Source of the DNA: Prochlorococcus sp. AG-402-B05
GTDB taxonomy: Bacteria > Cyanobacteriota > Cyanobacteriia > PCC-6307 > Cyanobiaceae
Direction of reading: 5' to 3'
NCBI GenBank assembly: GCA_003279635.1
Contig: QCHK01000005.1
Span: forward strand, 49,444-113,443
Length of the DNA: 64,000 nucleotides
A program made the translations under genes and the position numbers. Below are positions 1-64,000 of the stretch, piece by piece. Numbering within the stretch: position 1 is the first letter of the stretch; each line of letters starts with the position of its first letter. The notes under the pieces were generated by a model. The model had not been told where the DNA came from, searched no databases, and was given only the letters and a program-made list of their open reading frames with translations.

Positions 1-16
1 ATGATTTTCTGCTCTG

Positions 17-688
17 TTATCCAAAAAATAGAGGTTCATTTTTCTTGCTCCATGGTTCATTCTTTTTCATAACTATTGGATATTTCTCATGCGTAAAAAA
101 ATAATTTAACCAACAACATAAATATTGGATTTCATTGTTTTGGTTAAACTTTTTTATGTCAGCTATTCTAAATTGCCTTACAAATGGCCAGATAGCCCAA
201 TCAGCTAAGCTTTCTTTTGCATCAACAAGAAATAGCGATTTTCCTTCATTTGAAAATACTTTTAATCTTTCATTTAAAGATAAAAGTATTTTCATAGCTT
301 CAGAACGATGAGTTTCTGATTCTTCAATATTAAATCTAGATGCATATTTAAATCGATCCAAATGATATTTAAATGCAGTATCATTTATTTCTATAAGACT
401 CAATATTTGTTTTGAAATATCATTATCACTACCACAACAAAATAATTCATGCATATTCGATTTTTTGATACTCCAGATCATTATTTCTAGGCTCTCATCA
501 ATTACTTTATTTAAACTAGTCTTTAATACAGGTACAGTTGCTTTTTTAGAAATTTGAATTAATTCAATAGGCTTGTTCTTTAGTTCGACCTCTCTTAACT
601 CCACTACCTGATTGGTATTTAATAAAGCCCATCTAGCTCTAATTGCGTAAGGACATCGTCTAAAGCTATATAGAATATTGTGCTTCAT
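17..688 (-). CDS. Glutathione S-transferase family protein
   Basis: The N-terminus (YSFRRCPYAIRARWAL, about residues 7-22) is a thioredoxin-fold GST domain with a CPYA active-site motif, followed by a VPVLKT strand-turn (the usual cis-Pro glutathione-binding site) and an ESLEIM segment matching the E-S glutathione-contact motif. The rest is a helical GST C-terminal domain. The length (223 aa) is normal. It probably acts as a cytosolic thiol transferase or peroxide/xenobiotic-handling enzyme; the substrate cannot be read. The ATG start lies just before the fold and the stop is inside the window, so the gene is complete. It stands alone, divergent from the next gene. Confidence 0.8.
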   Translation of the reverse strand: MKHNILYSFRRCPYAIRARWALLNTNQVVELREVELKNKPIELIQISKKATVPVLKTSLNKVIDESLEIMIWSIKKSNMHELFCCGSDNDISKQILSLIEINDTAFKYHLDRFKYASRFNIEESETHRSEAMKILLSLNERLKVFSNEGKSLFLVDAKESLADWAIWPFVRQFRIADIKKFNQNNEIQYLCCWLNYFFTHEKYPIVMKKNEPWSKKNEPLFFG

Positions 689-857
689 AATTTTCCTGTT
701 AAAATCATCTTATCCCTTATGCCTAGTTATGATTAGTCATTAGTATTCATCGCAATAGAATATGCTTCACAAGTATATTCTTTATGGTTTTCTTTGGAAA
801 TTATATTTTACTATTAAAATATATTCCATTCGCTTCATTTTTCAAGAAAATTAAATT

Positions 858-1418
858 ATGTCAGGATTTGTTTATTTAATGAAAAATGGTGATTTATATA
901 AACTTGGATGTACCACTAATTTGAAAAGTGAGGCGAGTAAAATGAAACCAGGTGAAATAATTTCTTCTTTCAAAACTAATGATCCAAAATCTTTTGAAGT
1001 AAGATTGCTAAGGCTTTATAAGAAAAAAAGAATTCCGGATACGAACTATTTTCGTCTATCTGAATCAGAAGTTAATAATTGTAAAAAACATTTAGAAGGC
1101 AAAAGTAATTTTCCAAAAAGCTTAAATGATGAGTTAAGAATTGGATTAAATGGATCTTTGTTTTTCGGGGCTATAACTTTTCTGATTTCATTTCTTATTA
1201 ATAAGATGTTTATATTTAGTTTTTCTCTGTCAATATTATTTTCCTCTCTCCCTATGTGGTCGCTTGCAATTCTTGGTAGCTTTGGAGGTTATGATGCTGA
1301 TGATCTTACACTTTTCTCGACAGTTTCTAATAGATTTAAAGGTCTTTTGATAGCTATCTCTATGATTTCAGTTTCATATGTTCTATATACCTTTTCTCGC
1401 TTTGTAATTACTTTTTAA
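858..1418 (+). CDS. T5orf172/GIY-YIG-like domain fused to membrane segments
   Basis: The first 80 residues (GFVYLMKNGDLYKLGCTTN, then FEVRLLRLYKKKRIPDTNYFRLSESEV) match the T5orf172/Mug113 type of GIY-YIG-like domain: VYL strand, YKLG strand, and a downstream helix with FRL. Residues about 95-186 hold two or three hydrophobic stretches (LFFGAITFLISFLI, FIFSFSLSILFSSLPMWSLAILG, LLIAISMISVSYVLYTF), so the nuclease-like head is tethered to a membrane. The usual partner domains of this family are DNA-acting; activity here is unproven. Own ATG start, no operon partner. The family call is by motif, the function is unknown. Confidence 0.55.
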   Translation: MSGFVYLMKNGDLYKLGCTTNLKSEASKMKPGEIISSFKTNDPKSFEVRLLRLYKKKRIPDTNYFRLSESEVNNCKKHLEGKSNFPKSLNDELRIGLNGSLFFGAITFLISFLINKMFIFSFSLSILFSSLPMWSLAILGSFGGYDADDLTLFSTVSNRFKGLLIAISMISVSYVLYTFSRFVITF

Positions 1419-1517
1419 TCTAGACAATTATTTTTTATTTATATAATTTATAACTTCTTGCTCAATTATCAAATTGTAGCTATAAATATATTTAATAGGT
1501 AATGAGCTTAAGAAAGT

Positions 1518-1772
1518 ATGAACATTTCTGATTATCTTCAATTTTTAGAACCAATACAAGAACAGCTAAATAGGGTTTACTCAATTGCTTCATTGGCTCT
1601 TACAGTATTGGTTTGTTTATGGCTATTTAATTTTATAGTTGGTCTCATTCAAAGAACGTATTCAGTAGGTAAAGCAATAGGAGGGTTTTATAGAAACTAT
1701 TTTCATAAGTATCTCCGTCAGACAATTCTGGGAGTGTTGAATACATTAAAAAAAACTACTAATCCTATTTAA
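1518..1772 (+). CDS. Small single-pass membrane protein, unknown
   Basis: An 84-residue protein with one clear transmembrane helix (SIASLALTVLVCLWLFNFIVGLI, residues about 23-45) between a short acidic amphipathic N-terminus and a basic C-terminal tail (RTYSVGKAIGGFYRNYFHKYLR). I do not recognise the family. The positive C-terminal side suggests that the tail is cytoplasmic. It has an ATG start, lies about 100 bases after the T5orf172 gene on the same strand, and is followed by a convergent SDR gene. Codon use resembles its neighbours. Confidence 0.55.
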   Translation: MNISDYLQFLEPIQEQLNRVYSIASLALTVLVCLWLFNFIVGLIQRTYSVGKAIGGFYRNYFHKYLRQTILGVLNTLKKTTNPI

Positions 1773-1790
1773 AAAAATAAGATTTTTCTT

Positions 1791-2504
1791 CTAAATGTTT
1801 GTTTCAAGTTGACAATTTAGTGCGATTTCAAAAGGAATAGAACTGTTTGGTAAATCAAGCAAATTGGAGCAAATACTTGCAATATCATTTGCTTGTATCA
1901 TATCTTTTTTTGAAAAATGTTTTATTTCTTTTGCCATATCTGTATTGACCCAGCCTGGGCAAATAGCTGTAACTCTAATGCCTTTTTCCCATCCTTCATT
2001 TCTCATTGTTTGGCATAAGCTCATTAAAGCGAATTTACTCATTGAATATCCAGCTAAGTTACCTTTTGATCGTTTTCCACTCATTGACACTAATACAATA
2101 ATTCGTGCTGAATTACTTAGGGATAAATACTTCCAAGCATGTTTTGTTAGTATCCATGGTCCCATTACATTAACTTTCCATAGATCTTCAATATCTTTCA
2201 TTTCATTATCATTAAATAATAGATTTGTCCTTTTGAATATCCCAGCGCAATGAATAATAGTATCAACACTTTTAAAAGTTTCAAATGTTTTGTCTACCCA
2301 TATCTTTGATGAGTTTTGATCAGTTGCATCATAGTTGTGAACCATAAAACTATCTGAATTGTTTATTTTTGGATCTAATGGTGTATTAAATAAATTGTCT
2401 CTTTCTCTTACTCCTAAGCTTAATGAATGTCCTTGTTTAAGTAATTTTAATGCTATCGCTTTGCCTATACCTCTACTTGCTCCACTTATAAGAATTTTCC
2501 TCAT
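1791..2504 (-). CDS. Short-chain dehydrogenase/reductase
   Basis: Classical SDR: GASRGIGKA cofactor motif at the N-terminus, HCAG (NNAG equivalent) near residue 88, a Ser before the catalytic helix (VLVSMSGKRS) and YSMSK catalytic Tyr/Lys near residues 155-159, then CPGWVNTDM. At 237 aa it is a full single-domain SDR, likely using NAD(P)H; the substrate is unknown. Its start codon overlaps the stop of the lycopene cyclase gene by the ATGA tetranucleotide, so the two are translationally coupled. That suggests, without proof, a role near carotenoid or lipid metabolism. Confidence 0.85.
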   Translation of the reverse strand: MRKILISGASRGIGKAIALKLLKQGHSLSLGVRERDNLFNTPLDPKINNSDSFMVHNYDATDQNSSKIWVDKTFETFKSVDTIIHCAGIFKRTNLLFNDNEMKDIEDLWKVNVMGPWILTKHAWKYLSLSNSARIIVLVSMSGKRSKGNLAGYSMSKFALMSLCQTMRNEGWEKGIRVTAICPGWVNTDMAKEIKHFSKKDMIQANDIASICSNLLDLPNSSIPFEIALNCQLETNI

Positions 2505-3787
2505 TTATTATTAACTAACAATGCTTTAAATAATAAATTTAATTCTCTACCATGCATATTCATTAATCCTTGTTTGATAGTCCAGGGTGATTTCCTAAAC
2601 ATCTTCCACATTGCGGATATTAGTTCTTTAATGCTAAGAGTATTTGTAAGGAATCCATACCATTGTTTATTAGGTAAACTAAAAAATTCTATGAAAAATC
2701 CTCTTAGTAACTTCTCTTCAAAGCGCATCAATTTTTCTAATCCAAATTTATAAATAGCTTGTTTTCTTCTAAGTTCTGATGGCCATAAGGTTTGCCATCC
2801 TTTTTTTGCTAATGAAGCTGAGGATGCTTTTGGGTCTTTCATTGCTAATGAAAGGGCTTTGGCGACTTTAGGAGCTCTTCTTAATAGGCTTCCAACCATG
2901 TATCCAGATGCAGGATGTACCATCCCAGCAGAACCGCCAAATCCAAGGACCGGCTGTGTTAGGTCAGGGATTGGCATGTTCATTGGCAGATATGAACCAT
3001 GCTCTTCATGATCAAGACTTTTTATTTCTAAACCCCGAGTCTCTAATCTTTTTTCCAGTCTTCTTTTTAACTCATCAAGAGATACTGGAGGAAATAGACC
3101 CAAGGATGTTTCTTCTAAGAAAAACTTCCCATTTCCCATATCCATAGCGTATAAAAATGTTGGAGCTTCTTTTCTCTCCTCTGGATTTAAATGGTCGCAA
3201 CGATAATCCATTAAAACAAATTGGCCTTTCTCCACAGGGGGTGCGCTGAACTCCCCTACGATTCCGTAACAAGTTTGAACGGCTACTGGTCCTTGGTTAG
3301 GAGACTTAATGAAAACAGGTTTGTAGCCAGTTGCATCAATTACTACCCGAGCATTAAGTTCCTTTCCACTAGACGTTTTAACTGTGCTGGTTAATTGATT
3401 GGTTTCTAAATTGACTGCTGATCCTTTATGCCATTCTATTTCAGCATTTTTGCATTGTTCTAACCAATAAGCTTGTAATTTGTTTTTATCAAAAAGACCA
3501 TAATCTCTATTGTGTTTAGTGATTTCATTCTTTTTAGAATTTGGATCCTTGTCTCCCTCCCCAAAATAACTAATGGTATTTACCCATCTATGTTCAAGTA
3601 AATGACTCAGACCAAGTTCGTCAACTTCTTCACCCCAAATCCCATACGTGAAGGGCCAAGGTTCCTCTGGCGATTGTTCAGATAAGATTTCAACATCTAA
3701 GTTCTCTATCGCTAATGCTGCCGCTATTGATAAAGCGCCTGGGCCTGAGCCTAGTACTAGAGCATCTTTTAATGCACTAGTACTCAT
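2501..3787 (-). CDS. crtL: Lycopene cyclase (CrtL family)
   Basis: A flavoprotein with an N-terminal Rossmann motif (VLGSGPGALSIAAALA), the cyanobacterial/plant cyclase block EPWPFTYGIWGEEVDELGL, and the conserved FLYAMDMGNGKFFLEETSL and GGSAGMVHPASGYMVG regions. It closes the rings of lycopene at the thylakoid or cytoplasmic membrane to give beta- or epsilon-carotene. Prochlorococcus has two CrtL paralogues, beta-type and a bifunctional epsilon-type; I cannot tell from the sequence alone which this is. 428 aa is normal. The downstream SDR gene overlaps by four bases. The ATG precedes the flavin fold directly. Confidence 0.9.
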   Translation of the reverse strand: MSTSALKDALVLGSGPGALSIAAALAIENLDVEILSEQSPEEPWPFTYGIWGEEVDELGLSHLLEHRWVNTISYFGEGDKDPNSKKNEITKHNRDYGLFDKNKLQAYWLEQCKNAEIEWHKGSAVNLETNQLTSTVKTSSGKELNARVVIDATGYKPVFIKSPNQGPVAVQTCYGIVGEFSAPPVEKGQFVLMDYRCDHLNPEERKEAPTFLYAMDMGNGKFFLEETSLGLFPPVSLDELKRRLEKRLETRGLEIKSLDHEEHGSYLPMNMPIPDLTQPVLGFGGSAGMVHPASGYMVGSLLRRAPKVAKALSLAMKDPKASSASLAKKGWQTLWPSELRRKQAIYKFGLEKLMRFEEKLLRGFFIEFFSLPNKQWYGFLTNTLSIKELISAMWKMFRKSPWTIKQGLMNMHGRELNLLFKALLVNNK

Positions 3788-4065
3788 GGCTTCGCTTGAG
3801 GAGCGTGGTTATTTTCTTTCTCTTGGAGTCGAAAAATAGGATTAAATTTCTTAGAATTAAATTTAGTTATTTGATTGCCTCCCAGGTTTACCACTTTAAA
3901 CACCAATGTCTATAGAATCAACAATAGCTCGTGATGGCATTAAGAATGAGTTGTATTAATGTTTTTTATCAACTTAAGTATTTATGAAGAGTTTTCTATT
4001 AAAAATTGAAATAATATACAATTTAATTTAATTCCATAATCATTTAATTTTAAAATTAGAAATTC

Positions 4066-5088
4066 ATGAAAGAAAAATCATATATTTTCAAAAGAGATAA
4101 ACCTTTAACTATTTTTATAACAGGTGGTTCATCGGGTATCGGTTTTCAAGCAGTTTTAAAATTAATTTCCCTTGGTCATAATATAATTATACCTTGTAAA
4201 AATATATCTCGAGCGAATGAAGTATTAACTAATTTATTTAATCATTCTTTAGATAAATCCTCTAACAAAGGAAAGATTTTCACTCCAATAATGGATCTTT
4301 CTGATTTGAATAGTATTGATTCTTTATGTTCTGAGGTTAAAAATAGACGTTGGAAAATTGATGTTTTAATTTTGAATGCTGGTCTTCAATATACAGGATC
4401 AAAAACACCTAGATGGTCCACTCAAGGAATAGAATTAACTTTTGCCGTTAACCATTTATCACATTTTTATCTGACACAAAAGATTTTACCTTTTATAGAT
4501 ATAAGCAATGATCCCAAAATAATTATTACTTCTTCAGAAGTTCATAATCCTAACAGTGGTGGAGGTAAAGTAGGAGCTAGGGCAAACTTAGGAAGCTTAA
4601 AAGGATTAGAATCTGGTGCAGGTTTTGAAATGATTGATGGAAATAAATTTAATGCAGATAAAGCATATAAAGATAGTAAATTATGTAATATAATGTTTGC
4701 AAGAAAGTTAAGTGATTATTTGATTAGCAGAAAATTATCAATACCAGTTATTGCATGGGCACCAGGCTTGGTTATCTCTAGAGATAACCAAGGCTTTTTT
4801 AGGTATAGCAGAAAATATAATCAATTAGGCCAAGTATTATTTGCTTTTTTAGCTAGAGATATTTTAAGAATAACAACATCAAATATAAATGCAGGTTTAC
4901 TTTTAAGTAATCTAGCTTTTTTATGTAAATATAGAAAACCTGGTTTCAATTATTATAGTAATAAAATTATTTCATCAGGTAAATTCATTTTTGAAGAGAC
5001 TGAAATCAGTAATGATGCTCAAAGAGGAGATTTATCAGATAATTTATGGGAGTTATCTCAATCCTTAATAAACAATTCACTTAAATAG
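4066..5088 (+). CDS. LPOR-like short-chain dehydrogenase
   Basis: An SDR of 340 aa with GGSSGIGFQA at the cofactor site, LILNAGLQYTG, NHLSHFYLTQKILPF and the catalytic YKDSKLCNIMFARKL. The YKDSKLCN block and the overall length resemble light-dependent protochlorophyllide oxidoreductase (LPOR) more than ordinary 250-aa SDRs. It is divergent from true LPOR elsewhere: an altered N-terminus and a lysine-rich, low-complexity tail. It may act on a large hydrophobic substrate such as a tetrapyrrole or retinoid, but that is inference. Preceded by about 280 bases of AT-rich spacer; its 3' end forms one arm of a palindrome shared with the mscS-like gene. Confidence 0.75.
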   Translation: MKEKSYIFKRDKPLTIFITGGSSGIGFQAVLKLISLGHNIIIPCKNISRANEVLTNLFNHSLDKSSNKGKIFTPIMDLSDLNSIDSLCSEVKNRRWKIDVLILNAGLQYTGSKTPRWSTQGIELTFAVNHLSHFYLTQKILPFIDISNDPKIIITSSEVHNPNSGGGKVGARANLGSLKGLESGAGFEMIDGNKFNADKAYKDSKLCNIMFARKLSDYLISRKLSIPVIAWAPGLVISRDNQGFFRYSRKYNQLGQVLFAFLARDILRITTSNINAGLLLSNLAFLCKYRKPGFNYYSNKIISSGKFIFEETEISNDAQRGDLSDNLWELSQSLINNSLK

Positions 5089-5116
5089 ATATCTTATCTA
5101 TTTAAGTGAATTGTTT
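5070..5116. terminator. Palindromic bidirectional terminator inside both coding ends
   Basis: Two perfect 22-base arms (beginning AAACAATTCACTTAAATAG) are separated by TCT. The left arm carries the last codons and stop of the LPOR-like gene (ending NNSLK); the right arm, read on the other strand, carries the last codons of the mscS-like gene (ending TIHLNR). It probably terminates both convergent transcripts although U-tracts are weak. Confidence 0.6.
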
Positions 5117-6110
5117 GTGTTGGATATGCGAAGTTAATATTTTCATTTTGGAATTTCTTCATGATCTCTAGATTAATTTCTTGCTGAGCTGACATTGCTA
5201 GAAGGTAATCACTTGTTGGAATGTAATAGACAAGTTCAAAATCAAGACTGCTCTTTGCGAATTCGATAAAATGACATCGGTCGAAGATCGCATTTTCAGT
5301 TTTATCAACGATATTTTTTATCAGCATAGGTATGCTTTTTGTTTGGTCATATGTGGTTTCATAGACAACACCTAACTTATGAACCAGTCTTCTTTTTTTC
5401 ATCTCAGCATAATTAGAGATTACTCCATTTGTGAGTCGGCTATTGCTCATTACTATTGCTTCTCCGTTTATACTTCTTAAGCGTGTTGATCTAACACCTA
5501 CTCTCTCAACTTTTGCCCAGATCCCATCAATATGAATAAACTGTCCACTTTGAAATGGTTTATCTAGGAGGATCGTTATGTATTCGAAAAACTCTTGAAC
5601 TGGTTCCTTTAAAGCAAGTCCAGCTCCTATACCTCCTGCACTTAAAAGAGCCCAAATGGCTGCCATTTGGACACCCATGTTTTGAAGGTAAAAAATAACT
5701 CCTAGACTCCAAACAGACGCCCCAACCATTGGACTAAGTGAACGAATCATTTCACTTATGGATTGATCATTAATTTTACTTGCCCATCTTTGTATTATTT
5801 TTAAAAATACTCTATTTATAAATCTGACAATATAAATAAGGCATAGAAACTTACTAATACCAATTAATGTCTTATCAACTATTCCACCAATTAGTAAGAC
5901 TTTCCATGCAACGATGAAACTTAGTATAAACCCTAAAGGTTTAATTATTTCAATTAAAAGTGTAGCTATGTAGTCATCAGTTTTGCTTTGAGTCGCAGAG
6001 GTTATTCTCCTTAAAACCTTTTTTAGGATTTTTGGACTCACCAAGGAAATAATGCAACCTACGCTAAAAGTAAGTAATGAAATAATTATGTTTTTATAAA
6101 AATCGTCCAT
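5094..6110 (-). CDS. Small-conductance mechanosensitive channel (MscS family)
   Basis: Membrane protein of 338 aa with about four hydrophobic helices in the first 155 residues, then the pore-lining helix rich in Gly/Ala (MAAIWALLSAGGIGAGLALKEPVQEFF) and the MscS beta domain (ILLDKPFQSGQFIHIDGIWAKVERVGVRSTRLRSINGEAIVMSNSRL). A C-terminal alpha/beta domain follows. It would release solutes from the cytoplasm on hypo-osmotic shock. ATG start and full length. Convergent with the LPOR-like gene; the stop lies in the shared hairpin. It is one of several osmotic-stress genes in the first 12 kb. Confidence 0.88.
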   Translation of the reverse strand: MDDFYKNIIISLLTFSVGCIISLVSPKILKKVLRRITSATQSKTDDYIATLLIEIIKPLGFILSFIVAWKVLLIGGIVDKTLIGISKFLCLIYIVRFINRVFLKIIQRWASKINDQSISEMIRSLSPMVGASVWSLGVIFYLQNMGVQMAAIWALLSAGGIGAGLALKEPVQEFFEYITILLDKPFQSGQFIHIDGIWAKVERVGVRSTRLRSINGEAIVMSNSRLTNGVISNYAEMKKRRLVHKLGVVYETTYDQTKSIPMLIKNIVDKTENAIFDRCHFIEFAKSSLDFELVYYIPTSDYLLAMSAQQEINLEIMKKFQNENINFAYPTQTIHLNR

Positions 6111-6175
6111 GATGTAAGATTGCTTTTCTTCAGACTGCCTGAAAAAATTGATTTGTCTAGATATTTTCTAATTAT

Positions 6176-6784
6176 TTAATTTGAAAATGAATTTTTTAAA
6201 ATTTTACTAACCTCCCTAAATTCTTTTCTATTAGAGGTCTTACATAATTCACATATTATACTTTCAGTTGTGGATGCAACTGCACCAGATAATATAAGCC
6301 TTAAAAAAGCAGTATCATTGTCCATTTCATTTCTACTTCCAATAGCATCTCTTGGGATTAAAATGTTTAATCCTTTTTGTAAAAGGTCCATCGATGTTTG
6401 AAGAACACATATATGACTCTCAATCCCACTAACTATAATATTTTTAAAATTATAATTATGAATATAATTAATAAAGTGCTTATTGTTCATACAACTAAAT
6501 TCCATTTTTTCAAATTTAGGATATTCATTATTATCTGATATAGATTCAAGAGTCTTCCCGAGTTTCAATGGATTTTGTTCCGTAATGGCGATACGAACAT
6601 TAAGTAACTTACAGGTATCAATAAGCTTTTTTATGTTAAATATTAATTGTTGATTGCCTTTTATATTCTTTATAAGCTTTTGTTGCATATCTACTATAAG
6701 TAATAATGTTTCATCCTCTACTATTATTTTATTATTATTATTCGCATTGATTAGATTTGGATTTTTTTTTAAGAATTGATCCAT
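6176..6784 (-). CDS. Isochorismatase-family cysteine hydrolase
   Basis: The central alpha/beta fold shows the family triad: Asp in LLIVDMQQKLI (near residue 30), a basic/Glu patch at ITEQNPLKLGKTL, and nucleophilic Cys in SGIESHICVLQTSMDLL (near residue 125). 202 aa is typical of YcaC-like cytosolic amidohydrolases. The substrate is unknown. The first 20 residues (Asn-rich) are outside the fold, so a start further in is possible. It sits 65 bases upstream of the mscS-like gene on the same strand and may share its transcript. A strongly A/T-rich stretch of AAT codons lies near the start. Confidence 0.8.
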   Translation of the reverse strand: MDQFLKKNPNLINANNNNKIIVEDETLLLIVDMQQKLIKNIKGNQQLIFNIKKLIDTCKLLNVRIAITEQNPLKLGKTLESISDNNEYPKFEKMEFSCMNNKHFINYIHNYNFKNIIVSGIESHICVLQTSMDLLQKGLNILIPRDAIGSRNEMDNDTAFLRLILSGAVASTTESIICELCKTSNRKEFREVSKILKNSFSN

Positions 6785-6887
6785 CTTAGAATTTCTTTCT
6801 GCTTATCTAAATATAAATCATCTAATAAATTTAGACATAATTTTTATCGAAAAAAATTTAAATAAGCTTTCCTTTTGTTGCGAGCTG

Positions 6888-6913
6888 TTCTCATTACGCT
6901 ATACTATTGAGAA
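6888..6913. promoter_or_regulatory. Inverted repeat over the -10 box of the Fur-family gene
   Basis: TTCTCATTA and TATTGAGAA are 9-base half-sites matching at 8 positions with an 8-base spacer. The -10-like TATACT (6900-6905) lies within, with a TTGCGA -35-like box 16 bases upstream of it. The position is that of an autoregulatory operator. It does not match the textbook Fur 19-mer, so the regulator is inferred. Confidence 0.45.
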
Positions 6914-6920
6914 AGCCAAG

Positions 6921-7385
6921 TTGATATTGATTTCTCCCCCTTCCTATCGAAGTCATCCTTCTCCTTTTGAATCTGGCCTTCGTTCAGATGGTAAAAGAAT
7001 GACCCCTCAAAGGAAAAAGGTTCTTTCTTTGTTTGAAGAGATTGGCTCTGGAATCCATCTCAGTGCGGAGGAGGTACATTCCAAGTTAACAATTTCTGGG
7101 GAGAAGGTTTCTCTTGCGACTATTTACAGAACTTTAAGACTCTTGGTCAAGATGACCTTCCTTAATGAACTTGATTTAAGTGAGGGAGGAAATAGGTTCG
7201 AATTGCTTAGTCATGACCATCCAGATCATCATCATTTGATTTGTATTCGTTGTGGTAGAACAGAAGAGTTTGAAAATAATAATGTTATTAATGCTGGTAA
7301 AGAAGCAGCTACAAACTTTGGATTTAAATTATTGGAGTCATCGTTAAACGTGAGGGCATTATGTCCAAAGTGTTCTAACAAATAA
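6921..7385 (+). CDS. Fur-family metalloregulator (Fur/Zur/PerR type)
   Basis: Winged-helix DNA-binding domain with MTPQRKKVLSLFEE and VSLATIYRTLRLLVKM (recognition helix), then a dimerisation/metal domain with the His-rich HDHPDHHHLICIRCG and a C-terminal CPKC. Both CxxC pairs for the structural zinc site are intact. 154 aa is normal. Whether it senses Fe, Zn or peroxide cannot be settled by eye; marine picocyanobacteria carry several paralogues. The TTG start gives a 25-residue N-terminal extension; no ATG is nearer than TPQR. The operator-like palindrome just upstream suggests autoregulation. Confidence 0.88.
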   Translation: MILISPPSYRSHPSPFESGLRSDGKRMTPQRKKVLSLFEEIGSGIHLSAEEVHSKLTISGEKVSLATIYRTLRLLVKMTFLNELDLSEGGNRFELLSHDHPDHHHLICIRCGRTEEFENNNVINAGKEAATNFGFKLLESSLNVRALCPKCSNK

Positions 7386-7393
7386 AACTTTTT

Positions 7394-8338
7394 TTAAGTT
7401 AATTCTCCACCACAACTTGAACCAGCTCCAGCAGTACATCCAAAGCAATGATTCCCTATTGAAATAGGATTATTCTTTAAAGAGACAAGTGGAATCAATA
7501 GATCATTCAAATGCTTCACTTTACCATTTCTCTTCATTCCAAGTTGTTGGTTGAAATCACAATCATATAAATAACCTTTCCAATCAACACTAAGAGTTGA
7601 TCTACACATTACTGAATTAAGATTTCCTGGATTATGATTATCTTTGAGTAATTTATTATACTCTTCTAGTTTTCCAATTATCTTTAAATAGTTCTCATAT
7701 CTATTAATTGGCATATTCGCAATAACATATAAATTCGAGAAAAAAATACCATACCTTTCTTTTAGTTCTCGTCTATAAGTATCTTCTAGCTCTTTTTGAG
7801 ATGGTGGAAGTTGTGGTGTACTTGGATTATAGACTAGATTCAAAAGCAGACCTTTATCTTTTATGCCGTAACCTAAATTGTTAAGCTGTTTAAGAGCTAA
7901 TATACTTTTTTCAAAAACACCTTTTCCTCGTTGTTTGTCTACATTGCCTTCTAGATAACAAGGAAGTGATGCAGTTATTTGTACTTTATTTGATGATAAA
8001 AAACCTGCTAAACTTTCGTAACCTGGCTCTTTAAGTATTGTTAAATTACATCTGTCCATTACTTCAACATTAAGACTACGTACTTCTATTACTAATTGTT
8101 TGAATTTAGGATGAAGCTCGGGGGCTCCTCCGGTAATATCTAGAAGCTTAATATTGTTAGCTTTGATGACTTTAGGTATAAGATGTATAATTTCATCGCT
8201 CATCATTTCTGTTCTGCTTGGACTAGAATCAACGTGACAATGATTGCAGGCTTGATTACATTTATAACCTATGTTTACTTGCAAAGTATCAAGATAGTCT
8301 CTTTTGATTTTTGGGAATTTTTTTTTAGTTATCTCCAT
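7394..8338 (-). CDS. arsS: Radical SAM/Cys-rich protein, ArsS type
   Basis: The N-terminal LQVNIGYKCNQACNHCHVDSSP contains the CxxxCxxC cluster motif in the form typical of the ArsS family (arsenosugar biosynthesis radical SAM). The C-terminus has the family's Cys-rich block: CRSTLSVDWKGYLYDCDFNQQLG and HCFGCTAGAGSSCGG. Family members are thought to put the deoxyadenosyl group on dimethylarsenate. 314 aa is full length. The usual partner arsM methyltransferase is not adjacent, so the arsenosugar role rests on family membership. It ends 9 bases from the end of the Fur-family gene and starts with ATG. Confidence 0.82.
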   Translation of the reverse strand: MEITKKKFPKIKRDYLDTLQVNIGYKCNQACNHCHVDSSPSRTEMMSDEIIHLIPKVIKANNIKLLDITGGAPELHPKFKQLVIEVRSLNVEVMDRCNLTILKEPGYESLAGFLSSNKVQITASLPCYLEGNVDKQRGKGVFEKSILALKQLNNLGYGIKDKGLLLNLVYNPSTPQLPPSQKELEDTYRRELKERYGIFFSNLYVIANMPINRYENYLKIIGKLEEYNKLLKDNHNPGNLNSVMCRSTLSVDWKGYLYDCDFNQQLGMKRNGKVKHLNDLLIPLVSLKNNPISIGNHCFGCTAGAGSSCGGELT

Positions 8339-8402
8339 AAAAATCTATATATAAAAAACATCATATGTCATTATAGTTAAAATATTTATTTAAGTGTGAA
8401 TT

Positions 8403-9617
8403 TTACAAATTTTTCACTAATAAGCTAAAAGTTAATTGTTTAAACCACTCAATATATTCTTTTGGACCATCATTAATAATCATATTGAATTTTAAATCAT
8501 CATTAGGATCACTAACTCCTTTCATATCAGTTCCATTTATTCTTGGTCTTAATACCTGATCGTTGCAGCTGTTAACAAATATAACTTGATTATCTTTCTT
8601 ATATGATTCTCCCAGCCTTTGGATCAATGTTAAGAAACCTCGATCACTTCCACCTCTTAACCAAGAATTATCTTTATTATCTTTAACCGAGGTTACTGTA
8701 TCGCCAACACCTACTAGAAGTGGCATTTGTTCGTGCGGTATTTTATCTCTGCAAAGCTTTATTAATTGAGCATGTGTCTTTGGAGCATTCCTGACATTGA
8801 AGTTTTCACCGAATGGATAAACGCCAGTTTTATTTGCTATGTATTTATTTAATAGAAATAAAAGGCCTGCTTCTTTTATTGCCCCTTTGATAATGAACTG
8901 AATATCTGTTGTTCCAAATTCATTTTGAGTTGAATATTTCATTATTTCTCTGCCATCTCTTATTCCTAGATTTGGCATCAAATGTAGATAAAAAGAATTA
9001 TCTAAGCCAACATTTTTAGATTCTTCTAGCAAATCATTCATTATTTTTTCCATAATCAATTGCAAATCTTTAACTTTTTGGAAATCATTTTTAACGTAGC
9101 TAAAGATTTCATTAAAGTTTAACGTAGGTGTAAAGCGTGTATCACATACAGCCACATCAATTAATTTATTTCTTTTCTCATTTGAAAGGTTTGGTAAGAA
9201 TTTTTTTAATTCATTAGTTAACATATATCTCATCATCTTTGGAACTTCTGCTAAAAAGTTAATCTCATTATCTTTGAGCCCTGGATGAGATAAATTACTA
9301 AATCTATCTTGATACTCAACTCCACATGCTGCAAGGCCAGGTAAGTAAAAGCCATTTTCTTTTGCAGTTATTTTCGAATTAAGTGCTTTTTCTACTAAAC
9401 GATTAACGCCTCTTTTGCCTTCATGCTCCCCGCAGGTTAGAACTGCAAACTTCTCTCTTAATCTTGAAACGTCCTTCACATATTCTTTGTTGATCTCTCT
9501 TTGGAGTGGGTCTTGAACTAGTGAGATACAAACGCCGTCAAGATCCTGAACTATTAGAATATTTTGTTCGTTTATTATAGTGTTAATAACTTCTTCTTTC
9601 ATCTTAAATATTTTCAT
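8403..9617 (-). CDS. stpA: Glucosylglycerol-3-phosphate phosphatase (StpA)
   Basis: Matches the salt-tolerance phosphatase family: an N-terminal HAD-like acidic motif (LIVQDLDGVCISLVQDPL, residues about 20-37), a middle block LPGLAACGVEYQDRF, and a C-terminal PLLVGVGDTVTSVKDN acidic motif. In this family the enzyme removes phosphate from glucosylglycerol-phosphate to make the osmolyte glucosylglycerol. 404 aa fits. The partner synthase GgpS is not in this window. It is divergent from a glycerol-3-phosphate-dehydrogenase-like gene, with a 163-base shared promoter region, which fits a glycerol-phosphate context. Two ATG codons are near the start (MKIFKMKEE); the first is kept. Confidence 0.82.
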   Translation of the reverse strand: MKIFKMKEEVINTIINEQNILIVQDLDGVCISLVQDPLQREINKEYVKDVSRLREKFAVLTCGEHEGKRGVNRLVEKALNSKITAKENGFYLPGLAACGVEYQDRFSNLSHPGLKDNEINFLAEVPKMMRYMLTNELKKFLPNLSNEKRNKLIDVAVCDTRFTPTLNFNEIFSYVKNDFQKVKDLQLIMEKIMNDLLEESKNVGLDNSFYLHLMPNLGIRDGREIMKYSTQNEFGTTDIQFIIKGAIKEAGLLFLLNKYIANKTGVYPFGENFNVRNAPKTHAQLIKLCRDKIPHEQMPLLVGVGDTVTSVKDNKDNSWLRGGSDRGFLTLIQRLGESYKKDNQVIFVNSCNDQVLRPRINGTDMKGVSDPNDDLKFNMIINDGPKEYIEWFKQLTFSLLVKNL

Positions 9618-9753
9618 AAAAGAAGCCTTTAAATATTAGTTTACTCTAGTTCAAAGGAAGATACACTTTCTTGATAGTTATTGTTCTTAAATAATTATAT
9701 AGATATATATTCAGTATAGTAAAATCTATTTATAAAAGTTTCTAATTATTGTA

Positions 9754-9759
9754 TATAAT
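9754..9759 (+). promoter_or_regulatory. -10 box for the GpsA-like gene
   Basis: A perfect TATAAT preceded by TGTA lies 21 bases before the GTG start. Transcription would begin near 9766, leaving a leader of about 15 bases with no Shine-Dalgarno sequence. The same 163-base region must also drive divergent stpA. Confidence 0.5.
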
Positions 9760-9780
9760 GTAATTGAATGAAAATAAACT

Positions 9781-11322
9781 GTGTTTGATAAGAATTTAAG
9801 TAATAGCTTTTTTGCTGAGCCTTATTCAAGTGGGCCTATAGCAATAAGAATTAGAGAGGTTTTGAATGGAAAAGTCGGATTTTACAGTGTCGGCTTATAT
9901 CCTGCCTCTCTTGCCTATAACTGTGCGTTGCAAAATGAAGGCTTCAACATTCTTTTAGCCCCAAGAGACGGTAGAGAACTTTTTGGAGCTTTTTCTGATT
10001 TTGATCTCTCTGAAATGGATAACGGTATAAAAAATAAAATTGAATCTATGGCAATTTCAAATGAAGATAAATCAGGCAGATATAATACTCTTAAGGATTT
10101 ATTGATTAACTGTGAATTAGTTGTTTTGGGTTCAAATAGTAAACATATAATAACTGACGTTGATTTAGCATTCAAACTCAAAAGAGAGCTTAATCGAGAT
10201 AATGTTTTAATTGCATGCTTGGTTGGATCATTTTGCCATGATCATAATTTGAACGAATCTTTTGTGTTGTGCGAAAAATTAAATAATCTAGCTTTCTTTT
10301 CAGGTTTTCATCGACACGGAGCTCTTCGAAACCCATTAGATAGTTTTACTGCTAATTTTTGTCATCCAGACGCTATGAATGCAATATTAGGTGCAAAATT
10401 ATTAAATAAAATATCACCAAATATTCAAGTTTCTGCAGGTATACATAATGTTGAAGGTCAATACATTAAAGCTGCTAAAAACATATCTTCTATCTTTGCG
10501 GGTTTTGGTCATACTTTTCATAAGAATAATCCTGGATTGCTACCAACTTTATTAACTTTATTATTAGATCAATGTCTAGATCAGGCTGCCTACGTTTCAA
10601 TGAGTCGAAAAGATAGGGAAGATTTATATTCTAAACAACCTTTTCCTATTACCGAACTTGGATATGGCGTCCAACGCATAGAGGCTTCCTATATTAAGGA
10701 TGGAGATTTTGTTCAGATTAGAGATCATACTTTTACTCAACTTACAGCTATGGTTGCGGATGTGAGAGGGAGCATGATGTTGCCTGTTAGTGGTAACCCA
10801 ACTAGGAATTTTCAAGCTGGTCAAGTCCTTGCTGACAAGATGATTGAGTATAAAAGATGTCCAAAAGGTGTAGATGAATTTATAGAATGGTGCGAAAGAT
10901 CTGGTCTTAAACGTGGTGCTTTAGAAGGAATAAACTCTTTGAGTTATTGGCCAAATATCTTAAGGAAGTATTCAATACCCTTGAATAATTCATCAATGAT
11001 TAATCTTTTATATATGTGTATATTGGGACCTGTTGAGATTAAAAAATATATTTATAATGTTATGTCAAGTAGCCGTGAATTAGCTAACTATTGTCAAGAA
11101 TCTGTTAAGTCATTACAGAGCAAGAAAATATCTGAATCGCTAGATAATTTCCATTTAGAAACTTCTGTTGATTTTGTAACAAAGTCACTAACTGATGAAG
11201 ATAAATTATTTTTTGAATTTAATGATATTGGCTTTGATAATCCACTAGGAGCACAAAATAAGCCGATTTATAATAAAGTTATTGATTACATGGAGACCTA
11301 TTTATTAGAATCTAATCTATAA
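9781..11322 (+). CDS. Glycerol-3-phosphate-dehydrogenase-like protein with C-terminal extension
   Basis: I first read this as unknown, but three blocks parallel GpsA: an N-terminal nucleotide-binding turn (VGFYSVGLYPASLAYNCAL), a second-domain block IHNVEGQYIKAAKNISSIFAGFGH (compare the GVE..GALKN..AIAAG catalytic helix, with Lys and Asn kept), and RGSMMLPVSGNPTRNFQAGQVLAD (compare GDL..TC.S..SRN..FG). The usual GxGxxG has become GxYxxG. It is 513 aa rather than about 330, with roughly 170 extra C-terminal residues. It may act on glycerol-phosphate or a related polyol-phosphate in the cytoplasm. GTG start; the kinase gene follows after 10 bases. Confidence 0.6.
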   Translation: MFDKNLSNSFFAEPYSSGPIAIRIREVLNGKVGFYSVGLYPASLAYNCALQNEGFNILLAPRDGRELFGAFSDFDLSEMDNGIKNKIESMAISNEDKSGRYNTLKDLLINCELVVLGSNSKHIITDVDLAFKLKRELNRDNVLIACLVGSFCHDHNLNESFVLCEKLNNLAFFSGFHRHGALRNPLDSFTANFCHPDAMNAILGAKLLNKISPNIQVSAGIHNVEGQYIKAAKNISSIFAGFGHTFHKNNPGLLPTLLTLLLDQCLDQAAYVSMSRKDREDLYSKQPFPITELGYGVQRIEASYIKDGDFVQIRDHTFTQLTAMVADVRGSMMLPVSGNPTRNFQAGQVLADKMIEYKRCPKGVDEFIEWCERSGLKRGALEGINSLSYWPNILRKYSIPLNNSSMINLLYMCILGPVEIKKYIYNVMSSSRELANYCQESVKSLQSKKISESLDNFHLETSVDFVTKSLTDEDKLFFEFNDIGFDNPLGAQNKPIYNKVIDYMETYLLESNL

Positions 11323-11332
11323 AATAAACCCT

Positions 11333-12496
11333 ATGGACTTTGAACAAATAAGTTTGATCACTTCCAATTTTTTTGATAATAGTAAACTTTTAAATGTAGA
11401 TTCTATAGATTCTGGCCTTATAAATAAAACGTATATTATTGAACATATAATTAATGGGAATAAATCTAAATTTGTTTTACAGTGTCTTAGTAATATATTT
11501 GAACCCTATGAGAAAGTTATTATGAATCACAAATTAATAACTGATCATTTTAAAAATAAAAGTAAAGGAAATTATCTTAAATCTAGTAATCAAAGATGGG
11601 AAGTTCCATGTTTGATAAAGTGTAATTCTAATAACCTTTTTGTATTTCCTTTTTGCTCAGGTTTTTGGCGAGCTATGGAATATATTGATGACACTCTTAA
11701 CTTTAATATTGTAGAAGATAATAAAATGGCTTATCAAGCTGGTCTTGGTCTTGCTAAGTTTCATGAAACATTCTCCGATATTGACCTTGCAAAATTAGAA
11801 AATACTTTTAAAGACTTTCATGATACAAAAAAATATATTGATCAATTTAATATGACTGTTAATGATTTTAATTTTATTAAATTAGACGATAATGTAAATA
11901 AAAGAGTTCAAAACTTAATTGATAGTTTATCCAATCATATCTTATATGTTGAATCTTTATTAGGATATTTAAAGAAAACATCAATACAACCTTGTTTAAT
12001 TCATGGTGATCCTAAGTTAAGTAATTTTCTCTTTGATATTCAATATAAATATGTCGTTTCTTTAGTTGATTTAGATACTGTATCTTCTGGTTGTTTACCT
12101 ACTGATTTAGCTGATTGTATTCGATCCATTTGTAATATTGCTGGGGAGAATCCAGATAATATAGAGAATGTTTCTTTTGATGTTAATTGTTGTAACTATC
12201 TTCTCAAAGGTTATTTCTCGACTTCTAATAAGAATTGTGATTACGGTTTTGGACTCCTTCCCGAATTTATTTATTTGATAATTGTTGAATTAATTATTAG
12301 ATTCCTGAATGACTTTTTACAATCAAATAGGTACTTCAAAGTAAAATATCAAACTCACAATCTATATAGAGCAGAGGTTCAATATCGATTGCTTTCTAGT
12401 TTCATTACTCAAATGCCTACTTTGTCAAATTCACTTCATGGAATTGGGATTTCTTCAAACTCTAATTTTGTCTCCGATGTACAAAATATTGTTTAG
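11333..12496 (+). CDS. APH-fold small-molecule kinase
   Basis: Aminoglycoside-phosphotransferase-type fold: a catalytic loop CLIHGDPKLSNFLFD (HGDxxxxN, near residues 222-236) and VVSLVDLDTVSSGCLPTDLADCIRS, the DxD-type metal-binding segment. The N-terminal lobe begins with SGLINKTYIIE, the nucleotide-binding hairpin. Relatives include N-acetylhexosamine kinases and homoserine kinases of the ThrB2/APH type, so the substrate is open. 387 aa is on the long side. It lies 10 bases after the GpsA-like gene and almost certainly shares its transcript. Codon use is AT-rich like its partner. Confidence 0.72.
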   Translation: MDFEQISLITSNFFDNSKLLNVDSIDSGLINKTYIIEHIINGNKSKFVLQCLSNIFEPYEKVIMNHKLITDHFKNKSKGNYLKSSNQRWEVPCLIKCNSNNLFVFPFCSGFWRAMEYIDDTLNFNIVEDNKMAYQAGLGLAKFHETFSDIDLAKLENTFKDFHDTKKYIDQFNMTVNDFNFIKLDDNVNKRVQNLIDSLSNHILYVESLLGYLKKTSIQPCLIHGDPKLSNFLFDIQYKYVVSLVDLDTVSSGCLPTDLADCIRSICNIAGENPDNIENVSFDVNCCNYLLKGYFSTSNKNCDYGFGLLPEFIYLIIVELIIRFLNDFLQSNRYFKVKYQTHNLYRAEVQYRLLSSFITQMPTLSNSLHGIGISSNSNFVSDVQNIV

Positions 12497-12550
12497 GGTT
12501 TCACATAATCCAACTTATCACTAAAGTAAAAACGATATTTATTTTTTCTT

Positions 12551-13246
12551 GTGGCAAAGGAATTAACCCATAGAGCCGATGAGCTTAAACAATTAGGTTG
12601 GAATCAGGAAGATTTGTACAAATATATTGAGTTATGGGATTACAGACAAAGATGGGGCTCTATAAATCTAGAGAGAGAAGATAGGTTGTTTCTAAGAAAA
12701 GCAGAATCTTTATTGCCTGAAATTTCTAAAAGCAAAGTTTCAGTTAAAAAACCTCTCAAGGAAAAGTCATATTATTGCTGGATTCAGTTTTTTCTGAATG
12801 AAATGAATGATTTTGAGTTGAATGAAAATTTAGACGATGGCATGAGAGGGGTTTGGCCTATTTTTCTAGAGGAAGAACTTCGAGTAATTGATTATTTTGA
12901 ACCAGTTTTAGGCTTGCCGGATACAATTAAGGCTAAATTAATCGGCCCAATTAGAGAGGACTTGGCCAAAACAGCTTTAGAAATCTACAAAGAATCAGTT
13001 ATTACAAAGCAATTTGATTTCCAAGGGGTTTTGGCTAATGCAAAATCCAGTGGCAAAAACTCTAGTTGGAGATCTCTTAGAGATGGTGATTTTGAGAGCA
13101 ACCAAGACTATCAAATTATTGATAAAAACAAAGTTCTTGAATTCCGTAAGAAAGTCAATGAAAAGCTTTTATCATTTATAAAAGAGAATTTACCATCTCT
13201 AGCTGAGTCAGATAAATCTTTACCTCCTAATGATTGGATAAATTAA
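12551..13246 (+). CDS. Conserved cyanobacterial protein, unknown
   Basis: A soluble, charged 231-aa protein beginning MAKELTHRADELKQLGWN, with several Trp residues (ELWDYRQRWGSINLEREDR; SYYCWIQFFLNEMNDFE; MRGVWPIFLEEELRV). No transmembrane segment or signal peptide is visible. The pattern reminds me of conserved hypothetical proteins found only in cyanobacteria, but I cannot attach a function. GTG start; it lies between the kinase gene and metY and is followed 19 bases later by metY, so it may be cotranscribed with the methionine genes. Confidence 0.7.
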   Translation: MAKELTHRADELKQLGWNQEDLYKYIELWDYRQRWGSINLEREDRLFLRKAESLLPEISKSKVSVKKPLKEKSYYCWIQFFLNEMNDFELNENLDDGMRGVWPIFLEEELRVIDYFEPVLGLPDTIKAKLIGPIREDLAKTALEIYKESVITKQFDFQGVLANAKSSGKNSSWRSLRDGDFESNQDYQIIDKNKVLEFRKKVNEKLLSFIKENLPSLAESDKSLPPNDWIN

Positions 13247-13259
13247 TAGCCAATTCTGA

Positions 13260-14624
<1,365 letters not shown>

Positions 14625-14630
14625 TTTTCC

Positions 14631-14638
14631 AAGGAGGT
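14631..14638 (+). promoter_or_regulatory. Strong Shine-Dalgarno before metA
   Basis: AAGGAGGT lies 8 bases before the metA ATG and complements the 3' end of 16S rRNA almost perfectly. Most genes in this window show no such site, so metA is probably translated efficiently within the metY-metA operon. Confidence 0.8.
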
Positions 14639-14646
14639 ATATAGAT

Positions 14647-15540
14647 ATGGCTTTAATACTTCCTCGTAGTTATCACAAAATTTCATCGATAGAAAAAAAT
14701 CATATTTCATGGATTGAGCCTGAATTAGCAGAAAGACAGGATATTAGACCTCTTAGGATTGGCATATTAAATATTATGCCTTTGGGAAAACAATATGAAT
14801 TTAATTTATTACACCCTTTAGGACTGTCTCCTCTACAAATAGAACCTATATGGATAAGATTGAAAACCCATTCATATAGAACTTGGGATCTAGAACACCT
14901 GAAAAATTTATATGTTCATTGGGAGGAGGCAATGTCTCCAACTCCTCTTGATGGGTTGATTATTACTGGAGCACCTGTTGAGCACCTTCAGTTTGAAGAA
15001 GTTCATTATTGGAAGGAATTAGTAAATCTAATTGAGGAAGCAAGATTAAAATGTGCAAGTACACTAGGATTGTGTTGGGCTGGTTTTGCAATGGCTTATA
15101 TGGCTGGAGTTGAGAAAAAAAATTTTAATAAAAAGCTTTTTGGTGTATATCCAATGAGGAGTCTTGTACCTAGCCATTCTTTAATGGGGACACAGGATGA
15201 TGAGTTCTTATGTCCCCAAAGTAGGCATGCTGGGTTGCCTGATATTGAAATGGAAAAAGCAGAACAAAAAGGCAAGCTAAGATTATTGGCTCATGGAGAA
15301 AAAGTAGGCTACACAATTTTTGAAACACCTGACCAGAGGCAATTAATGCATTTAGGACATCCTGAATATAATGTTGATAGATTGAAATCTGAGATGGAAA
15401 GAGATAAGAAAAGAGGTGATGTACCTCCTCCAGAAAATTTTGATTTGACCAAATCAAATACTTCGTGGCGATCACATAGAAACTTATTATTTCAACAATG
15501 GTTGTGGTTCTGTTATCAACGTGTAAGCCTAAGTGTTTAA
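14647..15540 (+). CDS. metA: Homoserine O-acyltransferase (MetA type)
   Basis: Class I glutamine-amidotransferase-like MetA fold: IGILNIMPLGKQYEFNLLHPLG, then GLIITGAPVEHLQFEEVHYW, the nucleophile in TLGLCWAGFAMAYM and the His/Glu pair in MHLGHPEYN. It transfers an acyl group from acyl-CoA to homoserine. The family is historically called succinyltransferase, but the adjacent metY argues for acetyl-CoA; Glu in the GAPVE position also fits acetyl-type members. 297 aa is normal. ATG start behind a strong ribosome-binding site. Confidence 0.92.
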   Translation: MALILPRSYHKISSIEKNHISWIEPELAERQDIRPLRIGILNIMPLGKQYEFNLLHPLGLSPLQIEPIWIRLKTHSYRTWDLEHLKNLYVHWEEAMSPTPLDGLIITGAPVEHLQFEEVHYWKELVNLIEEARLKCASTLGLCWAGFAMAYMAGVEKKNFNKKLFGVYPMRSLVPSHSLMGTQDDEFLCPQSRHAGLPDIEMEKAEQKGKLRLLAHGEKVGYTIFETPDQRQLMHLGHPEYNVDRLKSEMERDKKRGDVPPPENFDLTKSNTSWRSHRNLLFQQWLWFCYQRVSLSV

Positions 15541-15584
15541 CTTTCTTAGATTTACCAGGGATTAGCTTTTGGTTAAAAAATTGA

Positions 15585-16844
15585 CTATTTTAATGAAGGC
15601 ATTATATTTCTTGGGTCATGAATGGCTTTGATCTCTTGTAAATTTGGGAGCCAATCTTTGAATGCGGATGATAATTCTTTTTTATGCCATTCTAAATGTG
15701 GGTGTATTTGCGCAAGATGAACCCCAGGGCATATGAATTCTAGATTATTCCAACACTCTTTCATCCATTCCAGAGTTCTTTTTCTCTTCGCTTGATTGTG
15801 GGCTTCCCAAGCACCGTTAATCCAAGGTTTCCAGATTGCATCACGATGAATAAATGAAGTGTCAAGATCATTTAAATGTGTTAAACCTCCTAATTGTTGA
15901 GAAGCTATATAACAACTTTTGTTCGGCCTTTTATTTATTAATTTTTTAAGGATTTTTAATACTTGTTGATTTCTTTCTTGCCAAGCAGGGCCTAACAAAC
16001 CAAGTACTTCGGAATGATTTGAATTACTATAATTATTATTATTTCCAAAGCTTAGATCAGGTAAAGACTTCATATTGTTGAATTTATTAATATTTCTATT
16101 TCGAGAGAATGGCAATTTTTCTAATAATTTAATCATAACGGATTCATCATCAGTATTTTTGACTTCACCAATTGCATGAGCAAAAATATCGTCTCCATAT
16201 ATCCATTGAAGGCTAAGAGAATTAGGCCAACTTTCGGCTTGATTAATACATTCAGATAGCTGAGAAAATGTAAGATTTGCCTTCCAACTTAGTAGTGGTC
16301 TTAATGGCTGAGTCTTTAACTTTACCTGTGTGATTATCCCAAGAAATATAGCTGCTCCGCAAAGGGCTTTCCATTCATTAGTCAATTCTTTTTTCGTATT
16401 TGGTCGTAATAAATGAAACTCTTTTCCATTTCCCCAAAAACCCTTAACCTCAATGATTTGATCAATTGCTAATCCTTTGCTCCTACTGAGTGGACTTATT
16501 CCACCGGTCAAGATATATCCCATTCCTGTATTTCCAGATAAACCAATTGGAAAACTTCTTTTATGCTCTGCAAGAAAAGAGCATAATTCTCCCATCGTTA
16601 CCCCGGCTTCAATTTCTACATGCTTTTTGTCTGAATCGAAAGATATATTTTGGTAGTTTTTTCTTAGGTCTAAAATCCAATGTTTATCTGCGGCGGCTCT
16701 ACTTGTGGTTCCTCCACTAGATACTAAAAATGAACTGGAAGTTTGTTGGGATGATCTCAGTGATTGAAAAAATTCTGAGTTTACATTTTCAAAAATCCCA
16801 AGGACATCACTATCATTGGAATTCTGATTTTGTAGTGTTATCAA
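15585..16844 (-). CDS. FAD-linked oxidase (VAO/glycolate-oxidase type)
   Basis: An N-terminal FAD-binding type 4 domain is visible: SSGGTTSRAAADKHWILDLRKN, VEIEAGVTMGELCSFL, PIGLSGNTGMGYILTGGISPLSRSKGLAIDQI and CGAAIFLGIITQVKLKTQP. The C-terminal half (WAGR-like cap and substrate domain) is Trp-rich and ends in HDPRNIMPSLK, the common terminal motif of these oxidases. 419 aa fits a single-subunit enzyme. Likely substrates are hydroxy-acids or sugars; I cannot choose. Convergent with metA and divergent from cbiX. Confidence 0.82.
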   Translation of the reverse strand: MITLQNQNSNDSDVLGIFENVNSEFFQSLRSSQQTSSSFLVSSGGTTSRAAADKHWILDLRKNYQNISFDSDKKHVEIEAGVTMGELCSFLAEHKRSFPIGLSGNTGMGYILTGGISPLSRSKGLAIDQIIEVKGFWGNGKEFHLLRPNTKKELTNEWKALCGAAIFLGIITQVKLKTQPLRPLLSWKANLTFSQLSECINQAESWPNSLSLQWIYGDDIFAHAIGEVKNTDDESVMIKLLEKLPFSRNRNINKFNNMKSLPDLSFGNNNNYSNSNHSEVLGLLGPAWQERNQQVLKILKKLINKRPNKSCYIASQQLGGLTHLNDLDTSFIHRDAIWKPWINGAWEAHNQAKRKRTLEWMKECWNNLEFICPGVHLAQIHPHLEWHKKELSSAFKDWLPNLQEIKAIHDPRNIMPSLK

Positions 16845-16940
16845 ATTTCTAATAATCGGCTCCTTTTTCTATAATGAATTTCTTAAGTTAGTATTTTATA
16901 AAACTATATTCAATTAAAGTAGATTATTGGCTAAAATATT

Positions 16941-17948
16941 TTGATTCCCTCTGCATCAATTAACTATAAATATCCGTCTAATATTGGAATTTTGTTATGC
17001 GGCCATGGTAGTAGAGATCCGCAAGCAGTAAAAGAGTTTATAAATGTAGTTAATAAAATAAAAGCTAGAATACCTGACATCCCAGTTGAACTCGGTTTCC
17101 TAGAATTTAATCGACCAATAATTAGTGAGGCCCTAGATCAGCTTAGGAATTTGGGAGTTGAGAGAGTGATTGCTTTACCCGCCATGTTATTCGCTGCCGG
17201 GCATACTAAAAATGATATCCCTGCGGTTTTGAATAAATACTCCGCTGATCATGGACTTCTAATTCAATATGGCAGGGAGCTTGGTTTGAATTCTTTGATG
17301 ATTGGAGCAGCAGGAGCAAGACTCAAAGAAACAATTGATAGTAATCCAATATTTCCTCTTCATGAAACATTACTTGTCGTGGTAGGTAGGGGATCGTCCG
17401 ATCCAGACGCTAATTCAAATGTGTGTAAGATTACAAGGATGCTTGTTGAGGGATTTGGTTTTGGATGGGGAGAAACTGTTTTTTCAGGAGTAACATTTCC
17501 CCTCGTTGATCCTGGCCTGAGACATGCTCTCAAACTAGGTTTTAAAAGAGTAATTCTCTTGCCTTATTTTCTTTTTTCTGGAGTTTTAGTAAGTCGCGTT
17601 AGAGAACATTCCATAAGAGTTGCAAATGATAATCCTGATGTGAAGTTTCTAAACGCAAGTTATTTATCAGACCAGGATTTAGTCATTGATACTTTTATGG
17701 AAAGAATTCAAGAAGTTTTTGATGGAGAGAATTTTATGAACTGTGCTTTATGTAAATATCGTTCTAATTTATTAGGTTTTGAAAGCGAGGTTGGATATGA
17801 GCAGATTAGTCATCATGATCATGTTGAAGGTTGTCTAGACATTCGACGAGAAGAGAAAGAGCATAATCACGCACATGAACATTTTCCTTATCCACATGCA
17901 AAGCATCCTTTAGGACCTGTCACGCTTCCCTCTTTAAATAAAAGCTAA
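16941..17948 (+). CDS. cbiX: Sirohydrochlorin chelatase-like protein (CbiX/SirB)
   Basis: Two tandem CbiX-type repeats: the first starts GILLCGHGSRDPQAVKEF with metal-site AMLFAAGHTKNDIP, the second LLVVVGRGSSDPDANS with LPYFLFSGVLVSR. The enzyme inserts cobalt or iron into sirohydrochlorin, feeding cobalamin or siroheme. After a Cys pair (NCALCKYRSNLLG) the C-terminal 50 residues are His-rich (HHDHVEG, HNHAHEHFPYPHAKH), a likely metal reservoir. 335 aa fits long-form cyanobacterial chelatases. TTG start. The class II reductase nrdJ in this window needs adenosylcobalamin. Confidence 0.88.
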   Translation: MIPSASINYKYPSNIGILLCGHGSRDPQAVKEFINVVNKIKARIPDIPVELGFLEFNRPIISEALDQLRNLGVERVIALPAMLFAAGHTKNDIPAVLNKYSADHGLLIQYGRELGLNSLMIGAAGARLKETIDSNPIFPLHETLLVVVGRGSSDPDANSNVCKITRMLVEGFGFGWGETVFSGVTFPLVDPGLRHALKLGFKRVILLPYFLFSGVLVSRVREHSIRVANDNPDVKFLNASYLSDQDLVIDTFMERIQEVFDGENFMNCALCKYRSNLLGFESEVGYEQISHHDHVEGCLDIRREEKEHNHAHEHFPYPHAKHPLGPVTLPSLNKS

Positions 17949-18316
17949 TTCTAAAAAAAATAGGTTTAAATTAGAGAATCATTTGTCTATTTCTTGCTTG
18001 CGTCGCAAGGGACTCGTTATTTATACATTTTTTTAATGTTTAGTTTCGGCTCTTTTCCCCAAGTAATTTCCACAACTAGTGAAGAGTTTTCCACTAAAAA
18101 AAAACCAAAACTCTAGTTATCGTGATGGACTTGTGGGATTCAATAGATATTTTAATAGTAATTTACACTTAGATGCTTTATGCAAAGAAAACTAATTCAT
18201 TTCATATCAATCCTTCTCGAAGGATTGATATGAAATGAGTCTAGCTCTGTCTCGGATTTTCGGTTCAGCTTTTCTTTATCTTTGACGTTTTATAGAAAAT
18301 TTAAGATCCTTATCTC
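17949..18316. other. Intergenic stretch with a 20-bp perfect hairpin
   Basis: No convincing gene is seen in these 368 bases. They contain the palindrome listed separately at 18197-18238 and, upstream of it near 18070-18118, a looser inverted repeat (AACTAGTGAAGAGTTTT against AAAACTCTAGTT) around a run of nine A. Confidence 0.6.
18197..18238. repeat. Perfect 20-bp palindrome with 2-base centre
   Basis: TCATTTCATATCAATCCTTC is followed after TC by its exact reverse complement. There is no T-tract on either side, so it is not a standard intrinsic terminator. It lies 79 bases before the DUF2811 gene and 249 after cbiX. Confidence 0.85.
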
Positions 18317-18613
18317 ATGAAGTCCGAGCTATTTAGAAAGGAAATGGAGTTTAATCAAATTGAAACTCGTATTGATGAGATAAAAACAGATGAGGTTAAA
18401 TATTGTGAAAATGACTTGGACCTAATGTCTATAAGTCTTGAAGCTGAGGTACCTGAAGCTCTTTATATAGGTATGAAGGATTTTATATGTGGGAATGAGA
18501 ATTGGGATCAATCAAAGCTTATTAGCTCAGCAATCGCAAATTTTCTCTTTCAAAATGGTTCTGATGATAGGGCTGTTACCGAAAAATACTTAAATGATAT
18601 TTTTAACCTTTAA
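18317..18613 (+). CDS. DUF2811-type small protein
   Basis: The C-terminal 60 residues (SISLEAEVPEALYIGMKDFICGNENWDQSKLISSAIANFLFQNG) match the short cyanobacterial DUF2811 pattern: a strand of the form V-S-L-x-A-E-V-P-E-x-L followed by a helical D-x-x-W-D-Q-x-K-L segment. The layout resembles a ribbon-helix-helix-like or small accessory fold; no function is known to me. The N-terminal 35 residues are acidic and poorly conserved in appearance. ATG start. The last 11 bases overlap the 3' end of the convergent GMC oxidoreductase gene. Confidence 0.65.
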   Translation: MKSELFRKEMEFNQIETRIDEIKTDEVKYCENDLDLMSISLEAEVPEALYIGMKDFICGNENWDQSKLISSAIANFLFQNGSDDRAVTEKYLNDIFNL

Positions 18614-20246
18614 AGTCTTCAATTGCCTTTTCGCAAGCTCTCTTAGTTATTGCCATCATTGTTAATGTCGGGCTTTGCCATGATGAAGTAGGCCAGCAAG
18701 CTCCATCAACAACCAATACATTGTTGCATTCCCATAGACGATTCCAGTTATCTAAAACACTATTTTCCCTGTCATTTCCCATTGGTGCTCCTCCTACCTC
18801 ATGTATGTAGTAACCAGGGGGTGGAGCATCGCTTTTAATAGCAACTGACTTGCTTAAAATTTGTTTGGTAAATGGAATATTGAGAATCTCATTCAATGGA
18901 ATAATATTGCCATTTCCGTAATTAATAATAAGTTCAATCATTCTGTTCATTTCTGAAACCATTCGTTTCTCATTTTCACGCCAAACTATTGATATGTGAG
19001 GTATGGAAATACCATATTGATCTTTGCTCTTTGAGAGAGAAACAGTGTTTTTTTGATTTGGGAGTACTTCTCCATGACCAATAAGGAAACCAGTTTTTGT
19101 GTTTTTATATTTTTTTAAAACTTCTGGCGGTTCAAATCTATCTATTCCTCCCCAGATGCCATATCCACCGACAAAGTTTTTTGTAGTTGAGCTATCTCTA
19201 CCGATTGGAATAAAGAAGCTCCCAGCTCCTGTTAAAAGATGATTATTATTTTTATCTGAATAATCAGTGAAATTCATATCGATAGGGACAGTGAAAAACC
19301 TGCAGGTTGATATATGATCCATTAAGTTCATTCCTAATGAATGAGAGGGCTCAATTAGACCATTTGAATTATTACTTTCTTCGGAACTTAATAGAATCCT
19401 AATTGTTTGGATTGTTGATGAACATAGTATTATTAATTTACTTTCTAATTCACTTCTCTCTCCATTTTTTTGGTTTACTACAATAACACTTTTTGCAGAC
19501 TTCCTATCCTTATTCAAAACTAATTTATCTACAATATGATTTGAAAGTATTTCTATTTTACCTAGCCTAGCGGCTTCTTTTAATGTGCTGCCTAAACTGC
19601 TATATCTGGGCCATTTCGTTTTATCTTCATTTGCTCCAAACCCTCTGGAATGTATAAAGGGAAGATTTAAATTTTCTTTTATATTGGAGGCAAATCTTGA
19701 TTCACTTTCTGTAAATGGAAGTTTGCCAATATATTCACCATTAGGTAGTTGATTTAGATCGTCTTTGTTGCCGTATATTTTTAGAAAACTCTCTATTTCC
19801 GAATAATGTGACTCAAGATCTTTGTAACTAATAGGCCATTCGAGATTGTATTCTTTTTCTTTTGAGGCTTCAAAATCTTCGTCAGATAATCTTAAGGTTA
19901 TCCCTCCCCAAGTAAGGCTCCTTCCACCAACTTGATTGCCTTGCGTCCACATGAATGGGGCTTTGGGCGGGTGTGTATAAGGATTTGCTTTTTTGTTTGC
20001 GTACAGTAAGGGATTTGATTTCCAGAATCCTGGATGTTGAGGTTGATTTTGATAATTTCCAGTTGCTACCCCTAAAAGTCTCCGAATCATATTGCAAGGC
20101 TCTGTTCCGTTTGCCTGCTTGATCTCTAGTTCAGGACCTTTCTCTATTACTAGTACTCTTACTCCAGCCTTAGCCATTGTTAAGGCTGCCATTCCCCCGG
20201 TTGCACCTGAACCGATAATTATGACTTCATAGGGCTTGTTAATCAT
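18603..20246 (-). CDS. GMC-family oxidoreductase
   Basis: Glucose-methanol-choline family flavoenzyme: IIGSGATGGMAALTMAKAGVRVLVIEKG at the N-terminus (ADP-binding), VGGRSLTWGGITLRLSDEDFE for FAD and active-site contact, and C-terminal HEVGGAPMGND plus VVDGACWPTSSWQSPTLTMMAI, which carries the second FAD block and the catalytic-His region. 547 aa is typical. It oxidises an alcohol group; in marine cyanobacteria the substrate is not known to me. No signal peptide is seen. ATG start; alone on its strand and convergent with the DUF2811 gene. Confidence 0.87.
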   Translation of the reverse strand: MINKPYEVIIIGSGATGGMAALTMAKAGVRVLVIEKGPELEIKQANGTEPCNMIRRLLGVATGNYQNQPQHPGFWKSNPLLYANKKANPYTHPPKAPFMWTQGNQVGGRSLTWGGITLRLSDEDFEASKEKEYNLEWPISYKDLESHYSEIESFLKIYGNKDDLNQLPNGEYIGKLPFTESESRFASNIKENLNLPFIHSRGFGANEDKTKWPRYSSLGSTLKEAARLGKIEILSNHIVDKLVLNKDRKSAKSVIVVNQKNGERSELESKLIILCSSTIQTIRILLSSEESNNSNGLIEPSHSLGMNLMDHISTCRFFTVPIDMNFTDYSDKNNNHLLTGAGSFFIPIGRDSSTTKNFVGGYGIWGGIDRFEPPEVLKKYKNTKTGFLIGHGEVLPNQKNTVSLSKSKDQYGISIPHISIVWRENEKRMVSEMNRMIELIINYGNGNIIPLNEILNIPFTKQILSKSVAIKSDAPPPGYYIHEVGGAPMGNDRENSVLDNWNRLWECNNVLVVDGACWPTSSWQSPTLTMMAITKRACEKAIEDFKG

Positions 20247-20585
20247 TTTTTGGAAGTTGTATATTTTGAATTTGGTAGATTTATGGAATGATTTTTTATA
20301 TGTAAAATTTATATTAAATCATAGGGTTAGTTAATAGACCGATGGAAAAATTGATTAACTTATATTTTTTACTTTCTTTAATAAAGAATTAACATGAAAT
20401 GTTTTTTATTAGATGATTCTTTATAATTTGCACGTAAATAATTAAATAATTTATTTTGATTTGTTTTTATGATTTAAGATAGGTTATACTATTTGTCTTT
20501 TAATATATAATTTATATTAAATCCAATATTTAACTGTCAGACCCTTTTGAATTAAAATATAATCATTAGTAGCAATTAGAAAGTT
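20247..20585. other. AT-rich intergenic region with promoter
   Basis: These 339 bases hold no convincing ORF. A perfect TATAAT at 20558-20563 lies 23 bases before the pentapeptide-repeat gene and is probably its -10 box; a clear -35 is not visible. Confidence 0.45.
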
Positions 20586-21056
20586 ATGTTTAAACGTCTT
20601 CTTTTTTTTGTAAGCTCCGTTCTTTTTTTCTTTTATCCTCTGCCAGCTTATTCAGCTTTGGACTATGGAAAGCAAACCTTGATAGGTTCAGATTTCTCCA
20701 ATATCGATTTGAAAGGTGCGACTTTCTATTTAAGTGATCTCCAAGATTCTGATTTTTCAGGCAGTGATCTTCAAGGCGCTAGTTTTTTTGATGCAAAGCT
20801 TGAAAACGCTAATTTAAGTAATACAAATATGAGAGATGTAACAATGGATGCAGCTATACTTAATGGCGCAAACCTTTCAAATAGCATATTAGAAGGTGCT
20901 TTTGCTTACAATGCAAAATTCGAAAACGTTATTATTGAAGGTGCCGACTTTACTGATGTCTTGATCGCAAATGATGTTAGAAATAAACTATGCCTTATCG
21001 CAAATGGGATAAACAGTGTGACTAATAAAAAAACAAGTGAAACATTGGACTGTTAG
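20586..21056 (+). CDS. Exported pentapeptide-repeat protein
   Basis: A signal peptide (MFKRLLFFVSSVLFFFYPLPAYSA, cleavage after AYSA) is followed by about 90 residues of A(D/N)LxX pentapeptide repeats: GSDFSNIDLKGATFYLSDLQ, GSDLQGASFFDAKLENANLSN, ILNGANLSNSILEGA, IIEGADFTDV. Such repeats fold into a right-handed quadrilateral helix; cyanobacterial exported forms are usually in the thylakoid lumen or periplasm. The tail carries two Cys (NKLCLIAN, TLDC) that could form a disulfide, as in lumenal relatives. 156 aa; ATG start. Function unknown. Confidence 0.85.
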   Translation: MFKRLLFFVSSVLFFFYPLPAYSALDYGKQTLIGSDFSNIDLKGATFYLSDLQDSDFSGSDLQGASFFDAKLENANLSNTNMRDVTMDAAILNGANLSNSILEGAFAYNAKFENVIIEGADFTDVLIANDVRNKLCLIANGINSVTNKKTSETLDC

Positions 21057-21064
21057 TAGCCAGT

Positions 21065-22711
21065 ATGCTTATTTAGAAAAATATTAATCACTCTAAATAT
21101 ATTTTTTGGATTTCAATTTTATTTATATGGATTCTTTCGACCATAACTGATCGTATTTGGTTGAATTTATATAGCATTACTCCTTCATGGGATCAGGCTG
21201 ACTATCTCAATAGTGCCCTTGACCATGCCCGAGCACTCTCTTTTTTAGAAGCCGATGGAGCTTCAGACTTTAATTCTTTACTAGATAAATCGCCAAAAAT
21301 TCCTCCTTTGGCTTCAATAATCAATGGAGCCGTAATTACTATTGCTGGTGATGCTCCTCACCAGGCGGCCTGGTCCTTAAGTTTTTGGAATGGATTCTTT
21401 ATCTTTAATATTGCTTCTTGGGGACTTTATTTGAGTGGGAGAAAATTCGGACTTTTTTGAGTTCTTATTAGTGCATGTTCTCCTTTCTTATTTAATCTAA
21501 GAACTGATTATGTTTTGGAGTTACCTTTAATTTCTGCTATTACATTTTATTTGTTTCATCTAGGAAGGTGGAGTGATAAATCAATCGGAGGTAAATGGAT
21601 TCAATTGATAATTGCTACTTTCGCATGCTCTTTTTCTTTATTGATTAAGCAAAGTTCTTTATTAGTTATCATACCTTCCTTATTATTTGTTTTTGTTCTT
21701 TCTTTTAAAAGAGATAAAAAATTTAGATTACAATTTTTATGCTTATTTCTTATCAATATTTTAGCAATTTTACCTTGGTTTTTTCACAATTGGATAATGA
21801 TATTAAGTGGAACTTATAGAGCTATTTTTGAATCGGCGGCGATAGAAGATGATCCTTCTATTTTAGGTTTTAAAAGTATTTTCTGGTATTTCCCATATTT
21901 AGATAATCAGTTTGGAAGTATTATTTTCTTTTCTGGATTGTCATGAATACTATTTGTATTTTTAACCTATGTAAGATCTTTTAGATCTCAAGCAAGATTA
22001 GTTGATATTTTTAATGAGAATAATTATAAATGGACATGGATTTATTTTAATTTAATAACATGCTGGACGTTTACAACTTTCATTCCTAACAAGGATGAAA
22101 GATATATAGCATGTACCATACCGTTAATTATTTTATTGCTAGCTCTTGGATTTTCTAAGTGGAGTGATTGGCTGGATACTTATTTTAAATTCAACTTTTA
22201 TATTTTACTATTTATTCCTGCTGTAAGTTTTCTATTTTCCAATTCTATTAATAAGTTTAACACTTTACAAAATATTTCAAGTAAATATTATCCTGTTAAA
22301 GACATTTTATCGATAGTTAGATCTGATCAGACTATCGATAAAAAAGAAACAGTTATTGTTGTTCCCAGCACCCCTGAAATTAATCAGCATAATGTAAGCT
22401 ATTTTGGAAGAATGCAAGGTGGAAATATTTTAGGCAGACAACTTGGGCAATCTCTTTTGCATATAGAACCAGTACTTAAATATTCTAATTGGATTATTTT
22501 GGCAGACGGAGATCAAGGCTCAGTTCCAAGTAATTCACTAGTTCTAGACAAAGCGATTAGAGATAGTTCTCTTTTTATACAAGTTCAAGAATTTCCTAGA
22601 GAAAAAGAAGGAAGCTATACTCTTTGGAAGCGAAGTTCAAGTTCATTTAATCCAAATGAATTTCATAATAGATTTATTGAATTAGCAAAGGGGATGGAGA
22701 AGGTCCATTAG
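21065..22711 (+). pseudogene. Glycosyltransferase (GT39/ArnT-like) with in-frame stops
   Basis: Three ORFs of the track (21161, 21515, 22136) are all in one frame and join into one 549-codon polytopic protein once in-frame stops are ignored. The stops are TAG at codon 4 after the ATG at 21065, TGA at 21458 and TGA at 21944. Joined, the protein has a Trp-rich N-terminus with SITPSWDQADYLNSALDHAR (the acidic motif of GT39 enzymes), PLASIINGAVITIAGDAPHQAA, many membrane helices, PNKDERYIACTIPLIILLLAL and a soluble tail. Both TGA codons sit where Trp (TGG) would fit. There is no frameshift, so decay is recent or the stops are sequencing or readthrough events. Confidence 0.8.
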
Positions 22712-22719
22712 GTATTAAA

Positions 22720-23160
22720 TTGATTTTTGATGAAATAGAAATAGAACATATGCTTGATGGGCATTTAAAATATCAAAGTATAGTTAGAGATAAGGCATTA
22801 TCCAAAATAAGTTCAGACCCTGAAAATGTTGAATCTTTATGGTTCTTATCGCTCTTTAATATATTATCGAATAGACCTTATGAAGCTGATATTTATTTAA
22901 GAAATTTAGAAATTTTGTTGCCAAATAATCCTTGGCCATGTGCTTATAGAACAATAGTTAACTTTGCCTCTTGGAATCCTTGGAAGGCCTCCTTAATAGC
23001 GGATAGAGCTAATAAAAGAAATCCAAATTACTTTCTAAAAAGTTTGAGTGATATAAGTGCAATTTTTAGGGGATCCTTTTGGCGATTAAAGTCTGCTTTA
23101 AATAGTGTTCCGAATGCAATAAAAAGTGTTGATGAATCTCTAAAACCAATAGAAAAATAG
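22720..23160 (+). CDS. Small TPR-like protein, unknown
   Basis: 146 aa, helical, with a tetratricopeptide-like cadence: DPENVESLWFLSLFNILSNRPYEADIYLRNLEILLPNNPWPCAYRTIVNFASWNPWKASLIADRANKRNPNYFLKSL, that is, residue spacing typical of two or three TPR-type helical pairs. It starts with TTG eight bases after the interrupted glycosyltransferase gene; an in-frame ATG lies ten codons in. It is probably the second gene of that unit and may have worked with it. I do not recognise the family. Confidence 0.6.
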   Translation: MIFDEIEIEHMLDGHLKYQSIVRDKALSKISSDPENVESLWFLSLFNILSNRPYEADIYLRNLEILLPNNPWPCAYRTIVNFASWNPWKASLIADRANKRNPNYFLKSLSDISAIFRGSFWRLKSALNSVPNAIKSVDESLKPIEK

Positions 23161-23197
23161 ATTTTTAAGACAGAATTTCTATTTTGAGGTTACGGAT

Positions 23198-23368
23198 TCA
23201 GAGTTGGTCTCTTTCAAATGTTTTTGTTATTTCTTTTAGAAAGTCAACTATTTGAATATTTGTATACCCAAGCTCAGTTCTGAGCCCTTTACATGAAGAG
23301 GTAATCTCTTTCCAAATATCAGCTCTTACAATTGCTTCTCTGTCTTTTAAGTAACGCTCTTCTTTCAT
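23198..23368 (-). CDS. Small charged protein, 56 aa (not in ORF track)
   Basis: An ATG-started 57-codon ORF reads MKEERYLKDREAIVRADIWK, continues as a soluble amphipathic helix pattern (CKGLRTELGYTNIQIVDFLKEITKTFERDQL) and ends with TGA. Codon choice is like the neighbours and there are no low-complexity runs, which argues for a real small gene. The length and pattern resemble the many tiny helical proteins of Prochlorococcus. Function unknown. It lies between the TPR-like gene and the tRNA gene. Confidence 0.5.
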   Translation of the reverse strand: MKEERYLKDREAIVRADIWKEITSSCKGLRTELGYTNIQIVDFLKEITKTFERDQL

Positions 23369-23702
23369 TTTGATTAATTATGCAAGGTATGGGTTTGTGA
23401 GCTTTTTAAGAAAGTCAACCTAATAAATCTCAAATATTTACCAGGTTGGTTTGATTGATATCAGATCAGTATCTTAAAAGTCTTTAAAACCTATTTTCGG
23501 ATTACCTTAACGAAAAAATAAAAGAATCATGAGAATTATGGCATTCTTGTATGCATTAAATATTTGATTTACTTATCTAAGTAGTTGAAAAAAACAAATC
23601 ATTTTTAAGATTTTTTGACTAATTGATCTAATATTTGGGTCTTTTTATCATATAGCAGGGGCAAGAGTATAATTAAATACCTCCAAACTCCCCAACAAAG
23701 AA
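23369..23702. other. Intergenic region without a visible gene
   Basis: I see only a weak inverted repeat (CAACCT near 23417 against AGGTTG about 25 bases on) in these 334 bases. Confidence 0.4.
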
Positions 23703-23789
23703 CGGAGAGTGGGGGATTCGAACCCCCGATGGAGTTGCCCCCATGCTAGTTTTCAAGACTAGAGCCATAAACCACTCGACCAACTCTCC
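23703..23789 (-). tRNA. tRNA-Ser (anticodon UGA)
   Basis: On the minus strand the molecule runs GGAGAGTTGGTCGAGTGG to ACTCTCC plus discriminator G. The 7-bp acceptor stem GGAGAGT/ACTCTCC is perfect, the anticodon arm is CTAGT-CTTGAAA-ACTAG with anticodon TGA, and the T arm carries GGTTCGAATCC. The long variable arm (GCATGGGGGCAACTCCATC) is diagnostic of a class II serine tRNA. The length is 87 bases and CCA is not encoded. It reads UCA codons (and UCN by wobble), which are common in this AT-rich genome. Confidence 0.95.
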
Positions 23790-23988
23790 ACTTACAATTT
23801 TACCTTATTAGCTTCAGGAATCTTAAAAAAATTGCTCAAACGACAATTTCATCGCTTTTTCTATAAATTCAGTTTTAAATTTAATTCTTTTAAGCCTTTA
23901 AAAATTTCAGAACCTATAGATTCTCTGTTTGGACAAATTTCAATGAGATTATTTGTGCAATAATTTCTAGCATTGGTAAATTACATTC

Positions 23989-24183
23989 ATGGCAAGCAAC
24001 AAGAGCCCACAATCTCGTTTCCTTGGAGACCTCCCAATGGAGGGTGGTATTAGTCAAAAAGAGAAATACCGTTATGTAGCTCACTTGATGTTCTTTATTG
24101 GATGCGCACTGTTCTCATTTGGTATTTGGGCTCTCTCCGGCTTTACTGCTTCAAGTGGGGCATCAGGACCATTTCCTTTTTAA
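23989..24183 (+). CDS. Small single-pass membrane protein (paralogue of the 58.5 kb gene)
   Basis: 64 aa: a polar N-terminus (SPQSRFLGDLPMEGGISQKEKYRYVAHL), one transmembrane helix (LMFFIGCALFSFGIWALSGF) and a Gly/Ser-rich end. The block E..RY....LM.FI......G.W.L..F recurs in the protein at 58548, so the two look like diverged paralogues. The pattern suggests a small thylakoid-associated membrane protein, but it lacks the ExxNxRxAM motif of high-light-inducible proteins. ATG start. It is preceded by a spacer after tRNA-Ser and faces the minus-strand gene at 24234. Confidence 0.6.
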   Translation: MASNKSPQSRFLGDLPMEGGISQKEKYRYVAHLMFFIGCALFSFGIWALSGFTASSGASGPFPF

Positions 24184-24233
24184 ATTGAGAGGACTTTAAA
24201 ATTAATCTTGAATTAGTAGACCTAAAATAAAAA

Positions 24234-24497
24234 TTATTCTATCGACAAGTTAGTTATTGTATTTTCTCTATCTTCAATAAGTGTTAAGAGCCATTTTGAA
24301 CCTAATGCTCTAGATATACTTCTATTTTTTAATAGTTCACAAATTCTTTTATAAAGTTTGTCAGATTCAATATTGGAATTGAACCATTTCTCGAATTTCA
24401 GAATTTCATCTGTGTTTTTACAAGCTCTCAATTGATCGATAAGTGCATCATTAGCACTCGTACCACGTATTTTTAATGGTTTATTAGTCGTAGTCAT
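24234..24497 (-). CDS. Small helical protein, unknown
   Basis: From the ATG at 24497 this is 87 aa (MTTTNKPLKIRGTSANDALIDQLRACKNTDEIL...). The GTG-initiated longer form of the track adds six hydrophobic residues and is less likely. It is predicted to be soluble and helical, with Cys at CKNTDEILKF and RICELLKNRSISRALGSKWL. Function unknown; I only note that it is a plausible ordinary gene with an ATG start. It lies between a convergent small membrane-protein gene and the 3' end of nrdJ. Confidence 0.55.
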   Translation of the reverse strand: MTTTNKPLKIRGTSANDALIDQLRACKNTDEILKFEKWFNSNIESDKLYKRICELLKNRSISRALGSKWLLTLIEDRENTITNLSIE

Positions 24498-24659
24498 TGA
24501 AATTTTGAGGAACACAATACCTTCTTAATAACTAGCCAAATTTTCTAATTTGGACAATTATCTTTAAAACTTCTTTGAAAAACCAAACTTATTTTATTTG
24601 TTAAGCAACGTCCTTCGGATGATAAGAAAAGGCCTTCACTCAAGATTGAATGACTGCTA

Positions 24660-26996
24660 TTAAGACGGTTTGGCAAGTGGGAGTAAGCATTTATCAGAAT
24701 CGCAACCTGCTGGACCTGCTTCCGTAAGCTCCCCCTGATCATATCGACTAAGAGCTTCAAAGAAATCACAAGTGTCTCTTCTTTTTATGACCTCTGATTG
24801 CATATTTGTGTAGCATTCTTCATCAATAGGTTCAAAAGGAAGTCTGGGGAAGGTTGCATTTGCATCAAACCTTGCTAGCAATGCCGCTGAAATATAACCT
24901 TTATTTTCATTGATTGAGCTATGAAGAGCTTTAGCTAAACCCTCTATCTCATTTTCTCTGAATTCAATAGTGGCAGAGGTGTTGTGGTCTGTGTAGTTTG
25001 TTTGAACTTGCATATAAAAATCAAATTGTGCAAGAGCTGAGAAGTTATTGATATCTATTTCATCCGCACCAGGAATGTTTGCCCAACTTACCTCAGTAGG
25101 TATTTCAACTAGCCACTCAGTACATTTTGGATCAAATGGATTGTCTAGTAGTTTTCCATTTTCATCTTTATCTGACTGAGAAGGGACGATTGTGTATCCA
25201 TAATCCATGCAAGCTAATGCGACTGGATCGTTCTTTCTAAAAGTAATTCTTCTGATAAAACGCTGAGCTTTTGGAGGATGCCAACCTGGCGAAGCCCCTG
25301 TCAGAAGACTTTTTGTACCCGCAGGTTGAACTGTTGTACAACGACTTGGACGGCGAATATTATGTCTATCACAATACTCCCAAACTGTATCGTTGACGAT
25401 CTTCCTCCATCGACTCAAAAAAGTAGCTTCTTTGAGTTTGAAATCCTTTCCTTCTTTTGTCTCAGGTCGTCCCGCCTCCCACCATTTTAGCCATGGAGTC
25501 CCAAAGGCATGAACAAAAAAGTCAAAAAGTCCTGTGAAGCTAACCCCAACAATAGGATCCCATTCGCGACTTTTTCTGTACCGCTCTACTTCGAATCTAT
25601 GATTAAGGAGACAGGCTACTGACAAAGCGGCTGCTTTGAAAGCATCTTCTTGTTGATTTATGTCTAATGGATCAATTTGATTGAGATGGATTTCTGCAAG
25701 ATTACAGTGAAAATCTGAACCTAGAATTTCTCCGCAAGGATTTAGACCATATCTACTGAGTCTGTGAAAAAGCTCTTTATCATCAAATGGACCATAATTT
25801 GATTGAATCCATTTGGAAGCTTCTTCTTTACCTTGGTCACAATAGATCTCTATAAATTCATTCCTGAGTTCTACTGTTGAAAGTATGTCAGCATTTGAGC
25901 GAGCAATTGCCTCTGGTGCAAATTGAATAGCTCCCTCACCTGAATGAAATTGTTTAATAACCGCATCGACAAGAACTTTTAATTCAGGTTTGGTGTGGTA
26001 AACACGGGTATGGTTAGCCATTCTTAATGCATCCTTCTCTGGGTCTATACTCCAATTCCCCTCTGAGTCTTGCTTCCATAAATTTTCTTTAGCACCAGCT
26101 GCTTCTAAATCTTGCGAAGAAAATTGGCGCATACCTGCACTCCTTCTGATGTTGCCAGCAACGATTGTTACGGCTGCTTCGTCGATAAGCAAACAACATT
26201 CAATTGAAGTTAGTTTTCTTCCTACTGCTTTGTTTAGAAGAGTTGCTACGCGCGGGTATAAATCTTTGAGTTTTACAGGGTTCGCCATGCCTCCGAAACC
26301 TTTGAGTGATTCACCCGCTGGCCTTACATCTTTTAAATCGATAGATACATTAACAACTTTAGAATTGAAGCTATTGTCACTGCTTAATTCAAGAATTTTT
26401 TGATAGCTATCAACCCATCCACGTCTACTATCCCCAACTTTTATGAGTACATTATTATCTTTAATAGAAAATGTAGTTTTTTCATTTCTTTCTTCAGAAG
26501 GGGTTAATCCGATTTCTGTAACATTTGCAATGTGAATTGTATTTATAACTTCTGGCAGTTGATCAATTAAGTGTGGTTCAATTATCGCCCCTGTTCCGCA
26601 ACCCATCATGGCTAAATCCATCATAAGTCCAAAGGCTTGCCAATCAACAAGATTCGTTGAGGTGCAATTGTAGGCTCCAGAAAAATTCTTCTCTTTTTCA
26701 ATCCATTCTGTTCCCCCTATCCAAAGCCATCGACCTGAGGGAAGAGCTTTTTTCTCTTGTTGCATTCTTTGCATTAGATTGATTTCTGCTTCGTTTAGTC
26801 CCCCAAGCTTCTTTAGACCATCTAGGTTTCTTGCATTTACTTGTTCCCAGCTTTCACGACCAGCTGGAAGTTTCCTACTATAAGTTCTGTAAAAGACAGG
26901 ATTAGCTGCAGGTGCAGTTATTGGAAAATCAGTCGTATCATCTTTTTTACCCGATGCTGAATTATTGGTTTCGGGCTGACTAGTTGCAATTGTCAA
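24660..26996 (-). CDS. nrdJ: Ribonucleoside-triphosphate reductase, adenosylcobalamin-dependent (class II)
   Basis: A 778-aa single-polypeptide reductase with an N-terminal segment SGRWLWIGGTEWIEKE, catalytic-site blocks GAYNCTSTNLVDWQAFGLMMDLAMMGCGTG, YGLNPCGEILGSDFHCNLAEIHLNQID (the NPCGEI radical-site Cys and Glu), TVQPAGTKSLLTGASPGWHPPKAQRF and a C-terminal Cys pair (ETD.. region CDSDKCLLP) that would be re-reduced by thioredoxin. It makes dNTPs from NTPs in the cytoplasm. It uses B12 rather than an iron or oxygen-dependent radical, consistent with iron-poor, B12-producing picocyanobacteria. The start codon reads TTG; no B12 riboswitch was recognised upstream. Confidence 0.95.
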   Translation of the reverse strand: MTIATSQPETNNSASGKKDDTTDFPITAPAANPVFYRTYSRKLPAGRESWEQVNARNLDGLKKLGGLNEAEINLMQRMQQEKKALPSGRWLWIGGTEWIEKEKNFSGAYNCTSTNLVDWQAFGLMMDLAMMGCGTGAIIEPHLIDQLPEVINTIHIANVTEIGLTPSEERNEKTTFSIKDNNVLIKVGDSRRGWVDSYQKILELSSDNSFNSKVVNVSIDLKDVRPAGESLKGFGGMANPVKLKDLYPRVATLLNKAVGRKLTSIECCLLIDEAAVTIVAGNIRRSAGMRQFSSQDLEAAGAKENLWKQDSEGNWSIDPEKDALRMANHTRVYHTKPELKVLVDAVIKQFHSGEGAIQFAPEAIARSNADILSTVELRNEFIEIYCDQGKEEASKWIQSNYGPFDDKELFHRLSRYGLNPCGEILGSDFHCNLAEIHLNQIDPLDINQQEDAFKAAALSVACLLNHRFEVERYRKSREWDPIVGVSFTGLFDFFVHAFGTPWLKWWEAGRPETKEGKDFKLKEATFLSRWRKIVNDTVWEYCDRHNIRRPSRCTTVQPAGTKSLLTGASPGWHPPKAQRFIRRITFRKNDPVALACMDYGYTIVPSQSDKDENGKLLDNPFDPKCTEWLVEIPTEVSWANIPGADEIDINNFSALAQFDFYMQVQTNYTDHNTSATIEFRENEIEGLAKALHSSINENKGYISAALLARFDANATFPRLPFEPIDEECYTNMQSEVIKRRDTCDFFEALSRYDQGELTEAGPAGCDSDKCLLPLAKPS

Positions 26997-27108
26997 AATC
27001 TTTGTATCCCTTGGGTAAGTACCACGGTAACGCCATCTATAGCGTTGGCAAGTTTTTTTAACACCATCTACAGGGGCTTCAAATTAATAAAAAAATTTCT
27101 TCCTAGTA

Positions 27109-27792
27109 ATGAAGCGAACGCCGGAACCAGAGCTCATGCAAAGCCCTTCGCAGGTAAGGGCTTACGCGGATGCAGATTTCTCTAGGAGTGATTCTATGGT
27201 GGTTAAATCGCTTGAAAAATATTTAAAAAAAGTAGGAAGAACTTTTAATAAAACTGATTTAATTTTTGATATGGCATGTGGACCAGGCAATATTTCAGAG
27301 AGAATTGCCAAGAATTGGCCTTTCGTAAATGTTGTGGGAATTGATGGCTCAAAGGAAATGTTGGATGAAGCAGAAAAGAAACTTTCCAAAAATATTACGA
27401 AGAATCTCTCTTATCAATTGATTGAAATTAATTCAATAGCCAAAGGTGAAACACATTTTCCTTTTAAAGCTGATGTAATTGTCAGTAATAGTGCCTTACA
27501 TCATTTTCATTATCCTTATAGGTTTTGGGGTGCATTAAAAAAACTTGGTAGAACCAAGTGCATTCATGTTCATCGTGATTTAATAAGGCCTACTTCTGAA
27601 GAAAAAGCATTTGAGATACAAGAAAAACATCTTTCAAATTCCCCAGAAATTCTAAAAAAGGATTTTTATGCATCTCTCAAGGCATCATTTACAGTTGATG
27701 AAGTAAATCAACAGTTAATTGATGCAGGTTTATCTCAATTAGAGGTTTTTCAAGTTGATGAGCTTTATTTTGAGATTATTGGGTGTACTTAA
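27109..27792 (+). CDS. SAM-dependent methyltransferase
   Basis: Class I methyltransferase fold: motif I DLIFDMACGPGNISERIA, motif II VVGIDGSKEMLDEA, and ADVIVSNSALHHFHYPYRFWGAL, then a Pro-free helical C-terminus. The 227-aa length suits a small-molecule methyltransferase. The N-terminus (MKRTPEPELMQSPSQVRAYADADFSRSDSMVVKSLEKYL) matches that of cyanobacterial proteins of this type. Substrate unknown. ATG start; it is divergent from nrdJ, which starts about 110 bases away, so the two share a short promoter region. Confidence 0.83.
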   Translation: MKRTPEPELMQSPSQVRAYADADFSRSDSMVVKSLEKYLKKVGRTFNKTDLIFDMACGPGNISERIAKNWPFVNVVGIDGSKEMLDEAEKKLSKNITKNLSYQLIEINSIAKGETHFPFKADVIVSNSALHHFHYPYRFWGALKKLGRTKCIHVHRDLIRPTSEEKAFEIQEKHLSNSPEILKKDFYASLKASFTVDEVNQQLIDAGLSQLEVFQVDELYFEIIGCT

Positions 27793-27860
27793 TCTTTCCC
27801 CTGAACAAATGCACAATCAAAGAAAAATCTTTTCTTTAATTTACTTCTTAAAATCAAATA

Positions 27861-28190
27861 TTAAAATTTAATTGTATAGAGGGGATCATCGTCTTTAGCA
27901 GACTGATTTTTTTTAACTGAATCAACTTCTTCAACTGACTTAACTTCTTTAATAGGTTTAACTTCTTTAACTTCTTCTGAATCTATTGAAATAGCTTTAT
28001 CAAGATTATCATCAATAACTCCGGAACTTTCGTTGTTTTGATCTTGATCAAATCCTTTAATTAATCCTTTTAAAATAGAAAGTAGAACAACAACAAAAAC
28101 AATTGGTAATAGAAAATTAAACAGTACTTGATAGATAATTATTATAGCTAAGATAACTAAAATAATTTTGATAATATTATTTTTATTCAT
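27861..28190 (-). CDS. Small membrane protein with repetitive acidic/basic tail
   Basis: 109 aa. The first 45 residues make two closely spaced hydrophobic helices (IIKIILVILAIIIIYQVLFNFLLPIVFVVVLLSILKGLI). The cytoplasmic-looking tail has short imperfect repeats of the form EVKEVKPIKEVKSVEEVDSVKK, which in DNA appear as TTAACTTCTTT-like tandem units on the plus strand. I see no family. It has an ATG start and lies alone between the methyltransferase and prfC, on the opposite strand. The tandem array could vary in number between strains. Confidence 0.5.
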   Translation of the reverse strand: MNKNNIIKIILVILAIIIIYQVLFNFLLPIVFVVVLLSILKGLIKGFDQDQNNESSGVIDDNLDKAISIDSEEVKEVKPIKEVKSVEEVDSVKKNQSAKDDDPLYTIKF

Positions 28191-28519
28191 TTGTATCTAA
28201 TAAGAATTAACATTTTAAATCAAATTTTTAAATTTTTCAGAGAAGTTTGTGCTTGTTAATCAATGTCAATGCATCCTGCTTTCAATCTCTTGTGAAAGCA
28301 TGCGTGACTTATCTAACATTTAGTTCTCTCTTCCTGATTTCTGTTCACGGTCAGAAGTTAGCTAAGATATCTTTATGTGATTTGACTGAATTTTTTAGCT
28401 GGTTAATGTTCTTCACTAATTCATATATTGGAATACAGATGAGTTACAGGTTTTATTCTGTGCTCGATATCCTTTAGTATGACTGGCTTTATATTTCAAT
28501 TCATCACTTAAAAACAATA
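28191..28519. other. Intergenic region upstream of prfC
   Basis: An ORF at 28247-28477 exists but looks random. The visible structure is a hairpin TGCTTTCA-ATCTCTTG-TGAAAGCA (about 28278-28301), which could be an RNA element. No clear promoter or known riboswitch fold was recognised. Confidence 0.4.
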
Positions 28520-30187
28520 ATGAAATCAACTCCTCAGGACAAGACTAATTTAGATCCAAATTTAGTAGAAGAATTAACTGTATCTTTAAGTACAGAGGTT
28601 AGTAAAAGAAGAAATTTTGCGATTATTTCCCACCCTGATGCAGGGAAAACTACTTTGACAGAAAAACTTTTACTTTATGGCGGAGCTATTCAACAAGCAG
28701 GAGCAGTAAAAGCAAGAGGAGAACAGAGAAAAGTTACTTCTGATTGGATGGAGCTTGAAAAACAAAGAGGCATATCAATTACATCAACTGTTTTACAATT
28801 TGCTTATAAAGATAAGACGATAAATTTATTAGATACCCCTGGCCACCAAGACTTCTCGGAAGATACGTATAGGACACTTGCCGCTGCTGATAATGCTGTA
28901 ATGCTTGAGGATGCAGCAAAAGGTCTTGAACCTCAAACAAGGAAGCTTTTTGAGGTTTGCAGAATGCGTCAGATACCAATTTTTACATTCATCAACAAGA
29001 TGGATAGGCCAGGTCAAGAACCGCTGGAATTATTAGATGAGATCGAGTCTGAATTAGGGTTGTTGACCTTTGCAGTTAATTGGCCAATAGGGAGTGGTGA
29101 GCTTTTTAGAGGTGTTGTTGAGCGTGCTACCAAAGAAGTTGTTCTATTTTCTAGAGCGGAAAGAGGGAAGCAATCTAATGAAATAAGGTTAAAAATCAAT
29201 GATCCTGAACTTAAAAACTTAGTCGAAGAAGAGCTATTGACAAAAGCACTTGAAGAGATTGAGATCCTAGATGAGGCTGGTTGTGACTTAAATCAAGAAT
29301 TAATCTTATCTGGCGAATTAACTCCTGTGTTTTTTGGATCTGCAATGACCAACTTCGGGGTTAGGCCATTTTTAGATAATTTTCTTGATCTTTCTCAGGG
29401 ACCTGTAGCTCGAAATAGCTTTGATGGGCCAATCGTTCCTACAAGAGAATCATTTAGTGGATTTGTATTTAAATTACAAGCAAATATGGATCCAAAACAT
29501 AGGGATAGAGTTGCTTTCGTGCGTGTATGTAGTGGGAGGTTTGAAAAAGATATGACAGTTCAACACGCCAGGACAGGTAAACAAATCAGACTCTCAAGAC
29601 CCCAAAAGATTTTCGGTCAAGATAGGGCTGTTGTTGATGATGCTTATCCTGGGGATGTTATTGGTTTGAATAATCCGGGGATGTTTTCTATTGGAGATAC
29701 TTTATTTATTGGACCGAGAGTCGAATTCGAGGGCATCCCATGTTTTAGCCCCGAGATATTTAGTTGGTTAAGAAATCCAAATCCTTCAGCTTTTAAAAAC
29801 TTTAGGAAAGGGGTCAATGAATTAAGAGAGGAGGGAGCAGTCCAAATTCTTTACGATAAAGATCAAAGCAAAAGAGATCCAATTTTGGCCGCAGTTGGTC
29901 AGCTTCAGCTTGAGGTGGTACAGCATCGACTTGCTAGTGAATATGGGGTAGAAACTCGTCTTGAACCAATGGGTTATCAAGTCGCCAGATGGGTAAAAGG
30001 GGGATGGCCTGCTTTGGACGAGGTTGGAAGAATTTTTAATTGCAAAACGGTTCAAGATGCTTGGCTTAGACCAGTACTGCTTTTTAAAAATGAATGGAAT
30101 CTTAATCAGTTAAAGGAAGATCATCCTGAAATGGAATTAAACTCAGTTGCTCCGGTTGTTAGTGGTGTTGATCCTGTTTCTCTCTAA
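28520..30187 (+). CDS. prfC: Peptide chain release factor 3
   Basis: Translational GTPase with all G motifs: G1 [13 protein letters not shown], switch region [13 protein letters not shown]3 DTPGHQDF, G4 NKMD ([10 protein letters not shown]) and the RF3-specific AGAVKARG loop, followed by domain II ([22 protein letters not shown]) and a C-terminal domain ending near [10 protein letters not shown]. 555 aa is close to the bacterial RF3 norm. It recycles RF1/RF2 after peptide release and can edit miscoded peptides on the ribosome. ATG start; upstream of the CPP1-like gene by 55 bases, likely a weak operon. Confidence 0.95.
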
Positions 30188-30242
30188 GGTAGATTAAAAT
30201 CTAATATTAAAGAGAGTTCATAAATCTTTTTTTGAAAAATCT

Positions 30243-30932
30243 ATGGATCCTGGTAGCAATTCACAATCAAATTCAAACTCACAAGATCCATATTTGATAC
30301 TTGGAATAAATGAGGGTGCAAGTTTTGATGCTATTCAAGAAGCAAGAGATAAAAAGTTAAAAGAGGTTGGTGATGATCAAATTACTAAAGCAAAAATAGA
30401 AGCTGCTTATGACTCATTGCTAATGGTAAGTCTTAAGTCAAGACAACTTGGTAATGCAAGTAACGAGGCAATAAATGCATCAAAGAAAGAAAATGAAGCC
30501 AAGAAAGTTGGTGATATAGGACCTGGTTCGCTTCTCACTAGGTTGAAGAATTTAAATCTTCCTAAATACGAGGCTTCAACATCTAACTTTTTACCAAGCT
30601 TAGAGTTGCCCTCGGGACAAGAATTAAATATACGGATATCTCTTGGAATATTAGCCTTTTTACTAGTTTTAATTGTGCCCTCTGAAAGTGTTGAATTAAT
30701 ACTTTCATTTTCAACAATAGGCTTATTCATTAGTCAGTCTCGTAGAGGAAGACCTTTCTTTTCTTCTGTCATCTGGTGCATTGTTCTGCTTAGTATTGGA
30801 CTTTTATCAGGTGCATTACTTATGGGGGGTGCCCAATCATTTATTGATAACGCTGGATCATTATCTTCAGACAAATTTGAGGCGATACCCGCAGTATTTT
30901 TGCTTTGGTTAGGAGTGGTTTTCCTTGATTAA
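30243..30932 (+). CDS. CPP1-like chaperone protein (J-like domain plus membrane helices)
   Basis: A J-like domain is seen at residues 16-60 (DPYLILGINEGASFDAIQEARDKKL, IEAAYDSLLM), where a canonical J domain would carry HPD in the loop; the motif is absent. After a linker there are three or four membrane helices (ISLGILAFLLVLIVPSE, FSTIGLFIS, FSSVIWCIVLLSIGLLSGALLM, AIPAVFLLWLGVVFL). This is the architecture of CPP1/DUF3353 proteins, which stabilise protochlorophyllide reductase in chloroplasts. 229 aa, ATG start. The link to the LPOR-like gene in this window is only suggestive. Confidence 0.82.
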   Translation: MDPGSNSQSNSNSQDPYLILGINEGASFDAIQEARDKKLKEVGDDQITKAKIEAAYDSLLMVSLKSRQLGNASNEAINASKKENEAKKVGDIGPGSLLTRLKNLNLPKYEASTSNFLPSLELPSGQELNIRISLGILAFLLVLIVPSESVELILSFSTIGLFISQSRRGRPFFSSVIWCIVLLSIGLLSGALLMGGAQSFIDNAGSLSSDKFEAIPAVFLLWLGVVFLD

Positions 30933-30936
30933 TCCT

Positions 30937-31836
30937 TTAATCGATTAAAGATATCAATTCGTCCTCTTTAACAAGATAAACATTTTTACAGAATTGACAT
31001 GTTAGTTCTGCTTTCCCATCTTCCTTTATCATTTTCTGAAGTTCATCTTTCCCCAAAATCTTTAACGCTGATAGGCTTCTTTCTCTTGAACATCTACATT
31101 TAAAATGAACTTCCTGAGATGTGTTAATAATATCTGAAGGTGATTGATCAAGATCAGGGAAAATCTCTTCAATAAGAGAAATAAGGTTATTCCCTTTTTT
31201 GTTTAATAACTCACTAAAAGAGTTAATCTCTTTACATCGATTTTCAAGTAAGTCTATCAATGAATAATCTCGTTCTGCTTTAGGTAGTATTTGTGCTAAA
31301 AGTCCTCCGCTACAAACTATCCCATCCTGATTGATTCTTTCTCCAACAAACACAGCTGAGGGCGTTTGTTCGGAATGTAATAAATACGAAGCTATGTCTT
31401 CACCTATCCCTCCATTAATTAATTCGACTGTGCTGTTGTGTGGCTCACCTTTCCCGTCATCTCTAATAACGTGAAGATAGCCAATACCTGTAGCTTTTTT
31501 GAAATCAAATGTATAGTGATTGCTTTTATTCTTAATTAGGTCTAATTCAAGACTTGGATCGCCAACGTAACCTCTCACACTTCCATCTCTACCCGCATCA
31601 ATAGTTAATCCTTTTAGTGGTCCATTTGAGCTTATCCTCAAAGTCACCCTTCCATGATTTACCTTCATTGAGCTTGCTAGCAAAAGGCTTGCACTCATTG
31701 CTCTACCTACAATTGCAGAAGTTAAATAGGAAAGAGAATGTCTTTCTTTTGCTTCTTTTGTAGATTCAGTCGTTGATACGGCGACTAGTCTGATCCCCCC
31801 TTTTGCAGCAGTAGCTCTAACTAGTGAATCTGTCAT
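30937..31836 (-). CDS. hslO: Hsp33 redox chaperone
   Basis: Matches Hsp33: [22 protein letters not shown] at the N-terminus, [31 protein letters not shown] and a C-terminal redox switch with the four zinc-binding Cys as CxC (KCRCSRERS) and CxxC (CQFCKN). Oxidation of these Cys releases zinc and activates the holdase in the cytoplasm. 299 aa and ATG start are normal. It is convergent with the CPP1-like gene (four bases apart) and 16 bases downstream of an ABC ATPase gene on the same strand. Confidence 0.95.
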
Positions 31837-31852
31837 TGATTAGTTGAATTGT

Positions 31853-32479
31853 TTATTGAGGGATAAGTTGACCATTGTGCAACTTGTAATTGTCGGTATT
31901 CAAATTTTTAAAAAGTTCGGGTTCATGGGTAACTATTAGAATGGTTTGCTTGTCTTTAAGCTTTGCGATTAATTCTATAATTCCTTTTCTCACTGACCAA
32001 TCTAAACCCGCTGTTGGCTCGTCCAATAAGAGTACTTTTGGACTCCTTAATAGTTGAACAGCAATAGCTAGTCGTCGTTGTTGTCCTCCGCTAAGAGATT
32101 CTGGCGGCTTCTTTAAATCTAAATTGATTAATCCCACTTTTGTGAGAGTTGACATTAGTTCTTCAGTCGTTAACCTCTTGTGCCCAAGACGTAATTCTTG
32201 AGCAACGGATAATCCAAGAAAATATCTTTCTGGAAATTGAAAAACTAATCCACATAACCACCTGCGCTGACCTGCATTTAGAGTTTTGTTAAACCATGTT
32301 ATTTCTCCTTTCTGATATCCCGATAGACCGCTAATGATTTCTACCAATGTAGTTTTTCCACTTCCACTAGGTCCCCTAATTATTGTGATTTTCCCAGTCT
32401 TAGATTTTAAACACAAATCTCTAATGATTGGTTTCTCTGCTGTCGAGGGATGGTAATAAATATTTTTTAAACTAAGCAT
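31853..32479 (-). CDS. ABC transporter ATP-binding protein
   Basis: All nucleotide-binding motifs are present: Walker A IRGPSGSGKTTLVEIISGL, Q-loop VFQFPERYFLG, signature SLSGGQQRRLAIAVQLLRS, Walker B VLLLDEPTAGLD and the H-loop VTHEPEL. The FPE in the Q-loop region and the 208-aa size recall cobalt/biotin ECF-type and plastid ABCI ATPases. No permease or substrate-binding protein is encoded next to it, so the transported ligand is unknown. ATG start, and it precedes hslO on the same strand with a short gap. Confidence 0.87.
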   Translation of the reverse strand: MLSLKNIYYHPSTAEKPIIRDLCLKSKTGKITIIRGPSGSGKTTLVEIISGLSGYQKGEITWFNKTLNAGQRRWLCGLVFQFPERYFLGLSVAQELRLGHKRLTTEELMSTLTKVGLINLDLKKPPESLSGGQQRRLAIAVQLLRSPKVLLLDEPTAGLDWSVRKGIIELIAKLKDKQTILIVTHEPELFKNLNTDNYKLHNGQLIPQ

Positions 32480-32594
32480 TCTTTTTTATTGAGGCTTTGA
32501 TCAAATAAATAATGATTTTTCTATTTTCTTTAATCAATTTACATTAGATTATGTTTGATATCTTTTAGTTTTTCTTTTTCAAGATCTATTGTTT

Positions 32595-33044
32595 ATGGAA
32601 GTTAGATTTCGTGAAGTTGATCCTTTCAATTGTTGGATATGGCTTAGATATTCAGGTGTTCCAAGTAAAGGAGAAAAAGATTACATTGATGGTATTTTTG
32701 ATTCTTGGTATGTGCTAGGCCGACTTGGGGGATTTAATTCTGAAAATTTACAAACGCACGAAATTGGTTCTGATGTCAGTTGGATGAACTATGAAAATGA
32801 CGATACCTCTTCAAGTCTGCCATCATTAATGCATAATCTTGGAGAATTTGAATTTAATGAGTGTTGGGCAAGATGCTGGGTCGATTTAGGCACTTCTGAC
32901 CTCATCGCAATTGATATTTTGATAAATGTACTAAAACAAATGGATGTAGATGTTCTGAAAATAGAGGAACTAATTATCGGAGGAGTCAATCAAGATTGGC
33001 CAGTAGAAGAACATCCAGATGCAATTTTTTCTTCAACAGATTAA
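32595..33044 (+). CDS. DUF3531 protein
   Basis: 149 aa, starting at the ATG (MEVRFREVDPFNCWIWLRY); the ORF track begins two codons earlier at a TTG. The sequence matches the plant/cyanobacterial DUF3531 pattern: the VRFREVDPFNCWIWL start, DGIFDSWYVLGRLGGFN, and acidic DVSWMNYENDDTSSSLPSLMHNLGEFEFN. Acidic and soluble, with no membrane segment. Plastid relatives exist but the molecular function is not known to me. It lies 6 bases upstream of rsmE and is probably cotranscribed. Confidence 0.85.
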   Translation: MEVRFREVDPFNCWIWLRYSGVPSKGEKDYIDGIFDSWYVLGRLGGFNSENLQTHEIGSDVSWMNYENDDTSSSLPSLMHNLGEFEFNECWARCWVDLGTSDLIAIDILINVLKQMDVDVLKIEELIIGGVNQDWPVEEHPDAIFSSTD

Positions 33045-33050
33045 TTTTCT

Positions 33051-33815
33051 ATGGCTGAGAAAAGAAGATTATTTATAAAAACAAATCGATTAAGAGATGA
33101 AATCGATTCAAATGGAGAGTTGATATTGACCTCTAATGAATCACATTATTTATTCAGGGTTATGAGGATGAGATCGGAAGATCTTTTAGAAGTAATTGAT
33201 GGAAAAGGTCATCTTTGGAACGCAAAAATTGTTGAAAAGAAAACTATAAAACTTACCGATGGTTTTGATAAACCTCTTCAATTCCTTTCAAGAGAAAGAC
33301 CCTTAATAGGAATTGCGATAGTTATTCCAAAAAAGGGGTTTGAAAACTTTTTGCAAATGAGTTGTGAGATAGGAGTTGATATTATTCAACCATTAATCTC
33401 AAAAAGATCAGTAGTTAAAGAATGCAATAACGAAAAAATTATTAGATATAAAAAAATTATTTATGAAGCCGTTGAGCAATCTGAAAGACTTTGGAGTCCA
33501 CAATTAATGCAGCTATTGACATTTACTAATTGGATAAATGATATGCCTTCCGAAGCTCAAGTCGGATTTGCTGCAACACGTATTGAAGACTTGCAAGATT
33601 GTGTGACTTGGGTAAAAGAAACACCACATGAAGTCAATCAAGTTTGGATGGTAGTTGGCCCTGAGGGAGGCTGGAATAAAGATGAAGAGGAATTAGCTTT
33701 TAACGCTGGATTCGTTGGGGTGTCTATGGGAGAAACTATTTTGAGGACATCAACAGCTGCCGTAAGTGCCTCACAAGTAATGACTTCATGGAGAAGACTT
33801 AAATCATCCTTTTAA
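33051..33815 (+). CDS. rsmE: 16S rRNA (uracil1498-N3)-methyltransferase
   Basis: SPOUT-family methyltransferase: an N-terminal PUA-like domain (HYLFRVMRMRSEDLLEVIDGKGHLW), middle VIPKKGFENFLQMSCEIGVDIIQPLISKRSVVK, and the knotted C-terminal SAM site VWMVVGPEGGWNKDEEELAFNAGF with LRTSTAAVSASQVMTSW. It methylates U1498 in helix 44 of 16S rRNA. 254 aa and ATG start are typical. The DUF3531 gene precedes it directly and a DUF92 gene follows. Confidence 0.95.
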   Translation: MAEKRRLFIKTNRLRDEIDSNGELILTSNESHYLFRVMRMRSEDLLEVIDGKGHLWNAKIVEKKTIKLTDGFDKPLQFLSRERPLIGIAIVIPKKGFENFLQMSCEIGVDIIQPLISKRSVVKECNNEKIIRYKKIIYEAVEQSERLWSPQLMQLLTFTNWINDMPSEAQVGFAATRIEDLQDCVTWVKETPHEVNQVWMVVGPEGGWNKDEEELAFNAGFVGVSMGETILRTSTAAVSASQVMTSWRRLKSSF

Positions 33816-33878
33816 GATTGAATATTTTTGATCATAAAAACCTCTATTGTTTATAAACAGGCATGCTTAATAGAAACG

Positions 33879-34622
33879 ATGGGTAACTTGTTTTTTGTTG
33901 AGGGTATTTGGGTTAATGCTTTTTTGATTAATTTCTTGTTGATATTTTTGGGACAAAGGCTTCCATTTTTAACTAAGAAAGGTTGGATTCATGCTGGAGT
34001 ACTTGGAACACTTTTATTAGGATCTATTGGTTGGAATGGTTGGATATCAGTTTGTGTTTATCTCTTCTTGGGAACATTAGTTACAAAAATTGGATACAAA
34101 AATAAGGCTTCCCGAGGTATTGCTGAAGCGAGAGGTGGTAAACGTGGCCCTGAAAATGTTTGGGGTTCTGCAGCAACAGGCTGCTCACTCGCCATATTAA
34201 GTTGTTTTTGGCCAAATTTTTTAAATTTATTCATGGTGGGTTTTGCTTCTAGTTTCAGTGCAAAACTTTCCGATACCTTTTCAAGTGAAATTGGCAAAAG
34301 ATTTGGTAAAAGAACTTTTCTAATTACGACTTTAAAGCCAGTATCAGCAGGAACAGAGGGGGCAATAAGCATCGAAGGTTCGATAGCTGGTTTGTTAGGA
34401 AGTTTTATCATGACTGTGTTTATGCTTAATCTATCGATCATTTCTGGACTATCTGTTGCTTTTATAGTTTTCTTATCTGGCTATTTAGCAACTTTTTTGG
34501 AAAGTTATATTGGAGCAGTGGTACAAAATAAGATTAATTGGATGACTAATGAATTAGTTAACTCTATCCAGACATCTATAGCCGCTATTATTTCTATCTT
34601 TTTATATTTGAATTTTGTTTGA
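33879..34622 (+). CDS. DUF92 integral membrane protein (VTE6-like)
   Basis: A polytopic membrane protein with the DUF92 signatures KKGWIHAGVLGTLLLGSIGWNGW, GIAEARGGKRGPENVWGSAATG, and ASSFSAKLSDTFSSEIGKRFGKRTFLIT...PVSAGTEGAISIEG. Plant VTE6 of this family is a phytyl-phosphate kinase for tocopherol and phylloquinone salvage, so a role in phytol recycling is plausible in a chlorophyll organism. I prefer the ATG at 33879 (248 residues); the TTG at 33828 adds a poorly conserved tail. Possibly cotranscribed with rsmE. Confidence 0.85.
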   Translation: MGNLFFVEGIWVNAFLINFLLIFLGQRLPFLTKKGWIHAGVLGTLLLGSIGWNGWISVCVYLFLGTLVTKIGYKNKASRGIAEARGGKRGPENVWGSAATGCSLAILSCFWPNFLNLFMVGFASSFSAKLSDTFSSEIGKRFGKRTFLITTLKPVSAGTEGAISIEGSIAGLLGSFIMTVFMLNLSIISGLSVAFIVFLSGYLATFLESYIGAVVQNKINWMTNELVNSIQTSIAAIISIFLYLNFV

Positions 34623-34627
34623 AATAT

Positions 34628-35275
34628 TTATTTTAAATCAGCCCAATTCTTTAATGCTGGCCATTCACTAATTTGTTCATAAATCCATTTATGACCCTTA
34701 GTATTCAGATGTATTCCATCTTTTGAGAGTAATTCTTTAAATGATAATAAGTTGATCATTTTTTTATGAATAGATAAAAACGGGACATTTAATTCTAAGC
34801 AAGTTTCTTCAATTTTATTTTCATACTTAGAACAAGCTTGATTTGAATACCAAAGACATTCTGCAAAAGGCATTGAGTCTTCATTAACAGGTGTTAATCC
34901 AAGAACCATTATATTTACTTCATTCTTAATTTCGGTTACTAATTGTTTTAATCCAAATTTAAAAGCATCCTCGGAAAGTTGTGGTCTGCCATCTTTTCTT
35001 CCGATTTTAGCTGTATCATTTAAACCAATTGATAGCAAAATACCTTCAGGAACTTTTCTCCTTAATTCTCCCCTTGTGGCCCACTCATTCTTATATCTTA
35101 TAGCAACTTTCTCTAATCCATCTCCTCTTACTCCAAGGGAATAAATGATAGGGGCACCATTTATATTTAACCAGTTTTGTCTTAATCTTTCAGACCATCC
35201 GCCTCCTTCTAGATCTCCCCATCCGTAAACCCCACTATCTCCAATTATGATTAATTTTTTCTGATATTTATTCAT
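34628..35275 (-). CDS. SGNH/GDSL hydrolase
   Basis: The four SGNH blocks are visible: block I IIGDSGVYGWGDLEGGGWSERL (GDS Ser), block II SLGVRGDGL, block III LLSIGLNDTAKIG (Asn) and block V DGIHLNTKGHKW (Asp/His pair). 215 aa suits a small cytosolic or envelope esterase/acyl hydrolase; no signal peptide is seen. It follows the phnE stop by 24 bases on the same strand, so it is probably the last gene of the aspC-phn transcript, though a link to phosphonate use is only by position. Confidence 0.85.
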   Translation of the reverse strand: MNKYQKKLIIIGDSGVYGWGDLEGGGWSERLRQNWLNINGAPIIYSLGVRGDGLEKVAIRYKNEWATRGELRRKVPEGILLSIGLNDTAKIGRKDGRPQLSEDAFKFGLKQLVTEIKNEVNIMVLGLTPVNEDSMPFAECLWYSNQACSKYENKIEETCLELNVPFLSIHKKMINLLSFKELLSKDGIHLNTKGHKWIYEQISEWPALKNWADLK

Positions 35276-35299
35276 AAGTCGATATGTTGAATAAAATAA

Positions 35300-36850
35300 C
35301 TAACTAATGAAATTGTTGGTTGAATTGCTTAACCAATAATTTTGAGAAGTGTTAAATAAAAATTCTCCTAAAATTGTTAATAAAGAGAAAGTAGCAGTTA
35401 TTATCATTACTTGTGCCCAATTGAATGAGCTTAGTGATTCCTGTAATTGCCACCCTAATCCTACTCCTCCGACTGCACCTATAATTGCTGTTTCCTTTAG
35501 GATTACGTCACTTCTGTATGCTCCATAAGCTAAGTAACTATTACTTTGGGGGGCTAATATTCCATAAAGCGTTGCTGATTGCTTGCTTGAACCATTGCTT
35601 TTAATCGCTCGATAAATACTTTTTTCCTGATTTAGTATGTTATCTGTAAGTAACCTTCCCATGACTCCCATATGTGTAATTCCAAGTGATAATGCGGCTA
35701 CAGATATATTAGGATTAGTAAAAAGAAGAATAAGTATAATGGTCAATGGAGGAGGTATCAATCTAAAGAAGATCCAAATAAGATTTTGAACTTTTAGAAG
35801 AAATTTACCTGGGAATAATACTAGTAAAAGTGGAGGTGTACCTATTGCAATCCCAGAGGCAAAAAAAGTTATTAAAATTGTTGTAATGATTAGTTTAAAC
35901 AGAGGTAAGGTATTAAATTCATTTCTTATCTCTACGAATGAAGGAAAATTTAAATACGAAAAGCTTAATGGAGTAAATAACTCAAAATTTAGATTATAAA
36001 GCCAACTAATACCTAAAGATAGAGATAGTATAAATATTAAGATTAATATTGAGAAAGAATTTTTCAAACTAATATTTTCAGATAAATAACTTCTAAAAAA
36101 TCTTATAAATTTCTCTAATAAAATTATTACGAACCAAAGCATCCACAAACAAGTCCACATTTCATTGAACTCAAAGGATTTTAAAGTTAAATATAGTTCT
36201 GTTCCTATACCTCCTAATCCAAATATTCCAAGTAATGTTACACCCCTAATTGCACATTCAAATCTGTAACTTCCATATGTAGATACGATAGGTATTAACT
36301 TTGGTAGTAGAATAGTTATAAATGAGCTCATAATATTAGATCCAGTTTGCTTAATTGCTATTAGAGGTTGTATTTCAAAACTATCTAGTTGCTCCGAAAT
36401 TACTCTTGCTGTTAAGGCTGAATAGGGAATGACTATAGATATAATTGCCACCCAAATATTCAAACCTAAAAATTGAATAAATAGCAAGCCCCAAACTACT
36501 TCATGTATTGATCTTGGAATTGCTAATGAGTATTTTATGAATTCACCTAAATAAGAAAATTTAGGAATACTTTTCCAAAATAAATCTGTAGATAGTACAC
36601 CTAAAATAATTCCAATAAGCATACTTATAACCCAGCTAGTTAAAGCAGTAGCAATTGTTATTTGAAGTCCTTCCCATGCGCTTTTTACTAACTCTTGATT
36701 AAACGATGGTTTTATTGCTGAGCTTATGAATTGAAATATGATATTTAGACCCCCAATATGAAATCCTTTGATGATTTCTATTGAAATGGGAATGTATGCT
36801 ATTGATGGGATTAATGTTAATAAAGTTGATACTGGTTTTATTAATTTCAT
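35300..36850 (-). CDS. phnE: Phosphonate/phosphite ABC permease, fused tandem
   Basis: 516 aa, about twice the length of a usual PhnE, and it contains two permease halves. The first carries an EAA-like loop IKQTGSNIMSSFITILLPKLIPI near residue 170; the second IKSNGSSKQSATLYGILAPQ near residue 425. About twelve membrane helices flank them. It would thus form the whole transmembrane channel that normally needs a PhnE dimer. It sits between phnC (six bases upstream) and the SGNH gene. ATG start. Confidence 0.85.
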   Translation of the reverse strand: MKLIKPVSTLLTLIPSIAYIPISIEIIKGFHIGGLNIIFQFISSAIKPSFNQELVKSAWEGLQITIATALTSWVISMLIGIILGVLSTDLFWKSIPKFSYLGEFIKYSLAIPRSIHEVVWGLLFIQFLGLNIWVAIISIVIPYSALTARVISEQLDSFEIQPLIAIKQTGSNIMSSFITILLPKLIPIVSTYGSYRFECAIRGVTLLGIFGLGGIGTELYLTLKSFEFNEMWTCLWMLWFVIILLEKFIRFFRSYLSENISLKNSFSILILIFILSLSLGISWLYNLNFELFTPLSFSYLNFPSFVEIRNEFNTLPLFKLIITTILITFFASGIAIGTPPLLLVLFPGKFLLKVQNLIWIFFRLIPPPLTIILILLFTNPNISVAALSLGITHMGVMGRLLTDNILNQEKSIYRAIKSNGSSKQSATLYGILAPQSNSYLAYGAYRSDVILKETAIIGAVGGVGLGWQLQESLSSFNWAQVMIITATFSLLTILGEFLFNTSQNYWLSNSTNNFIS

Positions 36851-36856
36851 TATGAA

Positions 36857-37591
36857 TTAAAATATCCAATCAAACTCTGATTGATTAATATTATTAATTT
36901 CTCTATCTATTACAATCTCTCCATCTTTTAAACCAATAACTCTATTGAAATTATTTATTAGATTTATTTGGTGAAGACTTATAAGTATGGTCTTAGGGAT
37001 TTTAATTCTAAGATAGTTTTTTTGATTAATAAATAAATTTAAGATATTTTTTGATAATAGAGGGTCTAAATTTGAGAAAGGTTCGTCTCCAAGCAGGATC
37101 TCTGGTTCTTGTCTTAAAAGACGTGCAATTGCTATTCTTTTTTTTTGACCACCAGAAAGTTTATTTATATTGGAATAAATAGTTTTTTTTGGGAGAGAGA
37201 CTGCTGCTAGGCATTCTTGGCATAAACCTTTATCTAAGATTCCTAGGAGATTTTTTAAAGCCCATATGAAATTGTGTTTACCTAATGCACCGCAGTTTAT
37301 ATTTTGAGCGACATTTAGCTCTTCTATCAAAGATAAATCCTGCCATATAGTTCCTATTTTTGATAACTCAATATTTGAAATATTGTTAATGTGAGAACCT
37401 TTCCATATTACATCCCCTTCGTTTGGGATTAGTGATCCATTCGCGATCGAGATTAATGTACTTTTGCCAGAGCCACTCTTGCCAATAAGCGCTATCTTCT
37501 CACCTTGATTTATTGTTAAATTAATATCTTTTACTCTAATTCTTTCTTTACTGCTATGGCTTATATTCTTTAATTCTAGTAACTTAGTCAC
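36857..37591 (-). CDS. phnC: Phosphonate ABC transporter ATPase
   Basis: ABC ATPase with Walker A LIGKSGSGKSTLISIANGSL, Q-loop IWQDLSLIEELNV, signature LSGGQKKRIAIARLLRQ, Walker B ILLGDEPFSNLDP and H-loop ISLHQINLI. The PhnC assignment rests on its place between phnD and phnE and on the LSGGQKKR form seen in that subgroup. 244 aa. The start is GTG and overlaps the phnD stop in a GTGA tetranucleotide, so the two are translationally coupled. It powers uptake at the inner membrane. Confidence 0.88.
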   Translation of the reverse strand: MTKLLELKNISHSSKERIRVKDINLTINQGEKIALIGKSGSGKSTLISIANGSLIPNEGDVIWKGSHINNISNIELSKIGTIWQDLSLIEELNVAQNINCGALGKHNFIWALKNLLGILDKGLCQECLAAVSLPKKTIYSNINKLSGGQKKRIAIARLLRQEPEILLGDEPFSNLDPLLSKNILNLFINQKNYLRIKIPKTILISLHQINLINNFNRVIGLKDGEIVIDREINNINQSEFDWIF

Positions 37592-38499
37592 TTAATTTTT
37601 CCAATATTTCTAGCTACCTTTTCTATTTGTTTATAATTCTCGTTTTTTGATATTATAAATTTCTTTGCGCTAAATAATTCGAGAATTTGTTTTTGTTTTT
37701 TTGACTTTTCATTGAAACGTAAAAATACATTTGTAAGGTCTTTCGTAAAACCTTTTTTGAACTTTTTATCTAGGTTCCCTTGAGCAAGCCAATGATAATT
37801 ATGATAAGAAGGAGTCTTCCAAATCACAAAGACTTTTGAGGGATCCACGCGTCCTCTCTCAAGATTTCTCTTCCATACTTCTTCGCTAAGAGCACCTGCC
37901 TCATATGAACCACTTTGCACAAGCATTAATGTTGCATCGTGGCTACCACTAAAGCCTGGGCTTCCACCTTTGAAATCTTTAAGTTGCAAACCTGCTTCGT
38001 TTAAAAAATATTGTGGCATCAATCTTCCTGATGTTGAACTTTCAGAGCCAAAAGTAAAACGCTTGTTTTTTAGTGTTTTCAAGTCATTTATGTTATTTAT
38101 TTTTTGGATCGAACTTTTCTTGTTTGCAATAAAAACACTATGGAATTTCTCATCAATATCTCTTTGTGCTATTACCTTGGATCCTTTTCTTTGAAGTTTT
38201 GCTTGTACACCCGTTAAAGCACCGAACCATACTAAATCTAAATTCTCAGTCCTAAAAGCTGTTACAGCTGCAGCATAATTAGTAACTGGCTTATAACGGA
38301 CTTGAACATTGAGCTGCTTGCTTAATTCAGAGGATAAAACCTTATATAAACGATTCAGGTGCTCTGGGTTTTGATCTGGTATTGCCCCAATACGCAAGAT
38401 CTCTTCTGCTTTTAATGAGCCAATAGTAGATAAATTAAATATTGAGAAAAGAGCAATAGCTATTTTTGTAAGCTTTAGCTTGGATGTTTTTTGAAGCAT
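37588..38499 (-). CDS. phnD: Phosphonate/phosphite-binding protein
   Basis: Periplasmic PhnD-type binding protein: signal peptide (SKLKLTKIAIALFSIFNLSTIGSLKAEE), then RIGAIPDQNPEHLNRLYKVLSSELSKQLNVQVRYKPVTNYAAAVTAFRTENLDLVWFGALTGVQA, the hallmark SSTSGRLMPQYFL ligand-phosphonate loop and GSHDATLMLVQSGSYEAGALSEEVW. 303 aa. Published Prochlorococcus PhnD-type proteins bind phosphite or methylphosphonate; the actual ligand here is not readable by eye. It starts 18 bases after aspC on the same strand. Confidence 0.92.
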   Translation of the reverse strand: MLQKTSKLKLTKIAIALFSIFNLSTIGSLKAEEILRIGAIPDQNPEHLNRLYKVLSSELSKQLNVQVRYKPVTNYAAAVTAFRTENLDLVWFGALTGVQAKLQRKGSKVIAQRDIDEKFHSVFIANKKSSIQKINNINDLKTLKNKRFTFGSESSTSGRLMPQYFLNEAGLQLKDFKGGSPGFSGSHDATLMLVQSGSYEAGALSEEVWKRNLERGRVDPSKVFVIWKTPSYHNYHWLAQGNLDKKFKKGFTKDLTNVFLRFNEKSKKQKQILELFSAKKFIISKNENYKQIEKVARNIGKIK

Positions 38500-38517
38500 T
38501 AATTTTGGTGGATAATT

Positions 38518-39696
38518 TTATAAAATATTTAATAGACTTTCGAGTCTATCAATTCCATCATTGATCATTTCATTTGAAGCTGCGTAGGAGATTCTTATGC
38601 ATTTGTCATCTCCGAAGGCAATCCCTGGAACTATTGCTAGACCAACCTTTTCTAGTGCCAATTTGCAGAAACTTATTGAATCAATCTCCTCCAAATTAAT
38701 TTCGGGGAAAACATAAAAAGCTCCATTAGGAGGGACAAAAGAAATATTTTTTATATTTTTTAGTCTTTCTATGATTAGTAACCTCCTCTTGTTATAAATT
38801 TCTGCCATTTGATGAACACAATCTTTTGATCCTTGAAGTGCTGCAATAGCTCCTTTTTGAGCAAAACTACATACATTGCTTGTGCTTTGACTTTGTAATG
38901 CGATAGCCTTTTTTATTACCTCGGTATTCCCTGTTAGGTATCCAATCCTCCAGCCAGTCATTGCCCATGCCTTGGCGAAACCGTTGACTGTGAAAATTCT
39001 ATTTTTTAAATCTGGTGCTATTTTTGCGAAACTGTGATGAACTTGATTTGGAGAAATAAGAAATTCATAAATTTCATCACTCATTAAAAAAATTCTTTGA
39101 TGTCTTCTTAAAAACTCAGAAATATTATTCATTTCTTGCTCGGTTAAAACGCAGCCTGTTGGATTACTTGGAGAGTTAATAATTAATAACCTTGTTTTTT
39201 CAGTTACGCTTTCTTCAAGGGAATTGATATCTATTTTGAAATTATCTTTAGTTGAAGAATTAATTTTAATTGGCTTGGCACCTGCTAAATGAGTTATCTC
39301 TGGATAACTAAGCCAATAAGGTGCAGGTATCAGAACTTCATCTCCAGGATTCAAAACTACTTGAAATAAATTGTATATTGCTTGTTTCCCTCCATTAGTT
39401 ACTAAAACATTGTCTGTTTTTGTTGGGACTTTATTTATTTCTGACTGTTTTTGCGCAATGGCTTCTCTTAATTCGGGATCTCCAGCGGCAGGACCGTAAC
39501 GAGTTTTCCCATCTTTTAGTGCTTTTAAAGTTGCATCGACAATAAATTCAGGGGTATCGAAGTCAGGCTCCCCTGCGCTCAAACTACAAATATTTTTACC
39601 TTCAGCTTTTAAAGCTTTAGCTTTTGCGCTGATCTCAAGAGTTAGAGAAGGTTTTATGGAGAGAGCTCTTATAGATATCTGTGATTTGTCAGTCAT
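38518..39696 (-). CDS. aspC: Aspartate aminotransferase (class I)
   Basis: PLP aminotransferase with LSAGEPDFDTPEFI at the N-terminus, TNGGKQAIYNLF, PSNPTGCVLTEQEM, MSDEIYEFLI and the cofactor Lys in VNGFAKAWAMTGWRIGYL; the C-terminal GIAFGDDKCIRISYA carries the carboxylate-binding Arg. 392 aa matches the cyanobacterial aspartate/prephenate type of class Igamma. It interconverts aspartate and glutamate through oxo-acids. ATG start; divergent from the VOC gene with a 91-base spacer, and upstream of the phn genes in the same direction. Confidence 0.93.
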   Translation of the reverse strand: MTDKSQISIRALSIKPSLTLEISAKAKALKAEGKNICSLSAGEPDFDTPEFIVDATLKALKDGKTRYGPAAGDPELREAIAQKQSEINKVPTKTDNVLVTNGGKQAIYNLFQVVLNPGDEVLIPAPYWLSYPEITHLAGAKPIKINSSTKDNFKIDINSLEESVTEKTRLLIINSPSNPTGCVLTEQEMNNISEFLRRHQRIFLMSDEIYEFLISPNQVHHSFAKIAPDLKNRIFTVNGFAKAWAMTGWRIGYLTGNTEVIKKAIALQSQSTSNVCSFAQKGAIAALQGSKDCVHQMAEIYNKRRLLIIERLKNIKNISFVPPNGAFYVFPEINLEEIDSISFCKLALEKVGLAIVPGIAFGDDKCIRISYAASNEMINDGIDRLESLLNIL

Positions 39697-39730
39697 CTTC
39701 GAAGCATAACTTCAAAATGTTTTTATTAGA

Positions 39731-39747
39731 TTCACTTTTAAAGTGAA
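39731..39747. promoter_or_regulatory. Operator-like palindrome between aspC and VOC gene
   Basis: TTCACTTT-T-AAAGTGAA is perfect over 8-base arms and sits in the middle of the 91-base divergent promoter region, a position expected of a regulator-binding site controlling one or both genes. Confidence 0.35.
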
Positions 39748-39787
39748 TTCATCTAATTACAAACTTACTACTTAATCAGATACTTGC

Positions 39788-40201
39788 ATGCCTTTGATGA
39801 ACATAAACTTTGTAATTGCTTCTGAAAACCCTAAAGAATTGTCAGGATTTTATGCCAAGATCAACTCTGACAAGGTGAATAAAGGTTTTAATGCAACTCA
39901 TTATTTTATTTCATTAGGTAATCGATCCAAAATACATTTTTATAGACCTAATAAAAATCACGAATGGCAAAGGAAAGGAAACTCAACCTCATTGTGTTTT
40001 CAAAGTGAACCTTGTGAAGATCCATCAAAAATCTTAGAGGGATGGACATTTGAGATATTGAAAATAGGAGGTAGTGCAATAGGAATTCCAAAATTGGCAA
40101 ACTTTGGATCTGAGCAATGGATGCTTGACCCAGAGGGTAATCAATTTTTAATTTTGGTGCCCTATCTTTTAAAAGGATCAGAGAAGGAAGCTTTAATGTG
40201 A
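39788..40201 (+). CDS. VOC/glyoxalase-like protein
   Basis: A single betaalphabetabetabeta VOC module pair: MNINFVIASENPKELSGFYAKI with HYFISLGNRSKIHFYRPN, and FEILKIGGSAIGIPKLANFGSEQWMLDPEGNQFLILVPYL, the closing WMLDPEGNQF strand being the typical end of VOC domains. Metal-ligand residues are incomplete compared with glyoxalase I, so catalysis is not assured. 137 aa. The stop overlaps the uracil-DNA glycosylase GTG start by four bases (GTGA), so the two are translationally coupled. Confidence 0.72.
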   Translation: MPLMNINFVIASENPKELSGFYAKINSDKVNKGFNATHYFISLGNRSKIHFYRPNKNHEWQRKGNSTSLCFQSEPCEDPSKILEGWTFEILKIGGSAIGIPKLANFGSEQWMLDPEGNQFLILVPYLLKGSEKEALM

Positions 40202-40761
40202 CAAAAAAAATCTCCTCTAATAAAGATGTTTCTAAAGTTTCTGATTTAAGCAATTCCATAAACAAGATCGTTGTATCTAGGGGTAACCCTTTCGCTAAGT
40301 TGATGATTATTGGAGAAGCTCCAGGAGCAAAGGAGGAGGAGGTGGGAGAGCCTTTTGTAGGAAGGTCTGGAAAATTACTTGATAAATTGCTTCAAAAAGC
40401 TGGGATTGATATTAACCAAGATGTTTATTTTTGCAACGTGGTCAAATGTAGACCGCCCAAAAATAGACGCCCAACAAAGATTGAAATACAAGAAAATCTT
40501 CCTTGGTTGTATCAACAAATAAAACTTGTAAACCCCAGTGTAATAGTCCTAGTTGGAGCAACAGCTTTAGAAGCTATTTTGAAAATTAAGTCTCGTATTA
40601 GTATCCTCAGGGGTGAATGGATTGATTGGGAGGGCAAACTTGTAATGCCTGTCTTCCATCCATCTTATTTGCTTAGGAATCCATCTAAAGAGGAAGGAAA
40701 ACCTATGAGTCTGACTAAATCTGATTTTTTAAAAATTAAGGAAAAAATTGATTTTTTATAA
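40198..40761 (+). CDS. Family-4 uracil-DNA glycosylase, iron-sulfur ligands missing
   Basis: Motif A MIIGEAPGAKEEEVGEPFVGRSGKLLD and motif B VFHPSYLLRNPS are those of family-4 UDG, with FCNVVKCRPPKNRRPT between. Family-4 members normally bind a 4Fe-4S cluster with an N-terminal CxxCxL pair, the Cys of the CNVVKC block and a further Cys about 15 residues after RPP. Here the N-terminal pair reads SKVSDL (both Ser) and the later position has Asn. Only CNVVKC keeps Cys. It would still excise uracil from DNA, perhaps without a cluster. 187 aa; GTG start. Confidence 0.85.
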   Translation: MTKKISSNKDVSKVSDLSNSINKIVVSRGNPFAKLMIIGEAPGAKEEEVGEPFVGRSGKLLDKLLQKAGIDINQDVYFCNVVKCRPPKNRRPTKIEIQENLPWLYQQIKLVNPSVIVLVGATALEAILKIKSRISILRGEWIDWEGKLVMPVFHPSYLLRNPSKEEGKPMSLTKSDFLKIKEKIDFL

Positions 40762-40813
40762 TAGCCCTTAAATATGTCATTCTTATTTATTAAAGAGGCT
40801 CAATTGTTAACTC

Positions 40814-42037
40814 ATGATTGCGACCCTAGAAAAGAATATGGAAGGAAATAATCTCTCTCAGCGATATAGCACCAGAATTATTCGTAGAGATACTAGGCCA
40901 GTAATGGTCGGTGATATTGGCATCGGTGGAGATAATCCAGTGCGTGTTCAATCAATGATTAATGAAGATACGATGGATATCGAGGGGGCAACGGCCGCAA
41001 TAAGGAGATTGCATGAAGTTGGATGTGAGATTGTCAGATTAACAGTGCCAACTCTTGCAAGTGCAAAAGCTGTGGGGGAAATCAAGAAACTTCTAGCTAG
41101 CACTTATCAACCAGTTCCTTTAGTAGCAGATGTCCACCATAATGGAATGAAAATAGCTTTAGAAGTAGCTAAGCATGTAGATAAAGTTCGTATCAACCCT
41201 GGATTATTCGTTTTTGAAAAACCTGATCCCAATAGAACTGAATTTACTAAAGATGAAATTCATGTAATTAAAGAGAAGATCATACAAAAATTCAAACCAA
41301 TTGTTAATACTTTAAAAGAGCAAAATAAGGCACTCAGAATAGGCGTTAACCATGGCTCTTTGTCTGAAAGAATGTTATTTGCTTATGGAGATACTCCATT
41401 TGGAATGGTTGAATCAGCTATGGAATTTATTCGAATATGTCATTCATTAGATTTTCATAATATTGTAATTTCGATGAAGGCTTCTCGAGCTCCCGTTATG
41501 CTTGCAGCTTATAGAATGATGGCTGACACAATGGACAAAGAGGGATTTAATTATCCTCTGCATTTGGGTGTAACGGAAGCGGGAGACGGGGATTATGGAA
41601 GAATTAAAAGTACGGTAGGGATAGGTACATTATTATCCGAAGGTATTGGAGATACCATTAGAGTTTCTTTAACAGAGGCGCCCGAAAAAGAAATACCAGT
41701 TGCATATTCAATTTTACAAGCGGTTGGTTTGAGAAAAACCATGGTTGAATATATTAGTTGTCCTAGTTGTGGTAGAACATTATTTAATTTAGAGGAAGTT
41801 GTAGCAAGAGTTAGAGACGCTACTCAACATTTAACGGGTTTGGATATTGCTGTAATGGGTTGCATTGTTAATGGGCCTGGAGAGATGGCAGATGCTGATT
41901 ATGGTTATGTAGGAAAAGGTGTTGGAACCATTGCTCTTTACAGGAATAGAGATGAAATTAAGAGGGTACCTGAGGATGAAGGCGTTCAGGCATTGGTTGA
42001 TTTAATTAAAGAGGATGGTAAATGGGTAGATCCTTAA
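40814..42037 (+). CDS. ispG: 4-hydroxy-3-methylbut-2-enyl-diphosphate synthase
   Basis: The penultimate MEP-pathway enzyme: TIM-barrel start [69 protein letters not shown] and the iron-sulfur domain with [19 protein letters not shown] and [21 protein letters not shown], whose Cys ligate the 4Fe-4S cluster. Electrons come from ferredoxin in cyanobacteria. 407 aa is the normal short (bacterial/cyanobacterial) form. ATG start. It supplies isoprenoids for carotenoids, chlorophyll phytol and quinones. Confidence 0.96.
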
Positions 42038-42089
42038 AATAGAATATATCTTTTTATTGTTTTAGTATTAGAAAAATTATTTGATAATT

Positions 42090-43394
42090 ATGTTGAGGAG
42101 ATTTTTAAAAATATGTTTACTTATAGCTATTTTCCCTTCACCTTCTTTCTCTTTCCAGGCTAATTCCTCTACTTTGATTACTAACAATCCAAAGGAGATT
42201 ATTGATCAGGTATGGCAAATTATATATCGCGACTTTTTGGACTATTCAGGGAAATATAAGGCAGAAGATTGGATTAAATTAAGAAAGGAAATACTATCAA
42301 CCAAATATTTTGATAATGACGAAGCATACATTGCCATTAAAGATATGTTGACCGAATTAGATGATCCTTATACCAGATTTTTAGATCCTAAAGAATTCAA
42401 TGAAATGAGAATAGATACAACTGGAGAATTGATGGGAGTAGGTATTCAAATTTCTCTAGATGAAGTTACTAATCAAATTGTTGTTGTATCACCAATAGAG
42501 GGGACCCCAGCCTTTCTCGCGGGAATTAAACCGAAGGATATAATTGTATCTATAGATGGTAAGCCTATCGATGGTCTAAGCATAGACAGTGCTGTTAAAC
42601 TTATTCGAGGTAAAAAAGGAACGAAGGTTGAACTAGGTATTATTAGAGGCGAGGAGTTATTAAATATCTCATTAATACGAGATAGAATTGAAATTAATGT
42701 AGTTGATAGTCGAATAAATAATACAGTTTCAGGCGCGAAAATTGGTTATGTAAGGTTAAAACAATTCAATGCAAAATCTCCAAAAGAAATGAGTTTATCG
42801 ATTAATAAATTAGAAAAACAAAAACCTTTTGGTTATGTATTAGACCTTAGAAGTAATCCTGGTGGTTTGCTTGAGGCAAGTATTGAAATAGCGAGACAAT
42901 GGATAAATACAGGAATTATTGTTAGTACTAAAACAAAAGATGGTATTACTGATATTCGGAAAGCAAAAAGTAGAGCCTTAACCAACAGACCAGTAGTGGT
43001 TTTAATCGATGAGGGATCTGCGAGTGCTAGTGAGATTCTCTCTGGAGCAATTAAAGATAATAAAAGAGGAGTATTGGTTGGGAAAAAGACTTTTGGTAAA
43101 GGACTAGTTCAGTCTGTTAGGTCTCTTTCTGATGGCTCAGGCCTAACAGTTACGGTCGCAAAATATTTAACACCAAGTGGTAAAGATATTAATAAAAATG
43201 GAATAGCACCAGATATCAGTGCAGATCTTTTGTTAAATGAAAAAAACAAATTAACAAATGCAGATCTAGGCACTTTGAAAGATAGTCAATATGTTGCAGC
43301 TGAAAATATATTACTTAAAAAGTTTAAAATTGAGAGTAATAAAAATTCTTATAACCCCTTGAAATCAAATTTGGGCTATGCCCTAAAAAACTAG
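42090..43394 (+). CDS. ctpA: Carboxyl-terminal processing protease
   Basis: From the ATG at 42090 (three codons inside the track ORF) an N-terminal signal peptide (LRRFLKICLLIAIFPSPSFSFQA) is followed by a Ctp N-terminal helical domain with LDDPYTRFLDP, a PDZ domain (GVGIQISLD..PAFLAGIKPKDIIVSIDGKPIDGLSIDSAVKLIRGKKGT) and the S41 protease domain with RSNPGGLLEASI and the catalytic Ser/Lys in EGSASASEILSGAIKDNKRGVLVGKKTFGKG. It likely processes lumenal or periplasmic proteins, with D1 as the known substrate for cyanobacterial CtpA. Ends one base before the convergent DUF1543 gene. Confidence 0.93.
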   Translation: MLRRFLKICLLIAIFPSPSFSFQANSSTLITNNPKEIIDQVWQIIYRDFLDYSGKYKAEDWIKLRKEILSTKYFDNDEAYIAIKDMLTELDDPYTRFLDPKEFNEMRIDTTGELMGVGIQISLDEVTNQIVVVSPIEGTPAFLAGIKPKDIIVSIDGKPIDGLSIDSAVKLIRGKKGTKVELGIIRGEELLNISLIRDRIEINVVDSRINNTVSGAKIGYVRLKQFNAKSPKEMSLSINKLEKQKPFGYVLDLRSNPGGLLEASIEIARQWINTGIIVSTKTKDGITDIRKAKSRALTNRPVVVLIDEGSASASEILSGAIKDNKRGVLVGKKTFGKGLVQSVRSLSDGSGLTVTVAKYLTPSGKDINKNGIAPDISADLLLNEKNKLTNADLGTLKDSQYVAAENILLKKFKIESNKNSYNPLKSNLGYALKN

Positions 43395-43961
43395 TTAAAA
43401 ATTGTCAATTCTCCTATATCCATACCAGTCAGGAATAATTTTTTCGCTTCTTTCTTGAATGTCTGGTATCAGCTTTATTTCCCAATTCTTTATTTTTATA
43501 GGATGCAAATCGTCCACCTGTTCAAAATAATTTATACCTGAGTAGTCATCATTATGTTTATTTTTTAAAGTTGTTTTCCAATTAATTTTAGCTTTTTTCT
43601 TTGCTTCAATAGCTTTTTGTGCGACAACTAGTGTGAATTCATGTTCTTCATACATCTTTTTAGGATTGTACCCACCTAGATTAACAAACCAAAGTTTTAA
43701 GTCTTCTATTTTAGGGGAATTTAAATTATCTTTATTAGATTTAGAAATGACTATTTGATAGCCATCTATATATTTAATACACTTATAACTATCAATATGG
43801 AGTCCGCTTTTCTTTCCTAACCATTGTTTCCTAAGCTCAGGGAATGTATCCTCTATTGTTTCACCTAAAACCCATCTTACATCATGTATTTCTATATTAC
43901 TTTTTAAACTTCTTCCCCCTAAAACAACAATAAAAAGAGATAAATTCACACTTGAGATCAA
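43395..43961 (-). CDS. DUF1543 domain protein
   Basis: Two DUF1543-type units: residues 8-60 (LFIVVLGGRSLKSNIEIHDVRWVLGETIEDTFPELRKQWLGKKSGLHIDSYKCI) and 80-115 (LKLWFVNLGGYNPKKMYEEHEFTLVVAQKAIEAKKKAKI). The family has no settled function. 188 aa from a TTG that overlaps the nadA stop (TTGA). An internal GTG four codons later (VNLSLFIVVLGG) would fit the family start better. Soluble and Trp-rich in the second half. It is coupled to nadA, so a role near NAD metabolism is possible but unproven. Confidence 0.78.
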   Translation of the reverse strand: MISSVNLSLFIVVLGGRSLKSNIEIHDVRWVLGETIEDTFPELRKQWLGKKSGLHIDSYKCIKYIDGYQIVISKSNKDNLNSPKIEDLKLWFVNLGGYNPKKMYEEHEFTLVVAQKAIEAKKKAKINWKTTLKNKHNDDYSGINYFEQVDDLHPIKIKNWEIKLIPDIQERSEKIIPDWYGYRRIDNF

Positions 43962-44944
43962 TTACTCATATCAAGCATTTTTTTCAGTGGCTTATAGGCC
44001 ATTAATCTAATTTGTTCGTCCATGTGCAACTCTGGATTCATTTCTTTTAGGCAATTTAATACTTTTTCTAAGGTATTCATTCTCATGTATGGGCATTCAT
44101 TGCAACTACAACCATCTAGACCAGGAACTTCTATATATGTCTTTAAAGGGTCTTTTAATCTCATTTGATGAATTATTCCTGGCTCAGTTAGCACGATAAA
44201 TTTATCTTTCTTACTATTTTGAGAATAATTAAGCAATTTGCTTGTTGAACCTATGAAATCTGCTAAATCTAAAAGATTCTCTTGACATTCAGGATGGGCA
44301 AGAACTTCAGCGGTTGGATTTTTGATTTTTAATTTTATAAGAGATTCTTCATTAAAAGTTTCATGGACAAGACATCTACCTGGCCACAAGGTTAATTTTC
44401 TACCACTTTGACGTTCAACCCATTTGCCAAGATTCCTATCTGGTGAAAATAAAATAGGTAAATCTTTTGGTAATTTGTTTACCAGATCAACTGCGTTACT
44501 ACTTGTACAAATTAGGTCACTTTTTGCCTTTACCGCTGCACTACAATTTACATAGCTAATAGCAAAATGATCAGGATGCTTGTCCAAGAATTTTTGGAAG
44601 TCATCAGGTTGGCAATCATCCGCGAGTGTGCATCCAGCATCAAAATCAGGAAGAAGAACAGTCTTATTTGGACTCAAGATCTTTGCTGTTTCGGCCATGA
44701 AATGAACTCCACAAAAAACAATAACCTCTGCATTTGTCTCTGAAGCTTTTCTGGATAATTCAAGTGAATCTCCAATAAAATCTGCAATATCCTGAATCGC
44801 AGGCTCTTGGTAGTAATGGGCAAGGATTATAGCGTTTCTTTTTTTACGCAAAAAATTGATCTCATCAATGAGATTTTTGCTTTTATTTGAGACTGATATA
44901 TCAGTCTTGTAATAGGAAACAGTAGTAATTAGTTTCCAATTCAA
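43958..44944 (-). CDS. nadA: Quinolinate synthase
   Basis: Matches NadA: NAIILAHYYQEPAIQDIADFIGDSLELSRKA, VIVFCGVHFMAETAKILSPNKTVLLPD, YVNCSAAVKAKSDLICTSSNA and the C-terminal iron-sulfur Cys in SCNECPYMRMNTLEKVL. It makes quinolinate from iminoaspartate and dihydroxyacetone phosphate, using a 4Fe-4S cluster. 328 aa is typical. The start is TTG and shares its first base position with the ATG of the divergent metallophosphatase gene, so no intergenic space exists. DUF1543 overlaps downstream by four bases. Confidence 0.95.
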   Translation of the reverse strand: MNWKLITTVSYYKTDISVSNKSKNLIDEINFLRKKRNAIILAHYYQEPAIQDIADFIGDSLELSRKASETNAEVIVFCGVHFMAETAKILSPNKTVLLPDFDAGCTLADDCQPDDFQKFLDKHPDHFAISYVNCSAAVKAKSDLICTSSNAVDLVNKLPKDLPILFSPDRNLGKWVERQSGRKLTLWPGRCLVHETFNEESLIKLKIKNPTAEVLAHPECQENLLDLADFIGSTSKLLNYSQNSKKDKFIVLTEPGIIHQMRLKDPLKTYIEVPGLDGCSCNECPYMRMNTLEKVLNCLKEMNPELHMDEQIRLMAYKPLKKMLDMSN

Positions 44945-45834
44945 TGTGTTGGGGCACTATAGAGGGTAATTTCCAAAAAAATCTGACAGATATCCGAATT
45001 GCTATCGCTGGGGATTTACATGGCTCATGGAGTCAGGATGATCTAGATCTGCTTTTAGAACTTAATCCTGATGGTGTTTTATTTGTTGGCGACTTGTCCG
45101 ATGGTGATTTAAGAATTGTTCGGGGGATAAATAAAATTTCTATACCCACTTCTGTAGTACTAGGAAATCATGATAGAGGTAGAGACGGATCTGGGAATGT
45201 TTTACAAGCTCAGTTGGATTTGTTAGGTGAAAAGAATTGTTCATGGAATTTGTCGAAATGGACATTAGATGAACTTTCTGTCGTTGGAGCTAGACCTTGC
45301 AGTGGGGGGGGAGGTTTTTTTTTAACACCAGAAGTTAAGTCTGTGTTCGGGGAGGTCAGCCTTGATGAATCTGTTTTTAGGATTGTTTCTGCCGCCAAGT
45401 CTGCACCATTAGATTTTCCTTTATTAATACTTGCTCATTCTGGACCAGTAGGTCTTGGATCAGAGGCTTCTAGCCTTTGTGGCAGAGATTGGAAATTGCC
45501 TTCAATGGATTGGGGGGATAAAGATCTTGGTATCGCAATTGATCAAATTCGTAAATTTAGAGTTCCAGAATTAGTCGTTTTTGGCCACACTCATCATCAA
45601 TTAAGAATTGGGGGGAATCGAACTAGAAAAACTTTTACTCAAGATATATGGGGGACTTCATATTTAAATGCAGCGTGTGTTCCAAGAAGAGGTATTGATT
45701 CTGCCGGTGAGAATTTGTGTCATTTTTCTTGGGTTGAGTTCTCCAATAACAAGCTTGTTCATGTATCCCACAGATGGTTTAGGAATGATGCATCAATTGC
45801 CTATAAAGAGGTTTTATTAAACCAAGAAAAATAG
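44944..45834 (+). CDS. Metallophosphatase (calcineurin-like, cyanobacterial)
   Basis: The five metallophosphatase blocks are visible: IAIAGDLHGSW (D-x-H), LFVGDLSDGD (GDxxD), SVVLGNHDRGRD (GNHD), LLILAHSGPVGLG and FGHTHHQLRIGG (GHTH). 296 aa matches a cyanobacterial/plant subgroup whose substrate is unknown to me. There is a Gly-rich loop (CSGGGGFFLTPE) in the middle. ATG start directly abutting the nadA start; the promoter must lie inside nadA or nadA's inside this gene. Cytosolic, no signal. Confidence 0.9.
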   Translation: MCWGTIEGNFQKNLTDIRIAIAGDLHGSWSQDDLDLLLELNPDGVLFVGDLSDGDLRIVRGINKISIPTSVVLGNHDRGRDGSGNVLQAQLDLLGEKNCSWNLSKWTLDELSVVGARPCSGGGGFFLTPEVKSVFGEVSLDESVFRIVSAAKSAPLDFPLLILAHSGPVGLGSEASSLCGRDWKLPSMDWGDKDLGIAIDQIRKFRVPELVVFGHTHHQLRIGGNRTRKTFTQDIWGTSYLNAACVPRRGIDSAGENLCHFSWVEFSNNKLVHVSHRWFRNDASIAYKEVLLNQEK

Positions 45835-45873
45835 TATTCACTATATTTTTATTTTCTTCATACCCAATTGTCT

Positions 45874-46677
45874 TTAACTTTGCTTATTTGAATCAGGATC
45901 CTTGAATTTTCTTTCTGCAATCAAATAAGCACCAATTGCAGAGCCTATAAATCCCAAGATATTTCTCATTAAAGGCAAAATGTCATTAGTTCTTGTTACC
46001 ACAGGAGCAATGCCAAAAATTCCAAATAGCATTATCCAAAGTGGAGAAAGGAGCAAAAGCCATCCTATTGAAAATGATTCATTTTCTTTTCTTGGCGAAG
46101 CTGCGAAACCTGCAATAATCCCCCCCAACAAAGAGGTCAATAAAGTCCATTGCCATTGTTCCTGGGGTAAACCAGGTACAACCTCGCATCCACCACGGTC
46201 TAAGCAGGTCTCCACCGCTTGTATTGAAGCTAAGATTGCACCATCCTCTCCATTATCTCTTACATAAAATTGGTTACCAAACCTAGTTTGTAATTCCACC
46301 CAAAATATTCTGGGCATGAGTGCAAAGTATGCATCTCCCACATTAAAACTGAGTAAATTACCTCCTCTTGGATCAGCGATTATGAGTAAACTTGTCTCAT
46401 CAAGATTCCAATAGTCCTTCACTGCTAAACCAGGGGTTTTCTCATATTGCGACAAAACCCTTATTTTCCACCCAGTTTCTTGTTCATAAGAATTTAGTGA
46501 GTTCTCCAGTTCTAATCTTTGTTTCTCACTGAGAGTTTTTGCGAGATCGATTATGGGTGTTTGTTCTTTTGGTAATAGTTCAGGATTATCGTATGCAAAT
46601 GCGCTTCCGTCCATTGAAAACATAATTAATAGTCCAAGACAAAAAATTATGATTCTCTTAAATGATTTCTTCAGCAT
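45874..46677 (-). CDS. TPM-domain thylakoid protein (Psb32/TLP18.3-like)
   Basis: N-terminal signal or anchor (RIIIFCLGLLIMFSMDGSAFAY), then a TPM domain: PIIDLAKTLSEKQRLELENSLNSYEQETGWKIRVLSQYEKTP, LLIIADPRGGNLLSFNVGDAYFALMP. Two or three C-terminal transmembrane helices follow (LLTSLLGGIIAGFAAS, WLLLLSPLWIMLFGIFGIAPVV, MRNILGFIGSAIGAYLI). In cyanobacteria Psb32 of this family assists photosystem II repair at the thylakoid. 267 aa. Divergent from the methyltransferase gene with 32 bases between starts. ATG start. Confidence 0.85.
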   Translation of the reverse strand: MLKKSFKRIIIFCLGLLIMFSMDGSAFAYDNPELLPKEQTPIIDLAKTLSEKQRLELENSLNSYEQETGWKIRVLSQYEKTPGLAVKDYWNLDETSLLIIADPRGGNLLSFNVGDAYFALMPRIFWVELQTRFGNQFYVRDNGEDGAILASIQAVETCLDRGGCEVVPGLPQEQWQWTLLTSLLGGIIAGFAASPRKENESFSIGWLLLLSPLWIMLFGIFGIAPVVTRTNDILPLMRNILGFIGSAIGAYLIAERKFKDPDSNKQS

Positions 46678-46709
46678 GAACTTGATTTTCTCTGAAGGTA
46701 TTCTCCATC

Positions 46710-47912
46710 ATGATTGACCCGACCGCGAGATGTCCTAAATGGTTAATTGATCGAATTGGAGATAGTGGCGGTTCAATTAGTTTCTACAAATATATGGATT
46801 TAGTTTTAAATGATCCAGATAATGGATTTTATTCAACTGGAAAATTGAATATTGGTAAGAATGGAGACTTTTGTACTTCACCATCTTTGAGTAATGATTT
46901 TGCACGTTTATTAGCTATTCAAGTGGTTGATTGGTTTCTTGATCTGGAAAAATCAGGAATTGATTCCAAATTGTTGTCTCTTATTGAGATTGGCCCAGGA
47001 GAAGGGACTTTATCAAGAGATTTGATAGTGGCTATTGCTGAAATCGCACCTGCTTTATTCTGTAAAATTGAGCTTGTATTAGTTGAATTAAATGTAGGGA
47101 TGAGAAGACGACAAGAAAAAGTAGTTAATAATTTGGAGGGGATAAATTGTCGCTGGAGCAGTATTGAAGATCTCATCTTAAGACCATTGACTGGTGTAGT
47201 TATTGCTAATGAAGTTTTGGATGCATTCCCAGTAGAAAGATTAGTTTTTAGTGACAATAAAGTTTTTAGGCAGGGCGTTTCTTTGAAAAAAATAAATGAT
47301 GAATATTCTTTGGAGTTTGTTGACCTCAATCCTACTTCTAAGATTATTAAATTTTTGAAAGAATCTAATAGCCTTTTAAAAATTGAGTTTCCACCAAAGG
47401 ATATTTGTAATAGATGGGTCACCGAATGGCATTGTGATGTTCCGAGTTGGTTTGAGAATTTGTCTAAGGTTTTAATTGATGGCGCATTATTAGTTGTCGA
47501 CTATGCGATGGAGTCGAAGCGCTACTACAACGCAATGAGACAAGACGGTACTCTTATTTCCTATAGAAATCATGTGGCAAACCCTAATGTTTTAAAAGAT
47601 GCTGGCTTGTGTGATTTAACAGCACATTTGTGTATCGAATCAACCATTAATTATGCTCTGTTTAACGGATGGAAGTTTATGGGGGAAACTAGGCAGGGAC
47701 AAGCTCTCTTGGCATTAGGACTTTCAAATTTTCTTTATTCTCTTCAAAATAATAGTAATATTGATCTCTCAGCCGCATTAAATCGTAGAGAGTCATTATT
47801 GAGGCTAGTTGATCCAATTGGACTAGGTGACTTTAGGTGGTTGGCTTTTCAGAAGGATAATAGTGATGATTTGATTTTAGGAAATCGTTTTCTTGAAGAG
47901 CCAATTAGCTAA
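46710..47912 (+). CDS. SAM-dependent methyltransferase, NDUFAF7/MidA type
   Basis: Matches the DUF185/NDUFAF7 family: SISFYKYMDLVLNDPDNGFYSTGKLNIGKNGDFCTSPSLSNDFARLL, motif I SLIEIGPGEGTLSRDLI, VIANEVLDAFPVERL and DGALLVVDYAMESKRYYNAMRQDGTLISYRNH. Mitochondrial NDUFAF7 methylates an Arg of complex I; in cyanobacteria the target could be an NDH-1 subunit, but this is inferred. 400 aa. ATG start. The end overlaps aroB by eight bases, convergently. Confidence 0.88.
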   Translation: MIDPTARCPKWLIDRIGDSGGSISFYKYMDLVLNDPDNGFYSTGKLNIGKNGDFCTSPSLSNDFARLLAIQVVDWFLDLEKSGIDSKLLSLIEIGPGEGTLSRDLIVAIAEIAPALFCKIELVLVELNVGMRRRQEKVVNNLEGINCRWSSIEDLILRPLTGVVIANEVLDAFPVERLVFSDNKVFRQGVSLKKINDEYSLEFVDLNPTSKIIKFLKESNSLLKIEFPPKDICNRWVTEWHCDVPSWFENLSKVLIDGALLVVDYAMESKRYYNAMRQDGTLISYRNHVANPNVLKDAGLCDLTAHLCIESTINYALFNGWKFMGETRQGQALLALGLSNFLYSLQNNSNIDLSAALNRRESLLRLVDPIGLGDFRWLAFQKDNSDDLILGNRFLEEPIS

Positions 47913-49011
47913 TTTTTTGCAAGCATTCACGTATTTCTTTATTAGAAATATTATTAAATAATTTTACATCACCAATTTTTAAGGGCATAACGAAACTCAC
48001 CTTGCCGTTCTTAACTTTCTTGTCTCCTTGAAGTGAGCTTAGAACACTTTCTATCTCAAGCTTAGGCCAATTAGAGGGCAAGCCTGCTTTCTCTATTAAT
48101 CGTTTCTGCCTTTTCGCGTTATCCTCTTTCCATAGTCCCCTCTGAACCGCTAACTGACCAACTGCAACCATACCCATTGCAACTGCCTCGCCATGCAGCC
48201 ATTTCCCATAACCACAAAGATTTTCTATTACGTGGCCAAATGTGTGACCATAATTTAAAAATGCTCTAACTCCACTTTCCTTCTCATCTTTCATAACAAT
48301 TTCTGCTTTAGATTTAGCAGAACGCTTAATTATTTCTATTAGTAGTTTTTCTTTTATGTTTGAAAGATCAGAAATATTTTCTTGCCTTTCTAGAAGATCG
48401 AATAGTTCTAAGTCTGATATAACTCCGTACTTTATTATTTCAGCCATACCTGCTTTGAACTCTCGTGATGGGAGAGTAATTAATGTTTTAGGGTCTATTA
48501 AGACCAATCTAGGTTGATGAAAAGCACCTATAAGATTTTTACCTTTTGAATGATTTATCCCTGTTTTACCACCAATAGAAGCATCAACCATGGCGAGTAA
48601 TGTGGTGGGGATTTGGACTACATTTACTCCACGCAACCATGTAGCAGCTGCAAAGCCTGTCATGTCTCCAATTACGCCACCTCCAAGGGCAATCATTAAT
48701 GATCCTCTCTCTAACCTCGCTTCATATGCCGCATTGTGGATTAAATCTATAGAAGATTGATTTTTTTGATCTTCTCCAGCTTTTATTATTAAAAGCTTTG
48801 GTTTGAATTTACTTTTTATCAGACTTTTGATTATGCAATCACCATAGTGATCAGAGACTTCCTTGTTGGACACGACTAATACTTTTTGTCCTTCCCTAAA
48901 ACCAATATTAAATAGCTCATCTCCTATGCTTTCAAGACTACTTTTTCCAATAACTATTTCGTATGGGTTGTTAGTTAGAGAGACTTTAATATGGTGGTTG
49001 TCTTTATTCAC
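47905..49011 (-). CDS. aroB: 3-dehydroquinate synthase
   Basis: Shikimate-pathway enzyme with NAD-site GGGVIGDMTGFAAATWLRGVNVVQIPTTLLAMVDASIGGKTGINHSKGKNLIGAFHQPRLVLID, then KAGMAEIIKYGVISD, and metal-binding NYGHTFGHVIEN with the His of GKWLHGEAVAMGMV. It cyclises DAHP to 3-dehydroquinate, needing NAD and a divalent metal. 368 aa. The start is GTG. The upstream 274 bases before purK carry a 10-base inverted repeat that could be its terminator-free regulatory site. Confidence 0.96.
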   Translation of the reverse strand: MNKDNHHIKVSLTNNPYEIVIGKSSLESIGDELFNIGFREGQKVLVVSNKEVSDHYGDCIIKSLIKSKFKPKLLIIKAGEDQKNQSSIDLIHNAAYEARLERGSLMIALGGGVIGDMTGFAAATWLRGVNVVQIPTTLLAMVDASIGGKTGINHSKGKNLIGAFHQPRLVLIDPKTLITLPSREFKAGMAEIIKYGVISDLELFDLLERQENISDLSNIKEKLLIEIIKRSAKSKAEIVMKDEKESGVRAFLNYGHTFGHVIENLCGYGKWLHGEAVAMGMVAVGQLAVQRGLWKEDNAKRQKRLIEKAGLPSNWPKLEIESVLSSLQGDKKVKNGKVSFVMPLKIGDVKLFNNISNKEIRECLQKIS

Positions 49012-49084
49012 AGTTGTGAGGGTATAAATTGTTTGATGGTTTATTACGTTAAATCATCAAATTATAGAAGTAATTATAGGTTTG

Positions 49085-49120
49085 ATGAACACATTTTATA
49101 AGCAAATGATATGTGTTCAT
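49085..49120. repeat. Inverted repeat in the aroB-purK spacer
   Basis: ATGAACACAT and ATGTGTTCAT are exact reverse complements separated by 16 bases, in the divergent promoter region of aroB and purK. No T-tract follows, so an operator is more likely than a terminator. Confidence 0.4.
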
Positions 49121-49285
49121 ATACTTTCAGTATTTATTCTGTGATCACATGGAGGAATATTCTTTAGGTTGTGAATCAAGGATGTTTTTATTAAAATCAG
49201 AATTCATACATTATTTGATTTGTTTATTCGCGATTTTGTTATTTGCTTGCTAGGGCAAAGCTCTAAAAATGAGGTCTTTAACTAA

Positions 49286-50431
49286 ATGATTGGGGTCGTG
49301 GGTGGAGGACAGCTCGCAATGCTTTTGATTGAGGCTGGAAAGAAAAGAAATGTTGATGTCGTTGTTCAGACGGCTGCTAAAACTGATCCTGCCGCTAAAA
49401 AGACAAATCAACTCGTTTTGCATGATCCTACGAATCCCGTGGGTACAAAACTTCTAGCAGAAAAGACCCGCTTTATTACTTTTGAGAATGAATGGGTTGA
49501 TATCTCAAGTTTACTTTCTCTTGAAAATAATGGAGTTTCTTTTGTCCCTAGACTTCAATCAATAAGACCTCTTCTTAATAAAATAACTCAAAGAGAGCTA
49601 TTAAACAGTCTTGATATTCCCTGTCCTGATTGGTTGGCTATACCATTAAAAAAAACAACAGAAATTGATCTTCCTGCAGATTGGGGATTTCCTTTGATGG
49701 CAAAAGCTGCCAAAGGTGGATATGACGGGAAAGGAACTAAAATTATTAAAAATCTAAAGCAACTTCAAGAATTTCTATCAGTTGAAAGAGAAGGGCAATG
49801 GATGTTAGAAAAATGGATCTCTTTTGATAAGGAATTATCCATTGTTTCTAGTAGGGATTCAAAAGGAATTGTCCGTAGTCTGCCAATCGTAGAGACATAT
49901 CAATCTAAACAAGTATGTGACTGGGTCCTTGCTCCAGCTGATATCAATCATGACGTTGATCTTATGGTTAGAAATATCGCAGCTTCGTTGCTTGCTGAGT
50001 TGCAATATGTTGGAGTTATTGCTATTGAATTTTTCTATGGATCTGAAGGATTACTTGTAAATGAAATAGCTCCAAGGACTCATAACTCAGGTCATTTTTC
50101 TATTGATGCTTGTAGCAGCAGTCAGTTTGATCAACAAATATGTATAACCTCTGGTATTGATGTACCCATGCCTGAAATGCTTGTTAATGGCGCTTTAATG
50201 GCAAACTTGCTTGGTTTGCAAAGTAGTTATCCAAAATCACTTACACAAAGATTAGATGATTTGAGAGGTATTCCTGGCTTGAATGTTCATTGGTATGAAA
50301 AAGAGGAAGAAAAAAAGGGCAGGAAGCTCGGTCACGTTACATATCTCTTGAATAATAAGAACGCTTTGTCTAGAAAAAAAGAAGCTTTAGATGTTTTACA
50401 AACCATACGTTCAATTTGGCCGACCTCTTGA
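49286..50431 (+). CDS. purK: N5-carboxyaminoimidazole ribonucleotide synthase
   Basis: ATP-grasp enzyme of purine synthesis: IGVVGGGQLAMLLIEAGKKRNVDV at the N-terminus, FITFENEWVDISSL, FPLMAKAAKGGYDGKGTKIIKN (ATP loop), GQWMLEKWISFDKELSIV and VNEIAPRTHNSGHFSIDACSSSQFDQQ. It carboxylates AIR with bicarbonate and ATP. 381 aa; ATG start. The gene for 6S RNA begins a few dozen bases after its stop, an arrangement conserved in cyanobacteria. Confidence 0.95.
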   Translation: MIGVVGGGQLAMLLIEAGKKRNVDVVVQTAAKTDPAAKKTNQLVLHDPTNPVGTKLLAEKTRFITFENEWVDISSLLSLENNGVSFVPRLQSIRPLLNKITQRELLNSLDIPCPDWLAIPLKKTTEIDLPADWGFPLMAKAAKGGYDGKGTKIIKNLKQLQEFLSVEREGQWMLEKWISFDKELSIVSSRDSKGIVRSLPIVETYQSKQVCDWVLAPADINHDVDLMVRNIAASLLAELQYVGVIAIEFFYGSEGLLVNEIAPRTHNSGHFSIDACSSSQFDQQICITSGIDVPMPEMLVNGALMANLLGLQSSYPKSLTQRLDDLRGIPGLNVHWYEKEEEKKGRKLGHVTYLLNNKNALSRKKEALDVLQTIRSIWPTS

Positions 50432-50456
50432 TAATATTTCTTTTAGATTGTTCCAG

Positions 50457-50629
50457 TACTGCTTTGTTGGTATAGGCCTTCTCAAGTGCTCTGATCTGAC
50501 TCTCTTTCGATATGGGGAAGCTGTCGTGAAAGTGACGTATACCAGCTTGTTCTGGAAACGAAGCTCCACTTTGAATCCCCCTCTGGTTCTTCCAGGTCGA
50601 TGCTTCTTGGGCCTTACGGCAAAGCGGTA
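50457..50629 (+). ncRNA. ssrS: 6S RNA
   Basis: The 173 bases after purK fold into the long rod expected of 6S RNA. TACTGCTTTG (50457-50466) pairs over 10 bases with CAAAGCGGTA (50620-50629), one pair being G-U. Further in, GTATAGGCC pairs with GGCCTTAC with one bulged T. A central region with GGGGAAG opposite TCCCCCT would make the polymerase-binding bubble. Position downstream of purK is the usual cyanobacterial one. A -10-like GATAAT/TAATAT stretch lies at the end of purK. It would bind RNA polymerase and compete with promoters. The exact ends are approximate. Confidence 0.8.
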
Positions 50630-50745
50630 CTTATTCTCAATGAGTGGATCTAAATAACATATCTTTCTTGAAAATTTGAATTATTTGCTCCTGGTTTTTA
50701 TTTGTTCCTAGTGGTTGCATTTTTTCACTGTACAGACAGTAGAAA

Positions 50746-51096
50746 TCAAGAGGTTAATCCTTTAGATTTGCGGACCTTTCTCAGTAGCTCATGATCTTCT
50801 CTTGCTCTTTTATCTAGAATGGCTATATCTTTTCTGGCTTTTTTATCAACTTTTTGAATATCTTCTCTTGCTCTTTGGTCCAGTAGTGCAATATCTTTTC
50901 TTGCTCTCTGATCCATGTTCTCAAGGTCTGCTCTAGCTCGTTGATCAGCATTCTCTAAATCGATTTTTGCTCTTTCTACCATGCTTGTCATTGAGTCCAC
51001 CATCATTGATAAAGCGGCAGGAACTTGCTTCCCAGAAGCTGAAAAAGAGGACTGCTTATTAAGACTAATACTAGTGTTTGCTTGATTCGAAGCCAT
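50746..51096 (-). CDS. Hendecad-repeat protein
   Basis: 116 aa. From about residue 38 there are six consecutive 11-residue units: ERAKIDLENAD, QRARADLENMD, QRARKDIALLD, QRAREDIQKVD, KKARKDIAILD, KRAREDHELLR. The period of 11 with alternating basic and acidic residues and hydrophobic D-L/I positions suggests a long amphipathic hendecad helix or lipid-binding/filament protein. N-terminal part is Ser/Met-rich. Function unknown. ATG start. Immediately downstream of it on the map (same DNA, other strand) is 6S RNA. Confidence 0.65.
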   Translation of the reverse strand: MASNQANTSISLNKQSSFSASGKQVPAALSMMVDSMTSMVERAKIDLENADQRARADLENMDQRARKDIALLDQRAREDIQKVDKKARKDIAILDKRAREDHELLRKVRKSKGLTS

Positions 51097-51111
51097 AGGT
51101 TTAATTAAAAT

Positions 51112-51138
51112 AGGCTTTCATTAGTTAGAAGCCTTTTT
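51112..51138. terminator. Hairpin terminator AGGCTT/AAGCCT with T-run
   Basis: AGGCTT, an 11-base loop, AAGCCT and then five T form an intrinsic-terminator-like hairpin on the plus strand; read on the minus strand it is followed by ATTTT. It lies 16 bases upstream of the hendecad-repeat gene and would isolate that gene from the minus-strand gene at 51334. Confidence 0.55.
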
Positions 51139-51333
51139 ATTTATATTTCTAATTATCTCCTTTTATTAGCCCAATAAATCAAAATCTTCTGAACAAAAAC
51201 GAGATGTAATAGAGAGAAAATGCTTTTGCTTGAAAAGGTCATTAATACATGATTTGATTTTTTTACAGACTTTGATGAAATCTAGTTTTCAGACCAAGTA
51301 ATTAAGTTATCTAAATAAATAAAATCAATAATA

Positions 51334-51549
51334 TTACCCCTTTGGATAAAGCCTAGCTATTCTCTGCTTTTGATTTTCTTCTTCTAGGCTTTTTCTTTTC
51401 CGATCCTTGTAAGAATTATCATCTTCATTAAGCCTAAAAAAGACAAAATAGAACATAATACCTGTGAAAATAAATCCAATTAATAGCACCCAAAAACCAA
51501 TTAAACCTGTAGGAGATAAGTAGCTAATGTCGAAAGGAGTATTATTCAT
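51334..51549 (-). CDS. Small membrane protein, unknown
   Basis: 71 aa with an N-terminal segment (NNTPFDISYLSPTG), one transmembrane helix (LIGFWVLLIGFIFTGIMFYFVFF) and a strongly charged C-terminal tail (NEDDNSYKDRKRKSLEEENQKQRIARLYPKG). The tail is likely cytoplasmic or stromal by the positive-inside rule. No family recognised; similar tiny single-pass proteins are common in picocyanobacteria. ATG start. It precedes the hairpin terminator at 51112 in its direction of transcription. Confidence 0.55.
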   Translation of the reverse strand: MNNTPFDISYLSPTGLIGFWVLLIGFIFTGIMFYFVFFRLNEDDNSYKDRKRKSLEEENQKQRIARLYPKG

Positions 51550-51709
51550 TTTTTTTTACAAAAAAAGTCTAGACTCTATATTATCTACAATAAATAGGAA
51601 ATGAAGGAATAGCTACGTTTTTCATAAACCTAATTTGAGGCTTTGAACTTAAAAGATTTATAAGCTTTTAATAAGAGTTTTTACGCATTAACACATAGTA
51701 AAAATTAAT

Positions 51710-51715
51710 TATAAT
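51710..51715 (+). promoter_or_regulatory. -10 box for the 44-aa membrane-peptide gene
   Basis: A perfect TATAAT lies 25 bases before the ATG at 51740, giving a leader of about 15 to 20 bases. Confidence 0.45.
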
Positions 51716-51739
51716 AGTAGATATTATTTTGCTAATAAA

Positions 51740-51874
51740 ATGGAAGGAACTCATAACTATGCTATGAACCTTCTCGTTCCACTAATGGGCATTGCACCTT
51801 TGCTAATGCTCTTTGTGATAAAAGGAGAGAAAAAAACAAAGACTGCAAAGAGTTGGACAAGATCGATTAACTAG
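51740..51874 (+). CDS. Membrane peptide, 44 aa (not in ORF track)
   Basis: The ORF MEGTHNYAMNLLVPLMGIAP, then LLMLFVIKGEKKTKTAKSWTRSIN, has a single short hydrophobic helix followed by a basic tail: the layout of a small single-pass membrane peptide. A TATAAT box precedes it at a suitable distance. The codons are normal for the region. No family match is known to me. I think it is a real tiny gene, based mainly on promoter, hydrophobicity pattern and clean ends. Confidence 0.55.
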   Translation: MEGTHNYAMNLLVPLMGIAPLLMLFVIKGEKKTKTAKSWTRSIN

Positions 51875-52191
51875 ATATGAAATGAATAAGACTTAGCTTC
51901 TCTTTGAAACATTGAGCAATTTATAAAAATATTAATTAAGAAAAACTGCTTATAGCTAAATGAATATGTTTATTAAACTATACTTTATATTAAAGTACTT
52001 CTTTATTTGTAATACTTTTTGATTGATGAGTAATCTTAAAAATATCAAGTTGATGATTTAGTGATAGCTTTAGATAGGTTTGTTAGGTTTTCACACTCAC
52101 ACTTTTGATTTCTTTTCGCTATATTAAAGAAAAGTTATAAAATAATAACTAATTTAATTAATTCTTTTAATTTTAATTCATTTATTTACAA
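51875..52191. other. Intergenic region without a visible gene
   Basis: These 317 AT-rich bases have no ORF that I can support; only a possible -10-like TATATT near 52120 is seen. Confidence 0.4.
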
Positions 52192-52314
52192 ATGCATAAA
52201 AACCAAACTCAGCAATTTGCAAAATTTTTTCTTAAAGATTTAAAATCTAAGAAACAAGATCAGAATAAAAAAAATTCTCATGTTGAAAAGTTAAATTTTT
52301 CCTCATCTAGTTAA
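52192..52314 (+). CDS. Basic peptide, 40 aa (not in ORF track)
   Basis: MHKNQTQQFAKFFLKDLKSK, then KQDQNKKNSHVEKLNFSSSS: very lysine-rich, no membrane segment, Ser-rich end. ATG start and TAA stop. It could be a small nucleic-acid-binding or regulatory peptide, or only a chance ORF; the low complexity lowers confidence. It is the second of a row of tiny plus-strand ORFs in this accessory block. Confidence 0.35.
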   Translation: MHKNQTQQFAKFFLKDLKSKKQDQNKKNSHVEKLNFSSSS

Positions 52315-52599
52315 CTATTTTTTCTTTATGTAAAAATTTAAAAGAGTTAATTGAGAATATTTATAAAGTTTTTATACTAGATTTGATCTAATATAATACA
52401 CAAACTCTTATATAGTTATTTTTATAAGTATGTAATTAATACCTAGTTTTACTCACTTAATAAAATAAACTAAAAAAAATGAATAAAATTAAAACCATGC
52501 AAAATGTAACTTGATTTTATTTGAGGGATATGAACAAATTTATCCAAAGAAAAACTACTCTTAAATTGTAGCTCCTATGAAGAGCTATCTTCTATTGAT

Positions 52600-52710
52600 A
52601 TGGCAAGGAATCTTCAACTTCTTTCTAACAAGGAGTTAACTCAATGTGCATTAGCGTGTGATCAAAAAAAATCCTCAGAGATACTATTTTATTTTAAAGA
52701 TCACAGATAA
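52600..52710 (+). CDS. Cys-containing peptide, 36 aa (not in ORF track)
   Basis: MARNLQLLSNKELTQCALAC, then DQKKSSEILFYFKDHR: two Cys four residues apart (CALAC). In-frame codons upstream are open back to a stop but have no start codon, so the ATG here is the only choice. It is short enough to be chance; the Cys spacing and the next Cys-bearing ORF make it interesting. Confidence 0.35.
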   Translation: MARNLQLLSNKELTQCALACDQKKSSEILFYFKDHR

Positions 52711-52793
52711 GTGAATTTACCTAAAAAAGTTTTGTTAATTTATGAATGAATTTAATCATTTAATAGTATCTTTAATTAGTACTAAAAAAAAAT

Positions 52794-52982
52794 ATGAAAA
52801 CGGCACAAGATAGATATTTTGAATGTTTAGAAGTTTGTATCGAAGATGAGCAGGGAAAATCTTGTCGCCAAGTATGTGCACCTATATTAAATGATGATCC
52901 TTTTGATCATCCCACAGTTCCAATAATTAATAACCATTCATTGTTTAAAAGGAAGACTTCAAGTCTAAATCTTGAAGAATAA
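52794..52982 (+). CDS. Small Cys-pair protein, 62 aa
   Basis: MKTAQDRYFECLEVCIEDEQGKSCRQVCAPIL shows CxxxC twice (CLEVC and CRQVC), the pattern of twin CX3C helix-hairpin-like proteins, followed by a Pro/His-containing tail (DDPFDHPTVPIINNHSL). It could bind metal or form disulfides. No signal peptide. ATG start; codons are normal. I do not recognise a named family. Confidence 0.55.
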   Translation: MKTAQDRYFECLEVCIEDEQGKSCRQVCAPILNDDPFDHPTVPIINNHSLFKRKTSSLNLEE

Positions 52983-53120
52983 AATTTTAATTGAAAAGCA
53001 ATTATAAATTTAAATATTCAATTTTTTTTACTATCGTTTTAGAAGTTAATGGTCACTTTAATAATTGGAGGTTCAACAATGTTAATAAATTAGCTAGATT
53101 CTTTAAAATTTTATAAAATC

Positions 53121-53279
53121 ATGGATACTCCTATCACTCACATAAATTTATTCAATGCAATGCTTGCTCTTTATGTGATTGGTTATCAAATATCTATTTG
53201 CTCAGATTGGAGTTGGATTCCAATGAATAAAGAGGATTACCAACTTCCTTATCAAAATAAATGGAGTCAGACTACTTAG
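53121..53279 (+). CDS. Small hydrophobic protein, 52 aa (not in ORF track)
   Basis: MDTPITHINLFNAMLALYVI, then GYQISICSDWSWIPMNKEDYQLPYQNKWSQTT: an N-terminal half with a short hydrophobic stretch, then an aromatic-rich (Trp, Tyr) tail. ATG start, TAG stop. The composition is not random (few Lys runs, several Trp), which supports coding. Function unknown. Confidence 0.45.
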   Translation: MDTPITHINLFNAMLALYVIGYQISICSDWSWIPMNKEDYQLPYQNKWSQTT

Positions 53280-53461
53280 TATACTATTAATTTAAAAATA
53301 TAGATTTGATTTTAATAAATTAAAAATTTGTTAAATATTTAAGAAATGAATCTTAGGTTTATATCAATTAACTATATTATTAATATATTATATATTTTTG
53401 AATATTAATTAAATAGACAATTAATTGATAACTTTATAAATTTACCCTTGTTAATTGCAAT

Positions 53462-53638
53462 TTATATACTTTGAACCACATGAAATAAACCGAATGAATA
53501 TCCTCCTATAAGTATCCAACCCAAAATTGCCGAAATTATAGTAGACCTTCGGTTGTGTCTTCTTATTGCATTCTCGATCATTTCATTTACATCTTCTCTA
53601 TTTATTAGATTTGTTGATTTAGGATTTGTTGAAGTCAT
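53462..53638 (-). CDS. Small single-pass membrane protein, 58 aa (not in ORF track)
   Basis: The ORF MTSTNPKSTNLINREDVNEM, then IENAIRRHNRRSTIISAILGWILIGGYSFGLFHVVQSI, has a polar N-terminal half with a basic IRRHNRRS just before a single transmembrane helix (IISAILGWILIGGYSFGLF). The arrangement is typical of tiny tail-anchored membrane proteins of Prochlorococcus and its phages. ATG start, TAA stop, no frameshift. Function unknown. Confidence 0.6.
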   Translation of the reverse strand: MTSTNPKSTNLINREDVNEMIENAIRRHNRRSTIISAILGWILIGGYSFGLFHVVQSI

Positions 53639-53816
53639 TTGTTTTTATGAAAAATTGATATTTGAGATTGTTTAATCTCTTTTAAACGAATTCAAATTGA
53701 GACAAAAACTGCTTATTAAGCAGTGGTTATCTATCTTTATAGCTATTCTTGATCGATGCTATAAATGAATAGCTGAAGGATCAAAAGCTGATTCATGTGT
53801 AAATAATTGTTAACAC

Positions 53817-53963
53817 TATAATGGATTTTCTTGGAAGTTGTGTAGGTAAAATCACTTTAATCTGTATTCATCTCGTACTAATTACCAATTACCCTTAAGA
53901 AGAAATCTGGGCTGAGCGGTATTCCTCTTGTAGAAGAAACTGTGGTGCTGAATACTTTTTTTT
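53817..53963 (+). ncRNA. Putative small RNA
   Basis: A perfect TATAAT at 53817-53822 is followed by about 135 bases with no credible ORF. They end in GAATAC plus eight T, preceded by GTATTC about 30 bases earlier (a 6-7 bp closing stem with an inner TCTT-GTAG-AAGA hairpin). That is the layout of a promoter, small transcript and intrinsic terminator. It matches no RNA family I recall. Confidence 0.3.
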
Positions 53964-54315
53964 AGAAGATTTATGCAAAGTTAAAATATTGCGATTAAAT
54001 TTAATATTTTCAACATTAAATAATCATGTTAATAGCCCTGTCTCCGGTAAAGCACATGTTTCCACATTTGATTGCTAAGACTTTAAAACAATAAATTATT
54101 ACTAATTAATCGCTAATAGATATCGATCATAAAATAGTAAAGCTAGAGTTTGCTTTTGTTACCTCTCAGTCTATTGATGACCAGAACTGATCAGATCAAA
54201 GATCTGATAAAAATGATGTGGGGTCAATATTAAGAGCTGAGTGAAAAAGTATAATTTTGTAAGTTTTTTTTATTTTAGTTTATATGTTAAGCAAAGTTTA
54301 TTTACGAAGAATACG
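53964..54315. other. Intergenic region downstream of the putative small RNA
   Basis: No gene seen. An 8-bp hairpin (TCAGATC-AAA-GATCTGA type) is near 54190-54208. Confidence 0.35.
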
Positions 54316-54771
54316 TTATGTGTTCTTTTCGTTATTGTCTGGTTCATTCTTTTCTAAATGCTTTCTAGTTAGAAATGAATATGAAGCTTGATGTTTTTCC
54401 TTCCATTCTTTATGTTCTTTTATCTGATCTTTTAACTTTTCTAAACTCTCTTTTTCTTCTGGATAAAACCTTTCTAAGTATTCAGGACTTAAATTTATAT
54501 TACCTTCAAATTCATAAACCATTTCCTCAAATGATTCACATAAGCCAAGGATGTCTGCCATAAAATCTTCAAATTCATCAATAGTTATTTCTTGAAGAAC
54601 CTTTCTTAACTTACTTTGACTCAATTCCTCTGGCGCCCATTCTTTTTTTAAAACGTGAAGAAGATTGAGTTGGCCAATTCTATCAAGAAGATCCCACTTG
54701 GAGGCATCATCGGCTGAGTAAAAATAAGAGCCATCACCGGATTGATAAAACTTTCCTCTTTCTTTATCCAT
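54316..54771 (-). CDS. Acidic helical protein, unknown
   Basis: 151 aa, soluble, acidic, mostly helical. Its start KFYQSGDGSYFYSADDASKWDLLDRIGQLNLLHVL suggests a small sheet-helix head; the rest (EEMVYEFEGNINLSPEYLERFYPEEKESLEKLKDQIKEHKEWKEK) is charged and coiled-coil-like. No family recognised. ATG start. It is one of the longer ORFs of this accessory block, and the codon pattern over 150 residues supports a real gene. Confidence 0.6.
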   Translation of the reverse strand: MDKERGKFYQSGDGSYFYSADDASKWDLLDRIGQLNLLHVLKKEWAPEELSQSKLRKVLQEITIDEFEDFMADILGLCESFEEMVYEFEGNINLSPEYLERFYPEEKESLEKLKDQIKEHKEWKEKHQASYSFLTRKHLEKNEPDNNEKNT

Positions 54772-55003
54772 TTATTTATGTAATGGGATTATATATTAAA
54801 TTTTCTGTATTAGGTTTACAGTGGTAAGGCATTTGATTTAATTTCTTTATGATTAAATTTTAGTTTAGTAAGGTATAGAATTTTGACTTGGTTTATACAT
54901 TAGAATAGCATTCCATTTCACACCTTTCTATTTTTTAATTAATTTCAAGTTTATTATTTATTCAAAATATTATTCTTCTCTTCGGAGGTATTAAATATTA
55001 TTT

Positions 55004-55405
55004 TTAATCAAAGAAATCTAATGGAAAGGGACCAATTGTTTTCGATGTCAATGAATTTTCATAATGTTGACATGTAATTAATATACCTTCACCCAAGCCA
55101 AATTCATTCCTAGCGTGAATTTCACCGGTTTTTTGGTTCGCCTTTAAGAATATTGGGCCATCAGTACTAGGTAATGTGATGCATTCCATTTCCTCGTATT
55201 TAAATTTTTCTTCTATTCTTCTAACTGCATTTATTCCTCTTTTTAATGAAGGTGACATTACTCCTATGGTTATCCAATCTGATTTTTTAATAAGATGAAT
55301 GAGCTGATTTAAAAGTTTTCTTGATTGTTTTCTATTTAATTTAGGAGCAGATCTAAATTTATCAAGGTCTTCTAATCTGCAGATATCAATATTTTTTGTA
55401 GACAT
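55004..55405 (-). CDS. DUF1824 protein
   Basis: 133 aa matching the cyanobacterial DUF1824 family: LRRLE-like start, WITIGVMSPSLKRGINAVRRIEEKFKYEEM, DGPIFLKANQKTGEIHARNEFGLGEGILITCQHYE and a short PFPLDFF end. The family is small, soluble and of unknown function, nearly universal in cyanobacteria. ATG start. It stands alone with AT-rich spacers on both sides. Confidence 0.82.
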   Translation of the reverse strand: MSTKNIDICRLEDLDKFRSAPKLNRKQSRKLLNQLIHLIKKSDWITIGVMSPSLKRGINAVRRIEEKFKYEEMECITLPSTDGPIFLKANQKTGEIHARNEFGLGEGILITCQHYENSLTSKTIGPFPLDFFD

Positions 55406-55638
55406 TTAGATAGTTATTTTATCTATTTTATCAGCCGGCGCATTTTTCTCTGGCATTTATCTATATGATTAAAATCTTTATATATATATGTACTTTTGCC
55501 TTTTTAGTTTTGTTTGAAAGATACTAAATATGTTTTACTATTATGACTATCAAAAAATCATCTAATGACAAACTTCTATCTATTATGATTTGTATATGCG
55601 TTCATTTGATTATATTCTCGGATTGTATTTGATTTCTA

Positions 55639-55830
55639 TTAATTAAGATTATTAGATTCTTTTATTCTTCTGGATTCATGCAATTGTTCTAACTCGTTAT
55701 AGACATCACGTAATGTTTTCTGTATGTGATCTAAATTGTCGATAGATCCAAGTGAATTCATGGCTTTTATAAGGCTTTCTTTCGCTTCAATCAAGCCTCG
55801 ACATTGAGTGCTACCCGCTTCTGAAGACAT
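55639..55830 (-). CDS. Small helical protein, 63 aa
   Basis: MSSEAGSTQCRGLIEAKESLIKAMNSLGSIDNLDHIQKTLRDVYNELEQLHESRR: an amphipathic two-helix, all-alpha pattern with a charged tail. It resembles the small coiled-coil proteins at 60545 and 63691 in having L-x-x-V-Y-x-x-L-x-x-L-H (RDVYNELEQLHES against KEVYNSLDALHQL), so it may be a more distant member of the same group. ATG start. Function unknown. Confidence 0.55.
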   Translation of the reverse strand: MSSEAGSTQCRGLIEAKESLIKAMNSLGSIDNLDHIQKTLRDVYNELEQLHESRRIKESNNLN

Positions 55831-55995
55831 CTTTGTATGAGTTGTTGGGATGAATTTATTATAACTTTTCTTTTAAATGAGTAATTTTCTTTTCAATTTT
55901 TTTAAACTATTATTTCTTTAACTTCACTTTAGATTTATAGACTTGACGAAGCCTGCGTTTCAAATTAAAAACAGAAAAAAGACTTTGTTTTTTTG

Positions 55996-56265
55996 ATGGC
56001 AAAATTAGAAAATCTTGAAGGTCCTATTGGTTGGCTCATAGATCCTCACAATAAATGGGCAATCAACTTTGACTTTAAAAAGCTAACTAATGATCAGAAC
56101 CCTGCAGATTTCACTATTGATATGTGGGGAGTCGTTCCAAACGGTAAACCTATGCAATTTAAAAGCAGAAGAAAGGTCACAAAACAAGAGTCATTAAAGA
56201 CCTGGAAACAATTGCTCTCATCAAATTGGGTTCAATTTGATTTTGAAATGAATAAGAGTACTTAA
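55996..56265 (+). CDS. DUF1651-like small protein
   Basis: 89 aa from the ATG at 55996. GPIGWLIDPHNKWAINFDFKKL, PNGKPMQFKSRRKVTKQESLKTWKQLLSSNWVQF fit the DUF1651 pattern: WL-D near the start, then K-P-M-x-x-K-S-R and A/S-L-x-x-W-x-x-L-x-x-x-x-W. This family occurs mainly in Prochlorococcus and marine Synechococcus, in multiple copies; the function is unknown. Soluble. Confidence 0.7.
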   Translation: MAKLENLEGPIGWLIDPHNKWAINFDFKKLTNDQNPADFTIDMWGVVPNGKPMQFKSRRKVTKQESLKTWKQLLSSNWVQFDFEMNKST

Positions 56266-56337
56266 AAGGCTTTTTAATCTAATGGGCATTCTCCTTTTTA
56301 CTAGTTATCATAAAATTATGTATTTATTATTTTAAGA

Positions 56338-56598
56338 TTGCTAAATACCTTCCATAAACTTCTCAAATTAGCCTTTATATTCGCAGCTGTAATTACTGGA
56401 TGGACTTCTGCTATTCTTTTATCCAGTACAACATTTAATATCGAGATTAAGGAATTAATAACTAAAATGTATTTCAATCAAAAGAACTTTATCTTTAATG
56501 TCAAAGATTTATCACTTTTATTAGTAAAAGATGCAAATGAGCGTTTTTCTGATAAAAAGCAAGGAATAATTCCATTAATCAATTCAAAATTAGATTAA
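56338..56598 (+). CDS. Small anchored protein, unknown
   Basis: 86 aa. An N-terminal hydrophobic helix (KLAFIFAAVITGWTSAILLSSTTF) acts as signal anchor or uncleaved signal; the remaining 60 residues are polar and Lys/Asn-rich (KDLSLLLVKDANERFSDKKQGIIPL). The TTG start is the only one near the helix. It ends five bases before the nucleoside-deoxyribosyltransferase-like gene and may be cotranscribed with it. Not recognised. Confidence 0.5.
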   Translation: MLNTFHKLLKLAFIFAAVITGWTSAILLSSTTFNIEIKELITKMYFNQKNFIFNVKDLSLLLVKDANERFSDKKQGIIPLINSKLD

Positions 56599-56603
56599 AA
56601 AAA

Positions 56604-57068
56604 TTGATAAACAAGACACTTTATCTGGCCTCTCCCTATGGCTTTTCTGAGCATTGGAGGCTCAAACTTTTACCTGAATTTGTTTCTAAATTGGAGTTTA
56701 TGGGGGCGAGTATTTTGGAACCTTTTGATCGTAATAGTCATATTGATATTTCTGCGTCTGGTTGGGCTAATAAAGTTGCTAATTCAAACTTAAATGATTT
56801 GAGGCAGGCTGATGGCTTATTTGCAATAGTTAATGGAACGCCACCTGACGAGGGAGTAATGGTTGAGCTTGGTGTCGCTATTGCTTTAGGAAAAACTATA
56901 TTCTTATTTAGAGATGATTTTCGTAAATGTTCTGATTCTAATGAATATCCCCTTAACCTAATGATTTTTCTTGGGTTGCCTTATGATTCATGGAATGACT
57001 ACTATTATTCTTCCTTGGATGAGCTAGATTGTGAAAAGAAAGCTATTTATAAATGGTTGAGAAACTAA
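56604..57068 (+). CDS. Nucleoside 2-deoxyribosyltransferase family protein
   Basis: 154 aa with the NDT pattern: LYLASPYGFSEHW at the N-terminus, ILEPFDRN, NDLRQADGLFAIVNGTPPDEGVMVELGVAIALGKTIFLFRDDFRK, in which DG and the E of GVMVELG carry the deoxyribose-binding and nucleophilic residues of the family. It would exchange bases between deoxynucleosides, or hydrolyse them, in the cytosol: a salvage or nucleotide-sanitation role. TTG start. It follows the small anchored protein closely. Confidence 0.82.
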   Translation: MINKTLYLASPYGFSEHWRLKLLPEFVSKLEFMGASILEPFDRNSHIDISASGWANKVANSNLNDLRQADGLFAIVNGTPPDEGVMVELGVAIALGKTIFLFRDDFRKCSDSNEYPLNLMIFLGLPYDSWNDYYYSSLDELDCEKKAIYKWLRN

Positions 57069-57174
57069 ATTTAATGTATATAATTTGTATTAATTTATTT
57101 ACTAAATTAAATTTTAATCTCTGTATTTTCATGATATCTTTTGCTAAAAAATTGTTCTAGGATTATATTTTCAA

Positions 57175-58032
57175 ATGAAGGACAATTTATTTAACGTTAC
57201 TAAAATACGCATAGAAATATCTTTTAAATCATTTGATGAACTTCGTAAAACTTTATCTTTTTATCAGAGAAATAATCTTTATAAAATTAATATACCCTGT
57301 AAAAACAGCTTGAAAAAGGATTTTCTTTTAAAGTCGATTGAAATTGCAAAAGATGAGTTTCCAAATATTGATATTGTTCCTCACTTTAGTATCCTCCATG
57401 AATTCAAAAGAAATAGGAATAATACTCAAGCTTCTTTTATTAAATTTATGCAGGCTGTTAAATATTATGGATGCAAGGAAGTACTTCTTGTTTCTGGTTC
57501 TCAAAAAAGGTCTACTTTAGACTCGATTACTGCTTTAAATATGATTAAAGACAACTCTTTGTTTTTTAATCAAGCTATTTCTATTGGCGTAGCATTTAAT
57601 CCTTATCTACCTCGCTATTTGTTTGATGAAGAGATTTTAAGATTAAAAAAGAAGCTTCAATCAGGTTTAGTTACTTCTATCTGGATTCAATTTGGTACTG
57701 ATTATAAACTTCTAAGAAGTAGGATTGAAATACTTTCTAATATGATATCCGTCACTATTAATAATAATCCTAAAATTTCAAAAATTAGTTTATATGGTAG
57801 TATTTTAATCCCTTCTAAGCAATTTCTAGCTAGATTTAAATATCGACCATGGAAAGGTGTTTATTGTTCTAATGAATTTTTAGAATCAGAGGAATTTGCT
57901 AATAAAATAATTACAAATCTATTAAAGACTTATAAATATAATGAAATCTTACCATTAATTGAGACAAATATTTCTACCGATAAACATTTGAAAAAATTAA
58001 AAAATATTCTTAATTTATCGATTGAATTTTAA
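57175..58032 (+). CDS. MetF-like (MTHFR-type) barrel protein lacking the RGD motif
   Basis: 285 aa. Blocks line up with methylenetetrahydrofolate reductase: IVPHFSILHEFKRNRN (compare PHLTC), YYGCKEVLLVSGS (compare the G...ALRGD strand), ISIGVAFNPYLPR...EEILRLKKKLQSGLVTSIWIQFGTDYKLLRSRIEIL (compare the E..LL.LK.KV.AGA..ITQ.FFD region). The RGD that binds FAD is SGS here. N- and C-terminal parts are basic and AT-rich. It may be a degenerate or re-purposed MetF. ATG start; about 100 bases after the NDT-like gene. Confidence 0.5.
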   Translation: MKDNLFNVTKIRIEISFKSFDELRKTLSFYQRNNLYKINIPCKNSLKKDFLLKSIEIAKDEFPNIDIVPHFSILHEFKRNRNNTQASFIKFMQAVKYYGCKEVLLVSGSQKRSTLDSITALNMIKDNSLFFNQAISIGVAFNPYLPRYLFDEEILRLKKKLQSGLVTSIWIQFGTDYKLLRSRIEILSNMISVTINNNPKISKISLYGSILIPSKQFLARFKYRPWKGVYCSNEFLESEEFANKIITNLLKTYKYNEILPLIETNISTDKHLKKLKNILNLSIEF

Positions 58033-58547
58033 TTGCTCAAAAATGTATCTAAAAAAGATTTAAACTGTAAAAAAGGATTCTATCTAAACTTTATTTTGAA
58101 CTTCATGAAGTTGTTTTGGCTAAAATAATTTTTAAATTAAAATTGTGCACAAAGTTTTAAAGTAGAATTTTTTCTATTAAAGCCGCTCATAGAATGGAAC
58201 TAATGGTTTGTAAGGATTCATTTCAATTTTTAAATATAAAAAAATTTTTCCATAAATAAATGTTATTTGGCTATGAACTTATTGTAAATATTATTCTTTT
58301 TGGGCCTCTCTTCTATTCTTTTGTTGTTGGAGCAAGAGTTATTTAATGGCGATCTTTTTGAAAGGTTTCTTCGCTTTTTGAATATGTATATTCTCTTATA
58401 TCTTTTGAGCCGCCTTTATCTAAGCCCTGTTTTATCTTGGTGTAACACTCTAGGCTGATATTTATAGCTTTGTCTTCGAAAGAATGTCATCTGTTCTTCG
58501 CGGTCCATGGGAAATTCCATTAATTTATTATATATGATCATTTGAAA
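58033..58547. other. Intergenic stretch with one tiny ORF
   Basis: Apart from the 28-aa ORF at 58260 and two still shorter ORFs (58195, 58487) I see no gene in these 515 AT-rich bases. Confidence 0.4.
58260..58346 (+). CDS. Hydrophobic peptide, 28 aa (not in ORF track)
   Basis: MLFGYELIVNIILFGPLFYS, then FVVGARVI: a single transmembrane segment with a small basic end, the size and shape of photosystem small-subunit peptides. I cannot match it to a named subunit. ATG start, TAA stop. At 28 codons chance is quite possible. Confidence 0.3.
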   Translation: MLFGYELIVNIILFGPLFYSFVVGARVI

Positions 58548-58751
58548 ATGTTTTCATCAAGAATAAAAACACCTCAGAAGGCGATCCCTCAAGTAAATTC
58601 ATTTGCTGCGGATACTTTTTTGCTTAGAAGAGGTTCTGAAGCTACTAGGTATAAGCTTGCAGCTTTGATGATGTTTATAGCCGGCTTTGGTTTGCTAACT
58701 TTAGGTACTTGGGTTCTTAATGATTTTAAATTTTTAACTTTTACAAATTGA
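58548..58751 (+). CDS. Small single-pass membrane protein (paralogue of the 24.0 kb gene)
   Basis: 67 aa from the ATG at 58548. A basic N-terminus (SSRIKTPQKAIPQVNSFAADTFLLRRGSEATRYK) and one transmembrane helix (LAALMMFIAGFGLLTLGTWVLNDF). E..RY....LM.FI......G.W.L..F is shared with the protein at 23989, which suggests paralogy. Likely a thylakoid or plasma-membrane small protein; function unknown. Confidence 0.6.
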   Translation: MFSSRIKTPQKAIPQVNSFAADTFLLRRGSEATRYKLAALMMFIAGFGLLTLGTWVLNDFKFLTFTN

Positions 58752-58885
58752 ACTTTAAGCTTGCAAAATTTATTTAGAATTATTTAAAATCTTCTTGAAT
58801 TTAATTATCAAATCCCCTTTTTTATATTGTTTCAATCAAAAATTCTATCTTTAGTGTTCTAAGGTTTGTTTGTAGCAACTTTTAA

Positions 58886-59221
58886 ATGTCTAAATCTTGG
58901 GATAAATATTTTTCTCATTACTCAGATTGGGATGGTCAACATTGTTTTAATGTCAGAATTGAGCTCAAATTTGAAGAGGAATTAAAGCGGCTTGGTTATG
59001 CTGAATACGTTAAATCTAATGATATTTACCTAGAAGATAGATTCATATCTGCTAATGCTCTACCTATCAGTAAAACTTATACTAAGAGCGAAGATGAGAT
59101 TTTATTGACTTTCGATGTTCCTTACGATTGGTCTATTGATACTGATTGGGAGGATAAAGCTCTTGTTCTTCTTGGGCTAAGCGACGAATGGATTATAGAC
59201 TCATCTGTTGAAGACAAATGA
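58886..59221 (+). CDS. Soluble protein, 111 aa, unknown
   Basis: MSKSWDKYFSHYSDWDGQHCFNVRIELKFEEEL: acidic, aromatic-rich protein with a mixed alpha/beta look (VRIELKF, EILLTFDVPYDWSIDTDWEDKALVLLGLSDEW). No membrane segment. ATG start, and the codon pattern over 111 residues suggests a genuine gene. Not recognised; the Trp-rich middle is the main feature. Confidence 0.55.
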   Translation: MSKSWDKYFSHYSDWDGQHCFNVRIELKFEEELKRLGYAEYVKSNDIYLEDRFISANALPISKTYTKSEDEILLTFDVPYDWSIDTDWEDKALVLLGLSDEWIIDSSVEDK

Positions 59222-59267
59222 AGTACTAATGTATGTTTTTTAAACTACAGAATATATTTAATTACAG

Positions 59268-59537
59268 TTATGAGTAAAAAATAAGTGCAAGACCTTTTTG
59301 AGTTAGGTAAAATTCTTTTTCTTCGCGACTTAAATCCATTGCTAATTCCTCTCCTTCTTTAATTGCTTGTTCATAAGGAGGTTTTGAAGGGGAGGAATTC
59401 CCTTTATAAATAGCTGCAATTCCTAATGGAGTTGCGTTCCATGCGAAATTAGCTGTTTCTCCAATGAGAGGCTGATTTAAAGCTTCTTCAAGAAGATTTG
59501 AAGACTTTGATTTTGGACGAATTGTTGTTGATGTCAT
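59268..59537 (-). CDS. Small protein, 89 aa, unknown
   Basis: MTSTTIRPKSKSSNLLEEALNQPLIGETANFAWNATPLGIAAIYKGNSSPSKPPYEQAIKEGEELAMDLSREEKEFYLTQKGLALIFYS. A soluble mix of turn-rich and helical parts with a PP-loop in the middle. ATG start. It is convergent with the 111-aa gene. The family is not recognised; ordinary composition suggests it is real. Confidence 0.5.
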   Translation of the reverse strand: MTSTTIRPKSKSSNLLEEALNQPLIGETANFAWNATPLGIAAIYKGNSSPSKPPYEQAIKEGEELAMDLSREEKEFYLTQKGLALIFYS

Positions 59538-59731
59538 GTTTATATTTAAGATTTCTTATAAAAAAAACTTTTTTAGTTATCCTTAGAAGAACGTATACAC
59601 TCACTTTCTAGTGCATTTTATTGTTTTATGCGTCAATTTTGTTGATCTCTGCATCCTTTAGGATTCCCAGCTTTTTTATAATTTCTTAGCTCTAGATAGA
59701 TTTTATTAAATCATTTAAAAATAAATTCTTA

Positions 59732-60127
59732 TTATTTATCTTTTATCATTTTTTGAAACAGAATAAATTGTTTAAACTGCTCAAATAACTCTTCGTTAAA
59801 ATTCTCTTTTGATTTAGATAAAATATAGTCTGAATTATAGTTGTACTTTTTTGTGTCGTAAGTTATACCTTTATCTGAGATCAATTCATCAAGATCGTTA
59901 TAGTTGAAGGATGGTTTATCTTTATTAGTTTCTTTGCTGTAAAGCCTCTTATCTATGTTTTTATTTGAATTTTTATGATCGAGGGCGACTCTCGCCATCA
60001 ATGCTTCTTCTACTAATATTCCTACCACTTTTGATTGGCTTAGCTTTTCTTTATTTGCAATTTTGGTTATCGTCTTCTGAGCATTAATTGATGGAAGATA
60101 GCCAATCCTTTTTCTTAGGGAGGGCAT
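59732..60127 (-). CDS. Ribbon-helix-helix-like protein
   Basis: 131 aa. The N-terminal 50 residues (RKRIGYLPSINAQKTITKIANKEKLSQSKVVGILVEEALMARVA) fit a ribbon-helix-helix/CopG-like DNA-binding unit: strand, helix, SQSKV turn and second helix EEALMA. The C-terminal part is charged and Asn/Lys-rich and may hold a partner-binding tail. It may be a small repressor or antitoxin-like regulator; no toxin gene sits next to it. ATG start. Confidence 0.5.
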   Translation of the reverse strand: MPSLRKRIGYLPSINAQKTITKIANKEKLSQSKVVGILVEEALMARVALDHKNSNKNIDKRLYSKETNKDKPSFNYNDLDELISDKGITYDTKKYNYNSDYILSKSKENFNEELFEQFKQFILFQKMIKDK

Positions 60128-60210
60128 ACATTTACTTTTTGATGAAATTTAATTTACTTTACCTTTTGATTGAATTTCAAATATTCTATGTATTTCTTGA
60201 CCTGATAACC

Positions 60211-60387
60211 TTAAAAAATCCAATCAGCTAGCATTATTTTTGCTTTCTCCATCTCATTATTAGCCTTATGCTCATTTATCTTTTTTAGAGCAGAATATGC
60301 CATTTCTCCTTTTTCCCAATAATGAATGTGATTTATAGGGCTAAGAAGATTAGATTCACTTCCAGAATTTGTATTTTTTTTAGGCAT
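60211..60387 (-). CDS. Small helical protein, 58 aa (not in ORF track)
   Basis: MPKKNTNSGSESNLLSPINH, then IHYWEKGEMAYSALKKINEHKANNEMEKAKIMLADWIF: an extended N-terminus and a helical hairpin-like remainder with HYWEKG and LADWIF. ATG start, TAA stop. Codons are normal for the region. It is in the same direction as the RHH-like gene and about 80 bases upstream of it. Confidence 0.45.
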   Translation of the reverse strand: MPKKNTNSGSESNLLSPINHIHYWEKGEMAYSALKKINEHKANNEMEKAKIMLADWIF

Positions 60388-60544
60388 TAGCTTATCAATA
60401 AATAGTTATTTTTTGATTTGAATTAAATAATCAACTTCAATCACAGAATAGACTATTAACGCACCTTTCTATTAAAAAATAAAAATAAAGTAAAATATAT
60501 TCTCTAGGGATTTAGCACTACTAATAATTGACTTTGAAAATATA

Positions 60545-60769
60545 TTATTTGATCTTGTGTTTCTTGTCTTCAGGAAATTCTGGTTTCTCTTTCTTTTTTC
60601 TCCTGCCGTCTGAAAGCTCTAATAAAGTTGAAAGTTGTTCATATACTGATCTGAGTGATGATAATTCAGGAAGTAAACCGTCATTCCTGAGGTCTTCGTC
60701 CATATATCTAAGCTCTTGTCTTACATAGGAGAGAATTGATTTCGCTTCATCTCTTTTTGGGCCAGCCAT
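60545..60769 (-). CDS. Small coiled-coil protein (paralogue of the 63.7 kb gene)
   Basis: 74 aa from the ATG at 60769 (MAGPKRDEAKSILSYVRQELRYMDEDLRNDGLLPELSSLRSVYEQLSTLLELSDGRRKKKEKPEFPEDKKHKIK). It shares I/V-RQELR..D..L...GLLPELS.L..VY..L..L..L..G..KKK.KPEF with the protein at 63691, so these are close paralogues. Helical core, lysine-rich tail. The track's longer ORF adds 22 residues that have no counterpart in the paralogue. Function unknown. Confidence 0.7.
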   Translation of the reverse strand: MAGPKRDEAKSILSYVRQELRYMDEDLRNDGLLPELSSLRSVYEQLSTLLELSDGRRKKKEKPEFPEDKKHKIK

Positions 60770-60916
60770 ATTTTTTAAATTTTTTGAAAAGATACAACAA
60801 AAATGATCTGAAATAAAATTTAAACTGGGTATCAAGACAATGCGTCTCTCCTTAATATCTTTTATATTTAATCAATAATCTCTTTTGATTTTTTAAAGTT
60901 TAGTTTTGACTCAATA

Positions 60917-60957
60917 AATAAAAGTAATAAATAAATAATTTATTTATTACTTTTATT
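60917..60957. repeat. Perfect 20-bp AT palindrome
   Basis: AATAAAAGTAATAAATAAAT, one A, then its exact reverse complement. It sits 32 bases before the start of the flavoprotein gene. In RNA it could form a very stable AU hairpin in the 5' leader; in DNA a cruciform. Confidence 0.75.
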
Positions 60958-60988
60958 AAAATATAAATTATTATAAGTTTATTCTTTG

Positions 60989-62212
60989 ATGATCTCAGAT
61001 CTTGTCATTATTGGAGGTGGTGCCTCTGGCTTTATGGGGGCAATCACCGCGATTACTAATGGACTTAGATCTGTTGTAGTTCTAGAAGGTACCTCAAAAG
61101 TACTTGAAAAAGTGAGAATTAGTGGTGGTGGTAGATGTAATTTAACCAACTCATGTTTCGAGATTTCTAATTTAGTAAATAATTATCCTAGAGGAGAAAA
61201 GCAACTATTAGGGTTGTTTAATCGATTTTCTACAACTGAAGCTTTTGATTGGTTTCAGGAGAAAGGACTTAGTCTTAAAGTAGAGAAAGATGGCAGAGTA
61301 TTTCCTTGCTCTGATTCTTCTGAAGAAGTTATAAGATGTTTGATATCTGCTGCGATAAAATCTGGTGTGAAGGTATTAACTAATTCTTATGTTAAGCAAA
61401 TAAGTAAAATAGAAGGCGGCTTTAACTTATTAGTTAGAGGAAACAATTCCTTTCAAGCTAAGAATATTTTAATTTGTACTGGTGGTCATTCTAGTGGACG
61501 TCGATTAGCAAAGAGTCTTGGGCACTCAATTATTCAGCCTGTTCCATCCCTTTTTTCTTTTTCTACTTCAGATAGTTCATTAAGAGATTGTTCAGGTATT
61601 ACTTTAGATGTTCAAATCCAACTCAATGTTAACAACAAAAAATATTCTGGAAAAGGTCCTATCTTGATAACTCATAAAGGCTTTAGCGGCCCCGTCATAC
61701 TTAGGCTATCTGCATTTAGTGCTAGAAATCTATACGATAACAAATACAATGGTGAATTAAAAATAAATTGGCTTTGTATGAATGAGAATGAAGCCAGATT
61801 AAAAATTGATTTATATAAATTAGAAAATGGTAAGAAATTAGTATTTAATAATAAGCCTTTCCATAAGCTTCCAAGAAGCTTATGGAAATCTTTTCTCTTA
61901 AGCTTAAATATTGATACGCAATTGAAATGGGCGGAACTATCTAAATCAGAAAAAGAGTCTTTAATTAAATGTTTAACAATGAAAACCTACTTGATAAAGG
62001 GACGTGGCCCTTTTGGTGAGGAATTTGTAACTGCTGGAGGAGTATCACTTAAGGAAATTAATTTTAAAACGATGGAAAGTAAGATAACTAAGGGGGTATT
62101 CTTTGCTGGTGAAGTATTAGATATTGATGGTGTTACTGGTGGTTTTAATTTCCAGCATTGTTGGACTAGTGGTTGGGTAGCAGGAAAATCAATAGTTGTT
62201 GAATATTCATGA
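60989..62212 (+). CDS. HI0933/BaiN-type flavoprotein
   Basis: 407 aa from the ATG at 60989. An N-terminal FAD-binding motif (LVIIGGGASGFMGAITAI), the family block VRISGGGRCNLTNSC, YPRGEKQLLGLFNRFSTTEAFDWFQEKGLSLKVEKDGRVFP, NILICTGGHSSGRRLAKSLGHSI and a C-terminal GVFFAGEVLDIDGVTGGFNFQHCWTSGWVAGK with the second FAD contact. The family (HI0933, BaiN) reduces small molecules; substrate here unknown. The leader carries the palindrome at 60917. Confidence 0.9.
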   Translation: MISDLVIIGGGASGFMGAITAITNGLRSVVVLEGTSKVLEKVRISGGGRCNLTNSCFEISNLVNNYPRGEKQLLGLFNRFSTTEAFDWFQEKGLSLKVEKDGRVFPCSDSSEEVIRCLISAAIKSGVKVLTNSYVKQISKIEGGFNLLVRGNNSFQAKNILICTGGHSSGRRLAKSLGHSIIQPVPSLFSFSTSDSSLRDCSGITLDVQIQLNVNNKKYSGKGPILITHKGFSGPVILRLSAFSARNLYDNKYNGELKINWLCMNENEARLKIDLYKLENGKKLVFNNKPFHKLPRSLWKSFLLSLNIDTQLKWAELSKSEKESLIKCLTMKTYLIKGRGPFGEEFVTAGGVSLKEINFKTMESKITKGVFFAGEVLDIDGVTGGFNFQHCWTSGWVAGKSIVVEYS

Positions 62213-62283
62213 CTTGAAGCAATTTTTACAAATTTCTAATATTAAATTTCTTAGGAAAACTATAAATATACGTAATTTTAACC

Positions 62284-62368
62284 TTACCCAAGTGAAGCCA
62301 TTAGTGCTGGTATCTCAACTTCTATAAGACCAACAGCAGCTGTCGCAGTAAGTAGTGATGTTCTCTAA
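62284..62368. other. Short coding-like stretch lacking a start codon
   Basis: Both strands read as a plausible peptide end. Minus: TSLLTATAAVGLIEVEIPAL, then MASLG and TAA. Plus: PSEAISAGISTSIRPTAAVA, then VSSDVL and TAA. The stretch is visibly richer in G and C than its surroundings, but neither frame has an upstream start codon before a stop. It may be the end of a lost or transposed gene. Confidence 0.35.
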
Positions 62369-62421
62369 GTTTAATGTTTAACTTCAATTTAACCTTGGAC
62401 TTTCTTTTTGTCGCGAAAACC

Positions 62422-62485
62422 ACTAAAAAGACGAGCCTATTGGGATGAGTGTAATTACTCATCCCAATAGGCTCGTCTTTTTAGT
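62422..62485. terminator. Bidirectional terminator, 29-bp perfect stem
   Basis: A 29-base arm (starting ACTAAAAAGACGAGCCTATT) and its exact reverse complement are separated by the six bases GTAATT. A5 at one end and T5 at the other make it an intrinsic terminator on both strands. It lies between the flavoprotein gene and the doxX-like gene, both on the plus strand. Confidence 0.75.
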
Positions 62486-62541
62486 TTCCACGCTTTATGC
62501 GCTTACATATCTAAAGTTCAGTTCAATTGTTCTAGGTTAAA

Positions 62542-63099
62542 TTGCTTAATTCGATCTTCTATAAATCAGTATTTAAAGATTTTGCTTTTTTGATTTTGAG
62601 AGTATTTACAGGAGCACTTTTAATCCACCATGGATTTGAAAAGCTAAATGACATCAACAATTTTGCTGATGCTTTTGTACGTCCTCTTCATTTGCCATTT
62701 CCAGTCACCCTCTCATACATTGCGGCTGGATCTGAGATAGGTGGTAGTTGGTTATTGATACTTGGTCTTGGTACCAGATTAGGAGCATGTGCAATTCTAG
62801 GGACTATGAGTGTAGCTATCTATCACGCAATCGTTACTTCAGGTTTCAATATTTATCTATTAGAGCTCTTAGCGCTTTATTTTAGTTCTGCTTTTTCAAT
62901 TATTTTGTTGGGACCTGGTATGTTCTCTGCTGACTACCTAATTAAAGAGATTTTTAAATCCAATCCTAATTTTATTTTTTCAATTTTTACTCATCAACAA
63001 ACAAGTAAAACTGAATCATTTTCAAAAAGAGAATCATCTAAATCTGTAAAACAAAAGAAATCATTTGATTTTCCCTTTACTAACTTCTTATCTTCTTGA
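62542..63099 (+). CDS. DoxX-family membrane protein
   Basis: 185 aa with four hydrophobic helices (FAFLILRVFTGALLIHHGFEKL, LSYIAAGSEIGGSWLLILGLGTRLGACAILGTM, AIVTSGFNIYLLELLALYFSSAFSIILLGPG). LLIHHGFEKL and the GSWLLILGL repeat are DoxX hallmarks. C-terminal 50 residues are Lys/Ser-rich and probably cytoplasmic. Function in cyanobacteria is not known to me. TTG start; follows the long terminator hairpin by about 55 bases and overlaps the next minus-strand gene's end by 20 bases. Confidence 0.8.
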   Translation: MLNSIFYKSVFKDFAFLILRVFTGALLIHHGFEKLNDINNFADAFVRPLHLPFPVTLSYIAAGSEIGGSWLLILGLGTRLGACAILGTMSVAIYHAIVTSGFNIYLLELLALYFSSAFSIILLGPGMFSADYLIKEIFKSNPNFIFSIFTHQQTSKTESFSKRESSKSVKQKKSFDFPFTNFLSS

Positions 63100-63406
63100 C
63101 CAAATTATGATTATTTTTACCAGTATCTTTTTTCTTCATTGATAAGTAGAACCACATCCAAGTAGGTAAAGTAATAAAAAAACCAATTAATATGATATAA
63201 CTTTTTGTTGTGTCCCAAGCAGATTTATCACAATCATCCTTAATTTTAATTGAAGGACTTACTTTACTATTTAGGTTCCTACAAATATTTAACCCGTGAA
63301 TACTAAGCGTTCCATATGTTATTGCTGTTGGAACCGTAGCAAGTGATATTGCGAGTATTAAATTGCCTAGCCTCAGATTGAGGTCTTTTCTTTTTTGTAG
63401 ATCCAT
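63080..63406 (-). CDS. Two-helix membrane protein, unknown
   Basis: From the ATG at 63406 the protein is 108 aa. Two transmembrane helices (LGNLILAISLATVPTAITYGTL and SYIILIGFFITLPTWMWFYLSM) frame a polar loop with two Cys (NICRNLNSKVSPSIKIKDDCDK) that might form a disulfide on the lumenal or periplasmic side. The tail is basic (KKKDTGKNNHNLVKKIRS). No family recognised. Its 3' end overlaps doxX convergently by 20 bases. Confidence 0.6.
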   Translation of the reverse strand: MDLQKRKDLNLRLGNLILAISLATVPTAITYGTLSIHGLNICRNLNSKVSPSIKIKDDCDKSAWDTTKSYIILIGFFITLPTWMWFYLSMKKKDTGKNNHNLVKKIRS

Positions 63407-63690
63407 ATATATATTTTTATCCAAATCTTTGAAATGGCACTGTATATTTCTTATTTTTTTACAAACCAGTAAACCTTTTAAAAATGGGCCCTAAATTTCT
63501 TGCTCTGTATTTTCATAAGCAATAATCTCTCTACTTTTCTTGTGATTATTAGTTTTATATCTTTTTGTGCTTAACTTGCTTAAAAGTTTGGTAATAACTT
63601 GTGGGATTATAAATTTTGTAAATTGGTAGATGCTTTATATAGTAATCTTAGGCTAAAGTTAATTAGTTGTAGTAATTAATCTATTTTATA

Positions 63691-63894
63691 ATGTCCACAA
63701 GTAAGAGAGAAGAAGTTAGTTCTCATTTGCGTTATATCAGGCAAGAACTTCGTGACTTGGATCAAATGCTTGGCCAATATGGCTTATTACCCGAGTTGTC
63801 TGAGCTTAAAGAGGTATATAACTCTTTAGATGCTCTTCATCAATTACTTTCAGGTAAAGTTAAAAAGAAACCTAAGCCTGAGTTTGATGATTGA
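63691..63894 (+). CDS. Small coiled-coil protein (paralogue of the 60.5 kb gene)
   Basis: 67 aa: MSTSKREEVSSHLRYIRQELRDLDQMLGQYGLLPELSELKEVYNSLDALHQLLSGKVKKKPKPEFDD. Nearly all helical with heptad-like leucines and a Lys-rich tail, sharing RQELR, GLLPELS.L..VY..L..L..L.SG..KKK.KPEF with the gene at 60545. ATG start. Function unknown; it is probably one of a small family of duplicated genes in this accessory block. Confidence 0.7.
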   Translation: MSTSKREEVSSHLRYIRQELRDLDQMLGQYGLLPELSELKEVYNSLDALHQLLSGKVKKKPKPEFDD

Positions 63895-64000
63895 TATAAT
63901 TTTTATCTATTTGAATAGAAGTTTGAAAAATTCGTTTGATTTTAATCTTTTGTATTGATAAGTTTTTGGTTGGTATCTGTAAAAAAACTACTATCCAAGG

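Follow-up and report, generated by a model that had tools for sequence, protein, structure and literature searches.

The window, a stretch of 64,000 nucleotides from a 1.76-Mb Prochlorococcus-type genome, carries a gene whose 513-residue product is probably a highly divergent glycerol-3-phosphate dehydrogenase (GPDH), which would supply the glycerol 3-phosphate (G3P) of the lipid backbone in marine picocyanobacteria after the loss of GpsA. This reading is based on the predicted fold of the protein, its invariant motifs, the complementarity of its distribution with that of gpsA, its gene neighbourhood, and the absence of alternatives; from these we infer its substrate, cofactor, direction of reaction, and essentiality. 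In the proposed mechanism, the 513-aa protein would reduce dihydroxyacetone phosphate to sn-glycerol-3-phosphate, presumably with NAD(P)H. Its gene would have arisen linked to glucosylglycerol synthesis, in which G3P is used by GgpS; in marine Synechococcus and Prochlorococcus, the protein would then have taken over from canonical GpsA, which was lost. In the lineage of the window, ggpS, glpK, and glpD would have disappeared as well, leaving the 513-aa protein as the only recognizable source of the G3P that enters membrane glycerolipids via PlsY.

G3P is needed for every glycerolipid, and Prochlorococcus are the most abundant photosynthetic bacteria of the ocean. Together, Prochlorococcus and marine Synechococcus account for about a quarter of ocean primary production (PMC6753628). 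G3P synthesis in these organisms had no assigned enzyme, and one conserved candidate gene can now be named. In a 2012 survey, EC 1.1.1.94 was listed as unannotated for Prochlorococcus (PMC3369817). According to a 2022 comparison, freshwater and SC5.2 strains have gpsA, whereas other marine ones do not and carry FAD-dependent glpA and glpK (PMC9361551). A limited literature search returned no paper assigning a G3P function to the 513-aa gene.

Distribution of the gene and the supply of G3P

Canonical gpsA is missing from the window genome and from its complete relatives, a circumstance that could not be seen from the window alone. Of the family, 300 genomes were surveyed: 159 carry the 513-aa gene, 126 gpsA (PF07479), and 165 stpA; when cross-tabulated, 26 genomes carry both the 513-aa gene and gpsA, 133 the 513-aa gene only, 100 gpsA only, and 41 neither. 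Among the 196 genomes that are at least 90% complete, the 513-aa gene occurs in 120, gpsA in 95, both in 21, and at least one of the two in 194; the two genomes with neither, G053 and G112, are 90% and 94% complete. The complementarity gives a Fisher p of 9e-32, a value that is descriptive only, as the genomes are related. Within the genus, all 17 near-complete genomes carry the 513-aa gene. Where gpsA is kept (126 genomes), the 513-aa gene follows stpA: it is present in 25 of 28 genomes with stpA and in 1 of 98 without, the sole exception (G122) carrying ggpS. Both patterns point to G3P supply by the 513-aa protein, which would be a second enzyme in glucosylglycerol makers still carrying gpsA and the universal one in genomes that have lost it. 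A role of the gene in glucosylglycerol synthesis only was rejected, since the gene persists in genomes that have lost ggpS.

G3P could also be obtained by glycerol kinase (GlpK) or the FAD-dependent GlpD, each of which was found in 32 genomes of a 61-genome draw. Seven near-complete genomes, namely that of the window (G000), G003, G043, G050, G057, G069, and G079, gave no match to GpsA, GlpK, or GlpD, and all seven keep both PlsY and the 513-aa gene. PlsY, an acyltransferase that consumes G3P, is present in 34 of 34 near-complete genomes. GlpK and GlpD were therefore rejected as an alternative source for the window genome and the six others, from which both are absent. The 513-aa protein is thus the only recognizable candidate for a G3P source in these seven genomes. 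Another route is conceivable where GlpK or GlpD exists, as is a source of G3P elsewhere in the genome.

Beyond the family, a single genome of the phylum draw has the 513-aa gene, and among GTDB contigs it is carried by Leptolyngbya cf. ectocarpi and two marine-type metagenome-assembled genomes (MAGs). In the tree, the outside copies (L163, L164, L177, and L065; Leptolyngbyaceae and Xenococcaceae) nest in the picocyanobacterial clade and adjoin SC5.2 and Cyanobium sequences. This position suggests horizontal transfer of the gene out of (brackish) picocyanobacteria. An ancient origin common to all cyanobacteria is unsupported, given the single match in the phylum draw and the placement of the outside copies inside the picocyanobacterial tree. 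Within the family, there is an apparent evolutionary series from gpsA only (freshwater-type genomes) through both genes (mostly glucosylglycerol-capable, brackish-type genomes) to the 513-aa gene only (marine genomes).

Predicted fold and active-site motifs

Neither Pfam nor NCBIfam recognizes the 513-aa family. Sequence searches with the protein returned no meaningful match in these databases, in PHROGs, or in the PDB, and membership of PF01210, PF07479, or an NCBIfam family was not found. Comparison of its profile by hhalign with that of GpsA from cyanobacteria, and with a broader GPDH alignment that also contained E. coli and PDB sequences, gave a probability of 0.4-0.5, which is not significant; the local alignment at this level paired TRN with SRN and LEG with VEG. 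The profile search that had been named in advance as a check of the GpsA fold (Pfam, NCBIfam, and hhalign) thus gave no match. Since the profile-profile comparison is not significant, the protein is not filed as a member of the GpsA family, and its motifs were assigned by order, spacing, and secondary structure; it is described here as GPDH-like and as probably working like GPDH.

An AlphaFold2 model built with 37 homologs (mean pLDDT 84.6, pTM 0.87) was used to search the PDB by fold. The top 19 matches were all GPDH (E 1.4e-9 to 3.8e-7), comprising NAD-dependent enzymes of bacterial, archaeal, trypanosomatid, human, and Dunaliella origin; the next fold family, pyrroline-5-carboxylate reductase, followed from 1e-5. 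When a high-light Prochlorococcus ortholog sharing 48% identity was modelled separately (pLDDT 70), its top ten PDB chains were likewise all GPDH (E 2.2e-8 to 3.1e-6). Both models have the GPDH fold, with a Rossmann domain and an all-alpha C-terminal domain, in keeping with the GpsA-like character that the sequence-only reading had attributed to the protein. The overlap of the 513-aa model with GPDH is partial (query TM 0.46, TM normalised to GPDH about 0.6-0.7, rmsd 6-8 Å), as expected from a 41-residue insert and longer ends.

In an alignment of 37 sequences, K233-N234, D327, S331, R342-N343, L381, and E382-G383 are invariant. With the exception of L381, these are positions that serve the substrate or catalysis in GPDH. 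Placed by order, spacing, and secondary structure, the Lys-Asn, Asp...Thr/Ser, Arg-Asn, and Glu-Gly motifs are all present and follow one another as in E. coli GpsA, with 84 residues between the position of the KG loop and KN in both proteins. In the model, K233-N234 lies inside a long helix, D327 and S331 lie in a later helix, and R342-N343 starts the next. The Lys-Asn helix and SRN-like loop noted earlier are therefore present and invariant in 37 homologs, the loop reading T341-R342-N343.

Other features depart from GPDH. The GxYxxG proposed for the nucleotide loop is probably misplaced: by spacing and secondary structure, GAGSYG of GpsA aligns with S36-V37-G38-L39-Y40-P41, so that the GxGxxG dinucleotide loop is replaced by SxGxxP (S36-x-G38-x-x-P41). 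The second active-site lysine, that of the KG motif, is K110 of E. coli GpsA and K120 of human GPD1, and it is invariant in alignment A2; the 513-aa family appears to have V, A, or S at this position (residue 148), before an invariant G149. On account of the SxGxxP loop and the apparent loss of this lysine, the cofactor or substrate may differ. In addition, H177-R178-H179 is invariant among the homologs and has no GPDH counterpart. As for the approximately 170 extra residues claimed at the C-terminus, the extra length is real but not all of it is C-terminal: relative to E. coli GpsA, about 24 residues are N-terminal, about 41 lie between KN and D..S/T, where the model places a beta-hairpin, about 13 lie between RN and EG, and about 77 are C-terminal.

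The divergent locus and its relation to glucosylglycerol clusters

The coordinates of stpA, the 513-aa gene, and the kinase gene were borne out on re-check (Table 1), as were the divergent spacer and the distance of exactly 10 bases from the end of the 513-aa reading frame to the start of the kinase gene. The spacer contains TATAAT at 9754-9759, a hexamer with a chance of about 0.5 of occurring in so AT-rich a spacer. It lies within TTGTATATAAT, upstream of the 513-aa gene, a sequence that nearly all of the 31 genus members in an intergenic alignment retain (row L010 disregarded); because of this conservation, TATAAT is probably a real -10 box for the 513-aa gene. Midway between the two genes, most of the 31 loci (L001-L031) also have a palindrome-like block with the genus consensus ACTTATTCTTAAATAAGT, a possible shared operator for divergent control of stpA and the 513-aa gene.

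Table 1. Features of the locus (positions in the window).
Feature	Coordinates	Strand	Details and basis
MscS mechanosensitive channel	5094..6110	-	PF00924/PF21082
stpA / ggpP	8403..9617	-	404 aa; PF09506 4.8e-176, TIGR02399 534.5 bits
Divergent spacer, 163 bases	9618..9780	.	alignment of 31 genus members
513-aa GPDH-like protein, a predicted G3P synthase	9781..11322	+	GTG start; predicted fold, invariant motifs, gpsA complementarity
APH-fold kinase, NahK-related	11333..12496	+	387 aa; phmmer vs PDB, PF01636

The linkage of stpA to the 513-aa gene holds among relatives. In a survey of 100 loci, many of them cut by contig ends or by the 5-kb flank and some species being represented twice, 81 have stpA as a close, divergent neighbour of the 513-aa gene, 74 have the kinase gene 3' of the 513-aa gene, and 68 have both neighbours. 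Four loci in contigs of MAGs labelled Gammaproteobacteria (L123, L137, L145, and L175) have a Synechococcus-type gene order and look like binning contamination. Between the kinase gene and a metB-like gene of the window lies a reading frame for a 231-aa protein (12551-13246) without a Pfam or NCBIfam match; it occurs at the same place, with 45-57% identity, in many Prochlorococcus and Synechococcus loci.

The window StpA scores above the cut-off of the TIGR02399 equivalog (365.5 bits) and is, by sequence, a clear member of the glucosylglycerol-phosphate phosphatase family. A search for ggpS (TIGR02398) gave no match in the window genome or in the complete relatives G003 and G006. Without ggpS, the established route to the known substrate is missing; StpA is thus an orphan in the window genome, the GgpS product cannot be its substrate, and action on some other substrate is proposed. 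A similar case is MIT 9303, which has ggpP, lacks ggpS, and makes no glucosylglycerol, and a sucrose-phosphate phosphatase activity has been speculated for orphans of this kind (PMC11505929). The persistence of stpA without ggpS is seen in many picocyanobacteria, including the window genome and high-light and several low-light Prochlorococcus types.

In two genera, comprising RCC307-like and brackish strains, the stpA/513-aa pair lies in a complete glucosylglycerol cluster. The order in G049 is ggpS, an ABC sugar transporter (binding protein, two permeases, and ATPase), the 513-aa gene, stpA, a GH13 gene, glpD, glpK, and mscS, and gene positions give the same placement of the 513-aa gene in G064 and G103. 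In these three genomes, the 513-aa gene is about 5.4 kb from ggpS, and gpsA is 56-151 kb from the cluster. The window locus keeps mscS, stpA, and the 513-aa gene of such a cluster without ggpS and may be its remnant, because mscS also flanks the complete cluster of relatives (L076/L077). The GH13 enzyme between stpA and glpD (12532-14280 in L076) resembles the TreS N-terminal domain, with a score below its cut-off, and could be the glucosylglycerol-degrading enzyme of marine Synechococcus.

The kinase with HGDxxxxN had been read as an APH-fold protein; this holds (PF01636, 2.1e-9) and can be narrowed to a NahK-like one, as residues 9-356 match NahK (PDB 4wh1/4ocj) at 5e-25 by phmmer and the APH motifs HGDPKLSN and DLDT stand at residues 224 and 246. 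By this similarity, its substrate may be a free sugar, phosphorylated at C1. No observation links the kinase to G3P, and it is proposed to be an accessory sugar kinase that the suggested function of the 513-aa protein would not require. An obligate partnership was rejected, as several lineages with stpA and the 513-aa gene have lost the kinase gene; the high-light Prochlorococcus loci L080-L082, for example, have both genes and lack the kinase there. In some Synechococcus, such as WH7803, an SbcC-like/SbcD-like pair (an AAA protein and a calcineurin-like phosphoesterase; 6512-10389 in L130) lies between the 513-aa gene and the kinase gene.

Alternative explanations and comparison with known systems

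Apart from a G3P synthase, the 513-aa protein could be an oxidoreductase of GPDH fold whose substrate is not dihydroxyacetone phosphate or G3P but some other phosphorylated ketose or polyol used in compatible-solute metabolism, with G3P coming from another enzyme. The altered nucleotide loop, the missing second lysine, the extra insert and C-terminal helices, the invariant H177-R178-H179 without a GPDH counterpart, and the stpA neighbourhood would all suit such an enzyme. We nevertheless regard it as unlikely, in view of the near-perfect complementarity with gpsA and the presence of the gene, alongside PlsY, in every tested near-complete genome lacking GpsA, GlpK, and GlpD; its retention without ggpS further indicates that its role is not confined to osmolytes. 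The same degenerate loop and lost lysine would fit a protein that has kept the GPDH fold without catalytic activity and acts as a regulator or metabolite sensor in the metabolism of osmolytes or lipids. That is very improbable for a protein in which six catalytic or binding positions of GPDH are invariant and whose gene fills exactly the genomes that lost GpsA.

The sequence-only reading suggested that the products of the three genes could jointly make or recycle a polyol-phosphate osmolyte, perhaps by a new compatible-solute route. Its link to osmolyte metabolism survives in part, as the stpA/513-aa pair does lie inside the complete glucosylglycerol cluster of relatives; the conserved divergent arrangement and the frequent co-occurrence of all three genes (68 of 100 loci) are also in its favour. 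The new solute route itself did not hold up and is given very little credence: the window genome lacks ggpS, the kinase is dispensable, being absent from many lineages that keep the other two genes and separated from the 513-aa gene by the SbcC/SbcD-like pair in some Synechococcus, and it resembles a hexosamine 1-kinase and not a polyol kinase. For the G3P-synthase reading, the wider claim can be made with moderate confidence that the 513-aa protein represents a new family of G3P-forming dehydrogenases in which the nucleotide loop and the active site have been remodelled. By this claim, the family originated in a glucosylglycerol cluster and fully displaced GpsA from marine picocyanobacteria, and Prochlorococcus depends on it alone for the glycerolipid backbone. 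If this is true, an osmolyte gene became a core lipid gene.

Of the known systems, GpsA (PF01210 and PF07479; EC 1.1.1.94) is the closest, sharing with the 513-aa protein the predicted fold, the order in which the KN, D..S/T, RN, and EG motifs occur, and a putative genomic role in G3P supply next to PlsY-dependent lipid synthesis. The 513-aa protein differs from it in having no profile match, in its length, which exceeds that of GpsA by about 170 residues and includes an inserted beta-hairpin and further helices at the C-terminus, in having SxGxxP for GxGxxG, and in lacking the second active-site lysine. In G049 and G064, the genes of the GlpD/GlpK route of marine Synechococcus stand beside the 513-aa gene within the glucosylglycerol cluster; the route, however, consists of an FAD enzyme and a glycerol kinase of unrelated families and is absent from the window genome. 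The window neighbour clearly belongs to the GgpP/StpA family (PF09506, TIGR02399), although its genome is without ggpS. Finally, the kinase shares with NahK (PDB 4wh1, 4ocj) a full-length similarity and the HGD..N and DLD motifs, whereas its genomic setting is different.
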